A stretch of DNA of 43,318 bases, from the NCBI GenBank assembly GCA_021777225.1, contig JAJYDQ010000034.1, positions 1 through 43,318 on the forward strand, given 5' to 3'. Shown here in pieces: positions 1 through 43,318 of the stretch; position 1 is the stretch's first letter; every line of letters begins with the position of its first letter. The notes under the pieces were generated by a model that ran no database searches, was not told the DNA's origin, and was given only the letters and a program-made list of their open reading frames with translations. The DNA comes from Deltaproteobacteria bacterium. Lineage in GTDB: Bacteria; Desulfobacterota; Desulfomonilia; Desulfomonilales; Desulfomonilaceae. A program made the translations under genes and the position numbers.

Positions 1-48
1 CTTGAGTCAGTGTATTGCATGTTCATTTAGTGTGCGTAGGGTATTTAG

Positions 49-114
49 AAACTCCTCAAGGTTGACAACGAGGCTTTCAACGTGGAAGATTACTTGCCTG
101 AGTTAAGGCGATAA
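49..114 (+). other. possible 3' tail of an upstream reading frame
   Basis: A short open stretch ends in TAA at 112-114, 17 bases before the lutB start, and its last residues (NEAFNVEDYLPELRR) look like an ordinary protein C-terminus. In the same frame, stops lie at 28-30, 37-39 and 46-48, so if it is the end of a real gene that gene is frameshifted or degraded here. It may equally be chance; nothing identifies a family. Confidence 0.15.
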
Positions 115-131
115 ATGATTGTGGAGTTCCT

Positions 132-1496
132 ATGAGCGAGACGATTTCTCCCTTAAATTTTCGAAAAAACGCCGCTGCAGCAGTTAAAGACAGAACTCTC
201 CGACATGCCATGCGGACAGCCACTGATATGTTCATTGCCAAGAGAGGTGAAGGAGTGGCGGCTGTTCCAATCGAAGTTTGGAGAGACCAGGCTTCGGCGA
301 TAAGACTGGAGGTCCTTGATAATCTACCGGATTATGTAGACAGGTTTTCTTTTCATGCGACAAAGGCCGGCGCGGTTGTGCACCATGCTTCTGACGCCGA
401 AACAGCAAGGGAAACCATATTTCACATCCTGAAGGATCGTGGAGCAAGAAAGATCGTTAAATCCAAGTCCATGATTACGGAAGAGATCCACCTTAACGAA
501 TACCTTGAGGATCAAGACTTCCATGTAGTGGAAACCGACCTCGGAGAGTACATAGTCCAGATCGCAGGGGAGAAACCATCTCACATCCTTGCGCCCGCCA
601 TCCACAAAGACCGGCGACAGGTCGGCGCACTGTTTGCGGAAAAACTCCATGTGCCATATTCTGACGATCCTGCCGTCCTCACCAAGATAGCAAGAAATGT
701 CCTCAGACAAGAATTTCTAACTGCTGACGCAGGGATTTCAGGGGCCAATTTTGCAGTGGCTGATACGGGAACCATCGCAATATTCACCAATGAAGGCAAT
801 GGACGTATGGTGACTACGCTCCCACCCCTGCATATTGCAGTGTTTTCAATTGAGAAGATTATCCCGACGCTAAAGGAACTGTCCCTTTTTACAAAGCTGC
901 TTCCCAGAAGCGCTACCGGGCAGATGTTGTCAAGCTATGTCTCCCTCATAACAGGGTCAAGAAAGCCTGGAGAGTCTACCGGGACGAAGGAATTTCACAT
1001 TGTGCTCCTCGATAACGGCAGGTCCGAAATTCTGAAAGGTGAGTATAGAGAAATTCTCAAGTGTATCCGATGTAGCGCCTGCTTCAATGTATGTCCTGTA
1101 TACAGGGCCATTGGCGGCCATGCTTACGGCGCAACGTATCCTGGCCCAATGGGTGTCGTACTAACATCCTTGCTTGAAGGAATAGACAAAGTTTACCCGC
1201 TGCTCGACGCTACAACGCTCTGTGGAGCATGCATGGAAGTTTGTCCTGTACAAGTTCCGTTGGTAAAACTGTTGACCATGTTACGCGAAGAGCGTGTGAG
1301 CAAAGGACTGACCCCTCTTACCGAACGGGCGGCCATGGCAATGTACGGCGTCGCGACGAAGAGACAATCAGTGTTTTCCCTCGCTCAAAGGGCCTCAAAA
1401 GTTTTCTGGCCTGTCTTAAATAGAATCGCTGAAAAAGGCCGATTGGATCGACTTCCCGTCCCGGCGCCGCAACGGTTCAACGGTGGGAATTCGTAG
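132..1496 (+). CDS. lutB: LutB-like lactate utilisation iron-sulfur protein
   Basis: Cytoplasmic iron-sulfur subunit of the LutABC/YkgEFG type, which oxidises L-lactate to pyruvate. The N-terminal two thirds form the LUD domain. A bacterial two-[4Fe-4S] ferredoxin section follows: C311, C314, C317 and C321 (C-x2-C-x2-C-x3-CP) and then C364, C367 and C371 (LCGACMEVCP), with the family's GGHAYG and YPGPMG motifs between them. At 454 residues it is close to the usual LutB length. The ATG is preceded by GGAG at 5 bases. LutA and LutC are not downstream; the next genes run in the opposite direction, and upstream DNA lies outside the window. It could therefore be a stand-alone LutB-like electron-transfer protein rather than part of a full lactate dehydrogenase. 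The family call is firm; the substrate is inferred. Confidence 0.88.
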   Translation: MSETISPLNFRKNAAAAVKDRTLRHAMRTATDMFIAKRGEGVAAVPIEVWRDQASAIRLEVLDNLPDYVDRFSFHATKAGAVVHHASDAETARETIFHILKDRGARKIVKSKSMITEEIHLNEYLEDQDFHVVETDLGEYIVQIAGEKPSHILAPAIHKDRRQVGALFAEKLHVPYSDDPAVLTKIARNVLRQEFLTADAGISGANFAVADTGTIAIFTNEGNGRMVTTLPPLHIAVFSIEKIIPTLKELSLFTKLLPRSATGQMLSSYVSLITGSRKPGESTGTKEFHIVLLDNGRSEILKGEYREILKCIRCSACFNVCPVYRAIGGHAYGATYPGPMGVVLTSLLEGIDKVYPLLDATTLCGACMEVCPVQVPLVKLLTMLREERVSKGLTPLTERAAMAMYGVATKRQSVFSLAQRASKVFWPVLNRIAEKGRLDRLPVPAPQRFNGGNS

Positions 1497-1498
1497 CA

Positions 1499-1523
1499 AC
1501 AGGTTCAATTAACTGAACCCTGT
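1499..1523. terminator. hairpin between convergent lutB and livF
   Basis: ACAGGTTCA pairs with TGAACCCTGT across a 6-base loop, with one bulged C. It lies directly after the lutB stop and before the end of livF, so it could end transcription from both sides. There is no clear T-tract on either strand, so rho-independent function is uncertain. Confidence 0.4.
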
Positions 1524-1579
1524 AATGAGTGGACCAGAGGTCGAGGAAGGTTAAGTTTGCCGCATTAGTACATGTGGAA

Positions 1580-2284
1580 TTAGTGTTTTCGTCCGAGGTA
1601 GGCTTCTACAATGCGAGAATCAGATTGGAGTTCAGTAGCCGGGCCTTCCTGCGCCACACGTCCACCTTCCAGCACATATGCGTAATCAGCTATTTCCAAC
1701 GCCTTCCTGGCGTTTTGCTCCACCAGCAGGATCGTGGTTCTCTCTTTCAGTTCACTAATAATCCTAAAGACTTCCTGGACAATTAATGGCGCCAAACCAA
1801 GTGACGGTTCATCAAGCATCAGAAGCTTTGGACGGGACATGAGCGCCCGACCGAACGCCAGCATCTGCTGCTCACCACCAGAAAGCAAATCCGCGATCTG
1901 TCGATGACGATTCTTTAAAACAGGAAAACGCAAATAAATTTCGTCAAGATCTTTGGCGACTGCCGAATCCTTACGAGTGTAAGCGCCAAGGAGCAGATTC
2001 TCTTCCACCGTTAATCCCCCCAGAATCTGTCTTCCTTCTGGTACCTGCACCAGCCCCAGAGTAGTTACTCTATCGGCTCGCCATCCTGCGATCTCACGAT
2101 CCTCGAAGCGGATAGACCCGCTATCCGGTCTTAGCAACCCACTGACAGTATTGAGTGTCGTCGATTTGCCGGCCCCATTGGCGCCCACCAAGGCGACAAC
2201 ACTGCCATGAGGGACCTCAAAACTGACACCCTTAAGCGCCGCAATCGCTCCATAAGAGCTATGAAGATCCTGGACTTTTAGCAT
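1580..2284 (-). CDS. livF: branched-chain amino acid-type ABC transporter ATPase (LivF)
   Basis: Second of the two ATPases of a Liv/HAAT-type importer; it powers uptake from the inner face of the membrane. Walker A GANGAGKST, the signature LSGGEQQ and Walker B LLMLDEPSLGL are all intact, and the 234-residue length is typical of LivF. It is the last gene of the minus-strand run livK-livH-livM-livG-livF, starting 45 bases after livG. No strong Shine-Dalgarno is visible before its ATG. Liv-type ATPases serve amino acids, amides, urea or organic and aromatic acids, so the substrate cannot be read from this subunit alone. Confidence 0.93.
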   Translation of the reverse strand: MLKVQDLHSSYGAIAALKGVSFEVPHGSVVALVGANGAGKSTTLNTVSGLLRPDSGSIRFEDREIAGWRADRVTTLGLVQVPEGRQILGGLTVEENLLLGAYTRKDSAVAKDLDEIYLRFPVLKNRHRQIADLLSGGEQQMLAFGRALMSRPKLLMLDEPSLGLAPLIVQEVFRIISELKERTTILLVEQNARKALEIADYAYVLEGGRVAQEGPATELQSDSRIVEAYLGRKH

Positions 2285-2329
2285 ATAAATTGCCCCCGGC
2301 TCTTGCCGTCAAAAACCAGCGATTTTGGC

Positions 2330-3109
2330 CTATTGCTCGCTACCAAGATAAGCCTCAATGACGTGAGGCTCATTTCGGACAAAATCCGGTGGACCCTCAG
2401 CGATTTTTAATCCGAAATTCAACACAACAACCAAATCACTCATACGCATGATCATATCCATATCATGCTCTATGATCAAAATAGTTAGAGAACTTTCTCT
2501 AAGGCTCAGTAAGAATTCACAAAGCCCGTCAGTTTCAGTGCTGTTCATACCGGCCGCAGGCTCGTCCAGAAGTAGGAGACTTGGTCCCAGGGCTAACGCT
2601 CGAGCGATCTCGACCCGCCTTTGATCACCGTAAGAAAGCGCCCGGGCCTGAACATTGGCAAGATGTTCCATCCCCAATATTGCTAGCAGTTTAAGAGCCG
2701 CTGTTCGTGAATCCCGTTCGCCTGACCGGCTGCGGGGAAGACGTAACAGAGTTTCAATTAAAGTCCCACGTTGTCTAAGGTGATGCCCCAAAATTACATT
2801 CTCAAGCACGGACAGGTCTCCGAAAAGCCGAATATTTTGGAACGTACGGCCTACACCACGCTCAGCAATTTTATGCGGAGCCAAGCCGCTGATCAATTGT
2901 CCATCGAGTAGAATCGCTCCTTCAGACAGTGGCCCCAAGCCGCTTACCATATTTATCAGCGTAGTCTTGCCAGCTCCATTGGGACCAATCAGACCACAAA
3001 TAGCCCCACGAGGCACATTGAATGAAACATTCTCGAGCGCCTTTAAACCACCGAATACGCGGGCGACGTTCCTGATTTCCAGCAAAGGCTTGGGTTGTTC
3101 CGGTATCAT
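2330..3109 (-). CDS. livG: branched-chain amino acid-type ABC transporter ATPase (LivG)
   Basis: First ATPase of the Liv-type importer. Walker A GPNGAGKTT, the LivG-typical phrases GVGRTFQNIRLF and GMNSTET, a signature region LSYGDQRR and Walker B LLLLDEPAAGMN are present. The C-terminus carries the LivG-type tail IEAYLG. The length of 259 residues is normal. The ATG overlaps the livM stop as ATGA, which points to translational coupling between the permease and the ATPase. Together with LivF it would form the heterodimeric motor of the transporter. Confidence 0.93.
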   Translation of the reverse strand: MIPEQPKPLLEIRNVARVFGGLKALENVSFNVPRGAICGLIGPNGAGKTTLINMVSGLGPLSEGAILLDGQLISGLAPHKIAERGVGRTFQNIRLFGDLSVLENVILGHHLRQRGTLIETLLRLPRSRSGERDSRTAALKLLAILGMEHLANVQARALSYGDQRRVEIARALALGPSLLLLDEPAAGMNSTETDGLCEFLLSLRESSLTILIIEHDMDMIMRMSDLVVVLNFGLKIAEGPPDFVRNEPHVIEAYLGSEQ

Positions 3110-4035
3110 GACACTCGCTCACGTTTCGGAAACGAGACCAATCTCTTAAAAAGACCCCAGATACGTGGATCCGCAAGCCCTGCCGGTAGGTAGATGATCG
3201 ACAGCATTATTATCAACCCATTGACGATATCACGTTGATCCTTGAGAAATCGCAGCGCCTCAGGCAATGATGTGAGCACGGTGGCGCCAAGGATAGGACC
3301 GACCCAGTGTGTCATGCCTCCCAGCACAGCATAAGCCAGAATATCTACACCACGGCTAAAAACGTAATTATGCGGATCGATCACACGGACGATCGGAGCG
3401 CTGAGCGCCCCGGCTCCGGCCGCAATTGCCGAGCCGAGCACGAACGCGAGAAGTTTATAATGCACTACATTGACCCCTAGCGTTGATGCCGCTGTTTCGT
3501 CTTGCCTTATTGACGCCAGAATCCGACCAAAGCGGGAGTTATGAAGTGTAGCAAGTATATATACGATTACTATTACATAGATCAGTATAGGCCACGTAGT
3601 ATCAGGTAGCCCTAACATGATGGTTGGTGTCCTATAAGTCAGCGTGATTCCCTCAGCGCCATTAAAGATTATTAGTTCCTTATTTTGGCTAAAAAGGTGG
3701 ACAACCTTATCGCCGTTAAGAGCGATGATCCTGACAATCTCACCAAAACCAAGCGTCGCAATTGCGAGATATATGTCGCGCAGACCCAGCACAAGCATTC
3801 CAATTGGTAGAGCCAAAGCCACTCCAAGCGCTATGGCCGCCATAAGGCCAACAATAAAAGGAATATTGGACTGGGTTGAAATGATGGCGACGGTATATGC
3901 TCCTATCGCCATAAAACCGGCGTTGGACAACGAGAGAAGGCCGGTGGCAAGAGTAATGTAGATGCTAAGCCCTAACGCGATGTTGATCAGGATAAAATTA
4001 ATTGTCGAAATATTGTTGCTGACAAATTCGAGCAT
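3106..4035 (-). CDS. livM: branched-chain amino acid-type ABC transporter permease (LivM)
   Basis: Second permease of the Liv-type importer, an integral membrane protein. It has several hydrophobic segments and the LivM motifs LSLSNAGFMAIGAY near the N-terminus, ATLGFGEIVRI in the middle and the coupling-loop region ASIRQDETAASTLGVNV. At 309 residues it is a usual LivM length. It overlaps livG by 4 bases at its 3' end and lies 33 bases after livH. No strong ribosome binding site precedes the ATG, so translation may depend on the upstream gene. Confidence 0.92.
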   Translation of the reverse strand: MLEFVSNNISTINFILINIALGLSIYITLATGLLSLSNAGFMAIGAYTVAIISTQSNIPFIVGLMAAIALGVALALPIGMLVLGLRDIYLAIATLGFGEIVRIIALNGDKVVHLFSQNKELIIFNGAEGITLTYRTPTIMLGLPDTTWPILIYVIVIVYILATLHNSRFGRILASIRQDETAASTLGVNVVHYKLLAFVLGSAIAAGAGALSAPIVRVIDPHNYVFSRGVDILAYAVLGGMTHWVGPILGATVLTSLPEALRFLKDQRDIVNGLIIMLSIIYLPAGLADPRIWGLFKRLVSFPKRERVS

Positions 4036-4068
4036 TATCTTTACTTATCTGTTGATGATACTTGTGTT

Positions 4069-5124
4069 TTAGGCTCGTACGGCTTTGCTGCGTCCAAAGA
4101 TGCCACTAGGCCTTATGAGCAGGACCAGAATCAGCAGAGCGAAAACAAAAGCGTCACGAAAACTGCTGTCAATATAAGCAACGCTGAGGACTCGGATCAT
4201 CCCGACGAGAAAAGCCGCCATGGCAGCGCCTCCTATGCTCCCCATTCCTCCTACAATTATTACGGTGAGACCCGCCAATTCGACCTCACCGCCCATGGTC
4301 GGTTCCAAGCGGTTGAAGGCAAGCCCAAGGAGCACACCCGCAGCCCCAGCAAGAGCGCCGGAAATGAAAAATGTCTGGGCAATCACGTAATCCACATTTA
4401 TGCCGAGCAGACGTGAAGTTCGTTCGCTCCAGGCAATCGCACGAATAGCTCGTCCCATTTGGGTCCGGTTGATGAGCAAACTTAAAACCAGCATGAGCGC
4501 CAAAGAAAGAATTAAGACCAAGGTCTGGATGGGGGAGATAACAGCGTCCGCAGTGATATGGTATGGTTTAACCGGAAACAGATTGGCTGGAAAGCGGGAA
4601 ACCTGTGCTCCGAATTCGTTGATGGCCAAGCTGACCAGGATAAATGTGGCCCCAATTGACGAGATTATCGGCGCCAGGTGAGGAACCTCCCGGATGCGCA
4701 ATGGCCGAATACTACGATAATCAATGACAAACCCCGCCAACATGACTGCTGCCCCTGCGATTGTAATTCCGGTCTTGACAGGAAACGCCCATCTACCAAC
4801 CATCCCCACCAGTAGTAAAATAAAACCGCCCCATAAGACTAGACCACCGGATGTTAGAGATCTCAGGGGCTTAAAAGCGAGTCTGTCCAACAATACCGCC
4901 AGGAATCCGGCGCCTACCATTGCAACCGGGATCGCATACCAGATTGGCCAATTCAATTTTGTCACACAGATAAACGCGAAGAATGCGCCCCACATGAATG
5001 TGGCCCCTTGCGCCAGATTAATGATGTCGAGGACGCCGAAGACGAGGGTGTACCCCATAGCAAAGAGGGCAAGAGCCGCCCCTTGCCACAAGCCATTAAT
5101 CAATTGCTGAGGGAGTTCTGACAT
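4069..5124 (-). CDS. livH: branched-chain amino acid-type ABC transporter permease (LivH), enlarged
   Basis: First permease of the Liv-type importer. LivH hallmarks include GLWQGAALALFAMGYTLVFG at the N-terminus, NLAQGATFMWGAF, a cytoplasmic coupling loop with GRAIRAIAWSERTSRLLGIN, and the late GGMGSIGGAAM region. At 351 residues it is about 50 longer than a usual LivH. The extra length lies at residues 88-139, between two copies of a PLR-containing phrase, and contains two extra hydrophobic stretches (about 93-110 and 118-136). The ATG is preceded by GAAGG at 8 bases. The inserted segment suggests a subfamily with two additional membrane spans. Confidence 0.92.
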   Translation of the reverse strand: MSELPQQLINGLWQGAALALFAMGYTLVFGVLDIINLAQGATFMWGAFFAFICVTKLNWPIWYAIPVAMVGAGFLAVLLDRLAFKPLRSLTSGGLVLWGGFILLLVGMVGRWAFPVKTGITIAGAAVMLAGFVIDYRSIRPLRIREVPHLAPIISSIGATFILVSLAINEFGAQVSRFPANLFPVKPYHITADAVISPIQTLVLILSLALMLVLSLLINRTQMGRAIRAIAWSERTSRLLGINVDYVIAQTFFISGALAGAAGVLLGLAFNRLEPTMGGEVELAGLTVIIVGGMGSIGGAAMAAFLVGMIRVLSVAYIDSSFRDAFVFALLILVLLIRPSGIFGRSKAVRA

Positions 5125-5194
5125 ACACGAACCTTCAATGGAGCGGATAAGAGCCGGAGATGAGTCCGGCTCTTCGTTTCGTAGGAGTTATCTC

Positions 5195-6352
5195 CTATTT
5201 ATATAGCACAAACTTTCCGTTTTTTATGATCTGCACCACAGGAGGATGTACCGGCTCACGTCGAGCGTCGAATGAGAACTTTCCCAAGACCGTATCCATA
5301 TCCCTAATTTTGGCCATAGCGTCCCGGATCGCTGTCGGGTTGCTTGAACCTGCGGTCTTAATGGCGTTGGCAAGGATATAAACCCCGGTGTACGCCTGTG
5401 CTGCGAACTGGTCAGGATTGGCGCCGTATTTCTTGTTATAGGCTTCCACAAAAGCTTTATTGCCGGGCGTATCATTACTAATCAACCAGGCTGCGCCGGT
5501 AATTGCGCCTTCAGCCGCTGGTCCGGCGAGCTGAGCCAATTTCGGGGAATTGAAGCCATTACCACCGATGAAGGGGACAGACTCCGGAATACCAAGCTGC
5601 CGCCCCTGGCTCATAATGCCGGCCGCTTCTTCAGCCAAAGCGGAGACAATAATAGCGTCAGGTTTGAGCCCCTTGATTTTTGTTAGCTGCGCGGAAAAAT
5701 CACTATCGTTCTTGTTAAATGTTTCAGTGGCCAGGATCTGGATGCCTTGATCATTTAGCGCCTTTTTAAAAGCGTCATAGCCACCTTTAGTAAAGACATC
5801 GTCATTCCCATAAAGTATGGCCACTTTCTTGTATCCCAGCTTGTTTTTTGTCTCTTTGATGGTATTGGGTTGGACCAACATTTCGGGAAGACTGTCACGG
5901 AAAATGAAATCTCCCATCTCTACAATACCGGCGGCGGTATTGGATACCGCTAAAACCGGCACTTTTGCGGCTTGAGCAATAGGATCAGCCGCTTTGGCTG
6001 AGTTAGAAAGCGTTGGGCCCAGAATGGCGACCACCTTATATTCTTTGATCAGCTTGTCAAACGCGGTGATAGCGCCTTCTTTTGTCGAACGATCATCCTC
6101 GGTAATCAGTTTTATCTTGGCTGCTCCAAGCATTCCGGACTGATTTATTTGTTCGACAGCGAGTTCTGAGGCGTTTTTCTGAGTCGAGCCGTAAACCGCT
6201 GCGGCTCCGGTCATCGACCAGACAGCCCCAATCGGAATTTCTCCGCTCAAAGAGCTTGCGCTCTCTGCAGTGGCGGAACTTACATCAATAGCAGTGAAAC
6301 AGACCAAAAGTAGCATAAAAATCATAGGGAATAAAAACAAACGGGCCTTCAT
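5195..6352 (-). CDS. livK: periplasmic ligand-binding protein of Liv-type ABC transporter (LivK-like)
   Basis: Substrate-binding protein (type I periplasmic-binding fold, peripla_BP_6 family) that captures the ligand and delivers it to LivHM. A Sec signal peptide occupies roughly residues 1-29 (basic start, long hydrophobic core, small residues before the likely cut). The mature part begins with the family phrase PIGAVWSMTGAAAVYG and continues with ELAVEQIN, and AAGIVEMGDFIFR is typical of the hinge region. The length of 385 residues is normal. GGAGG precedes the ATG by a suitable distance. It is the first transporter gene after the thiolase and DUF35 genes. The ligand is unknown; the beta-oxidation context suggests an acid rather than a plain amino acid. 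Confidence 0.92.
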   Translation of the reverse strand: MKARLFLFPMIFMLLLVCFTAIDVSSATAESASSLSGEIPIGAVWSMTGAAAVYGSTQKNASELAVEQINQSGMLGAAKIKLITEDDRSTKEGAITAFDKLIKEYKVVAILGPTLSNSAKAADPIAQAAKVPVLAVSNTAAGIVEMGDFIFRDSLPEMLVQPNTIKETKNKLGYKKVAILYGNDDVFTKGGYDAFKKALNDQGIQILATETFNKNDSDFSAQLTKIKGLKPDAIIVSALAEEAAGIMSQGRQLGIPESVPFIGGNGFNSPKLAQLAGPAAEGAITGAAWLISNDTPGNKAFVEAYNKKYGANPDQFAAQAYTGVYILANAIKTAGSSNPTAIRDAMAKIRDMDTVLGKFSFDARREPVHPPVVQIIKNGKFVLYK

Positions 6353-6455
6353 GTCTCATGCCTCCATTTCGGATATGTGTGAATATAGACGGAAGTCCTC
6401 CGTCTCACTGAATTTTTACAAAATGACAACTGGAAAAGTTATATAGACTGGCCAG

Positions 6456-6869
6456 TCAAGCTTGCGTCAACACATAGCTCAACCGGTCGTTGTCCAGGTC
6501 GACGACCTTTAACTTCATTTTCATGCCAGGTTTTATGTTTTCCTCTTTGAGAGATTTGTCGAGACGCCCGAAAACTTTAACCCCATCATCAAATTGGGCC
6601 ACTCCAAGAATGTAAGGAACGTCATTTTCAAATCCGGCCGGAGCATACATGGCCTGAGTAAAAGTGATCAAATCACCAACACCCGGAACATCGAACCATT
6701 CCATTTCGTCACTCAGACATGCATTGCAGTCGCTACGAGGCGGAAAGAATTTTGCGCCGCATGATTTGCAGGCTGTCCCGCAAACTTTTCCTTCTTTAAG
6801 AAGATCAACGAACTTTTCAGCCTTGGTTGTAGACGTAAAACTTACGATGCCAAATTGTTCAAACCCCAT
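6456..6869 (-). CDS. DUF35 Zn-ribbon/OB-fold acyl-CoA-associated protein
   Basis: Small protein of the DUF35 family, with an N-terminal rubredoxin-like zinc ribbon followed by an OB fold. These proteins form complexes with thiolase-like enzymes and are thought to help bind acyl-CoA. The zinc ligands are visible as CKSCGAKFFPPRSDCNAC, followed by the family phrase EWFDVPGVGDLITFT. The chosen ATG at 6869 has the strong site GGAGGAG five bases upstream; a longer frame to 6935 adds 22 unconserved residues. It sits between the thiolase and the transporter genes in the same direction, matching the thiolase-DUF35 pairing seen in many bacteria and archaea. Confidence 0.85.
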   Translation of the reverse strand: MGFEQFGIVSFTSTTKAEKFVDLLKEGKVCGTACKSCGAKFFPPRSDCNACLSDEMEWFDVPGVGDLITFTQAMYAPAGFENDVPYILGVAQFDDGVKVFGRLDKSLKEENIKPGMKMKLKVVDLDNDRLSYVLTQA

Positions 6870-7159
6870 GTTCTCCTCCGATATTTTCAGCCGATCGGTC
6901 ATTATTGTTGTTGTTAGAGACGCATCCTGCGTCATCGGGTCAGGTTCAGCCTGGGCCGAATCTTCTAGAGAATTCGATGGTCCATCTTGAATGGGCTGAT
7001 TCCTTGATGCCGGAGAAGACCTTGTGGCAGGCCGGCTCGGATTCTATCTTCTTCTGGTCCGGCTCAGGGTCATTGTAGTCTTCAGTTTTCTCTATGTCCG
7101 CGTTGGCTGACACGGCATCCTCTATAAACTCATCATATCAGGATTGAGACATTTAATGA

Positions 7160-8314
7160 TCAATCTACGCTGAATATGCTCACGTTCCCGTAAATCCCCA
7201 CTCCACCGATATTGTGAACTAGTCCGATCTTTGCGTTAGGGACCTGCATTGGACCAGCGGCTCCACGTAACTGCAAGACTATTGTCCTGATTTGAGAACC
7301 CCCAGTCGCACCGATAGGATGCCCCTTGGAAAGCAGGCCTCCATCTACGTTAACGGGAATTCGGCCTTCTTTGTAGGTTTCTTTATTCCTAATCAGTTCT
7401 TTTCCTTTTCCCGGTTCTGCAAACCCAAGGTCTTCGTAAGCCATCATTTCCGCTATTGTGAAACAATCATGAACTTCAGCGACATCAATGTCTTTGGGAC
7501 CCAAACCAGCCATGTCATAAGCTCTACGGGCCGCCAACTGAGCGCATTTGAGACCGCTGAATGTGTCTCTGCCGGCCATGTTTATCGGGGCCGTCGCCAT
7601 GCCTAGCCCCCTAATCCATACGGGTTTTTCACAAAGCTCTTTGGCCTTCTGTTCAGAGGCAAGAATGACACAGGAAGACCCGTCCGCATTTGCGCAACAG
7701 TCCATCATTTTAAGTGGAGTGGCGATATATTTGGGTTCCATGATCTTATCAAGGGTAAGCGATTTCCGGAACACCGCTTTCTCGTTGACTACACCGTAGG
7801 TCGATGACTTCAGACGAATCAAACCCAAGTCTTCTTCTGTTGTCCCGAATTTTTCAAAATGGCCTCTAGCGTACATTGCGTAATAGGCAGGCATCATGGT
7901 GCCGAAGGGCGCTTCCCACTGAATGTCGGCGCCTCTTCCCATTCTCTCCTGGGATTCCGCAGAAGAGATCTCCGACATTTTTTGAAATCCAAGTACCATT
8001 ACGACATCATGAAGACCCGACGCTATAAGGGCGTACGCCGTCCTCAATCCACTCGAACTTGACGAACACACGCTTTCCACATAAAAAGTCGGCTGAGGAT
8101 TCAGCCCCAAATATTCAGCTACCAACCCTGCGGGGGTCCTTTGTTTGTCATATTCGGGGGCCGAGCAAATTACGGAAGCGTCTATTTGCTCTGTTTTTAT
8201 TCCCGATCCACCAAGCGCATCTTTAAACGCCTCAAAAGCAAGTTCGCGAATTGACCCAGGATACGCGCGAACAAATGCGCTTTGTCCAACCGCTATGACC
8301 CCTACTTTTGGCAT
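7160..8314 (-). CDS. thiolase family acyl-CoA acetyltransferase (SCP-x type)
   Basis: Thiolase of the SCP-2/SCP-x-like class that pairs with DUF35 proteins. The nucleophile is C83, in ESVCSSSSSGL; the later active-site regions are EVHDCFTIAEMMAYEDLGF and GGLLSKGHPIGATGG. The length of about 384 residues fits the family. The start at 8314 is chosen because AAGGAGG lies just upstream; the longer frame to 8341 would place that site inside the gene. The gene is the first of the minus-strand run that continues with DUF35 and livKHMGF, and it is divergent from the hydroxyacyl-CoA dehydrogenase at 8533. It probably performs the thiolytic step of a beta-oxidation route; the true substrate is unknown. 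Confidence 0.9.
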   Translation of the reverse strand: MPKVGVIAVGQSAFVRAYPGSIRELAFEAFKDALGGSGIKTEQIDASVICSAPEYDKQRTPAGLVAEYLGLNPQPTFYVESVCSSSSSGLRTAYALIASGLHDVVMVLGFQKMSEISSAESQERMGRGADIQWEAPFGTMMPAYYAMYARGHFEKFGTTEEDLGLIRLKSSTYGVVNEKAVFRKSLTLDKIMEPKYIATPLKMMDCCANADGSSCVILASEQKAKELCEKPVWIRGLGMATAPINMAGRDTFSGLKCAQLAARRAYDMAGLGPKDIDVAEVHDCFTIAEMMAYEDLGFAEPGKGKELIRNKETYKEGRIPVNVDGGLLSKGHPIGATGGSQIRTIVLQLRGAAGPMQVPNAKIGLVHNIGGVGIYGNVSIFSVD

Positions 8315-8532
8315 ACAACCTCCTTGTTCAGGAATCTTCACTCACTGATAAATTCTTTTTATGTTACCACACCATCAATTCAAGAGCAATGCCATTACCG
8401 GTTTAATTTTTGTCGGAAACTCTTGATCAAAGCTCTACTCTCTGATAAATCTGAAAAGATGTTCAAAACATACCTTTTTTCAAATTCTATAGTTAGGGTC
8501 TATTAGTTCCCATTTAGAAGGGAGAATTGTAG

Positions 8533-9387
8533 ATGGAGATCAAAAGAATTGGCGTAATAGGCGCAGGGCTTATGGGCGGTGGCATTGCTCAAGTAGCGGC
8601 TCAGAGCGGCTTCCAGGTAAATCTTATGGATGTCGAAGAGAGATTCATCGCCAAAGGCATTGCTACGATCGAAAAGAACCTCAAACGTCAGGTGGACAAA
8701 GGCTCTCTCCAGGCTGATGAATCCGCCGCTATTCGGGGTCGTATTACCACTTGCCTCAACTTGGCTGAATTGGCGCAAAATGTGGACATGACGATTGAAG
8801 CAGTTATAGAGAACCTTGACCTGAAAAAAAAGGTTTACAAGGAACTCGATTCTCTGGCCGCCCCTAATGTTATCTTCGCATCAAACACCTCAGCGTTGAG
8901 CATAACAGAGATGGCAGGCGCCACAAACAGACAGGACAAATTTATAGGCATGCATTTCTTTAATCCTGTTCCAGTAATGAAACTAGTGGAACTTATACGA
9001 GGTTACGGGACGTCGAATGAGACAGTCAAAATCACAAAGGACGTCGCAAATAGAATGGGGAAAACCGCCATTGAGGTCCTGGAAGCCCCTGGATTCGTGG
9101 TTAACAGGATCCTTGTTCCGATGGTTATCGAAGCGATTTGTGTGCTTCAGGAAGGGCTGGCCAGCGCTGCTGAAATTGACGAGGGCATGAAGCTTGGAGC
9201 CAACCATCCGATGGGACCCTTGGCGCTTGCTGATCTGGTTGGTTTGGATACCTTACTCAGTGTTCAGCAACATCTTTATGAAGAATTCGGAGACCCGAAA
9301 TACAGGCCACCGGTATTGCTAAAGAAAATGGTAAGAGCAGGCCGACTGGGTAGAAAAAGCGGCAAGGGATTTTACGATTATTCATAA
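8533..9387 (+). CDS. 3-hydroxyacyl-CoA (3-hydroxybutyryl-CoA) dehydrogenase
   Basis: NAD-dependent oxidation of 3-hydroxyacyl-CoA to 3-ketoacyl-CoA in beta-oxidation, or the reverse reduction in butyrate formation. The Rossmann motif [11 protein letters not shown] is at residues 10-20. The catalytic set is visible: S120 in [10 protein letters not shown]141 in [15 protein letters not shown] and N191 in FVVNRIL. The C-terminal domain carries [15 protein letters not shown] and ends [11 protein letters not shown], as in Hbd/PaaH proteins. The length of 284 residues is exactly that of the family. It is preceded by AGAAGGGAGA and followed at 28 bases by an acyl-CoA dehydrogenase, so the two form a small operon divergent from the thiolase. 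Confidence 0.93.
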
Positions 9388-9415
9388 TTGAGAGAAGTCA
9401 TTTTTGGAGGACGAC

Positions 9416-10585
9416 ATGGAAGAAATGGATCGCTTCGGACTTACCGAAGAAGAACAGATGCTTCAGGACATGGTACGGCGGCTGGCTAAAGAGAAAGTGG
9501 CTCCTACCGCCGAAGAACGAGATAAAAAGGGCGATTATCCACGTGACATGCTGGAACTCATGAAAGAAAACGGGCTTATGGGTGTAGACTTTCCGGAAGC
9601 TTACGGTGGAATGGAAGCAGGGATGCTGGCCCACTGTATAGTCGTCGAAGAACTTGCGAAGGCAGACGCTTCGGTGGCGCTAATCCCATCAGTCCAGGAG
9701 CTTGGTAGTCTTCCGATCATTCTTGCCGGAAATCACGAACAAAAGGAAAAATATCTCACTCCTCTTTCGTCTGGGGAGACAACTGCCGCGTTTGGCCTTA
9801 CCGAGTCCAAGGGAGGTTCCGATGTGGCGGCTCTGAAAACACGCGCAGTTAAAAAAGGTGATAAATACATCCTAAATGGCTCAAAAATGTGGATCACCAA
9901 TGGTGGTATCGCTGACACATTCAGCGTCTACGCTATCACAGACCCCGATGTGCCTTCTTACAAAGGGGCTAGTGTTTTTATCGTTGAGAAAAGCTGGCCC
10001 GGGTTCTCGATTGGAAAGAAAGAAAGCAAACTGGGGATCCGCTCTTCAGACACCAGAGAACTGGTCTTTGAAGATGTCGAAGTCCCCGTCGAAAACCTCT
10101 TGGGTGAGGAAGGTATGGGTTTCCATATCATGATGAAAACCCTCGACTTCAGCCGGCCTTCGGTAGCCGCTCAGGCGTTGGGTATAGCCACGGGCGCTTT
10201 TGAATACGCAACTCAATACGCCAAAGAACGGGTGGCGTTCGGCAAACCTATCATCAAGCATCAAGCTATCGCTTTCAAACTCGCCGATATGGCTATGAAA
10301 ACTACGGCAGCGAGAATGCTCCTCTGGAAAACCTGTTCCCTGTTGGACAAGGTTTCTAAAGACCTGTCCAAGATTCCACCAGAAACAATCAGACACTCAT
10401 CCATGTCAAAGGCCTTTTGCTCCGATGTGGCCATGTGGACCACAGTGGAAGCCGTTCAAGTCCTTGGCGGTTTTGGATACAGCACCGAATATCCTGTTGA
10501 GCGTATGATGCGAGACGCCAAGATTACTCAAATCTATGAGGGCACAAACGAAATTCAGCGCCTGGTTATATCCGGCACTCTTTAA
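9416..10585 (+). CDS. acyl-CoA dehydrogenase
   Basis: FAD-dependent alpha,beta-desaturation of an acyl-CoA, the first oxidative step of beta-oxidation, with electrons passed to ETF. Visible landmarks are AAFGLTESKGGSDV (flavin/substrate region), KMWITNGGIAD, KLGIRSSDTREL and the C-terminal QIYEGTNEIQR, whose Glu is the usual catalytic base of short- and medium-chain members. The start at 9416 is supported by TGGAGG at a good distance; the frame extends back to a TTG at 9404 that would overlap this site. The length is about 389 residues. It is paired with the dehydrogenase at 8533. ETF genes are not in the window. Confidence 0.94.
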   Translation: MEEMDRFGLTEEEQMLQDMVRRLAKEKVAPTAEERDKKGDYPRDMLELMKENGLMGVDFPEAYGGMEAGMLAHCIVVEELAKADASVALIPSVQELGSLPIILAGNHEQKEKYLTPLSSGETTAAFGLTESKGGSDVAALKTRAVKKGDKYILNGSKMWITNGGIADTFSVYAITDPDVPSYKGASVFIVEKSWPGFSIGKKESKLGIRSSDTRELVFEDVEVPVENLLGEEGMGFHIMMKTLDFSRPSVAAQALGIATGAFEYATQYAKERVAFGKPIIKHQAIAFKLADMAMKTTAARMLLWKTCSLLDKVSKDLSKIPPETIRHSSMSKAFCSDVAMWTTVEAVQVLGGFGYSTEYPVERMMRDAKITQIYEGTNEIQRLVISGTL

Positions 10586-10681
10586 ACCGGATTAAAGGGC
10601 CCTTTTTGCCGATTAAATTAGGAACGTTACCGGCAAACAACCAAAGCCTTTCCTGGACATCATTGCATAATCTTTGACCAC

Positions 10682-10708
10682 GAAGAGGCGTTTTATCGAC
10701 GCCTCTTC
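10682..10708 (+). terminator. perfect 10-bp hairpin downstream of acyl-CoA dehydrogenase
   Basis: GAAGAGGCGT pairs perfectly with ACGCCTCTTC around a 7-base loop, 97 bases after the dehydrogenase stop. There is no T-run after either arm, so it is a strong stem but not a textbook rho-independent terminator. Confidence 0.45.
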
Positions 10709-10738
10709 TATTATGGATCACACGTAGGTAAACAAATC

Positions 10739-10828
10739 ATGGACGAAATAGTTTTCAAACCGATAGGAATAATACGAAGCGGTTTCCAGGATATTGAAGG
10801 AATGCCTGTGGGCGAGGAAATCCGATGA
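10739..10828 (+). pseudogene. N-terminal remnant of TrmO/TsaA-type tRNA methyltransferase
   Basis: A 29-codon frame from ATG to TGA reads as the N-terminus of the TrmO (TsaA/YaeB, UPF0066) family, which methylates t6A37 in tRNA. The phrase FKPIGIIRSGFQDIEGMP matches the family's opening strand and loop (KPIGIIRSPF..., then a GMP or GTP turn). After it the frame closes and no continuation of the family is recognisable in the next 40 bases before the neighbouring gene ends. The family is normally well over 100 residues, so this is a truncated piece. The identification is from memory of the family pattern; an alternative is a short chance ORF. Confidence 0.5.
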
Positions 10829-10868
10829 AAGGTTCAGGTGAAATCCGGATAGTTTTTTATCTGAGACA

Positions 10869-13511
10869 TCAGTAAAAGAAGGATTGAATGCCGTGAAGGA
10901 GGAATGCGGTTAAGATTAAAGCTACCACAAGATGTGGCAAAACCTCCATCAATCTCCTGATTGTCAGTTTGGGGGTTTTCCCTCTGCTTAATCTATAGCT
11001 GATAACAATTGCGCCTAGAGCGCCTATGAAAACTAGTACCTGTTGAGCAAACAACGTCCATGAAGGGGGAACTGTTATCACCAATCGTTCAAAAATACTG
11101 AAATGAAATGTCTGCCATAAGACAATGGGGAAATAGACACCCATATTTATTAGATAATACAAATGGTAGGCCATGAATCCTGTCATGACTAAGGGAAGTA
11201 AAGCAAGTCCATAACGCGCGAAATTTTCTTTTGTAGTTTCTCCTGAAATTTGGGAAGAGACGGTGGCGGCGACAAGGGTAAGCGCATTGGCGCAAAGAAT
11301 AGCCAACGTGAAAAAAAACGTGAAAACAACTATGTCCGGCCAATCAAAAAACAAATGATAAAAGTGATCATATATAGTACCGGTTTCGAGCAATTCGCTC
11401 ATCAGACCGCCATACATGCTTATGACTAGAAATGAGGTAACGGCGCCTACCTGACGCATTTCCCAGATTTCTCGACCTGGTATTCGAAGATTAAGGTTCA
11501 TGGCTCCATGTGGGCAATTCTTGACGCAATTTCCACAGAGTTTGCAAAAACGGTTGCTTCTCAAGGAAGGGGCCATTTGTCCGAAAGGGCACCCTTCATG
11601 GTTCTGAGTTCCGACGAAACACTCGTTGGAGGAACACTGGCTCGCACATACGTTTCGATCAGCTCTGAGTTCAAATGGTGAAACCTTGGCCAGGACTCCC
11701 ATCATTCCCCCCAGAGGACACAGGTATCTGCACCATGATTGCCGTTCAAAAACAATAGAAAAAAATACTGAGAAAAGCGTAATGCTAATTAACAAAATGC
11801 CTGTATTGAAAGGGGAAGATCGAATATCGGTAGCAATTTCCAGCCAAATGATGAACATCGCTGACGTCGCGATGATCAGGTCACTTTTTTGTTTAAGAAA
11901 AGCAGGAAAAGGAATGTCGAAAGAGATCAATTTCTTAGCCAGATGACCTATGGCCCCCATGGGACACAACGAACACCAGAATCTGGCCCAGATAAAAGCC
12001 CCAAATATCATGGTAGGCCAGCCGATGGCCCAACTGAATAACGCTCCTACATTAGATGACGGATTCACGGGGCCAAGGAATAACAGTACGAGAAGTATAA
12101 AAAAGAATGGGGCTGCGGCGCTCTGAAATATAGCCGGAAATAGAGGACTTCTTACGGCTCGCAATATTGTAGGTGAACTTAATAAATTTATCTTGCCATC
12201 AGCTTCAATACGTCTGAGGTCAAAATATATATCTTGGGGTCTCAGAATCCCATCGGCGGAAAGTAGTACCGCTCTTTTAAGAGTAGTCGCAAGCTCTCTG
12301 TCGTTACCAGGCCAGGAATAGCCTACCAGGGTCTTAATGGTCTCCTTCGGTAGCTTGGTGATTTCTTTGTGAAGTTCCTGGCCATATTTGCTGACATAAT
12401 GCTGGACAAGTGTCGGGATTTCTTTCCTTCGTTGGCGTAAAGGCGGCACATGTATAGAATGTTCGAGCATCCAATGAAGCAATGGATGTTTGTCGGCCGA
12501 AATTTCCGAAGCGTCCAGATTCGTCGTTCCAATTATACGAGTGTCGCAGTTTTGATAACCAACTGCGCCAACTTTCTTAAATTTTCCATTTTTGAGCGTG
12601 AACAATAGCCTGTTCTGCATGAGCAGCGTCAGATGTTCCATTCCACGAACAAGCAGGGTTCCTTCTTCTGTAAGTTCCAGATATCCCGGTGTTTCAATTC
12701 TGGTTTGTCCTTTGCCTCGCGTTTCTGAACCGAAGAAAAGCCTCATTTGTTGTTCAGTTGGATCTGCCGCATCTTCAGGAAGTTCGCAATAGTTAAGGGC
12801 TTTATCCTCGGCAGTCATAGGCCGCAATAAATCCAGAAAGAGGAAAACTCTTTGGTGGTGCGGGGATCGCTTGTACAGGGCATGAGCAAGAAATTCCTTT
12901 CCCACTCCGGTTTCACCGGTAATCAGGACCGGCCAAACAGATCCAGCCAACTCCTCTAGCTGACGCCCCACGCGTTTCCTGACTGTTTCTCCTACAAAAT
13001 AGTCGGGAAAGAGATGGTCTTCACGACTGATAATATTTTGAAGAGCCCTCTTTTTACGGGCGTTTTTGTAGACATTCTGGTCAAGCCTGATGACTTTACG
13101 GGCAAGGTTCTTCAACACTGAGATCATGAAATCAGGATTGGATTTTAAAACACTTTCAAAGCTGGTAGCGGGGATTTCAAGGATGGTGGAGTTTTCTTCC
13201 GCGATCACTTCTGAGTTGGTGGGGGTTGGGATACCAGTTAGAAAGCTGATTTCACCTACAATGTCACCGGTGGAAAGCCTGTCGACAGGTATATCAGGAC
13301 CACCTTGCTCGTGGACAAGAATCTGGGCTTTGCCGGAAACCAAGAAACGGACATTGTCGCCTAAATCCCCCGCTGAAACTATACAATCCCCTTTAGCAAA
13401 GTCGCGAAGGACTCCCATCTCCCATAGCGCTGAGCGAACTGGGTCTGAATATTCCAGAAACGGGTCTTTAAGACCTCTGGAGGTTAAGTTTTCAGCTATT
13501 GATTGCTGCAT
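10869..13511 (-). CDS. cNMP-binding / degenerate NtrC-type AAA+ / membrane polyferredoxin fusion protein
   Basis: An 880-residue three-part protein. Residues about 25-140 form a cyclic-nucleotide-binding (CRP-like) domain, with GDIVGEISFLTG as the ligand-loop region. Residues about 165-435 form a sigma-54-activator-like AAA+ domain with Walker A GETGVGKE (199-206) and an arginine-rich LRQRRKEIP. It lacks the GAFTGA loop, and its Walker B equivalent (282-294, ending LLVRGMEHL) lacks the Asp-Glu pair. From about 455 to the end it is a multi-span NapH/NosR/FixG-like polyferredoxin, with CxxCP at 513-517, CxxxCP at 594-599, C622/C626/C631/C641 and C656/C659/C662/C666. There is no DNA-binding HTH. 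It lies 104 bases after a sigma-54 response regulator in the same direction. A membrane redox sensor or electron-transfer protein with built-in ligand control is inferred; its function is unknown. Confidence 0.85.
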   Translation of the reverse strand: MQQSIAENLTSRGLKDPFLEYSDPVRSALWEMGVLRDFAKGDCIVSAGDLGDNVRFLVSGKAQILVHEQGGPDIPVDRLSTGDIVGEISFLTGIPTPTNSEVIAEENSTILEIPATSFESVLKSNPDFMISVLKNLARKVIRLDQNVYKNARKKRALQNIISREDHLFPDYFVGETVRKRVGRQLEELAGSVWPVLITGETGVGKEFLAHALYKRSPHHQRVFLFLDLLRPMTAEDKALNYCELPEDAADPTEQQMRLFFGSETRGKGQTRIETPGYLELTEEGTLLVRGMEHLTLLMQNRLLFTLKNGKFKKVGAVGYQNCDTRIIGTTNLDASEISADKHPLLHWMLEHSIHVPPLRQRRKEIPTLVQHYVSKYGQELHKEITKLPKETIKTLVGYSWPGNDRELATTLKRAVLLSADGILRPQDIYFDLRRIEADGKINLLSSPTILRAVRSPLFPAIFQSAAAPFFFILLVLLFLGPVNPSSNVGALFSWAIGWPTMIFGAFIWARFWCSLCPMGAIGHLAKKLISFDIPFPAFLKQKSDLIIATSAMFIIWLEIATDIRSSPFNTGILLISITLFSVFFSIVFERQSWCRYLCPLGGMMGVLAKVSPFELRADRNVCASQCSSNECFVGTQNHEGCPFGQMAPSLRSNRFCKLCGNCVKNCPHGAMNLNLRIPGREIWEMRQVGAVTSFLVISMYGGLMSELLETGTIYDHFYHLFFDWPDIVVFTFFFTLAILCANALTLVAATVSSQISGETTKENFARYGLALLPLVMTGFMAYHLYYLINMGVYFPIVLWQTFHFSIFERLVITVPPSWTLFAQQVLVFIGALGAIVISYRLSRGKTPKLTIRRLMEVLPHLVVALILTAFLLHGIQSFFY

Positions 13512-13615
13512 TTAGCTACTGTACTTAAATTTTCAACCGGTTTTCAACAAATCCATCTCGGGAACACCACTGCTGGATAATACACAAACACATTATCAGA
13601 ACCGTCCATGAGTTT

Positions 13616-15043
13616 TCATCCTCGTTTTACAGTCGTTTCAATTTTGATACCGTACTTTTCTATTTTGGCAAGTAAGGTTGGTCTTGAAAGTCCCAGCAAT
13701 TTGGCTGCATGAGACCGGTTCCCGGAGGTTAAGGATAAGGCTTCTGTCAAAAGTATCCGTGAGAATTCATCAACCATGGAGTTAAAAACAGTGTTCCCTC
13801 CTCGATTGAGTCCACCCCTTACCCATTCCTGAATAGAATCCGGCTGAAGTTGTTCCGATGTTTCCCCAGTACCCGTTTCTATCATTATCGCTTGGGATAT
13901 TTCCTCAGAACTTATAGGGGCCCCTCGACTAAATATCAGTGCTTTTTGAATCGTGTTGGCCAGTTCTCTCACATTACCGGGCCATGAATAGGCTTCCAGG
14001 GCGGCCTTGGCCTCCTCTGAAATTCCAGGACAATTAACCCCCATTTCAAGAGAAAACCTTTTCAGGAAAGCGTCAGCAAGTATTGCAGTATCACCTGTTC
14101 TATCACGTAAGGGTGGGAGAAACAAGGTAACAACCTTGAGTCTGTAATACAGATCGTCACGGAAACGGCCTTCTGTCAAAGCGGATTCAAGGTCCCGGTT
14201 AGTGGCCGCTATAACCCTAACATCAACGGGAATCGGAGAACGGCCTCCCAAGCGCTCTATACTCTTTTCCTGGAGGAGTCTCAGAATCTTTGCCTGTATA
14301 CTAAACGGCATATCCCCTATTTCATCGAGGAATACCGTCCCTCCGTCAGCCTGTTCAATTTTGCCGATCCTTCTGTTTGCCGCCCCGGTGAAAGCTCCCT
14401 TTTCATAACCGAATAATTCACTCTCTAAGAGCGTTTCAGGGATGGCTACACAGTTTATGACGAGAAAAGGCTTGTTGGAGCGATCACTGTGTTGATAAAG
14501 CGCCCGGGCCACGAGTTCTTTTCCTGTGCCGGATTCGCCTCGGATCAGGATTGTGGCTGCTGTAGACGCTGCCCGGCCTATTTGCTTGTAAACCTCCTGC
14601 ATTGACTTGCTGCGTCCGAAGATTACTTCTGCGGAATCTCCATCAGAAGCTGGATCGATTTCCACTCTCGAACGCATAAACCTCGAGGCTTCAAGGGCTT
14701 TGTCAATATTCGACAGCATCTCGGGTATGTCGAAGGGCTTGAGCAAATAATCAAAGGCCCCTAGTTTGGTAGCTTCAATCGCTGTGTCAGTCGTGCCATA
14801 GGCCGTCATGATTATGACGGGCAACTTGGAATCCATCTCGTGCATGGCCGTGAACGTTTCAAGACCGTCCATACCCGGTAACCGGACATCCATTACCACG
14901 ACATCAGGAGGATCTATCCCGACGATTTCCAGACCACCCTCGCCAGTCGCAGACATCTGCACCTTGTGCCCTTCCGCCGACAGTATCTTCTCAAAACTCA
15001 AGCGTAACTGTGCGTCATCATCGACTATGAGTATTTTGCCCAC
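13616..15043 (-). CDS. NtrC-family sigma-54-dependent response regulator
   Basis: Transcriptional activator of sigma-54 promoters, switched on by phosphorylation. Receiver domain at residues 1-120, with acidic residues D8-D10 and the phospho-acceptor D52 in VVVMDVRLPGMDG. The AAA+ domain has Walker A GESGTGKE, the sigma-54 contact loop GAFTGA and Walker B GGTVFLDEIGDM, all intact. A Fis-type helix-turn-helix occupies the C-terminus (NRSHAAKLLGLSRPTLLAKI). The GTG start has GGAG 8 bases upstream and lies inside the end of the kinase gene, with 19 bases overlapping, so the two are translationally coupled. The 475-residue length is usual. Its target promoters are unknown; no clear -24/-12 element was seen before the fusion gene at 13511. 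Confidence 0.94.
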   Translation of the reverse strand: MGKILIVDDDAQLRLSFEKILSAEGHKVQMSATGEGGLEIVGIDPPDVVVMDVRLPGMDGLETFTAMHEMDSKLPVIIMTAYGTTDTAIEATKLGAFDYLLKPFDIPEMLSNIDKALEASRFMRSRVEIDPASDGDSAEVIFGRSKSMQEVYKQIGRAASTAATILIRGESGTGKELVARALYQHSDRSNKPFLVINCVAIPETLLESELFGYEKGAFTGAANRRIGKIEQADGGTVFLDEIGDMPFSIQAKILRLLQEKSIERLGGRSPIPVDVRVIAATNRDLESALTEGRFRDDLYYRLKVVTLFLPPLRDRTGDTAILADAFLKRFSLEMGVNCPGISEEAKAALEAYSWPGNVRELANTIQKALIFSRGAPISSEEISQAIMIETGTGETSEQLQPDSIQEWVRGGLNRGGNTVFNSMVDEFSRILLTEALSLTSGNRSHAAKLLGLSRPTLLAKIEKYGIKIETTVKRG

Positions 15044-16512
15044 GACACGTCTCCAGATAAAGGAATCTTGATTCGGAAAGTAGCCCCTTTGCCTTCAATT
15101 GATTCCAGTTCAAGCCAGCCACCATGTTCTTCAACAATTCGTTGAGCAATACTCAACCCCAACCCTGTCCCTTCTTCTTTTGTACTGAAAAAAGGCTGAA
15201 ACAGTTTTTCCTGTATTGATTGCGCGACACCCGGCCCGTTATCGCTCATCTCGATAATCATGACAGGGCCTTCCTGCTCCAGAATTTGCAGGGTCTCCCG
15301 GATGACAACATGTCCTCCATTGACCATTGCGTCGCAGGCATTGACCATTAGATTGACGAGTGCTTCTTTGAACTGATCAGGATCAGCCTGGATTTCCGGT
15401 AGTCGTTTTTCGCGAATCAGATCTACCTTTACATCGTAGGACTCTAGTCTATGTTTGAGCAGTTGCAACGCCATATCCACCGAATCAGACGGACTGATTT
15501 TCTGCATTTTTAACTTTGGCGGTCTTGAGAATTCCAGAAAATTCCCAACAATTGTGTCAATATGCCTAATCTCCTCTGATATTACTTCAAAATCTTCCTT
15601 TTGGCTGGTAGAAAGGGCCAATGTGCGTTCCATGGAAAACAGCCTCATTTTAACAGATGTTAGTGGGTTCCTGACACTATGGGCAACTCCGGCCGCCAGT
15701 TTTCCCACAAGGGCCAACTTTTCCGCTTGTTGCAGATGTTCCTGACTCAACTCCAGTTTTGATCGAGTCTGGTCAACATCCTGAATTAGATTTTCAAAGC
15801 GGCGGCTTAAGGCCTTAACTTCGTCATTTTCAACACCGGAGGTCTTCTTTTCGTCAGCGTCCACAGCGAGGCGTCTAATCGGGCCGAGAATCTGGCTGAG
15901 CAATATGTAAGCAAGAATAAATCCCAGAAACAAAACTAGGACCAACCCTCCTATGGCCATAGAGTTAATTAGCACCGCCCTATCCCTTATCTTTTCCTGG
16001 GCTTCAGTGATCCTGTCCACATAGACAGCATCGAACTTTTTACATAGATCGATTATTTCAAAAAACTGATTGCGAGCGGTTTTGTGAAGATCAAATCCTT
16101 GATCGACTTTGCCCTGTTTGTAAAGATTCACGACCGAATCTCGCAAAGAACCATATCGAACATAGTGGGAGTCGATTTCGTTGAGTATCTCACGTTCCTT
16201 CTGGGTTTCGGACAATTGTCCGGCCAATTTCAGCCACTTTTCAAAAGAAGCGTCATGTTTTTCAAGCTCTTCGAGCCAAATTGGGTCCCTGTCCTGAAAA
16301 TAGTACGTAACGTAGCCCTTTTGCATGACGAGAGCGTTTTCCAATTCCTGGGAGGCTTGAATTGCCTGAAGATCTGTCGCCAGAAACCTGTTCATATACC
16401 CATCAACAATATAGGTGTGCGAAATGGAGAGGATCGCTCCGGCGATTGTTATCAGCATCAATGCCCCAAGAATCAAAAGAATTCGCGTTTGCAAGCTCAC
16501 TCTATGAAACAT
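15025..16512 (-). CDS. membrane sensor histidine kinase with four-helix periplasmic sensor and HAMP
   Basis: Cognate sensor for the response regulator at 13616. The chain has an N-terminal membrane span, a roughly 150-residue helical extracytoplasmic region resembling four-helix-bundle sensors, a second span, a HAMP linker, an H-box AAGVAHSVRNPLTS and an ATPase domain with NACDAM, DNGPGV and GTGLGLSIA. The phospho-accepting His is residue 278 counted from the ATG at 16512. That start puts the first membrane span close to the N-terminus and has GAGG 12 bases upstream. An in-frame TTG at 16635, with AGGT upstream, would add 41 unconserved residues and cannot be excluded. The stimulus is unknown. 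Confidence 0.9.
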   Translation of the reverse strand: MFHRVSLQTRILLILGALMLITIAGAILSISHTYIVDGYMNRFLATDLQAIQASQELENALVMQKGYVTYYFQDRDPIWLEELEKHDASFEKWLKLAGQLSETQKEREILNEIDSHYVRYGSLRDSVVNLYKQGKVDQGFDLHKTARNQFFEIIDLCKKFDAVYVDRITEAQEKIRDRAVLINSMAIGGLVLVLFLGFILAYILLSQILGPIRRLAVDADEKKTSGVENDEVKALSRRFENLIQDVDQTRSKLELSQEHLQQAEKLALVGKLAAGVAHSVRNPLTSVKMRLFSMERTLALSTSQKEDFEVISEEIRHIDTIVGNFLEFSRPPKLKMQKISPSDSVDMALQLLKHRLESYDVKVDLIREKRLPEIQADPDQFKEALVNLMVNACDAMVNGGHVVIRETLQILEQEGPVMIIEMSDNGPGVAQSIQEKLFQPFFSTKEEGTGLGLSIAQRIVEEHGGWLELESIEGKGATFRIKIPLSGDVSWAKYS

Positions 16513-16854
16513 TTTCTGTAGTTTCCTCAACTTTGTACGGGGATGCGAATTTACCAACTCAACCCCATACTCAAGGTCTGGCCGAGAAGCCTCATGCGCA
16601 AACCCGAAAAACTTAAACGGATGTTGTAAATTCAATTAGTTACCTAATCACCTCTTCTACCATATCACCCAAAAGTCCTGGGAACAAGACAGCGGCTTAA
16701 ATCCTCAAACCTTGACATGAGGATTCATCGCGGTTAAAAGAGTTCCCTTCTTGAGAGTGTTCTAAAGATAGGAGCACAAACTCAGGAAATACTTTAACCT
16801 CGGAAAGGAAAATATCTTTCATGCGAGGCATTATTAAAACTAGATTGGAGATTT

Positions 16855-17466
16855 ATGCGAGTAATAATAGTTCTCATCCTGCTAATAATTCCTACACTTT
16901 CTTCAGCGACAACCCATCAGGAATATTTTGACACATACCTAAAACATCTCACATCCAGGTTGAATTGTTCTGAATACCCTGGCCCACTCAGCCGATTAAT
17001 AGCTAAGGTGGCGCTGGCCAGACAGTCCTTGGAGGATGGCCTGAACAGGGGATCGAGTGTCAGTATAGCTGGAATATCAACTGGAGGCTTTAATAAGGAG
17101 GTGGTGGATAGCACCATTGCAAATAGCGGTCTATCGGTAAGCTATGCTTTCGATTCCGACGGAGGTCGATTTTACGTTTTCAAGGGTGATCACGCAAATG
17201 TCTTTTCAGCCCTATGTATCGGGAGACTATTCAACATTTACGTAAAAAAGTTTCTAAATAGGGATCAGAAATCGTGGAACCAGGCAAAGGAGGTTTCCAA
17301 AGCCATATTTCAGAATCCCGACTCTTTTGAGCTAAATCACCTTTTTTATGTTAAACTATGCCCGAACAAAATTTTGGAAAGGGCAAACCGGCTGTATGGG
17401 CCGCAATCCGAATCCGTTATAAGAATTGCTGACGGATACGAACCCAATGGTGAAGTCCTGGATTAG
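16855..17466 (+). CDS. secreted protein of unknown function
   Basis: The first 18-20 residues form a clear Sec signal peptide: MR, then a run of V, I and L, ending PTLSSATT. The mature part of about 185 residues has three to four cysteines, a glycine/serine-rich stretch (SVSIAGISTGGF) and no family that I recognise. It is divergent from the histidine kinase, separated by about 220-340 bases, and is followed after 56 bases by the iron-sulfur protein at 17523. It could be the periplasmic partner of one of these neighbours, but this rests only on position. The AT-rich codon use resembles its surroundings. Confidence 0.65.
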   Translation: MRVIIVLILLIIPTLSSATTHQEYFDTYLKHLTSRLNCSEYPGPLSRLIAKVALARQSLEDGLNRGSSVSIAGISTGGFNKEVVDSTIANSGLSVSYAFDSDGGRFYVFKGDHANVFSALCIGRLFNIYVKKFLNRDQKSWNQAKEVSKAIFQNPDSFELNHLFYVKLCPNKILERANRLYGPQSESVIRIADGYEPNGEVLD

Positions 17467-17522
17467 ATCGAACTTAGGGCAACTTGGCAGGTTATTGTAA
17501 ATTCTGAACAAGGAGGACATTG

Positions 17523-18521
17523 ATGGAACATATATATACTGAACTAGCGACTCGAATAGGTTTGGGGCAATCTGAAAGAATTGCCGGGCTATTCCAGTTT
17601 ATAGCTGATCCGCAGGAAGCTCAACTGCTTCTGGCATTACCTGGGACACCTCCTGATCTGGCAAAAACACTAAATTTAACGGAACCTGAAGTGTCCTCAA
17701 TATTACACAGTCTCTTTATAAAAGGCGTAGTATTTCCCTCTTCAAAGTCTGATCCGCCCAAATACAAGATGTGCAGGGACCTGGTCCAATTCCATGACGC
17801 GTCCATCTTGTGGCCGGAGGCTCCAAGAGAGTTCCTTGATGTGTGGCAGGAGTTCATGGAATATGAATGGCCGGAGATTGCAAAGAATTTCAACAAAATA
17901 TTCCCACGCCCATTTACCAGGGTTATTCCGGTCGGGGTAACTATTGAGGCCAAGACGCATGTTCTGGCCTTTGAAGACGTCAGAGAAATCATCGAAAAAG
18001 CTAACGTCATATCTGTAACAAAATGTACCTGCCGTTTAACTGCCCGCAAATGTGACCGTACTTTGGAGGCCTGTCTCCAGATAAACCGTGGCGCAGAATA
18101 CAATCTAGCCCGCGGAACCGGGCGGCGACTCACAAAAGAAGAGGCGCTTGAGGTTGTTCGCAAAGCGGAAGAAGACGGTTTGATCCACGTTGTAATGAAC
18201 AAACAGAACGTTGACCAGTTTATCTGTAACTGCTGCCCATGTTGCTGTCAGACAATGCCTATACTCATAAAGCACAACATCAGCGTAATAGAACCAAGCA
18301 GGTTTGCCGCATGCGTTGCCCAGGATCTATGCTCGGCCTGCGGCACATGTCTTGACCGATGTTACTTTGGAGCAATAGTGGCAGCGGAAGATGGGACCGC
18401 CACGGTCAATACCGAGAAATGCATGGGATGTGGACTGTGTCAGGTCACCTGTCCTACAGGCGCCATTAGTATGAAGGAAACCAGATCGACAGATTTTGTC
18501 CCAGAAAAGCTATTCAACTAA
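17523..18521 (+). CDS. cysteine-rich 4Fe-4S protein with N-terminal winged-helix-like region
   Basis: Cytoplasmic ferredoxin-type protein of 332 residues. The N-terminal 70 or so residues (LAKTLNLTEPEVSSILHSLFIKG) look like a winged-helix domain. The middle has CTCR with C168, C170, C177 and C184, then a dense CNCCPCCC block (C235-C242). The C-terminus is a 2[4Fe-4S] ferredoxin with C270/C273/C276/C280 and C300/C303/C306/C310. The ATG at 17523 is chosen because AAGGAGG ends 6 bases upstream; a TTG one codon earlier is less well placed. Similar architectures occur widely in sulfate reducers and methanogens as ferredoxin-like proteins of unknown role. An oxidoreductase subunit or redox-responsive regulator is possible. 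The cluster motifs are certain; the function is not. Confidence 0.85.
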   Translation: MEHIYTELATRIGLGQSERIAGLFQFIADPQEAQLLLALPGTPPDLAKTLNLTEPEVSSILHSLFIKGVVFPSSKSDPPKYKMCRDLVQFHDASILWPEAPREFLDVWQEFMEYEWPEIAKNFNKIFPRPFTRVIPVGVTIEAKTHVLAFEDVREIIEKANVISVTKCTCRLTARKCDRTLEACLQINRGAEYNLARGTGRRLTKEEALEVVRKAEEDGLIHVVMNKQNVDQFICNCCPCCCQTMPILIKHNISVIEPSRFAACVAQDLCSACGTCLDRCYFGAIVAAEDGTATVNTEKCMGCGLCQVTCPTGAISMKETRSTDFVPEKLFN

Positions 18522-18748
18522 ATCAATCAACTCTAAAACGGTGCTATCCAAAACCTTAAAAGCCGCACTTGATATATTCACAGGCGATCACGTTGTTAAT
18601 ATGTCAAGGCGGCTCTATCTACAAAACGCTGCTAATCTTTCAAAACAATTTGTGCCTCTTGGGAATCCTTAGCACAAATCCAAGACATTTTTGTTATATT
18701 TATATGGGCAGCATATTGCATCCATCAGCATCAGACTTAACATCTGGA

Positions 18749-19096
18749 TCATGCCAGGAAAGGGTAGAACACATCGTAGACAATCAGGTCTTCCTCTACA
18801 TCGTGAGGTTGATGTAACACCCCCTTGGGGATTCTCACGAAAGTACCAGGGACGGCAGATACCTCTCCAATCCCTTCGACCCAGATTTTGGCCTTTCCTT
18901 TGAGGACATAAACGATATCGTCGCACTCATGGGTATGCTTCGGAGCATCGACACCAGGGGGAATATGGACTAACATACAGGTGATGTCCATGTTTTCGTC
19001 CCGGTGGGATACCAAATAAGATACCTCGACGTTGGGCAACTGGGGATGAGGCTCCCATTTCACACCCTCTTTTTGAATAACTTTAACATCTTTCAT
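18749..19096 (-). CDS. single-domain cupin protein
   Basis: A small beta-barrel of the cupin family (115 residues). Motif 1 reads PPGVDAPKHTHECDDIVYV, with two metal-type histidines, and motif 2 reads PGTFVRIPKGVLHQPHD. This pattern binds a metal ion, and in the family it serves dioxygenases, isomerases or sugar/ligand sensors. The start at 19096 has AGGAG 8 bases upstream; the frame continues 11 residues further without support. It stands alone, convergent with the 4Fe-4S gene and separated from it by about 230 bases in which I see no gene. The substrate cannot be inferred. Confidence 0.85.
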   Translation of the reverse strand: MKDVKVIQKEGVKWEPHPQLPNVEVSYLVSHRDENMDITCMLVHIPPGVDAPKHTHECDDIVYVLKGKAKIWVEGIGEVSAVPGTFVRIPKGVLHQPHDVEEDLIVYDVFYPFLA

Positions 19097-19375
19097 CTTT
19101 TTTACTCCTGTGGAATTTCGCTGAATCAACCAAGCATTACAAAACAGCTCAAGTTATGATCCAGGTCCATACGTCATCTAGATGGTTAACTGGGTGTGTC
19201 CTTATTTCATATGAAACCAAAGGGGAAGCCCCATCGCTGCCCAATTGGCCCATGTAGGGTCCCCGACACTGGTGATCTTTCCAAATCACTCTTGTGTTTC
19301 ATGCCAGATTTCGCACCGTCCTACGTAGAGCCCAGTTCCCAAAAATGGAAGCTTTCTTTCATTGATGTTTCATGA

Positions 19376-19702
19376 TCACCGGGAACCGCGCGACGAAGGG
19401 CCAGAAAAACCGCCGAATCCACCTGAGTTGCCAACTCCGCCGTAAGAACCTCCGTAGCCACCGCCATAACCTGATCCGCCTGTATTTCCTGCGCCAGAAT
19501 AGGCTCCTCCATAGCCACCGTAACCACTATATCCCCCGTAACCTCCGCCCGTGTAAGATCCACCTCCGCCACCATATCCTCCTCCTCCACCGCGACCGCC
19601 CCCTCCACCATAGCCGCCTCCGAAGCCCATAGCGTGAACCGCTGGCAAAACAAAAATAAAGGCTGACAAAAAAGCTATCAAAAGAAACAATTTCCTTTTC
19701 AT
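19376..19702 (-). CDS. small secreted glycine-rich (GGYGG-repeat) protein
   Basis: A 108-residue protein with a clear signal peptide (residues 1-24, MKRKLFLLIAFL..., ending VHA) followed by a low-complexity region made almost only of Gly, Tyr and Ser in repeating GGYGG and GGGGG units, ending in SRGSR. The ATG has the strong site AAAGGAG upstream, which argues that it is a true gene and not just a simple repeat. Glycine-rich exported proteins occur in cell surfaces and extracellular material, but no function can be assigned. The reverse strand and other frames contain long shadows of the repeat. The tandem dyads at 19888 lie about 190 bases upstream. Confidence 0.7.
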   Translation of the reverse strand: MKRKLFLLIAFLSAFIFVLPAVHAMGFGGGYGGGGGRGGGGGYGGGGGSYTGGGYGGYSGYGGYGGAYSGAGNTGGSGYGGGYGGSYGGVGNSGGFGGFSGPSSRGSR

Positions 19703-20298
19703 GGCAGATCTCCTTTCAGAACCAATTGCGGGGTTCGATTACCTCGCCTCCAAGATACATATCTCTCATAGAAAAGATATGGCTCGTCAGTCGGTTACGC
19801 AACCATTAGAATAGGTCGATGATATCCAAAAAAAGAGGCTAAAATCCTACTGCGATTCTATGCCACCGTACACGCAAAACGAACCGTTGAGACCGTAAAA
19901 GGTCTATGAGACCTAAATGGTCTAAAAATTCTTTTCCAGTAACACGACCACTTTCCTAAAAAATAGTAAGGTCGGCCCTTACCACACCTATTTCCCCGAG
20001 CTTGACCAACCTATGAAAGGAAACTCCCTCGACTCGTCACAGGATTTACCCGCCCTAAGTTTATTATGATCGCAATGTTTCACCGGTCAATCCTAATTGA
20101 CACAGATGTAGCCTGTTAATGGACAACATTTCGGCCATTAGCTCCCCCGATGAAATCGTAAAACTTAACCACTTGTAATTATTATATAGATGGTAGTGTC
20201 ATGCACCCGTAGATACGAGTTTCCCAACTTTCCCTTTTTGAGCAGTTTACTTATTACGACTTTTCAGGGTATCACTCTCAATCATTTCAATAGGTTAC
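19703..20298. other. gene-free stretch between glycine-rich gene and tmRNA
   Basis: About 600 bases with stops in all frames and no recognised protein. It holds the upstream region of the glycine-rich gene (read leftwards), the tandem dyads at 19888-19924 and the DNA downstream of the tmRNA 3' end. No clear terminator for the tmRNA was found. Confidence 0.6.
19888..19924. repeat. two tandem copies of an 18-19-base dyad (AGACC...GGTCT)
   Basis: TGAGACCGTAAAAGGTCTA is followed at once by TGAGACCTAAATGGTCTA. Each copy contains the inverted repeat AGACC-N5/6-GGTCT. The arrangement resembles paired operator sites or a processed double hairpin. It lies about 190 bases upstream of the glycine-rich gene. 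Confidence 0.6.
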
Positions 20299-20653
20299 TG
20301 GTGGAGGCGGCGGGAATTGAACCCGCGTCCGAAAACCTTCGACCTGAGGCGTCTACATGTTTGTTTCGAGTTTTGTTGTCTCGCCTGACTCGTCCCCCTC
20401 GAACACGGTACTCATCAGACCAACCCGCTAAATTTTTCGCCTCATCCCCAACGGGTCCGAGAAATCAGCTATCCTGCTTTCCCTCGCCTGCTCCCCTCTC
20501 ACAGGAAAAGAGAGGGCAGACGCTAGCCTACGCGGCTAGAGCGTACTCGTAATTATCGGCGAGTATATTTATTTCCAGCGGATTACCGAGTCGCCGGAGG
20601 GCTCGACATGCAACCTCGATCTCAACTGTCCCCGTCGAAACCAGTGCGCCCCC
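20299..20653 (-). ncRNA. ssrA: tmRNA (transfer-messenger RNA)
   Basis: Rescues stalled ribosomes by acting as an alanine tRNA and then as an mRNA encoding a degradation tag. The 5' end GGGGGCG pairs with CGCCTCC before the 3' ACCA (with one G-U pair), forming the seven-base acceptor stem. The T-arm reads GCGGG-TTCAATT-CCCGC, and the conserved 5' domain CTGGTTTCGACGGGGAC is present. The tag frame runs from GCC at 20560 to TAG at 20528 and encodes ADNYEYALAA. The total length of 355 nt is typical. The CCA end is encoded. It lies directly downstream of smpB, its protein partner, on the same strand. Confidence 0.97.
20528..20560 (-). other. tmRNA proteolysis-tag reading frame
   Basis: The internal mRNA-like segment of tmRNA: resume codon GCC, then codons giving ADNYEYALAA, then TAG. 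The tag ends in the usual YALAA recognised by ClpXP and related proteases. Confidence 0.92.
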
Positions 20654-20659
20654 TTTCGT

Positions 20660-20687
20660 ATTATTTCAATTCCATTTCTAAAGACAA
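20660..20687 (-). promoter_or_regulatory. likely sigma-70 promoter of tmRNA
   Basis: Read on the minus strand: -35 TTGTCT, a 16-base spacer, -10 AATAAT, then six bases to the first G of tmRNA at 20653. The spacing to the known mature 5' end fits. The -35 box matches the consensus at four of six positions and the -10 box at five of six. Confidence 0.55.
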
Positions 20688-20763
20688 GTGTAACTCAACT
20701 TTGTTCCCTTACTCACATCGCATCACGGGTCTAAGCATTTCCATTCAAACCTGTCCAGATAGA

Positions 20764-21243
20764 TTAGCGGCCCTGATGACTGAATTTCACCAATCGTTCC
20801 AACTCGCGTCTCTGTTCCTTTTTCTTTATGGATTCACGCTTGTCGTATGTCTTCTTACCACGAGCCAGGGCCATTTCGAGTTTTACTTTACCATTCTTGA
20901 AGTACATTTTCAAAGGTATTAAAGAAAAACCCCGCTCTGCGACTTTACCGGCAAGGCGTTTTATCTCCCTCTTGTGTAAGAGTAACTTTCTTTCCCTCAA
21001 AGGATCGTGGTTCTCGCGATTAGCCTGTGAATAAGGTGATATGTGCGCATCTACGAGAAAGATCTCACTGTTACGGACTTTTCCGTAAGAATCCGACAGG
21101 TTCGCCCTACCATTTCTGAGGGATTTTACCTCCGATCCAAGTAAAACGATCCCACATTCGAAAGTATCCTCAATCTCAAAATTGAAATGAGCTTTCCTGT
21201 TTTTGCAAATGACCTTTATGCTTTCGCCCTGGGGATTTTTCAT
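20764..21243 (-). CDS. smpB: SsrA-binding protein SmpB
   Basis: Binds tmRNA and delivers it to stalled ribosomes. Visible family landmarks are the N-terminal NRKAHFNFEIEDTFECGIVL, then GSEVKSLRNGRANLSDSY, the RKLLLHKREI block, and the basic C-terminal tail (GKKTYDKRESIKKKEQRREL) that reaches into the ribosomal decoding centre. The length of about 159 residues is usual. The ATG at 21243 lies 2 bases after the ptsI stop, so it is probably translated by coupling, since no strong ribosome site is present. A GTG two codons earlier is possible. It is followed by tmRNA on the same strand. Confidence 0.96.
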   Translation of the reverse strand: MKNPQGESIKVICKNRKAHFNFEIEDTFECGIVLLGSEVKSLRNGRANLSDSYGKVRNSEIFLVDAHISPYSQANRENHDPLRERKLLLHKREIKRLAGKVAERGFSLIPLKMYFKNGKVKLEMALARGKKTYDKRESIKKKEQRRELERLVKFSHQGR

Positions 21244-21245
21244 GA

Positions 21246-23078
21246 TCACTGCTGACTTAAAAAGTAGTCCCCGGGGAATCTCTCAAATATCCATTTCTCA
21301 AGAAAATCATGAATCTCTTGAGCAGCCTGCATCTGGAAAGCTTGATGAGTCAATTCCAGGCAGTCGTCGTAAGAGATTGATCGGATTAATTTCTTTACAA
21401 GTGGGATCGATAAAGCATTCATGGAAAGTTCATCTATCCCAAGTCCTATCAGAATTGGAACATTTACGGGATCACCGGCCATTTCTCCGCACATCGCGAC
21501 ACTTACGCCATAAGCCTGACCAGCATTGACAACCTGTCTGATTAACCTCAAGACTGCCGGATGCAACGTGTCATACAAGTAATTCACATGTTCATTAAGA
21601 CGGTCAATCGCGAGCGAGTACTGAATCAAATCGTTGGTGCCGATGCTGAAGAAATCTACTTCACGAGCCAGGAGATCTGCAATTGCAACAGCTGCCGGGA
21701 CCTCAACCAAGATTCCAAATTTTACGTCTTCTCCGAAAGGGATCCCTTCGGATGCGAGTTCTGATCTAACTTCCTGTAATAGTTTTTTTGTGTCATGGAC
21801 CTCAGTAATAGATGAAACCATCGGTACAAGTAGTCGGCAGTTGCCGTAATGGGCAGCCCGCAAGATTGCTTTCAGTTGTGTCTTGAACAGATCCTTTAGG
21901 TTTAAACAAAGTCTGATGGCCCTTAGCCCCATTGCCGGGTTCGTTTCCTGTGGCAAGTTCAGACTACTGGCGATCTTGTCCCCACCGATGTCCAAGGTCC
22001 TGATCGTTACAGGATAAGGTTTGTTAAGCGCCAATACGGCTCTGTAGGCCTCAAATTGTTCTTCTTCAGAAGGAAGGTCTTCTCTTCCAAGGAACAGATA
22101 TTCTGTCCTGAAAAGGCCTATACCCTCACAGCCGTGAGCAATAGCTATATCTACCTCATCGACCAACTCTATGTTCGCCAATATACGGATCTCCCGGCCA
22201 CCATCGCGTGTTACCGCCGGCAGACGTCCGAAAGCTAAAAGGGACTGATGATAATTCCTAAGTAGTTCCTGGCGTTGGCGATACCGAAAAATCATTTCGG
22301 CGTCAGGATTGAGGATTACGAGACCAGTACTTCCATCAACAATGATCGTGTCCCCAGTCTTAACCAGCTTGCAAATCTTCTCTAAACCAGTCACCGCCGG
22401 GATCTTGAGTGATCGCGACATGATCGCCGAGTGTGAAGTCCTGCCACCCATGTCAGTAGCGATGGCAAGAACTGACTCCCTTTTTAGCTGCGCTGCGTCG
22501 GCGGGAGAAAGATCGTGAGACACCAAAATTGAGCTGGCGGGAATCTGATATATTTTCTTTTCTGAAGACACACCCAAAAGAATTCTTAACACCCGTTCGC
22601 CCACGAAATGGACATCTAAAGCCCTCTCTCGCAAGTATTCATCGTCAATTGAATCAAACGCAGCCGTTATCTTGGACATTACTTCCGACAAGGCCCATTC
22701 TGCGTTTTGCCGTCCCTGTTCTATAGCGCGTTTTGTTCCCTCATAAAGCATTTTGTCGCGAAGCAACAAGATGTGCGTGTCAAGTATATAAGAATGGTCC
22801 TCGAGAGGATGATCACTATCAATATGGCTCTTTATGGTTTTAAGTCTCTTTTCAGCGCTTTCTACAGCCTCCTCAAATCTGGCGATCTCGCCTGGGATTT
22901 CCTCAGGCGTCAAAATGCGGCACGGGCAAATCTCAGTAACAAGGCGTTCCATGAGCACGACTTGGCCAATGCCAATTCCCACTGAAACTCCGATGCCCTT
23001 GAGCATGGTGTTTTGAGGAACTTCCTTGGATCCATGCTCATGAGTTTCGGTGTTTTTATCCAACATGGTCTGAACCAT
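21246..23078 (-). CDS. ptsI: phosphoenolpyruvate-protein phosphotransferase (PTS enzyme I)
   Basis: Takes phosphate from PEP and passes it to HPr. The phospho-accepting histidine is H216 in GGRTSHSAIMSRSL. The C-terminal TIM-barrel has GIGLFRTEYLF, DIGGDK, NPAMGLRAIR, SIGTNDLIQY and the active cysteine region VAMCGEMAGDP, all intact. At 610 residues it is slightly longer than E. coli EI, with an extra N-terminal 24 residues. The ATG at 23078 has GGAG four bases upstream and lies inside the end of the HPr gene, with 23 bases overlapping. With HPr and the EIID gene it forms a tight operon that continues into smpB. Confidence 0.96.
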   Translation of the reverse strand: MVQTMLDKNTETHEHGSKEVPQNTMLKGIGVSVGIGIGQVVLMERLVTEICPCRILTPEEIPGEIARFEEAVESAEKRLKTIKSHIDSDHPLEDHSYILDTHILLLRDKMLYEGTKRAIEQGRQNAEWALSEVMSKITAAFDSIDDEYLRERALDVHFVGERVLRILLGVSSEKKIYQIPASSILVSHDLSPADAAQLKRESVLAIATDMGGRTSHSAIMSRSLKIPAVTGLEKICKLVKTGDTIIVDGSTGLVILNPDAEMIFRYRQRQELLRNYHQSLLAFGRLPAVTRDGGREIRILANIELVDEVDIAIAHGCEGIGLFRTEYLFLGREDLPSEEEQFEAYRAVLALNKPYPVTIRTLDIGGDKIASSLNLPQETNPAMGLRAIRLCLNLKDLFKTQLKAILRAAHYGNCRLLVPMVSSITEVHDTKKLLQEVRSELASEGIPFGEDVKFGILVEVPAAVAIADLLAREVDFFSIGTNDLIQYSLAIDRLNEHVNYLYDTLHPAVLRLIRQVVNAGQAYGVSVAMCGEMAGDPVNVPILIGLGIDELSMNALSIPLVKKLIRSISYDDCLELTHQAFQMQAAQEIHDFLEKWIFERFPGDYFLSQQ

Positions 23079-23346
23079 TGTTCTCCAATAATTTGCTTAT
23101 TTGTTCGACAGCCTCTAGAGAGCCAGGTCCATGAGCGCGTATGGTCAGTTCAGCTCCCGGAGTAGCGGCTAATAGCAGTAATCCGAGGACGCTTCGAGCG
23201 TCAACCTCCATGCCATCTTTTGCAACCGTCACCTGACAGGTATGTCGTTTCATTGTCTGGACCATAGCGGTGGCTACCCGTGCATGAAGGCCGAGCTGGT
23301 TACCAATCGTCACGGTCCTTTCAAGGAGTTCGGATTCTAATACCAT
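23056..23346 (-). CDS. ptsH: HPr phosphocarrier protein
   Basis: Small PTS phosphocarrier that receives phosphate from EI. The active histidine is H21 in GLHARVATAM. The region DARSVLGLLLL at residues 49-59 matches the position of the regulatory serine of HPr (S52), so HPr kinase control is possible; hprK itself is not in the window. The length of 96 residues is close to the family norm. It starts 5 bases after the EIID stop, with GAGG upstream, and overlaps ptsI. Confidence 0.95.
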   Translation of the reverse strand: MVLESELLERTVTIGNQLGLHARVATAMVQTMKRHTCQVTVAKDGMEVDARSVLGLLLLAATPGAELTIRAHGPGSLEAVEQISKLLENNGSDHVG

Positions 23347-23351
23347 TTACC

Positions 23352-24137
23352 TCATGTCCATCTTTGCAAGAGGGAAAAACCTACCAGCATTACGATCAGT
23401 AGTGGATAAATAATCCTTGTCTGAGAAAAACTCTTTTTTAGAATAAGAAAACAGGTAAAAAAAACCACTAGAACAAACAAACCAAGTCCAACAAAATTTT
23501 CTACGTCATTTGCTTTGGCATGCTCCGCCGCGAGAATTAGGGCCACAGCGGTAAGCGAACCGGAACACAGAAAAACCAGCCATCTGAGAAAGGTTACGGA
23601 ATCTTCGACCCAACGGGATTTGAATCTTCTAACCACATGGACACCATCATGCCAACCCGCATCAAACCCCATATATCTTATAACCAGATTCGGAACGTTG
23701 TAAATTAACAATGCCACAAAAGGGGCCCAAAAATAAGAAAGTGATGTCATGGCTATCGACACACCCAGCAAGGAGGAAGCAGGTCTTAAAACCCCCCAGA
23801 ATATTCTGTCACCCTGAGCGGCAAGTGTTGACATCAGCCTCTTTTTTATGAGTGGAGTTTTTTCAGAAAGTTCCCATTCTTCAACTCTGGTGACGGCGCC
23901 AATACACATAGGCGCCAGCGCTGGGTTGGTATTACCCGATTCGAGTTGTCGGTTCACCGCTTCCCTTTTGATCGCCTCTTCAGACATGAGCCTATCCAAG
24001 GCTGGAAGCAAGCAAAACGTAAAACCTATGTTTTGCATGCGCGGATAGTTCCACATGATCTCGATCAAGAAGGATCTCAGAAAAACCCGAAAGCCAACCC
24101 CCTTCATTGCGACTCTGCGCTCGTAGGAATCATCCAT
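23352..24137 (-). CDS. PTS mannose-family EIID membrane component
   Basis: Integral membrane subunit of the mannose/fructose/sorbose family permease. The N-terminal half carries the family pattern: WNYPRMQNIGFTFCLLPAL, then GAVTRVEEWE and later AAQGDRIFWGVLRPASSLLG. Several hydrophobic segments follow, with the late GFDAGWHDGVHVVRR stretch. The length of 261 residues is normal for EIID. It is the first gene of the run EIID-HPr-EI. No EIIA, EIIB or EIIC gene is present within the window on either side, although they normally accompany EIID. No strong ribosome site precedes the ATG. It may take part in regulatory phosphotransfer rather than sugar uptake. Confidence 0.88.
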   Translation of the reverse strand: MDDSYERRVAMKGVGFRVFLRSFLIEIMWNYPRMQNIGFTFCLLPALDRLMSEEAIKREAVNRQLESGNTNPALAPMCIGAVTRVEEWELSEKTPLIKKRLMSTLAAQGDRIFWGVLRPASSLLGVSIAMTSLSYFWAPFVALLIYNVPNLVIRYMGFDAGWHDGVHVVRRFKSRWVEDSVTFLRWLVFLCSGSLTAVALILAAEHAKANDVENFVGLGLFVLVVFFTCFLILKKSFSQTRIIYPLLIVMLVGFSLLQRWT

Positions 24138-24465
24138 ATTGTTAAAATAGAGTAAGACAACCGCCCTGTCAATCGATCACAATCCAATAATATCAAAAAA
24201 GTATCACTCTGCATCGTGTCGAAACAACACGCGAAATATGTTTCCTCTGTCGCGGAACACAACTTTAATGCCGCTCCTTTACGTCAATAGCATTTAAATT
24301 CGGCCATACTATAATAAATTACTATAGATAAATATTGTAACTATCTAAATTAAAACTTGTTTCATTAATAGAATATGATATATGAAGCATTGGAAGCAAA
24401 TTGCTGCCCAAGCAGGAATTCCTCACAGATCTTTGTGATCCGTTTGGCTCTAGTGGAGAATTTAC
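24138..24465. other. AT-rich gene-free stretch upstream of the 98-residue secreted protein
   Basis: This 328-base stretch contains no recognisable protein. It is very AT-rich around 24300-24390 and probably carries the divergent promoters for EIID and the protein at 24466; no single promoter stands out. GTGGAGAATTT lies just before the ATG at 24466. Confidence 0.5.
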
Positions 24466-24762
24466 ATGAAAAAACACCTGGTTTATTCAGTTACCGTAGT
24501 GTTGGTGGGATTGATGACGATTGTTGGAGTTGAAGAGTCTCACTCCCAGGAATTACTGGTAAAAAATTGCTCTGAATTGATCACAATGGCCCAAACCCTT
24601 GAAACGGACCTGAAAACGGTAGACACCATGCTGGGGTCTGCTATACAGGCCGGCAACATGTTACAGATCCGTAAATATAAGCTCAAAAGGGCCGCTGTGC
24701 AAAAGGACCTCAATTCCGTACTTTCCGCGATCGACGTCAAGTCATGCGCCAAGAGCCAGTAA
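24466..24762 (+). CDS. small exported protein of unknown function
   Basis: A 98-residue protein with a signal peptide over about residues 1-27 (MKKHLVYSVTVVLVGLM..., ending SHSQE) and a short helical mature part with two cysteines (near the start and near the end) and a predicted coiled or helical region LETDLKTVDTMLGSAIQ. A GGAG site lies upstream. I do not recognise the family. Position gives no hint of function: proC's operon and the PTS operon lie on either side on the other strand. Confidence 0.6.
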   Translation: MKKHLVYSVTVVLVGLMTIVGVEESHSQELLVKNCSELITMAQTLETDLKTVDTMLGSAIQAGNMLQIRKYKLKRAAVQKDLNSVLSAIDVKSCAKSQ

Positions 24763-24893
24763 CAAAAACCACGCTACCCAGAGATTCATTTCTCGGATCG
24801 CCGACGGAACATGATGATTAGACGGTTTAATTGACGCGCAGGAGATGGCCTATTCCTATTGTGTCATATGTGCGGGATATTTTTGCCATTCGC

Positions 24894-25385
24894 CTACGTT
24901 GACTGTCTTTTCTTTGAATTTACCATGTGGTGTGTTCGGGCAATCACAGGTCTTATTGTTCTCGAAACATTCAGCTCACATTTGGATATCGGGAAAAGCA
25001 CAGGCTTCTCAGCGCCCACTTCTATCTCACGGTTATCATCTAACGACCGTATAAATATCCTGGACAACTGTTTGTCAGCGAACATACCGAACAGTTCGTG
25101 CGTATCGCTATCCACCCAAGCGATCGTCTTCTTGAAGGTCTGAGACGAATGGACCCCAAGAATTGCCTCCGCATATCGAATCGCCCTATCCGGGGCCAGT
25201 CCCATATCCAGAATGGCGAGAGCCAGTTTCAGCGTAACCAGGTCCTGTATTAGAAACGATTCTTTTTTGCTGTTACGGTTTACAGGTTGTATCAAACCCT
25301 TTTCTTCGGCTTCCTGTAGTTTCGAAACATCTTCCAGGTCCAGCAAAAGGAGGGCTTCTTCAAGCGTCACATGTTTGGTCAGCAT
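24894..25385 (-). CDS. protein with MerR-like helix-turn-helix N-terminus, unknown function
   Basis: A 163-residue protein. The N-terminal 75 residues resemble a MerR-type winged helix: VTLEEALLLLDLEDVSKL, a turn with KGLIQPV, then LVTLKLALAILDMGLAPDRAI. The rest contains no recognised effector domain. The ATG has GAGG 7 bases upstream. It begins 54 bases after the proC stop on the same strand and may be co-transcribed with proC. A DNA-binding or adaptor role is a guess from the fold pattern only. Confidence 0.55.
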   Translation of the reverse strand: MLTKHVTLEEALLLLDLEDVSKLQEAEEKGLIQPVNRNSKKESFLIQDLVTLKLALAILDMGLAPDRAIRYAEAILGVHSSQTFKKTIAWVDSDTHELFGMFADKQLSRIFIRSLDDNREIEVGAEKPVLFPISKCELNVSRTIRPVIARTHHMVNSKKRQST

Positions 25386-25439
25386 CTCAAATCCTCGAAA
25401 AATTGTTCAAGCTCAAAAAATTTGGTCTCAAGAGCACCG

Positions 25440-26258
25440 TCATTGTCTCGATAGATCATCAGCCCTGCAAGCGGCTGCAGCGATTGTTTCCATAAATACA
25501 CCCCGCGTCCCAGCTTTTTCCATTATTTTTAAGCCGCTGATTGTAGTGCCTCCAGGGGAAGTGATCATGTCCTTCAAATCACTAAAACTTTTGCCCTGAG
25601 CCGCCATTGCCGCAGCGCCGGAAAAAGTCTGGACAGTGAGTTTTCGAGCAACATCACGGGGAAGTCCCAAGAGAACCCCGGCGTCCGACATAGCTTCCAT
25701 AACTGCGAACAGATAACCCGGTCCGCCCCCGGATAATGCCGTTACTGCGTTAAGCGCCTTCTCGTCAACACAAACAGTTGAGCCAACAGCGTTGAATAAT
25801 TCTTTTGCTGTTTCCAGATCTTCGTCGTTAGCCGCACCTCCCTTGCATAGCGCCGTGGCGCTTTGCCCAACCATAGCCGCCGCATTCGGCATGGCCCTTA
25901 TGACCCGTTTGTCATTACCCAGCCTTGTAATCAACTGAGAGGTCGATATGCCGGCAGCAATAGAAATCACTAAAGAGTCCTGTCGAAGCAAGCTGGAGAG
26001 AGAATCCAGAACACCAAAAATTATTTGTGGTTTCACTGCGACAAGGATCACTCCGATGTCATGTCCGACCACTGAGTTTAGTGAATCAGAAACAGCTACC
26101 CCGAATTCAGAATTTAACCGGGCCATCTTGTCTTTGTCGGGATCGAATATTATGACATTGTCAGGCTCCATTACAGAAGAAAGAATCAACCCCCTAACAA
26201 TAGCAGCTCCCATGTTCCCAACGCCAATTATCGCCATTTTCAACTTATCGTTTTTCAT
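25440..26258 (-). CDS. proC: pyrroline-5-carboxylate reductase
   Basis: Last step of proline synthesis: NAD(P)H reduction of pyrroline-5-carboxylate to proline. Visible motifs are the nucleotide-binding GVGNMGAAIV at residues 12-21, VAVKPQ, the RAMPNAAAMVG stretch, TALSGGGPGYLFAVMEA in the dimerisation domain and the C-terminal MITSPGGTTISGL signature. The length of 272 residues is normal. The start is uncertain by 7 residues, since an internal ATG precedes AIIGVGNMG. It is divergent from yedF, with about 240 bases between. Confidence 0.96.
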   Translation of the reverse strand: MKNDKLKMAIIGVGNMGAAIVRGLILSSVMEPDNVIIFDPDKDKMARLNSEFGVAVSDSLNSVVGHDIGVILVAVKPQIIFGVLDSLSSLLRQDSLVISIAAGISTSQLITRLGNDKRVIRAMPNAAAMVGQSATALCKGGAANDEDLETAKELFNAVGSTVCVDEKALNAVTALSGGGPGYLFAVMEAMSDAGVLLGLPRDVARKLTVQTFSGAAAMAAQGKSFSDLKDMITSPGGTTISGLKIMEKAGTRGVFMETIAAAACRADDLSRQ

Positions 26259-26494
26259 GTTTTAACTGCCCAAGGATAGATTATAACTATTGCTTTTATC
26301 AGCATTTTGAATACATAATTCACGTATGAACGAAAATGTTCCCAACACCTGCGCGCTGCCATGACGTTCTGGAGTCTCACATTTAGCCTTCCTCGAGGAC
26401 GCAATTGCAACGCTGGGAGTTCTAAGTCTATACACCTTTATTTTAACATGGAACAAATTTGAATCATAATTTTTAGAATTCAGGAGCAAAAAGA

Positions 26495-27136
26495 GTGTCA
26501 CAGGAATCTGTCTTTACCTTGGATGTAAGGGGCCTTAGATGCCCCGAACCTGTAATTCAAACCAAAAGGATCTTTGATAATGGCAAATTGGTACATTTCC
26601 TGGTGATTGTAGACAACGATGTTTCCAAGGAAAACGTTGCTCGTTTCGCGCGTAATCAGGGAGCTTTTGTGAATGTGACGCAAGACAAGGGTTCTGAATG
26701 GAAAATTGAGATCCGCATAAATGATCCAAAGACACAACAGGCTCAAATTGAGGAACCGTTAATCCCCTGCCCTATCACGGTTGAACAGGTTTTTGATCCC
26801 AAAACGGTCATATATGTTGGCAGCAATATTATGGGAAGAGGAGATGATGATCTCGGAGCCAAGCTTATGCGTGGATTCCTCAGGACCATGATAGATGTAA
26901 AACCGTACCCGTGGAGAATGTTGTTCATAAATTCAGGCGTAAAACTCACCTCAATTGATCATGAGGCGGTTGAAGCAATCAGTTTATTGGCTGAGAGAGG
27001 TGTTGAAATACTCTCGTGCGGGACCTGCCTGGACACTTTTGGTCTAACCGACCGGCTGATGGTAGGCCGGGTAACAAATATGTACGAGGTCCTGGAATCG
27101 CTGAACCTTGCGACAAAGGTGATTGCGCCGGATTAA
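26495..27136 (+). CDS. yedF: YedF-type selenium-metabolism protein (TusA-DsrE fusion)
   Basis: An N-terminal TusA/SirA-like domain with the conserved C16 in RGLRCPEPV is fused to a C-terminal DsrE-like domain. The latter carries the paired cysteines C174 and C177 in ILSCGTCLDTFGL. This fused form is known as a marker of selenium metabolism and usually accompanies SelD in genomes, although its exact reaction is not settled. The length of 213 residues fits. A GTG start has AGGAG about 9 bases upstream. It stands alone between proC and the kinase at 27201. Confidence 0.88.
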   Translation: MSQESVFTLDVRGLRCPEPVIQTKRIFDNGKLVHFLVIVDNDVSKENVARFARNQGAFVNVTQDKGSEWKIEIRINDPKTQQAQIEEPLIPCPITVEQVFDPKTVIYVGSNIMGRGDDDLGAKLMRGFLRTMIDVKPYPWRMLFINSGVKLTSIDHEAVEAISLLAERGVEILSCGTCLDTFGLTDRLMVGRVTNMYEVLESLNLATKVIAPD

Positions 27137-27200
27137 ACGGATCATTTCGTTCGCGTCTCGCTGAGCATTAGCGCTGAAATTCTTTGGAACCTGCTAAAGG

Positions 27201-29405
27201 TCATTTCTGGCGCACTGGCAATTCTATTATAAAGCAGGCTCCGCCATTATTGTTTTCCTTGACACGAATAAAACCGTTATGGTCTGCGACAATTGCGCTG
27301 ACGATGGTTAAACCTAGGCCAGTTCCACCCTGTTTTCTGGTAAAGTACGGATCAAAAATACGTTCTCGGTCTTGAGGGCTGATCCCCGGACCATTGTCAC
27401 AAACGCTGATAAAGGCGATCCTCAACACTGGATCATACTTTGAGTAAATCTCCACCTTGCCTTCTGCGCCCGCAGCGGCTATGGCGTTATCAATAAGGTT
27501 CATAACCCCTCGTGTTAATTGTTCTTTATCAATATTAAATATCGGGACCGATTCGTCGGTGATGAATTTGATTTCCATTCTCTCATTCGCTGCCCGATAC
27601 AGTGCGACCAGTTCTCTCAGTATATCGTTTAATTTGTTTGGGGTCGGGTTCGCTGCAGGCATTCTTGCAAATCTCGAAAATTCATTGACCATATTTTTCA
27701 ACTGTTCAACCTGATCAATTATTGACTTGGTGCATTGATCAAGTACTCGCCCATCATCTCCCAGCGATGGAAGATATTTTCTTCTTAAACGCTGCGCATT
27801 AAGCTGTATTGGTGTAAGGGGGTTCTTTATTTCATGAGCAATTCGTCGTGCAACCTCTCTCCATGCGGCCATACGCTGAACCTTGACGAGAAAAGTCAGG
27901 TCTTCAAATACTAAGGCCACCCCTAACTCGTCGCCTGCTTCATCTTTTAGAATGTTGGCAAAACATAATAGAGTCATGGACTTGTCTGAAAATGATATCT
28001 TGAGCTGCTTCTCTATGGCCCCTGAATCCGATCCCCGCAGTTCATTTAAGGTTTCATGAAGTCGCAAGGCGACATTCTCGTCGAGCTGTTCAAAAAGAGG
28101 CCAGCCAATTTTCAATTCTGATTTTAGCCCGAGAAGTCTTAGACATGGCGCGTTGAAAGCTGTTACTTTTTGATCGGCGTCGATCGCTATCACGCCTGCC
28201 GCAATGTTAGTTAATACGGTTTGGATATATTTACGGCGATTCTCGAGGTCGGCATTGACCTTTAAAAGCTCATCCCGGCCATGTCTGAGATCCGAGGCCA
28301 TCTTATTGAACGAACGAACCAGTGCGCTTAGTTCATCATCGCCTACAGGTTCCACAAAGACGTCCAGATTGCCGGTAGCAATTTGTTGAGTCCCTCGCGC
28401 AAGGCTCTGAATAGGATCTGTGATTTCTCTGGCCATACTCATGCCGAACCAGAATCCGACAAAAATGACGAGAAGCGCTACTATCAAAAGGATGAGAGTG
28501 TATGTGGTCTTGACCGGACCCTTAACGCGTTTGGCCTCCTGATAGTCGTCAAATGCTTTGGTTATACCGAAAAGCTTACTCGACAGCGCCTTGGGAATAA
28601 GATAACCAGCTACGACTACCCCTTTTGTCTTCCTGTTTTTTCCGTTGATTATGGGGGCTATGCCCCTCACTAGGTCCTCGCCTGAATCCAGTTTGATTAC
28701 GCTAGAAGCTACGGATCCCTGATACCCTATTTTCAGGAAGCTTTCCATAACGGCGGGGATGGTTACATCGCCAAGGTTTGGGGACACTATTTCTATTGGT
28801 TTGCTGTGACCTGCATAATAAACGGAAGCTATGCTCAAACCTAAAGGAGGAGCTTCGGACGATAAAAGGTCTCGCGTCTCCTCAACCTTACCGACCCCCG
28901 CAACAGGCATCTGCGCCAATTCTTCAGCCAACCTGCTTGCGCCTTTCATAGCGTTTTCCGCGGCTTTCTGGTGATAGGCCTGTCCAATTACAACCGCTGA
29001 GGTAAGCGCCTCTTCTATTTGGGCCCCGAACCAACTATCTATTGTTGTGTGCAGCACACTCGCGCTTGCGATAAATAGCACCACGGTTGGCACAAGCGTT
29101 AGCGCCACGAAAGCCAATATCAGCCTGGTCTTTATCCTCGCCCCCAGGACTTTACCCCTCCGCTCGAAAACCAGTTTAAACAGGTTTCGAATAAGGAAGA
29201 ATATGATCAGAATCATCAACAAAATGACGATTCCCAGGAGGGTAAACAGGAGAAGATGACCGCTAAAAGGCCCCTCCCCTCCGGACCTGGAAAGCTCGGA
29301 TCCAGCGAAAAAAAGCCCGACAATTACTAATGCCGAAATCAAAGATACAATGAGTTCCCGGCGTCGTTTTTTTCTCTCAAGTTCTATTTTGATTCTTTCG
29401 ATCAA
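27201..29405 (-). CDS. NtrY-like membrane sensor histidine kinase
   Basis: A 734-residue inner-membrane kinase. Three to four membrane spans occur in the N-terminal 330 residues, with an extracytoplasmic part between about 120 and 300. HAMP follows (EITDPIQSLARGTQQIATG, about 328-346), then a PAS domain (about 395-500), and an H-box with H524 in RRIAHEIKNPLTP. The ATPase domain has NLIDNAIAAA, DNGPGI and GTGLGLTIV. This order matches NtrY-type nitrogen-regulation sensors. No NtrX-like partner is adjacent: the next gene downstream is yedF in the opposite direction, and the upstream neighbour is the zincin gene whose stop overlaps this start by 4 bases. Confidence 0.92.
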   Translation of the reverse strand: MIERIKIELERKKRRRELIVSLISALVIVGLFFAGSELSRSGGEGPFSGHLLLFTLLGIVILLMILIIFFLIRNLFKLVFERRGKVLGARIKTRLILAFVALTLVPTVVLFIASASVLHTTIDSWFGAQIEEALTSAVVIGQAYHQKAAENAMKGASRLAEELAQMPVAGVGKVEETRDLLSSEAPPLGLSIASVYYAGHSKPIEIVSPNLGDVTIPAVMESFLKIGYQGSVASSVIKLDSGEDLVRGIAPIINGKNRKTKGVVVAGYLIPKALSSKLFGITKAFDDYQEAKRVKGPVKTTYTLILLIVALLVIFVGFWFGMSMAREITDPIQSLARGTQQIATGNLDVFVEPVGDDELSALVRSFNKMASDLRHGRDELLKVNADLENRRKYIQTVLTNIAAGVIAIDADQKVTAFNAPCLRLLGLKSELKIGWPLFEQLDENVALRLHETLNELRGSDSGAIEKQLKISFSDKSMTLLCFANILKDEAGDELGVALVFEDLTFLVKVQRMAAWREVARRIAHEIKNPLTPIQLNAQRLRRKYLPSLGDDGRVLDQCTKSIIDQVEQLKNMVNEFSRFARMPAANPTPNKLNDILRELVALYRAANERMEIKFITDESVPIFNIDKEQLTRGVMNLIDNAIAAAGAEGKVEIYSKYDPVLRIAFISVCDNGPGISPQDRERIFDPYFTRKQGGTGLGLTIVSAIVADHNGFIRVKENNNGGACFIIELPVRQK

Positions 29406-29776
29406 AGGGTTGACCCCTTCATGTCGAGCAGTTCGTCATCGCTAAAACCGAAATGATGACCAATTTCATGCACTATCACGTCTCGAATAGCTTCCACAAT
29501 GTCCATCTTGCCATCATGAGATCGCAGTATGGGAAGGCGAAAGAGGTAAATACGATCAGGGAAAAGAGTTGTCTGGAAAAAACTCCGTTTGGTCAAGGGA
29601 TGCCCAACATATAGTCCCAGTAAATGCCATTTTGAGTCTATGTTCAAGGACTTCAAAATGTCTGAATTGGCAAAATCCTCCACTATGATTTCAACATTTT
29701 GGAGGCGTTCAAGGAAATTCGCTGGTATTTGTTCCAGGGCTTCGAGCGCTTTTTCTTGGAATAAGGCTTCATTCAT
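29402..29776 (-). CDS. zincin-type metallopeptidase family protein (PF06262)
   Basis: A 124-residue protein of the minimal zincin family (DUF1025). The zinc-binding helix is VIVHEIGHHFGFSDDEL, with H103, E104 and H107. The family members are small proteins with a HExxH motif; peptidase activity is assumed from the motif and rarely demonstrated. Its 3' end overlaps the NtrY-like kinase by 4 bases, so the two are translationally coupled. No strong ribosome site precedes the ATG. Confidence 0.85.
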   Translation of the reverse strand: MNEALFQEKALEALEQIPANFLERLQNVEIIVEDFANSDILKSLNIDSKWHLLGLYVGHPLTKRSFFQTTLFPDRIYLFRLPILRSHDGKMDIVEAIRDVIVHEIGHHFGFSDDELLDMKGSTL

Positions 29777-29844
29777 GGGAGATTAGATTTGACACGATTG
29801 AGTAATCGAGATTAGACGATGCTCTAACAGAAAAGGACATAAAT

Positions 29845-30471
29845 GTGAAGTTGTTGGATGAGAGTGATAGCAAAATGTTCGCGGTGATTGGTCTTGGCAA
29901 TCCTGGACCAAAATATTCCAGACATCGGCACAATGTCGGTTTTATGACGCTGGACGCCTTGGCCGACGATCTCGGAGCCGCATGGTCTCCCATTAGGAAT
30001 GAAGCCATCACTTGCGCCACCGAATATGCGAACCGCAAATTGATTCTGATAAAGCCCCAAACGTTCATGAATTTGAGTGGCAAAGCTGTCAATAAAATTA
30101 TTTCAAATCGTAACATCAATTATGGGTCGCTAATAGTCATTCATGACGAACTGGATATAAATTTTGGCAGAGTGAGAATTAAAGTGGGCGGTGGAGATGG
30201 TGGTCACAGGGGAGTTCGCTCAATATCCGACTCTATAAGATTCAGGGATTTCATACGAATCAGATTAGGTATAGGCAGACCTCCAGAGGGAATGACTGCG
30301 GAAGCCTTTGTCTTGAGTTCCTTTCAATTATATGAGGGGCCAATTGTAAAACGTCTTATAGATTTAGGTATCCAGGCGACAAAACTCATCGTTACTGACG
30401 GTATAGAGCGTGCCCGCAACACGATTAACACTATAAAGGACGATGAAACAGGGCCAAGCACAGTTCAATGA
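29845..30471 (+). CDS. pth: peptidyl-tRNA hydrolase
   Basis: Releases tRNA from prematurely ended peptidyl-tRNA. Visible motifs are GLGNPGPKYSRHRHNVGF (catalytic H29), KPQTFMNLSGKAV, HDELDINFGRVRIK and GGGDGGHRGVRSI. The length of 208 residues is slightly longer than usual. A GTG start at 29845 with AAGGA upstream is chosen; an ATG at 29875 matches the usual N-terminus MFAVIGLGNPG but has a weaker site. It lies divergent from the zincin gene with 68 bases between the two starts, and is followed by a methyltransferase. Its usual partners rplY and prs are not in the window. Confidence 0.95.
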   Translation: MKLLDESDSKMFAVIGLGNPGPKYSRHRHNVGFMTLDALADDLGAAWSPIRNEAITCATEYANRKLILIKPQTFMNLSGKAVNKIISNRNINYGSLIVIHDELDINFGRVRIKVGGGDGGHRGVRSISDSIRFRDFIRIRLGIGRPPEGMTAEAFVLSSFQLYEGPIVKRLIDLGIQATKLIVTDGIERARNTINTIKDDETGPSTVQ

Positions 30472-30554
30472 GGTTTTCTCTTGCCTAAAGATATTATTTG
30501 TATTAAAAAGGAAATTTGAACCTTATGGAACGTTTGTAGGGGGTAACCACACAA

Positions 30555-31247
30555 ATGAATGAAACTATGGTGAGCGAAGATAACGCTCCGCTTCAAAAAC
30601 TATTGAGACCAATAATTAGAGCACTTAGAACAGCATACATTCAGGGCACTAGTGTATGTAAGCTTATGCCTTCGGAAAGGGCCATTCAGCTCTATTACAA
30701 GTACCGCCGTAAGAGTTATGATTTGCAGTGGTCCATGGACCCAGGATATAAAAAGGGGTTGCGTAAGCTGGTCGAACTCGTGATCGAGAAAGGTGACCAC
30801 GTGCTGGATGTTGGATGCGGGACCGGTTCAGCTACGGTAGTAGCCGCGCCTCAAGCTCGGGAAGTAATAGGAATCGACTTGTCTCCACACATGATTGAAC
30901 TGGCAGAAGAAAAGACCAAAAAGAAAAATATTTGCAATACATGTCTGTTCGCTACCTCCGTTGAGGACTATCATCCGGACACGCAATTCGATAAAGTGAT
31001 AAGTTCGTTTATGATTCCTCATGTAAAACCCCATCTGCGCCCAATGATTTATTCGTGCATGTACAGCTTTTTAAAACCGGGAGGCTTGGTAGGTCTGTTC
31101 GGTTCTCGTGGTGAGGTTTGCGACGTATATGAGACGAGAGAGGAAATCATCGAGAATCTTACTGGGTCCGGATTCACCGATATCAAGCTTTATGACGTTT
31201 ATGATATTTATCGCATTGCGGTCGCCAAGAGACCAGAAAAGGCATAA
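30555..31247 (+). CDS. class I SAM-dependent methyltransferase
   Basis: Methyltransferase of the Rossmann-fold class with motif I VLDVGCGTGSAT at residues 83-94, the later acidic strand EVIGIDLSPHMIELAEEK and a post-I loop PHVKPHLRP. The length of 230 residues is typical of general small-molecule methyltransferases. GGGGG occurs 11 bases before the ATG, which is a little far; the next in-frame ATG is four codons later. It lies 83 bases after pth and is followed by a strong terminator. The methyl acceptor cannot be deduced. Confidence 0.85.
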   Translation: MNETMVSEDNAPLQKLLRPIIRALRTAYIQGTSVCKLMPSERAIQLYYKYRRKSYDLQWSMDPGYKKGLRKLVELVIEKGDHVLDVGCGTGSATVVAAPQAREVIGIDLSPHMIELAEEKTKKKNICNTCLFATSVEDYHPDTQFDKVISSFMIPHVKPHLRPMIYSCMYSFLKPGGLVGLFGSRGEVCDVYETREEIIENLTGSGFTDIKLYDVYDIYRIAVAKRPEKA

Positions 31248-31279
31248 TAATAATATTATCTTTGTAATTCAGAACAGAA

Positions 31280-31314
31280 CCCCCTACCCTTATGTATGGC
31301 AGGGGGTTTTTTTT
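31280..31314 (+). terminator. rho-independent terminator after the methyltransferase
   Basis: CCCCCT pairs with AGGGGG across a 15-base loop (31280-31306) and is followed at once by eight T. It is 32 bases after the methyltransferase stop. Confidence 0.9.
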
Positions 31315-31417
31315 GATTAGCTCACGTTTTCATTAGCGTTTTTCTATTATCTCACTGTCCGACGGAAAACCCAAAAAGTAGACAAAGTTTTTTGGGAATA
31401 AATAGCCGGGACAGATT

Positions 31418-31927
31418 TCAGCGCTTTGTGTAGTCTCGAAGGGCTTTTACCACAAAGTCAGAGAAAGACTCATCTCCTCTTTTCAGATCAATCTCTTCAA
31501 TAAGACTTACAGGAAGAGTGACTGCCTTTATCCTGGTGATCTTCTCGAGACCTTCCATTTCTGTTACTGGTGGCGCTTCCTTTCCTTTATCCCTGACTGT
31601 CTCTGTCAACTCCAGGACTCGCTCTGACGCATCCACAAAGCTCTGGAGAAGCAACCGAAATTCATCATCAGTCAGGGAGAGATGACTAAACCCAACTCTG
31701 TAATGGTTCCCGGATTCGACTCTTTTCGCGTAGTCAATCCGCGCATGACAGGTTATCCTGCCAGGTCGATCCTGCAAAACAACTCTAAGTTTGACGTAAC
31801 GTCCCTCTTCTACGCTCACGGGTGAAAACACTTCGATCCCATATTGATCCGCTAGTGGGGAGTTTATGATCGGCGGAGTTGCGGCATAACGGCAATAGGC
31901 CTGGCCATTTACATTTTTGTATTCCAT
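31418..31927 (-). CDS. PilZ-like domain protein with ribbon-helix-helix-like tail
   Basis: A 169-residue protein. Residues 30-110 resemble the beta-barrel half of PilZ domains (VKLRVVLQ, ITCHARIDYAKRV, HYRVGFSHLSLTDDEFRLL), but the c-di-GMP-binding RxxxR and DxSxxG motifs are missing or unrecognisable, so ligand binding is doubtful. The last 35 residues (AVTLPVSLIEEIDLKRGDES, then FVVKAL) resemble a ribbon-helix-helix DNA-binding unit. AAGGAGAGGG precedes the ATG. It starts 22 bases after the hydrolase at 31950 on the same strand. Both domain readings are by eye. Confidence 0.55.
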   Translation of the reverse strand: MEYKNVNGQAYCRYAATPPIINSPLADQYGIEVFSPVSVEEGRYVKLRVVLQDRPGRITCHARIDYAKRVESGNHYRVGFSHLSLTDDEFRLLLQSFVDASERVLELTETVRDKGKEAPPVTEMEGLEKITRIKAVTLPVSLIEEIDLKRGDESFSDFVVKALRDYTKR

Positions 31928-31949
31928 TTTCCCTCTCCTTGATCAGAAT

Positions 31950-33014
31950 TTATTTCACCGTTCCTTGCAAAAATACGAATGGCTGCGCTGGTGCGAACTT
32001 GCTTGCCGCGCTCCCGGAATAAGTTTTGCCACCAACCAATGTGAGCTTCTTGACTGGAGCGCCTTCCTTTAGGTCCAACTCCCCCAACGGTACCCAAAAC
32101 ACTGTAGGGCTGGTCGCAGAATCAAAATAGTAGACCTTGTTTTTGTGGTCCGAGAACGCGCGCCAGTACGTCGAGGCAATGTTTGGCTGACCCGGTGTGG
32201 TAATACCCAGCGGCACTGAAACACTACGAATCACTCCAAAGACACCAGCCACCGCCTGAAGCATGTCGGTGGTCTTAGGGATAGCGTTAATGTAAAACGA
32301 CGCTCGAGCGAAGCGGTCCGATGCACGGCTGGTACCCGGCAAAAAGGTCTCACCGCCGATCTCCCGCCAATACTCGTTTAGGGCCAATTGCTTGTCAAAC
32401 ACCGGGGAGTTGGTCATCACCTGATAGTTTCTAGCGTGATGAATGAACAGCTTACCGCCGATGTATTCGAAGATGGCCGAGTCACCCGTTGGATCGGAAA
32501 TCGCTAGATGCCCCTTCGCAGGGCTACCATTGGGAAGCGTCGGCGCAATTACCACAAACGGGTCCTCGCGCAAGGCTTTTACTGTCTCAGCGACGTTAGC
32601 ATAGTTGTCGAGAACATACTGCGCCCATGCGGCAATCGAGATTGTCGGTCGCATGCCATCCGGCTTGTCGTATTCAGATTCGTCGAGATAAAGAACGTTT
32701 GCGACAAGCCCCTTTTCGTTCATGCCATCGACGGTGCTGGCATTATAGAAAGAACAAACCACACTGCCATACTTTGACACCCACTTGATCGAGGTCGCGC
32801 CGGCCGCTCCATCGCGTTTCATGCCAGCCGGAAACGCCCAGAGGTCCGTTCCAGTGTTTTCCTCCCAATCCATTGAGCGGCCAGTTATGATCGTGCCTTC
32901 CGGGCCAAGGTACACAGCGCGGGTACATGCGTCCACCTGCGGCGCAATGGAAAGAGCCTCGACCAGGGCCGTCATTACAACGAAAAGTGGCCATGTGATA
33001 ATTTTTCGCTTCAT
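31950..33014 (-). CDS. exported choloylglycine hydrolase family (Ntn) amidase
   Basis: Linear amide C-N hydrolase of the choloylglycine hydrolase/penicillin V acylase family. The N-terminal nucleophile is C30, directly after a signal peptide ending VDA, followed by TRAVYLGPEG and GRSMDWEE. In the family, N-terminal processing exposes this cysteine. Also visible are the conserved NASTVDGMNEKGL, YDKPDGMRPTISI and NSPVFDKQL. The start at 33014 gives the signal peptide and has AGAGG upstream; a frame back to 33149 is not supported. The mature enzyme would act in the periplasm on N-acyl compounds such as bile salts, penicillin V or acyl-homoserine lactones; which one is unknown. GC content looks higher than in the neighbours. 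Confidence 0.9.
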   Translation of the reverse strand: MKRKIITWPLFVVMTALVEALSIAPQVDACTRAVYLGPEGTIITGRSMDWEENTGTDLWAFPAGMKRDGAAGATSIKWVSKYGSVVCSFYNASTVDGMNEKGLVANVLYLDESEYDKPDGMRPTISIAAWAQYVLDNYANVAETVKALREDPFVVIAPTLPNGSPAKGHLAISDPTGDSAIFEYIGGKLFIHHARNYQVMTNSPVFDKQLALNEYWREIGGETFLPGTSRASDRFARASFYINAIPKTTDMLQAVAGVFGVIRSVSVPLGITTPGQPNIASTYWRAFSDHKNKVYYFDSATSPTVFWVPLGELDLKEGAPVKKLTLVGGKTYSGSAASKFAPAQPFVFLQGTVK

Positions 33015-33331
33015 CCTGCTTTTCCTCTCTCGGTTGTTTAGGTTGACCCGCTTTTCAGACAGCAAAGTCGTATTCGCTGCAATAAATACTTGATGGAAAA
33101 ATGAACGGAGAATATCATCACGACTTAAAGGTAACCCTTTTGAAGCCACAAGCGCCTTACTTGATAGCGACTATTTTGTCATCTTAACCCTAGAGGTCAA
33201 CAATATAATAAAAATCATTGTTTCAGTCAGTAAAAAATTCTGTAACATCAGCCCCATAACGATTTGGTTCCGGAAAAATACTGTTAGACATCATTATCAC
33301 TGACTCTCAGACTCAAAAAAGGAGAAAACAA
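33015..33331. other. divergent intergenic region between the Ntn amidase and the alpha/beta hydrolase
   Basis: This 317-base stretch contains no gene. It should carry both promoters; it is AT-rich around 33180-33240. AAAAAAGGAG lies directly before the start at 33332. Confidence 0.5.
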
Positions 33332-34207
33332 ATGACTGAAACAATCATGATGATTCACGGCATGTGGGGAGGCCCATGGCATTGGGAAAACTACAAATCG
33401 ATCTTTGAAGCCGATGGATACAAATGCATTACACCTACACTCAGGTATCACGACATCAGTCCTCACACAGAACCTGACCCCAGGCTTGGAGTGACCAGCC
33501 TTCTGGATTACGCTGAAGACCTTGAAACTGAAATCCGTGATCTTAAAAGTCACGGGCTAGCAGCGCCACCCGTTATCATTGGTCATTCTATGGGAGGCTT
33601 GCTCGCCCAGATTCTGGCAAATCGAGGGCTCCCGAAGGCCGCAGTACTATTGACTCCCGCTCCTTGCGCTCCCAATACGACAATTATGGAATGGTCGGTC
33701 ACTAAATCTTTCTGGAGCGCAATGATGAACTGGGGATCTGTCGATTCGTCGGGCAAGATTCGGTGGGGCGCCAGGAAAACGTTTCCATTGAGAAGCCGGT
33801 TCGGGAGCAAACCTTACATGCCTACATTTGATGAAGCCGTCTATTCGATGATGGATCTACTCTCTCCAGATGAACAGAGGCAGGCTTACGACAAATTTGT
33901 TTATGAATCCGGTAGGGCCGCATGGGAAATTGGATTCTGGTTCCTTGATTTGTTTCGGCGTAAGGCTGCATGGATCGATCCGTCAAAAGTCAATTGCCCA
34001 GTATTGGTGGTGGCTGGATCACTGGACCGGATCACACCGGCGTCCAGTGTTAGAAAAGTCGCCGCTAAGTTTAAAGCTGTCCCAAACCCGGAAGCGCCTC
34101 GCCATTACAAGGAATTTCCCAACCACACACATTGGGTCCTGGCGGAACCTGGTTGGCGGGAAATCGCTGAATATGTATCTAAATGGCTTAAAGTAGTTCT
34201 CAAATGA
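33332..34207 (+). CDS. alpha/beta hydrolase
   Basis: Soluble serine hydrolase of 291 residues. The oxyanion region is MIHGMWGGPWHW at residues 7-18. The nucleophile S86 is in GHSMGG, the acid is D232 in GSLDRITP, and the histidine is H265 or H267 in NHTHWVL. A cap region lies between about 115 and 215. AAAGGAG precedes the ATG. It is followed after 36 bases by an Asp/Glu racemase-like gene and is divergent from the Ntn amidase. Esterase, lactonase or C-C hydrolase activity are all possible; the substrate is not inferable. Confidence 0.88.
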   Translation: MTETIMMIHGMWGGPWHWENYKSIFEADGYKCITPTLRYHDISPHTEPDPRLGVTSLLDYAEDLETEIRDLKSHGLAAPPVIIGHSMGGLLAQILANRGLPKAAVLLTPAPCAPNTTIMEWSVTKSFWSAMMNWGSVDSSGKIRWGARKTFPLRSRFGSKPYMPTFDEAVYSMMDLLSPDEQRQAYDKFVYESGRAAWEIGFWFLDLFRRKAAWIDPSKVNCPVLVVAGSLDRITPASSVRKVAAKFKAVPNPEAPRHYKEFPNHTHWVLAEPGWREIAEYVSKWLKVVLK

Positions 34208-34243
34208 CATCACGCCAAAAACAGCGCGTTGGAGGATAAAATC

Positions 34244-34939
34244 GTGGCGAAACATGTTGGGATAGTCGCGTGTAGCGCGGAGGGAGCCGCGCTCTGCTAT
34301 CGTACTTTTTGCAATGAGGCCACCATTACAATGGGTGAACACATGCACCCCGAAGTATCAACGCATACCTACCCACTTGGGGAATACATGAACGGTATAA
34401 GTTCCGGAAATTGGGAACAGGTCGCTGAATTGATGCTCGGGTCCGTAGCAAAATTGGCCCGCATTGGGGCCCAATTCGCAATTTGTCCTGACAATACGAT
34501 TCATCAGGCCTTTGATCTGGTTATAGCAAAGTCCCCGATTCCATGGGTACATATTGCAGAGGCAGTAGCTACTGAAGCGATCAGTATGGGCTTTTCCAAC
34601 TTGGCGGTGCTAGGCACAAAATACTTGATGACCGGTCCGGTATATCCAGATGTGCTAAAGAAGTTTGGATTGTCATACAGGATCCCGGATGAAAGCGATC
34701 GTGAACAAATTGACAGAATCATTTTCGATGAACTAGTCAATGGCAAATTTACGCAAATATCGCGCAGATACTTCAACAACGTAATTCGAAAACTTAAAGA
34801 ACAAGGGTGCGACGCGGCAATATTGGGATGCACAGAGATTCCATTAATTGTGGACCCGGAAGACTGTCCGCTACCAACGCTGGATTCGACCCGTTTACTC
34901 GCAAGAGCGGCTCTCAGAAAAGCCTTGGAAGAGAGATAA
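34244..34939 (+). CDS. aspartate/glutamate racemase family protein
   Basis: Cofactor-free two-cysteine isomerase of the Asp/Glu/hydantoin racemase family (231 residues). The catalytic pair is C81 in CPDNTIHQAFD and C196 in LGCTEIPLI. The first half also has the typical GIVACSAEGA and the middle VLGTKYLM. The GTG start at 34244 has GGAGG 8 bases upstream; the frame back to the TTG at 34229 would overlap that site. It forms a pair with the alpha/beta hydrolase. The substrate may be aspartate, another amino acid or an aryl/alkyl malonate; the sequence alone does not decide. Confidence 0.88.
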   Translation: MAKHVGIVACSAEGAALCYRTFCNEATITMGEHMHPEVSTHTYPLGEYMNGISSGNWEQVAELMLGSVAKLARIGAQFAICPDNTIHQAFDLVIAKSPIPWVHIAEAVATEAISMGFSNLAVLGTKYLMTGPVYPDVLKKFGLSYRIPDESDREQIDRIIFDELVNGKFTQISRRYFNNVIRKLKEQGCDAAILGCTEIPLIVDPEDCPLPTLDSTRLLARAALRKALEER

Positions 34940-34975
34940 ACCTTATTTGCCAAGATTCAACTTGATACTGCTCTA

Positions 34976-36124
34976 TTATAATGCTCTTCTTTTTTCAGTG
35001 GGTTTGGATTTGGCCCCTTCCATTCGCTGAGGTCCTGAAGCTCCTGACACCAAAAGCTCTTTTTTCTCGAAGCCTCGCTGAAAAACAATTTTCCCATCGT
35101 CACCGTAAAGGAGGATAGAAACTCTCGCCAATCCGGCCCCAGATCTGATATCCCCGTAAGGCAGCTCAACCCTGGAATTATATTTGAAGGAAATGTTTTC
35201 GCCCTGTTTAAAATCGGAAGGCAGGTCCTCCTCGCCAAGACGAGTCTTGTCAGGATAAACATAGATCTTTGTTTCACCACGTTTATCCTTCATTTCCACA
35301 AAGACAAAGAGATAGCCCGAAAAAAGCAAGTCGGAATGGTCCTTAATAAGACGAAAACTCAACGTTCCGGCGTTTGCTCCGGTGGGTTTTACTGTGACAT
35401 CCTGAGCATTGAAATTTATGATCGGCCCGGCAGACAGATTATTCTGGGGCGCCACAACTTGGGATCTTGCCGAGGATTCAGGAATCCCGGTCCCCTGGTG
35501 TTCCAGGGCGGCCGTCGCGTTCGATGTCTGATTTTCTTTAGTTCTTGTTTCGGGTTCACGCAAACCAGAGGACAGGTCTCCTTCAAGTTTTTCCGAAGAC
35601 TGCGGGAATTTCGTTGAAGGGTCAGTTTCGGTTTCCTGATATGTCGAACCGGACTGCAGTCCTCCTGAGCCAGCCGAACCTGAATAGTCCTTTGACGGCC
35701 CCGACAACGAGGTTCCCCCGTCCTGGGGCTTTGATTGCAAAGAGCCAATGTTGGCCACACCTTTTTTATAGCCACCAGCCATCATGGAAGTGTGTCCCAA
35801 AAACCCCTTAAATACCGAATATACCCCGAAGACGGACAAACATACAATTATCACGGTTCCTACAAGCCCGAGGCGAAACCTCTTTCCTGTAAGATTGAAT
35901 TGTCTCGGTCCTCGTCGCTCATTAATCAGCACAACGGAGAACCCGGGATTATTCAGAGGCTTGTGAGAGGGAATCGCTGGCATATCCTTATAGAGTTTTC
36001 CACTATTAGGATCTTTTTTGGACACCCTTATTCTTTCCAGGAACCAGGACCACAGATTTGCAACCTTTGTCATGGCTAGCGTCTCCTTGAAAGGACTCAA
36101 TAAGTTTAAGGATAATTTGGTCAT
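34976..36124 (-). CDS. membrane-anchored protein with disordered linker, unknown function
   Basis: A 382-residue protein with one clear membrane span (about residues 90-110, LGLVGTVIIVCLSVFGVYSVF). The N-terminus is basic and cytoplasmic. A Ser/Gly/Pro/Thr-rich linker covers about 120-245 and is likely disordered. The C-terminal domain of about 110 residues (LSFRLIKDHSDLLFSGYLFV onwards) is probably beta-rich and periplasmic. I recognise no family. An internal ATG at 36073 with AAGGAG 9 bases upstream is an alternative start; the longer one has GAGG five bases upstream. The tail is basic. It lies 159 bases downstream of purB on the same strand, without evident operon linkage. Confidence 0.7.
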   Translation of the reverse strand: MTKLSLNLLSPFKETLAMTKVANLWSWFLERIRVSKKDPNSGKLYKDMPAIPSHKPLNNPGFSVVLINERRGPRQFNLTGKRFRLGLVGTVIIVCLSVFGVYSVFKGFLGHTSMMAGGYKKGVANIGSLQSKPQDGGTSLSGPSKDYSGSAGSGGLQSGSTYQETETDPSTKFPQSSEKLEGDLSSGLREPETRTKENQTSNATAALEHQGTGIPESSARSQVVAPQNNLSAGPIINFNAQDVTVKPTGANAGTLSFRLIKDHSDLLFSGYLFVFVEMKDKRGETKIYVYPDKTRLGEEDLPSDFKQGENISFKYNSRVELPYGDIRSGAGLARVSILLYGDDGKIVFQRGFEKKELLVSGASGPQRMEGAKSKPTEKRRAL

Positions 36125-36282
36125 TTTCCCTCTTGCCCTAAATTTCTTCTGATTATAACAGTATGGTCAGCTTTTGCTAAAGCCTTTTATACGTGTTTCA
36201 AGAAAATCATTTGAATTGACTCTCTTAAAACTAGAACTTGCATGATACATTTTAAAGAACCTGTCAAGATTCTTTTGATATT

Positions 36283-37578
36283 TTATGAATTAAATACGCG
36301 ATTAAATGTAGCGTCCACCCACCTGAGTGCATGATCCATATCAAATGCCGACTCAATTTCTTCCTTTGTAAGGATTTCTATCAGTTCCCGATCGGCCAAT
36401 AGAGTATCTTTGAAGTTTAATCCGTTCTCCCACGCCTTCATCGCGTTTCTCTGTGTCAAAAAGTAAGCGCGTTCCCTGGTTAGGCCTTTATCCACGAGCT
36501 TGATCAGAATGGATTCAGAAAATATGAGCCCCCTGCTGGAATTAAGGTTATGGGCCATATGATCCTCAAAAATTCGCATGTTTTTGATGACAGTGGTCAT
36601 TCTAGCAATCATGAAATCCACAATAATTGTTGCGTCCGGGACTATGATCCGCTCTACGGATGAATGTGATATATCTCTCTCATGCCATAAGGGAATGTTT
36701 TCCATTGCCGATAGTGAATATCCTCGAACAACTCTTGCCAGACCACACAAATTCTCCGTAAGGACAGGATTCCTCTTGTGAGGCATAGCAGAAGATCCCT
36801 TTTGCCCAGGGTGGAAGAATTCTTCGACTTCACCGACTTCCGACCTTTGGAGATGACGAATTTCCATGGCAATCTTTTCTATACTCGACGCTATTAGAGC
36901 AAGAACTGAGAAATATTCAGCGTGTCTGTCTCTCTGAATTACCTGATTAGAAGCGGGGGTCGGTGTCAACCCCAGAGTTTCGAGAATTTCAGCCTCCATT
37001 TCAGGGTCCAAATGAGCGTAGGTACCGACAGCTCCGGAAATCTTTCCAACCGATATCGTTTCCAGCGCAGCGTCCCAGCGCTTCAAATTCCTGGACATCT
37101 CCGAATAGAAGATAGCAAGCTTGAGCCCGAATGTTGTCGGCTCCGCGTGGATTCCGTGTGACCTGCCTACTACTGCCACCCTTTTCGTTTCAAACGCGCG
37201 TTGCTTCAGGGCATCCATGAGTTGGACCAGCCCGTCTCTTATTAGCAAGCCGGCCTGCTTCATGAGCAAAGACAGCGCCGTATCAACTACATCGTAGGAT
37301 GTAAGACCACGGTGTATGAATCGCGATTCCTCGCCGACAAATTCTGCAACCGAGGTTGTAAATGCAATTACGTCGTGACGAGTTGTTTTCTCGATTTCAT
37401 TTATGCGGTCAACATTGAAAGAAGCGCGTTCTCTTATGAGCTTCATGCTGGATTCAGGGATTACGCCCCGTTTCGTCCATGCTTCGCACACTGCAAGCTC
37501 AATATCCAGCCACTTTTGGAATCGGTTTTCCGGTTTCCACATATCCTCCATTTGCTTACGCGAATAACGACTTATCAA
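36283..37578 (-). CDS. purB: adenylosuccinate lyase
   Basis: Cleaves SAICAR and adenylosuccinate in purine synthesis. Fumarase/aspartase-superfamily motifs are clear: TTRHDV at 65-70, GRSHGIHAEPTT at 138-149 with the acid-base histidine H141, and the signature loop GSSAMPHKRNP at 261-271. The length of 431 residues is usual. A TTG start at 37578 has AAAGGA 8 bases upstream. Other purine genes are not in the window. Confidence 0.97.
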   Translation of the reverse strand: MISRYSRKQMEDMWKPENRFQKWLDIELAVCEAWTKRGVIPESSMKLIRERASFNVDRINEIEKTTRHDVIAFTTSVAEFVGEESRFIHRGLTSYDVVDTALSLLMKQAGLLIRDGLVQLMDALKQRAFETKRVAVVGRSHGIHAEPTTFGLKLAIFYSEMSRNLKRWDAALETISVGKISGAVGTYAHLDPEMEAEILETLGLTPTPASNQVIQRDRHAEYFSVLALIASSIEKIAMEIRHLQRSEVGEVEEFFHPGQKGSSAMPHKRNPVLTENLCGLARVVRGYSLSAMENIPLWHERDISHSSVERIIVPDATIIVDFMIARMTTVIKNMRIFEDHMAHNLNSSRGLIFSESILIKLVDKGLTRERAYFLTQRNAMKAWENGLNFKDTLLADRELIEILTKEEIESAFDMDHALRWVDATFNRVFNS

Positions 37579-37672
37579 AATTGTTATCCTTTCTCAGTAG
37601 TGTCTCAATGTTTAACTAAATAGAATCGAGTGATTATCGCTTTCATCCAGTTCACTTTTGTAATCACGCTGT

Positions 37673-37972
37673 TCAAGTAGCTGAAAAAGCAGCGTCCTCT
37701 CGAACTTTGTTGGCATTAGCCAAGGTGTTGCGCGAAACTGGTCCCCTGATCTCCATGTGGTAGAGTTTGCCCCGCTGTGCCCGAAAGCAGGCTTCGATAT
37801 TCCGCAAGCTCTCCCAGTAAGTGATTTGGGTAAAGGCCATGCAGTAATATTGGTCGAGACAGATGAACTTTTTGACTTTGTAGTTGCCGTCGTAACGATC
37901 CACGCACTGATGAAAAATGTGGAGCGGAAGAAATTCCATCAGTTGAGAGAAAACGACCTTTCCGGAATATAC
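37673..37972 (-). pseudogene. N-terminal fragment of an IS4-type transposase (DUF4372 domain)
   Basis: Frame from about 37972 to the stop at 37673. It reads GKVVFSQLMEFLPLHIFHQ, then CVDRYDGNYKVKKF, LDQYYCMAFTQITYWESLR, and ends ...SRNTLANANKVREDAAF before a stop. This is the N-terminal DUF4372 domain that leads many IS4-family transposases; the catalytic DDE domain is absent. There is no usable start at the true N-terminus (GTA and other sense codons precede GK), though an internal ATG is at 37939. The sequence after NKVR diverges and ends. It is a decayed piece, with no flanking inverted repeats found by eye. Confidence 0.75.
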
Positions 37973-38091
37973 AGGTAAGCCCCCACGGAAGTTTTATCCA
38001 AGGATGGCTCTTTGACCTAACAAATTTCAAGTCGACAAGAACTCGGAATATTACCGATGCCTAGTGTGTGGGCGGATAAATCAAGGTATCC

Positions 38092-38458
38092 TCAATCCAT
38101 ACTTATTTCATCGCTCGCTTCCATTTTCTTTTCTAAATATTCTTTTAATGCCACGGCATTATTGTGTTGTTGATCTTTTGCGCTATAAAGCAGGGTCACG
38201 CCTTCTTCGAACTTTTCCATGACAGGGCCCAATATGCCCTGTTTACGTTCTAACTCGGCAAAATATCGCTTTTTAAAATCACCCCATTTTTGAGGCTCAT
38301 GGTTGAACCATTTCCTCAATTCATCGCTGGGACCAGCATCTTTCAGCCATATCAATCTCTGCTTTTTCTTTATTTATACCCCGTGGCCATAGTCTATCTA
38401 CCAGTACTCTATAGCCATTATTCTGGGAAGGCGCATAATAAATCCGCTTTATTCTTAT
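38092..38458 (-). pseudogene. DUF488 (YeaO-like) gene with frameshift
   Basis: Two minus-strand frames together give one DUF488 protein. The upstream piece (about 38458 to 38360) reads IRIKRIYYAPSQNNGYRVLV, then DRLWPRGINKEKAEID, the family's N-terminal half, without a clear start codon. The downstream piece (about 38355 to 38092) in the next frame reads IWLKDAGPSDELRKWFNHEP and continues to the end. They change frame within a few bases of 38355, so one indel would restore a protein of about 120 residues. Either the gene is inactivated or the sequence has an indel error. DUF488 function is poorly known. Confidence 0.75.
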
Positions 38459-38668
38459 CGCAGGTTTTCTTGCCCAGGGTAAAACAACTGCACGACCGAA
38501 AGCTTTCCCTTTGCGTCATCAAATGACAGTGAGTATATAACATGTTTTCGACATAAAGTCTTTCGCAGGGAACCGCACGTCACAAATTTCCCCCGGGCGA
38601 CCGCTTTCAAATGTATCAAGAGGTCGTCGACGCTTTACTCAACTGTGTTTCGGCCCCCCCTCAGGGCG

Positions 38669-38971
38669 TTATCCCCCAAAATCGGCCGGAGACACGTTTT
38701 GCCAGACCTCTTCCCACTTTTTCTTTACATGCGTTAATTTGCTTTCCAATGAGATTTTATCGGGCTCCCACTGAACCGGACATTGTGACCTGAGCTGGTG
38801 AACTCTGTCTTCAAGGTCTTCGAGCATCATGTGCAATTCATTCACCTGGGGTACCACCTTTTGCTTATCCCCGCTAGCCATCTTATCTAATTTGCGCACC
38901 ACATCGTAAGTCTTGGCTTTCCATCCAGTGAGTTCGATAATTAGACTGTCACAGAAAGATTTCGCATCCAT
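38669..38971 (-). CDS. small helical (coiled-coil) protein of unknown function
   Basis: About 100 residues, rich in Lys, Glu, Asp and Leu, with heptad-like stretches (LHMMLEDLEDRVHQLRSQ). No family recognised. The ATG at 38971 has GGGAG 8 bases upstream; the frame starts seven residues earlier without support. It lies in the accessory region between the DUF488 pseudogene and the hemerythrin gene and may belong to the same stress-type cluster. Confidence 0.6.
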   Translation of the reverse strand: MDAKSFCDSLIIELTGWKAKTYDVVRKLDKMASGDKQKVVPQVNELHMMLEDLEDRVHQLRSQCPVQWEPDKISLESKLTHVKKKWEEVWQNVSPADFGG

Positions 38972-39243
38972 CGGTTTTTCTCCCTTTTTCAACGTTTGAA
39001 CCTTACTAGAAGGCTATTTAACAAGGATGATTTCTCGAAAACTACTGTTCAGGGTCAAATTCTTAGAAACCCACCTCCCTATTTGTCCTTTAACCATTAG
39101 TATCTTTTTGTCAAACGGGAAAATCTGACAGTCCCGATGCCTGATACGTGGAACTTTTCTATGATTTACCCTCCAGCCAATGCCACGACAAACCATTCTT
39201 TGTTACACCATATTCTGTGCAGGCTTGCTTCGCGCTCCTACAC

Positions 39244-39696
39244 TTAGAGCAAATTTGTCTTCAGCTTCACATACTCACCGATTAGTATAGCTGTTGGGTA
39301 TGAAACTTCCTCTTCAGTCTGAGCGTGCAACATTAGTTTTTCGGCAAATTGAGCATATTCTATCTTATTTTCTTCCTTTGCCACATCGGAGAGTTTCTTG
39401 AGCGCAGAGACGATGGCTTTGTGTTCTTCCAACATCTCCTGAAGGTCCGCTTTCAGCCTATCAGTCATAACGAGGACATCTCGCATATCCGGTGAGACTT
39501 TGCCACCCGCCAAGAAAGGCAAAAGACCAAGCGGTGGTAACGCATATTCTTCTTCCTTCAAAAAATGCGGATGCATTATCTTTGCCACTGCTTTAGCAGC
39601 TTCTCCTATTGGGCCTTTCACTTTGGTGGCGCCGGCAAGTTGTGAGTGTAATTCTTCATGCTCCAATTTAAGTGACTGGGGGGTCTTGAATTCCAT
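39244..39696 (-). CDS. hemerythrin-like HHE-domain protein
   Basis: Helical bundle of the hemerythrin family. Ligand-type residues are in LKLEHEELHSQL, MHPHFLKEEEYALPPL, EEHKAIV and LHAQTEEEVSYP, in the order expected for a di-iron site. The length of 150 residues is typical. AGGAAG precedes the ATG. Such proteins bind oxygen or NO, or act in iron and oxidative-stress handling. It is one of several putative iron/oxygen genes in this part of the window. Confidence 0.85.
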   Translation of the reverse strand: MEFKTPQSLKLEHEELHSQLAGATKVKGPIGEAAKAVAKIMHPHFLKEEEYALPPLGLLPFLAGGKVSPDMRDVLVMTDRLKADLQEMLEEHKAIVSALKKLSDVAKEENKIEYAQFAEKLMLHAQTEEEVSYPTAILIGEYVKLKTNLL

Positions 39697-39977
39697 AGCT
39701 CCACTTCCTTTCTTTTAGTTGTGTATTCCTTGGCGCAGTTTGGTTCTTTTAAACAAATGAAAATTGCGTTTTGCCGAAGCCTTGGACAAAACTCGGTTTT
39801 ATCCAAAAGTACCAGTTCATTGGCATGGTCGAGCAAGAATAATGGAGTCAATCGCTCAACTTCTCTGTGAACATCTAAGCGGCCAGTCCCCATTTTGGCG
39901 TTTGGCGTTAACATCCAGGCTGTGCAATTTTCGTCCAATTCCATTTCTTCAGAGTGGTCCCATTGGCTTGAACCAAT
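39697..39977. other. region between hemerythrin and ferritin-like genes, no clear gene
   Basis: A minus-strand frame (39944 to 39618, starting MELDENCTAWML) crosses this space, but it runs into the hemerythrin start in another frame and has no recognisable domain. I regard it as probably non-coding or a decayed remnant. Confidence 0.35.
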
Positions 39978-40511
39978 TCAAGCTCCGTCCATTGCGTGAT
40001 GCTCTTTTTCAATAAACCAGGATTCGGGGTCAGTTAAAAATAGTTTTAGATCTTGAAGAACGACAAAATGACTCCTTTCCTCGGTAATCATAGATGCGAG
40101 AAATTGCTGCTCCAGCGGATCTGTGGCCTTTTGGAGCCGCTCGTCGTAGAAGTCTATTGACTCTTGCTCCATTGTCACGCCAATCTCCAGTGTCTGCAGA
40201 TCTCCACTGTGGTGGCGGATTTTATGCCCCAACAGGGTTATCTGATTCTGGAGAAACTCTCGCAAATCCTCGTTTTCTGTTCTTTGGGGCTTCCATAGAT
40301 CCGCCCATGCTTCACCGCGTTGCAAAGAATCATAAACCGATCTTAGTCGCTTAACGTGATCCTTTTCTTGTCCGAGAAGTATCCGGAACATCTCTTTGCC
40401 CAACTCTAAACTGCAGACGGCGGCGGCGTTCTCATAGAGAGACAAACTCTTTTCTTCTTCTTTCATGGCCTCAGCCAGCATCTTTAAGCATCTATCAGTC
40501 CTGTTCGGCAT
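39978..40511 (-). CDS. ferritin-like (rubrerythrin-type) two-repeat protein
   Basis: A 177-residue helical protein in which each half has a rubrerythrin-type motif. Half one is AMKEEEKSLSLYENAA followed by GQEKDHVKRL. Half two is GVTMEQESIDFYDERL followed by ITEERSHFVVL. These give the two ExxH-type and two upstream Glu ligands of a di-iron centre. It lacks the rubredoxin tail of rubrerythrin. GGAG precedes the ATG. A peroxidase or iron-handling function is likely by family, not shown. Confidence 0.8.
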   Translation of the reverse strand: MPNRTDRCLKMLAEAMKEEEKSLSLYENAAAVCSLELGKEMFRILLGQEKDHVKRLRSVYDSLQRGEAWADLWKPQRTENEDLREFLQNQITLLGHKIRHHSGDLQTLEIGVTMEQESIDFYDERLQKATDPLEQQFLASMITEERSHFVVLQDLKLFLTDPESWFIEKEHHAMDGA

Positions 40512-40853
40512 CGTTGTACTCCATTTGAAAAAACTCTCGCAATTCCCCGCATGGACTTATGTTACCATAGCGCCAACTTTGTTTTCGACCCGCTCTGTAC
40601 CAACCTGGGCAGATTTCTTCACGGTTTGCGGCTGAGGGTCCTTACCGAGATCCGCTTCTTTTAATCCCCCACCAACATCCGACCTTTTCGGTTAGGTTCC
40701 ACGGCCTTGTTCAAAGCGATTCGTGCCGGATCAAGTGGATTGCTCATCGTGGCCTAACCCATAGCGCTGAACCAGGAAGGTTGAAGCGGGTGTTCGGCTC
40801 TGCATGTCTTCGTTCGTTTGCCTTTTTTCGATTCTTTCCCAATTCGGTGAGCC
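40512..40853. other. 342-base stretch with no convincing gene
   Basis: On the minus strand two short frames are open. One encodes 28 residues starting MSNPLDPARIALNKAVEP and ends inside this stretch. The other, one frame over, encodes a tail ending ENKVGAMVT. They could be two halves of a small frameshifted gene, but no family is recognised. Confidence 0.3.
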
Positions 40854-41144
40854 TTACCCGATGATCACCTCATAAAACTGCGGAGTTGGGCGCCCATCGA
40901 ACAATAGGCCAAGAGAACTGCCGGCCTCATCGTGGGCGGGACTGTTGTGCATGGCCATGAAGGTTTCCTGGCTTTCGTGCTCGACAATGGCCGCATAATT
41001 GCCATCTTTCACGGGCTTCAAAAGACGGCGAGCCACAAAGCCCTTATGGTTTGCAAATATTTTGTTTGTCGAGGCAAACCACTCCAGAAAGTCAGCATCC
41101 TTTCCCGCCTTGATTGGGGGAAAATTGATAATGACTACAAACAT
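40854..41144 (-). CDS. antibiotic biosynthesis monooxygenase (ABM) domain protein
   Basis: A 96-residue ferredoxin-like-fold protein with the ABM pattern: VVIINFPPIKAGKDADFLEW, then FVARRLLKPVKDGNYAAIVE, then HESQETFMAMHNSPAH. The family includes small heme-degrading and quinol monooxygenases, many of unknown role. AAGGAGGT lies just upstream of the start. It is separated by 146 bases from the NRAMP gene on the same strand and may be transcribed with it. Confidence 0.75.
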   Translation of the reverse strand: MFVVIINFPPIKAGKDADFLEWFASTNKIFANHKGFVARRLLKPVKDGNYAAIVEHESQETFMAMHNSPAHDEAGSSLGLLFDGRPTPQFYEVIIG

Positions 41145-41290
41145 GTCACATACCTCCTTTATTTATGATTGCCGCCATTCTATTCGTTTGGTTCGGTATT
41201 CATGCTTAACAAAGCCCACGTCAGAACATCATCAACTCAATCTACAATTTCTCAATTTTCTGTTTAAGACTGGCAATGCGCTATAAAATC

Positions 41291-42574
41291 CTATCCAATG
41301 ATCATGTTTACGACTGTGAAAACGCTCAAGACACTCAGGGTGACATAGATCGAGATCAACATTGCCTTCTCCCCTCTCTTGAGGCTCATGGAAGCGGGAA
41401 GCAGGCGCACAGCCAGAAGGAAGAGGAACCCCAGTACAAGTGGAAGCATCAGCGTATTGACGATCTCAACAAGAATGGTCAGCTCCACCAGATGGAACCC
41501 TTTAAGAACAAAGAGTCCTGCTGCGATAATGCCGCAGGCGTAGGCAGCATAAAACCCGGGAGCGTCCTTCACACTCATGTTAAAGCTTTTTCCAGCGCCC
41601 AACATTTCGCTAACCCCCCATGCCGCAGCCAAAGAAACTACTATTGAGGCAATCAGCGCTGCACTGGTAATTCCCACGGCGAAAAGGATCATCCCGCCAA
41701 GACGTCCCACCAACGGGGTAATAGCATATGCGATCTGCTGAACGCTTTCGAGCGGAGCATTGGGATTTACCTTTCCGATAGTTGCTGCAGTGAGGACAAG
41801 AGCGGCAGCCATGACAACCTGGGCAAAGACGGACCCTAGCGCTGTATCCCAACGGCAGCAATTATAGTTGTCCTCGCACGAACAGCAGAGCCCCTTGTCG
41901 ACAATTGCGCTCTGCTGGTAAAAAATCATCCATGGCATGATCACGGCGCCGACATTGGCAGCAACTAGGTTCAGGTACTCATGATTCATAATGGGCAGGC
42001 TCAAAAACTCGTCTTGGATCGCACTGACATCAGGGTGAGCCATGAAAGCGGCTATCACAAGAGCGACCTCGAATAGGCCGACGGCAATCCCGATACGTTC
42101 TACCCTGCTATAGCTTCCAGTCAGTACTATGCCAAGCAGGAAGACAACGCCCAGCCCCACACTGTATGGCGCCTTGATGTGAAAAAGAGAGCCCGCCGCG
42201 GCAATTCCGACAAACTCGGTGATGAGAGCCCCTATGGCGGAGATAAAAAGTGCGATTCCTGCAAACCGGGCCCAGTTACTCCCAAAGTTGTCTCGAATGA
42301 GCCTACCTTGGCCCTTGCCGGTGGACAAACCCAGACGCACAGTAAGTTCCTGGACCAGATAAAGAACTGGGATCAGAGCGATCTGCAGCCAGAGCAACCG
42401 ATATCCCCACCGGGCCCCCGATTGCGCAGCAGTAACAATGGAGCCTGCGTCGGTGTCGGCGAGCATGGCCATGCACCCTGGGCCGGCGATAAGAAAAAAA
42501 TGACGCAGCCGCGTCTGCCAGGTGCAGTCAGCAGCCGTGCAAAAGCCGCCTTCCTTTTCGTGTCCGTCAGCCAT
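41291..42574 (-). CDS. divergent NRAMP-family divalent metal transporter
   Basis: A 427-residue polytopic membrane protein with about ten to eleven spans, of the NRAMP fold. The usual DPGN of span 1 is replaced by DTDAGS (residues 40-45), and the span 6 metal site MPHN is replaced by MPWM (from 213), with FYQQSAIVDKG following. A loop contains five cysteines (230, 231, 233, 239 and 240) before RWDTALGS. The ATG at 42574 has GGAAGG upstream; a start six residues earlier is less well supported. Because the canonical metal ligands are changed, the transported ion may not be Mn or Fe. Confidence 0.85.
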   Translation of the reverse strand: MADGHEKEGGFCTAADCTWQTRLRHFFLIAGPGCMAMLADTDAGSIVTAAQSGARWGYRLLWLQIALIPVLYLVQELTVRLGLSTGKGQGRLIRDNFGSNWARFAGIALFISAIGALITEFVGIAAAGSLFHIKAPYSVGLGVVFLLGIVLTGSYSRVERIGIAVGLFEVALVIAAFMAHPDVSAIQDEFLSLPIMNHEYLNLVAANVGAVIMPWMIFYQQSAIVDKGLCCSCEDNYNCCRWDTALGSVFAQVVMAAALVLTAATIGKVNPNAPLESVQQIAYAITPLVGRLGGMILFAVGITSAALIASIVVSLAAAWGVSEMLGAGKSFNMSVKDAPGFYAAYACGIIAAGLFVLKGFHLVELTILVEIVNTLMLPLVLGFLFLLAVRLLPASMSLKRGEKAMLISIYVTLSVLSVFTVVNMIIG

Positions 42575-42959
42575 CCTCACCTTCCAAAACATACAAATTC
42601 GGCGATTCTACCGTTTCCGGTCATTTTATCGATGGCTTCGTCTAGGGGGCCACCACAGCAATGGTCCAAGAAATTAGAACAGTTAAAAGCGATCTTTAAG
42701 TGCAAGCTGCTTGTTCATGCCGCTGCCCTTTGTTCAGGTGGGTAATCCCAGTAAACTTCATAAGGTGTTCTTCTGTCAGGTCCTGATGGCCGCGTTCATA
42801 ATTATGAAAGTTTAAATTATAAGCTGTCTCCTCTTTTATTTGCTGTGATTAATTTCTGTACGAAAAAGACTTACGGAATATACTAACATAAATCATCCGC
42901 ATCAACTCCGAGGTCGGCCGTCAATAGTGGGCGGCAATTATTTAAGCTGCCTTTTGTTG
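42575..42959. other. accessory DNA without a complete gene
   Basis: This 385-base stretch separates the NRAMP gene from the transposase fragments. On the minus strand around 42700-42820 there is a short open piece (HNYERGHQDLTEEHLMKFTG) that is not assignable. Otherwise I see nothing. Confidence 0.35.
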
Positions 42960-43033
42960 TTAGTAGTACCGTAGCTCGAAAACCACGGGAGACAGATAGC
43001 CAAGTTTTTCTGTTTTTCCTGACGATTATAGAT
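42960..43033 (-). pseudogene. C-terminal remnant of an IS3-type transposase (OrfB)
   Basis: The minus strand reads IYNRQEKQK in one frame and then, one frame over, KLGYLSPVVFELRYY and a stop. Joined, this matches the C-terminal end of IS3-family OrfB proteins (FYNRQR...LGYLSPVDFE). The frame change and the missing upstream part show decay. The fragment is short, so the call rests on one motif. Confidence 0.55.
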
Positions 43034-43139
43034 CTATAGTTTCGCGAAATCCAGATCTTTGAATCCGCGCGGATGGCGCGGCGGTTTATTTTCCCCAAAT
43101 CATTGATATCATTGGCCTATGAAGAACTATTTATAGAGA

Positions 43140-43318
43140 AATGACTTCTCGCTCCGGCGAGCATATCGAAAAAGGTGAAAGAGTTCTTTTGGCGGCTCCA
43201 AGGAGCTGTTTGGTCTCGCGATTGGTCACTTCGATACTCCAGCGGGCCCCATATCGTTGAATGATCTTGCGTGGGCTAGCCTGGATATCTGTGTCAAAGA
43301 ACACAATATCGCCGTGAT
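43140..43318 (-). pseudogene. DDE transposase C-terminal fragment, cut by window edge
   Basis: The minus strand, entering from the window end, reads HGDIVFFDTDIQASPRKIIQ, then RYGARWSIEVTNRETKQLLG. This is the last catalytic region of a DDE-type transposase of the IS701/IS4-like superfamily (the family pattern is RWSIEVTFRE.KQ.LG). After LLGAA the frame breaks, and the family's next phrase appears one frame over as RQKNSFT. The gene is therefore damaged near its 3' end. Its beginning lies outside the window. Confidence 0.65.

Follow-up and report, generated by a model that had tools for sequence, protein, structure and literature searches.

The AAA+ domain of an 880-aa protein encoded in the window (the whole stretch of DNA that was analysed, 43,318 nucleotides from a member of the Desulfomonilaceae) is a real, conserved variant of the known sigma-54 activator (bEBP) AAA+ fold; its mechanism is one that we infer. 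The Walker B Glu, the GAFTGA motif and the second arginine finger were missing from every AAA+-polyferredoxin fusion examined, and the domain is joined to a membrane redox protein. On balance, we lean slightly towards the view that it is a fixed, non-hydrolysing pseudo-AAA+ module for relay or assembly, which connects a sensor in the cytosol with an Fe-S electron carrier in the membrane. The features of the fusion, in window coordinates, are as follows.

10869..13511, minus strand: fusion of a cyclic-nucleotide-binding (CNB) domain, a pseudo-AAA+ domain and a membrane polyferredoxin, 880 aa (ORF, Pfam, alignment of 26 family proteins)
13137..13406, minus strand: CNB-like sensor domain, residues 36-125 (PF00027, cNMP_binding, 4.4e-16)
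13023..13136, minus strand: predicted long helix linking the CNB to the AAA+ domain, residues 126-163 (AlphaFold2 model)
12204..12977, minus strand: degenerate sigma-54-type AAA+ domain with lid, residues 179-436 (PF00158, PF25601, model)
12894..12917, minus strand: intact Walker A, GETGVGKE, residues 199-206 (sequence, family alignment)
12702..12719, minus strand: GAFTGA columns of the L1 loop, residues 265-270, reading RGKGQT (alignment)
12642..12647, minus strand: Walker B Asp-Glu columns, occupied by Arg289-Gly290 (alignment)
12471..12491, minus strand: arginine-finger region, residues 341-347, with Lys341 and Trp347 in the finger columns (alignment)
12297..12299, minus strand: sensor II Arg405, retained in the window's clade (alignment)
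10872..12194, minus strand: NapH-like membrane polyferredoxin, residues 440-880 (Fer4_5 twice, invariant Cys columns, predicted helices)

A Pfam scan of the 880-aa protein placed Sigma54_activat at residues 179-338 (67.1 bits against a cut-off of 20.2), AAA_lid_14 at residues 359-436 and Fer4_5 at two stretches. The polyferredoxin follows the AAA+ lid, in the position where ordinary activators carry a DNA-binding HTH, and no HTH family was found in the fusion at E values up to 1. An earlier note on positions 12192-13017 (residues 166-440 and one base of residue 165) had described an intact Walker A motif, a missing GAFTGA loop, a Walker B motif devoid of Asp-Glu and no HTH. These observations were borne out, except that the GAFTGA motif alone is gone and the loop is not deleted, L1 being of normal length. 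The Walker B site reads GTLLVRGMEHL, with the Asp replaced by Arg289 and the Glu by Gly290. Relocation of the catalytic residues within the AAA+ domain was rejected, as a search by alignment and model for equivalents of GAFTGA or of the acidic Walker B residues elsewhere in the domain found no substitutes.

The losses were counted in an alignment of 63 AAA+-polyferredoxin fusions, comprising 38 members of family f1 (the family of the window, taken as Desulfomonilaceae) and 25 others, with 27 ordinary sigma-54 activators from the window's genome. All of the fusions were from one phylum, apart from a single Tectomicrobia protein. The census omits broken or short relatives, the known ones being L051 (disrupted) and L087/L032 and L176 (truncated), and it contains incomplete rows (for example L075, L083 and L084) and close pairs (L119/L120, L121/L122 and L162/L163).

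The Walker B Glu was present in 27/27 ordinary activators and 0/63 fusions. The preceding Asp was found in one fusion (L180) compared with 21/27 ordinary activators, the remaining six of which had Asn; in family f1 this column was Arg or Lys in 38/38 rows. GAFTGA was read in 22 of the 27 ordinary activators and in none of the fusions, the five other ordinary activators reading GSFTGA, GSYTGA, GSFTGS, GAFTGV and VALTGS. Similarly, the Arg of arginine finger 2 was found in 0/63 fusions and 27/27 ordinary activators. At the finger 1 column, where the alignment is loose, 11 of the 38 family rows had Arg and the window protein had Lys. The switch Asn was kept in 8/63 fusions compared with 24/27 ordinary activators, and is Asp in the window protein, which is weak evidence of loss as Asp also occurs in 2/27 ordinary activators. 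The changes at both arginine-finger columns (Lys341 and Trp347) and at the switch residue are additional to those described in the earlier note.

Other residues were lost less completely. The sensor I Asn, retained in the window protein, was present in 16/63 fusions and 26/27 ordinary activators, and the sensor II Arg in 11/63 fusions, all from the window's clade, and 27/27 ordinary activators. The Walker A Lys was found in 57/63 fusions, including 36/38 in family f1, and in 27/27 ordinary activators; it is Thr in L052 and L053, both members of family f1, and among the 25 fusions from outside the family, 12 had lost the Gly-Lys pair. At the former GAFTGA site the distant fusions read GAFTFS, GAFSFS, GAFAFS, GAIPSV and similar sequences, remnants which indicate that the ancestor was a sigma-54 activator.

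The loss is not peculiar to the window's genome or the product of a sequencing error, since 63 proteins have it. At the level of sequence, there is strong support for the claim that the domain neither hydrolyses ATP nor activates sigma-54 in the usual way: the Walker B Glu, GAFTGA and finger 2 are lost in 63/63 fusions, and no HTH was found in the window protein. An active sigma-54 activator was therefore rejected: the protein is without GAFTGA, the Walker B acidic pair, the switch Asn, the arginine fingers and an HTH, and of the features tested for such an activator only the fold and lid were found.

Despite these losses, the bEBP AAA+ fold and lid are retained in the predicted structure. An AlphaFold2 model of residues 160-437, built from 35 sequences, had a mean pLDDT of 82.7 and a pTM of 0.80. 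Its best structural match was NtrC1 (1ny5; Z 24.7, 251 residues, 3.0 A), and other matches included FlrC (6luf, Z 23.7), PspF (2c9c, Z 23.2) and VpsR (7v2b, Z 22.0). Among the matches listed, bEBP chains gave Z values of 17-25, with approximately 220-250 residues aligned for NtrC1, PspF and others. Arg289 is the last residue of the strand at 285-289 in the model, at the position of the Walker B Asp. The full-length model was weaker (pLDDT 78.8, pTM 0.56), and the modelled arrangement of the domains is therefore unreliable.

Selection was estimated as dN/dS by the Nei-Gojobori method for eight pairs; in five of them saturation of the synonymous sites was complete or nearly so, leaving three usable. 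For window/L050, L052/L053 and L009/L078, respectively, dN/dS was 0.058, 0.042 and 0.108 in the AAA+ domain, 0.022, 0.037 and 0.034 in the membrane Fe-S part, and 0.080, 0.129 and 0.117 in the CNB. The values from these three unsaturated pairs indicate that the AAA+ domain is under purifying selection, which in all three is weaker than that on the Fe-S core. When the 271 octamers of the AAA+ domain were ranked by their conservation across 26 family proteins, that of WPGN in the lid came first, the P-loop second and the tip of the former GAFTGA loop 234th; WPGN was invariant and PPLR nearly so.

Given the P-loop ranking, selection for nucleotide binding probably persists in the window's family, the members of which, judging from their sequences, probably still bind nucleotide through the AAA+ domain. 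The domain could therefore be a nucleotide sensor, binding ATP or ADP without hydrolysis and reporting the energy state of the cell to the polyferredoxin, a possibility that we hold only tentatively. In one variant, binding is perhaps Mg2+-free, with the Arg or Lys at the Walker B Asp site facing the phosphates. The near-constant Walker A Lys and the uniform Arg or Lys at the Asp column in family f1 agree with this explanation, as does the retention of sensors I and II in the window's clade. In PMC4132715, the PspF Walker B Glu-to-Gln mutant, which carries a milder change than the fusions, is described as hydrolysing ATP poorly, binding it 30-fold more tightly and forming hexamers constitutively; this mutant shows that the bEBP fold can sustain an ATP-bound, non-hydrolysing assembly, although the change in the fusion is more drastic. 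Against a nucleotide sensor, L052 and L053 are strongly constrained in the AAA+ domain without a Walker A Lys, and the Gly-Lys pair is so often lost outside the family. Of the earlier note's proposal that the domain may have been turned into a nucleotide-binding sensor or scaffold, the scaffold or relay is the part with the more general reach.

The two ends of the protein were also compared. The R[STA]A motif and a cAMP phosphate-binding Glu are marks of CRP-type cAMP receptors. The motif was found in 0/38 family rows (two of which were without the stretch) and in four of the 25 other fusions; the Glu column held Glu in 21/38 family rows, including Glu87 of the window protein. The CNB resembles CRP/FNR-type domains in its PF00027 match, with NtcA as its best solved match and CRP lower, and differs from them in that the window's family has no R[STA]A and the window protein no HTH. 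The N-terminal sensors identified by Pfam varied between fusions, from a CNB alone in the window protein to a CNB with two GAF domains in L164 and an FHA domain with a CNB in L167.

In the C-terminal part, 12 Cys residues (513, 516, 594, 598, 622, 626, 631, 641, 656, 659, 662 and 666) were invariant in both a 26-protein and a 37-protein alignment. About nine membrane helices were predicted from the model helices and hydropathy. The loop at 588-689 contains 12 Lys and Arg compared with 7 Asp and Glu, and the Fe-S region would lie on the cytosolic side, given a cytosolic N-terminus. Like NapH/NosR-type polyferredoxins in the broad sense, the membrane part has two Fer4_5 motifs in predicted membrane helices and further Fe-S Cys clusters. 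It differs from that group in scoring 38.8 bits with the NCBIfam NapH equivalog model, below the cut-off of 234, and in the added CNB and pseudo-AAA+ domains. When solved structures were searched with the sequence of the membrane part, there were three matches, with E values of 0.15-0.71.

Across the phylum, genomes of many families contained the fusion. In the genome of the window (4.04 Mb, 153 contigs) there were 31 PF00158 matches, 27 of them scoring above 200 bits. Two of the others were the fusion itself and a paralogue that is 46 percent identical and has the same architecture. The remaining two were an LpxC fusion and a protein with 28.4 bits that was ClpB-like by eye. When the genomes of 60 relatives were searched with the membrane domain, 18 were positive: the window's own, 16 of 17 family-mates and one outside the family. 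Among the family-mates, G016 had no match and G007 a short frame only, and there were up to four copies per genome. In a draw of 395 genomes from the phylum, 60 had a membrane-domain match. A scan of named genomes gave 71 loci, many of them in MAGs labelled Desulfomonile, Desulfomonilaceae, Syntrophaceae or Deltaproteobacteria, although many loci matched in part only (for example, Serratia AAA+ proteins). L118 comes from a MAG assigned to Candidatus Tectomicrobia, and among L119-L126 there were five with the label Desulfobulbaceae. Many distant relatives of the membrane domain were frames of approximately 450-500 aa that matched the membrane query alone, as checked by Pfam for L191.

In the AAA+ tree, the 11 canonical rows fell on one side of a branch with a support of 100, which is consistent with, though no proof of, a single origin of the fused form. 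The fused rows needed two changes on this tree, probably because the row of the LpxC fusion is long. The main clades reappeared in the membrane-domain tree, the deep forks of which are weak, and the position of L165 differed between the two trees. Both were quick trees that included long rows (the LpxC fusion, L165, L178 and L180).

Taken as a pathway, the relay or assembly role would have begun with a sigma-54 activator that exchanged its C-terminal DNA-binding part for a NapH-like membrane polyferredoxin. The AAA+ domain would then have lost ATP hydrolysis and the sigma-54 contact while keeping the bEBP fold and lid. The state of the N-terminal sensor (a CNB, sometimes with GAF or FHA) would be relayed through this pseudo-AAA+ domain to the membrane Fe-S unit and would determine which assembly or conformation the polyferredoxin adopts and hence how it transfers electrons. 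A nucleotide would likely be retained as a ligand or structural cofactor in the window's family. A relay or assembly module is the simplest account of a protein that keeps the sensor end and the fold, has lost the working parts and carries an electron carrier at its former DNA-binding end. We favour this role because the losses are common to all 63 fusions, the fold is retained under purifying selection and GAFTGA vestiges persist, because the AAA+ and membrane trees share their main clades, and because the P-loop is so highly conserved in the window's family. It is also favoured because one type of membrane unit is paired with varied sensors, and PMC7175178 describes bEBP regulatory domains as acting on the AAA+ domain, in many cases by way of hexamerisation. 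According to PMC7175178 and PMC4132715, it is the Walker B Glu, the switch Asn, the L1 loop and the fingers that convert ATP hydrolysis into work on sigma-54. Several observations count against a relay: the window's clade retains both the sensor I Asn and the sensor II Arg, which is more than a pure scaffold requires; the CNB of the window's family has no cAMP motif; and the clade's linkage to a canonical NtrC gene would allow a role in transcription. Oligomerisation, nucleotide binding, the gating of electron transfer, the signal and the electron partners are parts of the proposal that we infer. A narrower form, in which a non-hydrolysing pseudo-AAA+ ring clusters polyferredoxins and switches electron transfer in response to the cytosolic sensor, with no role in transcription, is doubtful.

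Upstream of the fusion gene lie two genes whose arrangement bears on a role in transcription.

13616..15043, minus strand: NtrC-type response regulator with GAFTGA, Walker B Asp-Glu and HTH_8 (sequence, Pfam)
15025..16635, minus strand: histidine kinase with a four-helix-bundle sensor (HATPase_c, HisKA, 4HB_MCP_1; Pfam), overlapping the regulator gene

Of 13 loci of the window's clade, 10 had a kinase-NtrC pair ahead of the fusion gene, adjoining it in nine; in L059 a gap of 1.2 kb with another ORF intervened. Because of this linkage, an effect on the neighbouring NtrC is a live rival, and the linkage allows for a transcriptional role of the fusion. The pseudo-AAA+ domain might join or dock on the NtrC hexamer and, depending on whether the membrane part is oxidised or reduced, tether or inhibit it. 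We consider this unlikely. The two proteins share a fold, and the sensor II Arg is retained only in the clade that shows the linkage, but the arginine fingers, which act between subunits, are gone. Furthermore, neither kinase nor NtrC was found within the stretch examined for L051, L058 and L060, and the neighbours differ in the other clades of the family, those of the paralogue's clade being large polyketide/fatty-acid-synthase-like and polyprenyl-synthase-like genes (annotated by eye). The adjacency may also simply reflect control of the fusion gene by NtrC; however, the sigma-54 promoter-like sites in the whole window (34 matches compared with a shuffle mean of 37.35) included none in the intergenic gap. 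In an alignment of six such gaps, clear likeness was confined to those of the window, L050 and L087. Two sigma-70-like matches on the strand of the fusion gene (13619-13592 and 13547-13518) lie in the gap or at its edge, and no terminator-like site was found within it; overall, the promoter scan and the terminator scan gave about as many matches as expected by chance (8 compared with 9.2 and 7 compared with 7.1, respectively).

It is very improbable that the AAA+ domain is a decaying relic, adrift since it lost its function after the fusion and kept merely as a linker: Walker A is damaged in several lineages and the L1 tip is highly variable, but dN/dS in the domain (0.04-0.11) is similar to that in the CNB and C-terminal parts, the WPGN and PPLR motifs are maintained, and the fusion is found in many families of the phylum.

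The fusion was compared with the systems that it most resembles. It shares with NtrC/PspF-type bEBPs (PF00158) the fold, with NtrC1 as the closest structure, the lid, Walker A and the order of sensor and AAA+ domain, and differs from them in having no Walker B Asp-Glu, GAFTGA, finger 2 or HTH and in having a membrane Fe-S unit as its output. The degenerate bEBPs VpsR and the NtrC proteins of Caulobacter and Rhodobacter likewise have a bEBP domain without GAFTGA. In PMC10274813, such proteins are described as controlling promoters, some of them being active at sigma-70 promoters without ATP hydrolysis, whereas the fusion has a membrane redox domain and no HTH was found in it. A word search of open-licence papers, by title and the start of the abstract, found no description of the AAA+-polyferredoxin architecture, an absence that carries little weight.

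Automatic annotation may label such fusions as sigma-54 regulators, which would mislead the reconstruction of regulons. The AAA+ domains of bEBPs are regarded as ATP-driven transcription machines. Here, such a domain has been maintained by selection across a phylum, joined to a redox membrane protein, without the Walker B Glu, GAFTGA or finger 2 in any of the fusions examined. If the proposed role is correct, the transmission from sensor to AAA+ domain in bEBPs would be workable without hydrolysis and could be rewired to a non-transcriptional output.

The fusion protein was not the only product in this genome to carry a degenerate sigma-54-type AAA+ domain. One of another kind was found at locus L010 of the window's own genome:

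L010 6092-8224 (G000:C150:40091-42220), plus strand: 710-aa fusion of a receiver, a degenerate sigma-54 AAA+ domain and LpxC

Both the GAFTGA motif and the Walker B acids were absent from its AAA+ domain. When 60 genomes were searched, the LpxC fusion was recovered at near full length in 17 of the 18 family genomes, the window's own included, the exception being G017; in two distant genomes (G042 and G044) an open frame of similar size contained both of its parts. With the LpxC fusion there are two kinds of pseudo-AAA+ bEBP domain whose output is not directed at DNA, the output in this case being lipid A synthesis. The lpxC gene has been reported as a target of the response regulator DVU2934 in Desulfovibrio vulgaris (PMC3333781).

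In the membrane part of the fusion protein encoded in the window, two histidines in predicted membrane helices were invariant across the 26 aligned family proteins, and possibly constitute a haem or quinone site:

11163-11165, minus strand: codon of His783
10932-10934, minus strand: codon of His860

Two kinds of neighbouring gene were also recorded. In six loci (L118, L121, L122, L124, L125 and L126) the fusion gene was adjoined by a gene for a 139-156-aa protein, judged by eye to be membrane-like; a Pfam scan of the L125 copy gave no match. In the window, an open reading frame with a C-terminus that by eye was cysteine-rich and ferredoxin-like lay close to the kinase/NtrC/fusion group, on the opposite strand.

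L125 9313-9774: small neighbour protein
17520-18521, plus strand: 333-aa open reading frame

Within the clade, the fusion gene of one same-genus MAG (L051 9210-12063, G006:C101) was disrupted, an inverted stretch matching residues 90-126 splitting pieces that matched residues 1-421 and 390-880. No kinase/NtrC pair was found across 20 kb around L051. The disruption may be an assembly fault (the matching contig, L095, had a coverage of 4.27).

Comparison of two fusion genes (L009 6015-8741 and L078 3528-6185) gave a dS of 0.059 in the CNB part and approximately 0.4 in the other parts, as if the 5' part had recently been exchanged or converted.

In two same-genus genomes (L052 and L053) the Walker A motif read GETGVGTE, with threonine in place of the lysine. 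These variants represent a natural test of the need for nucleotide binding.
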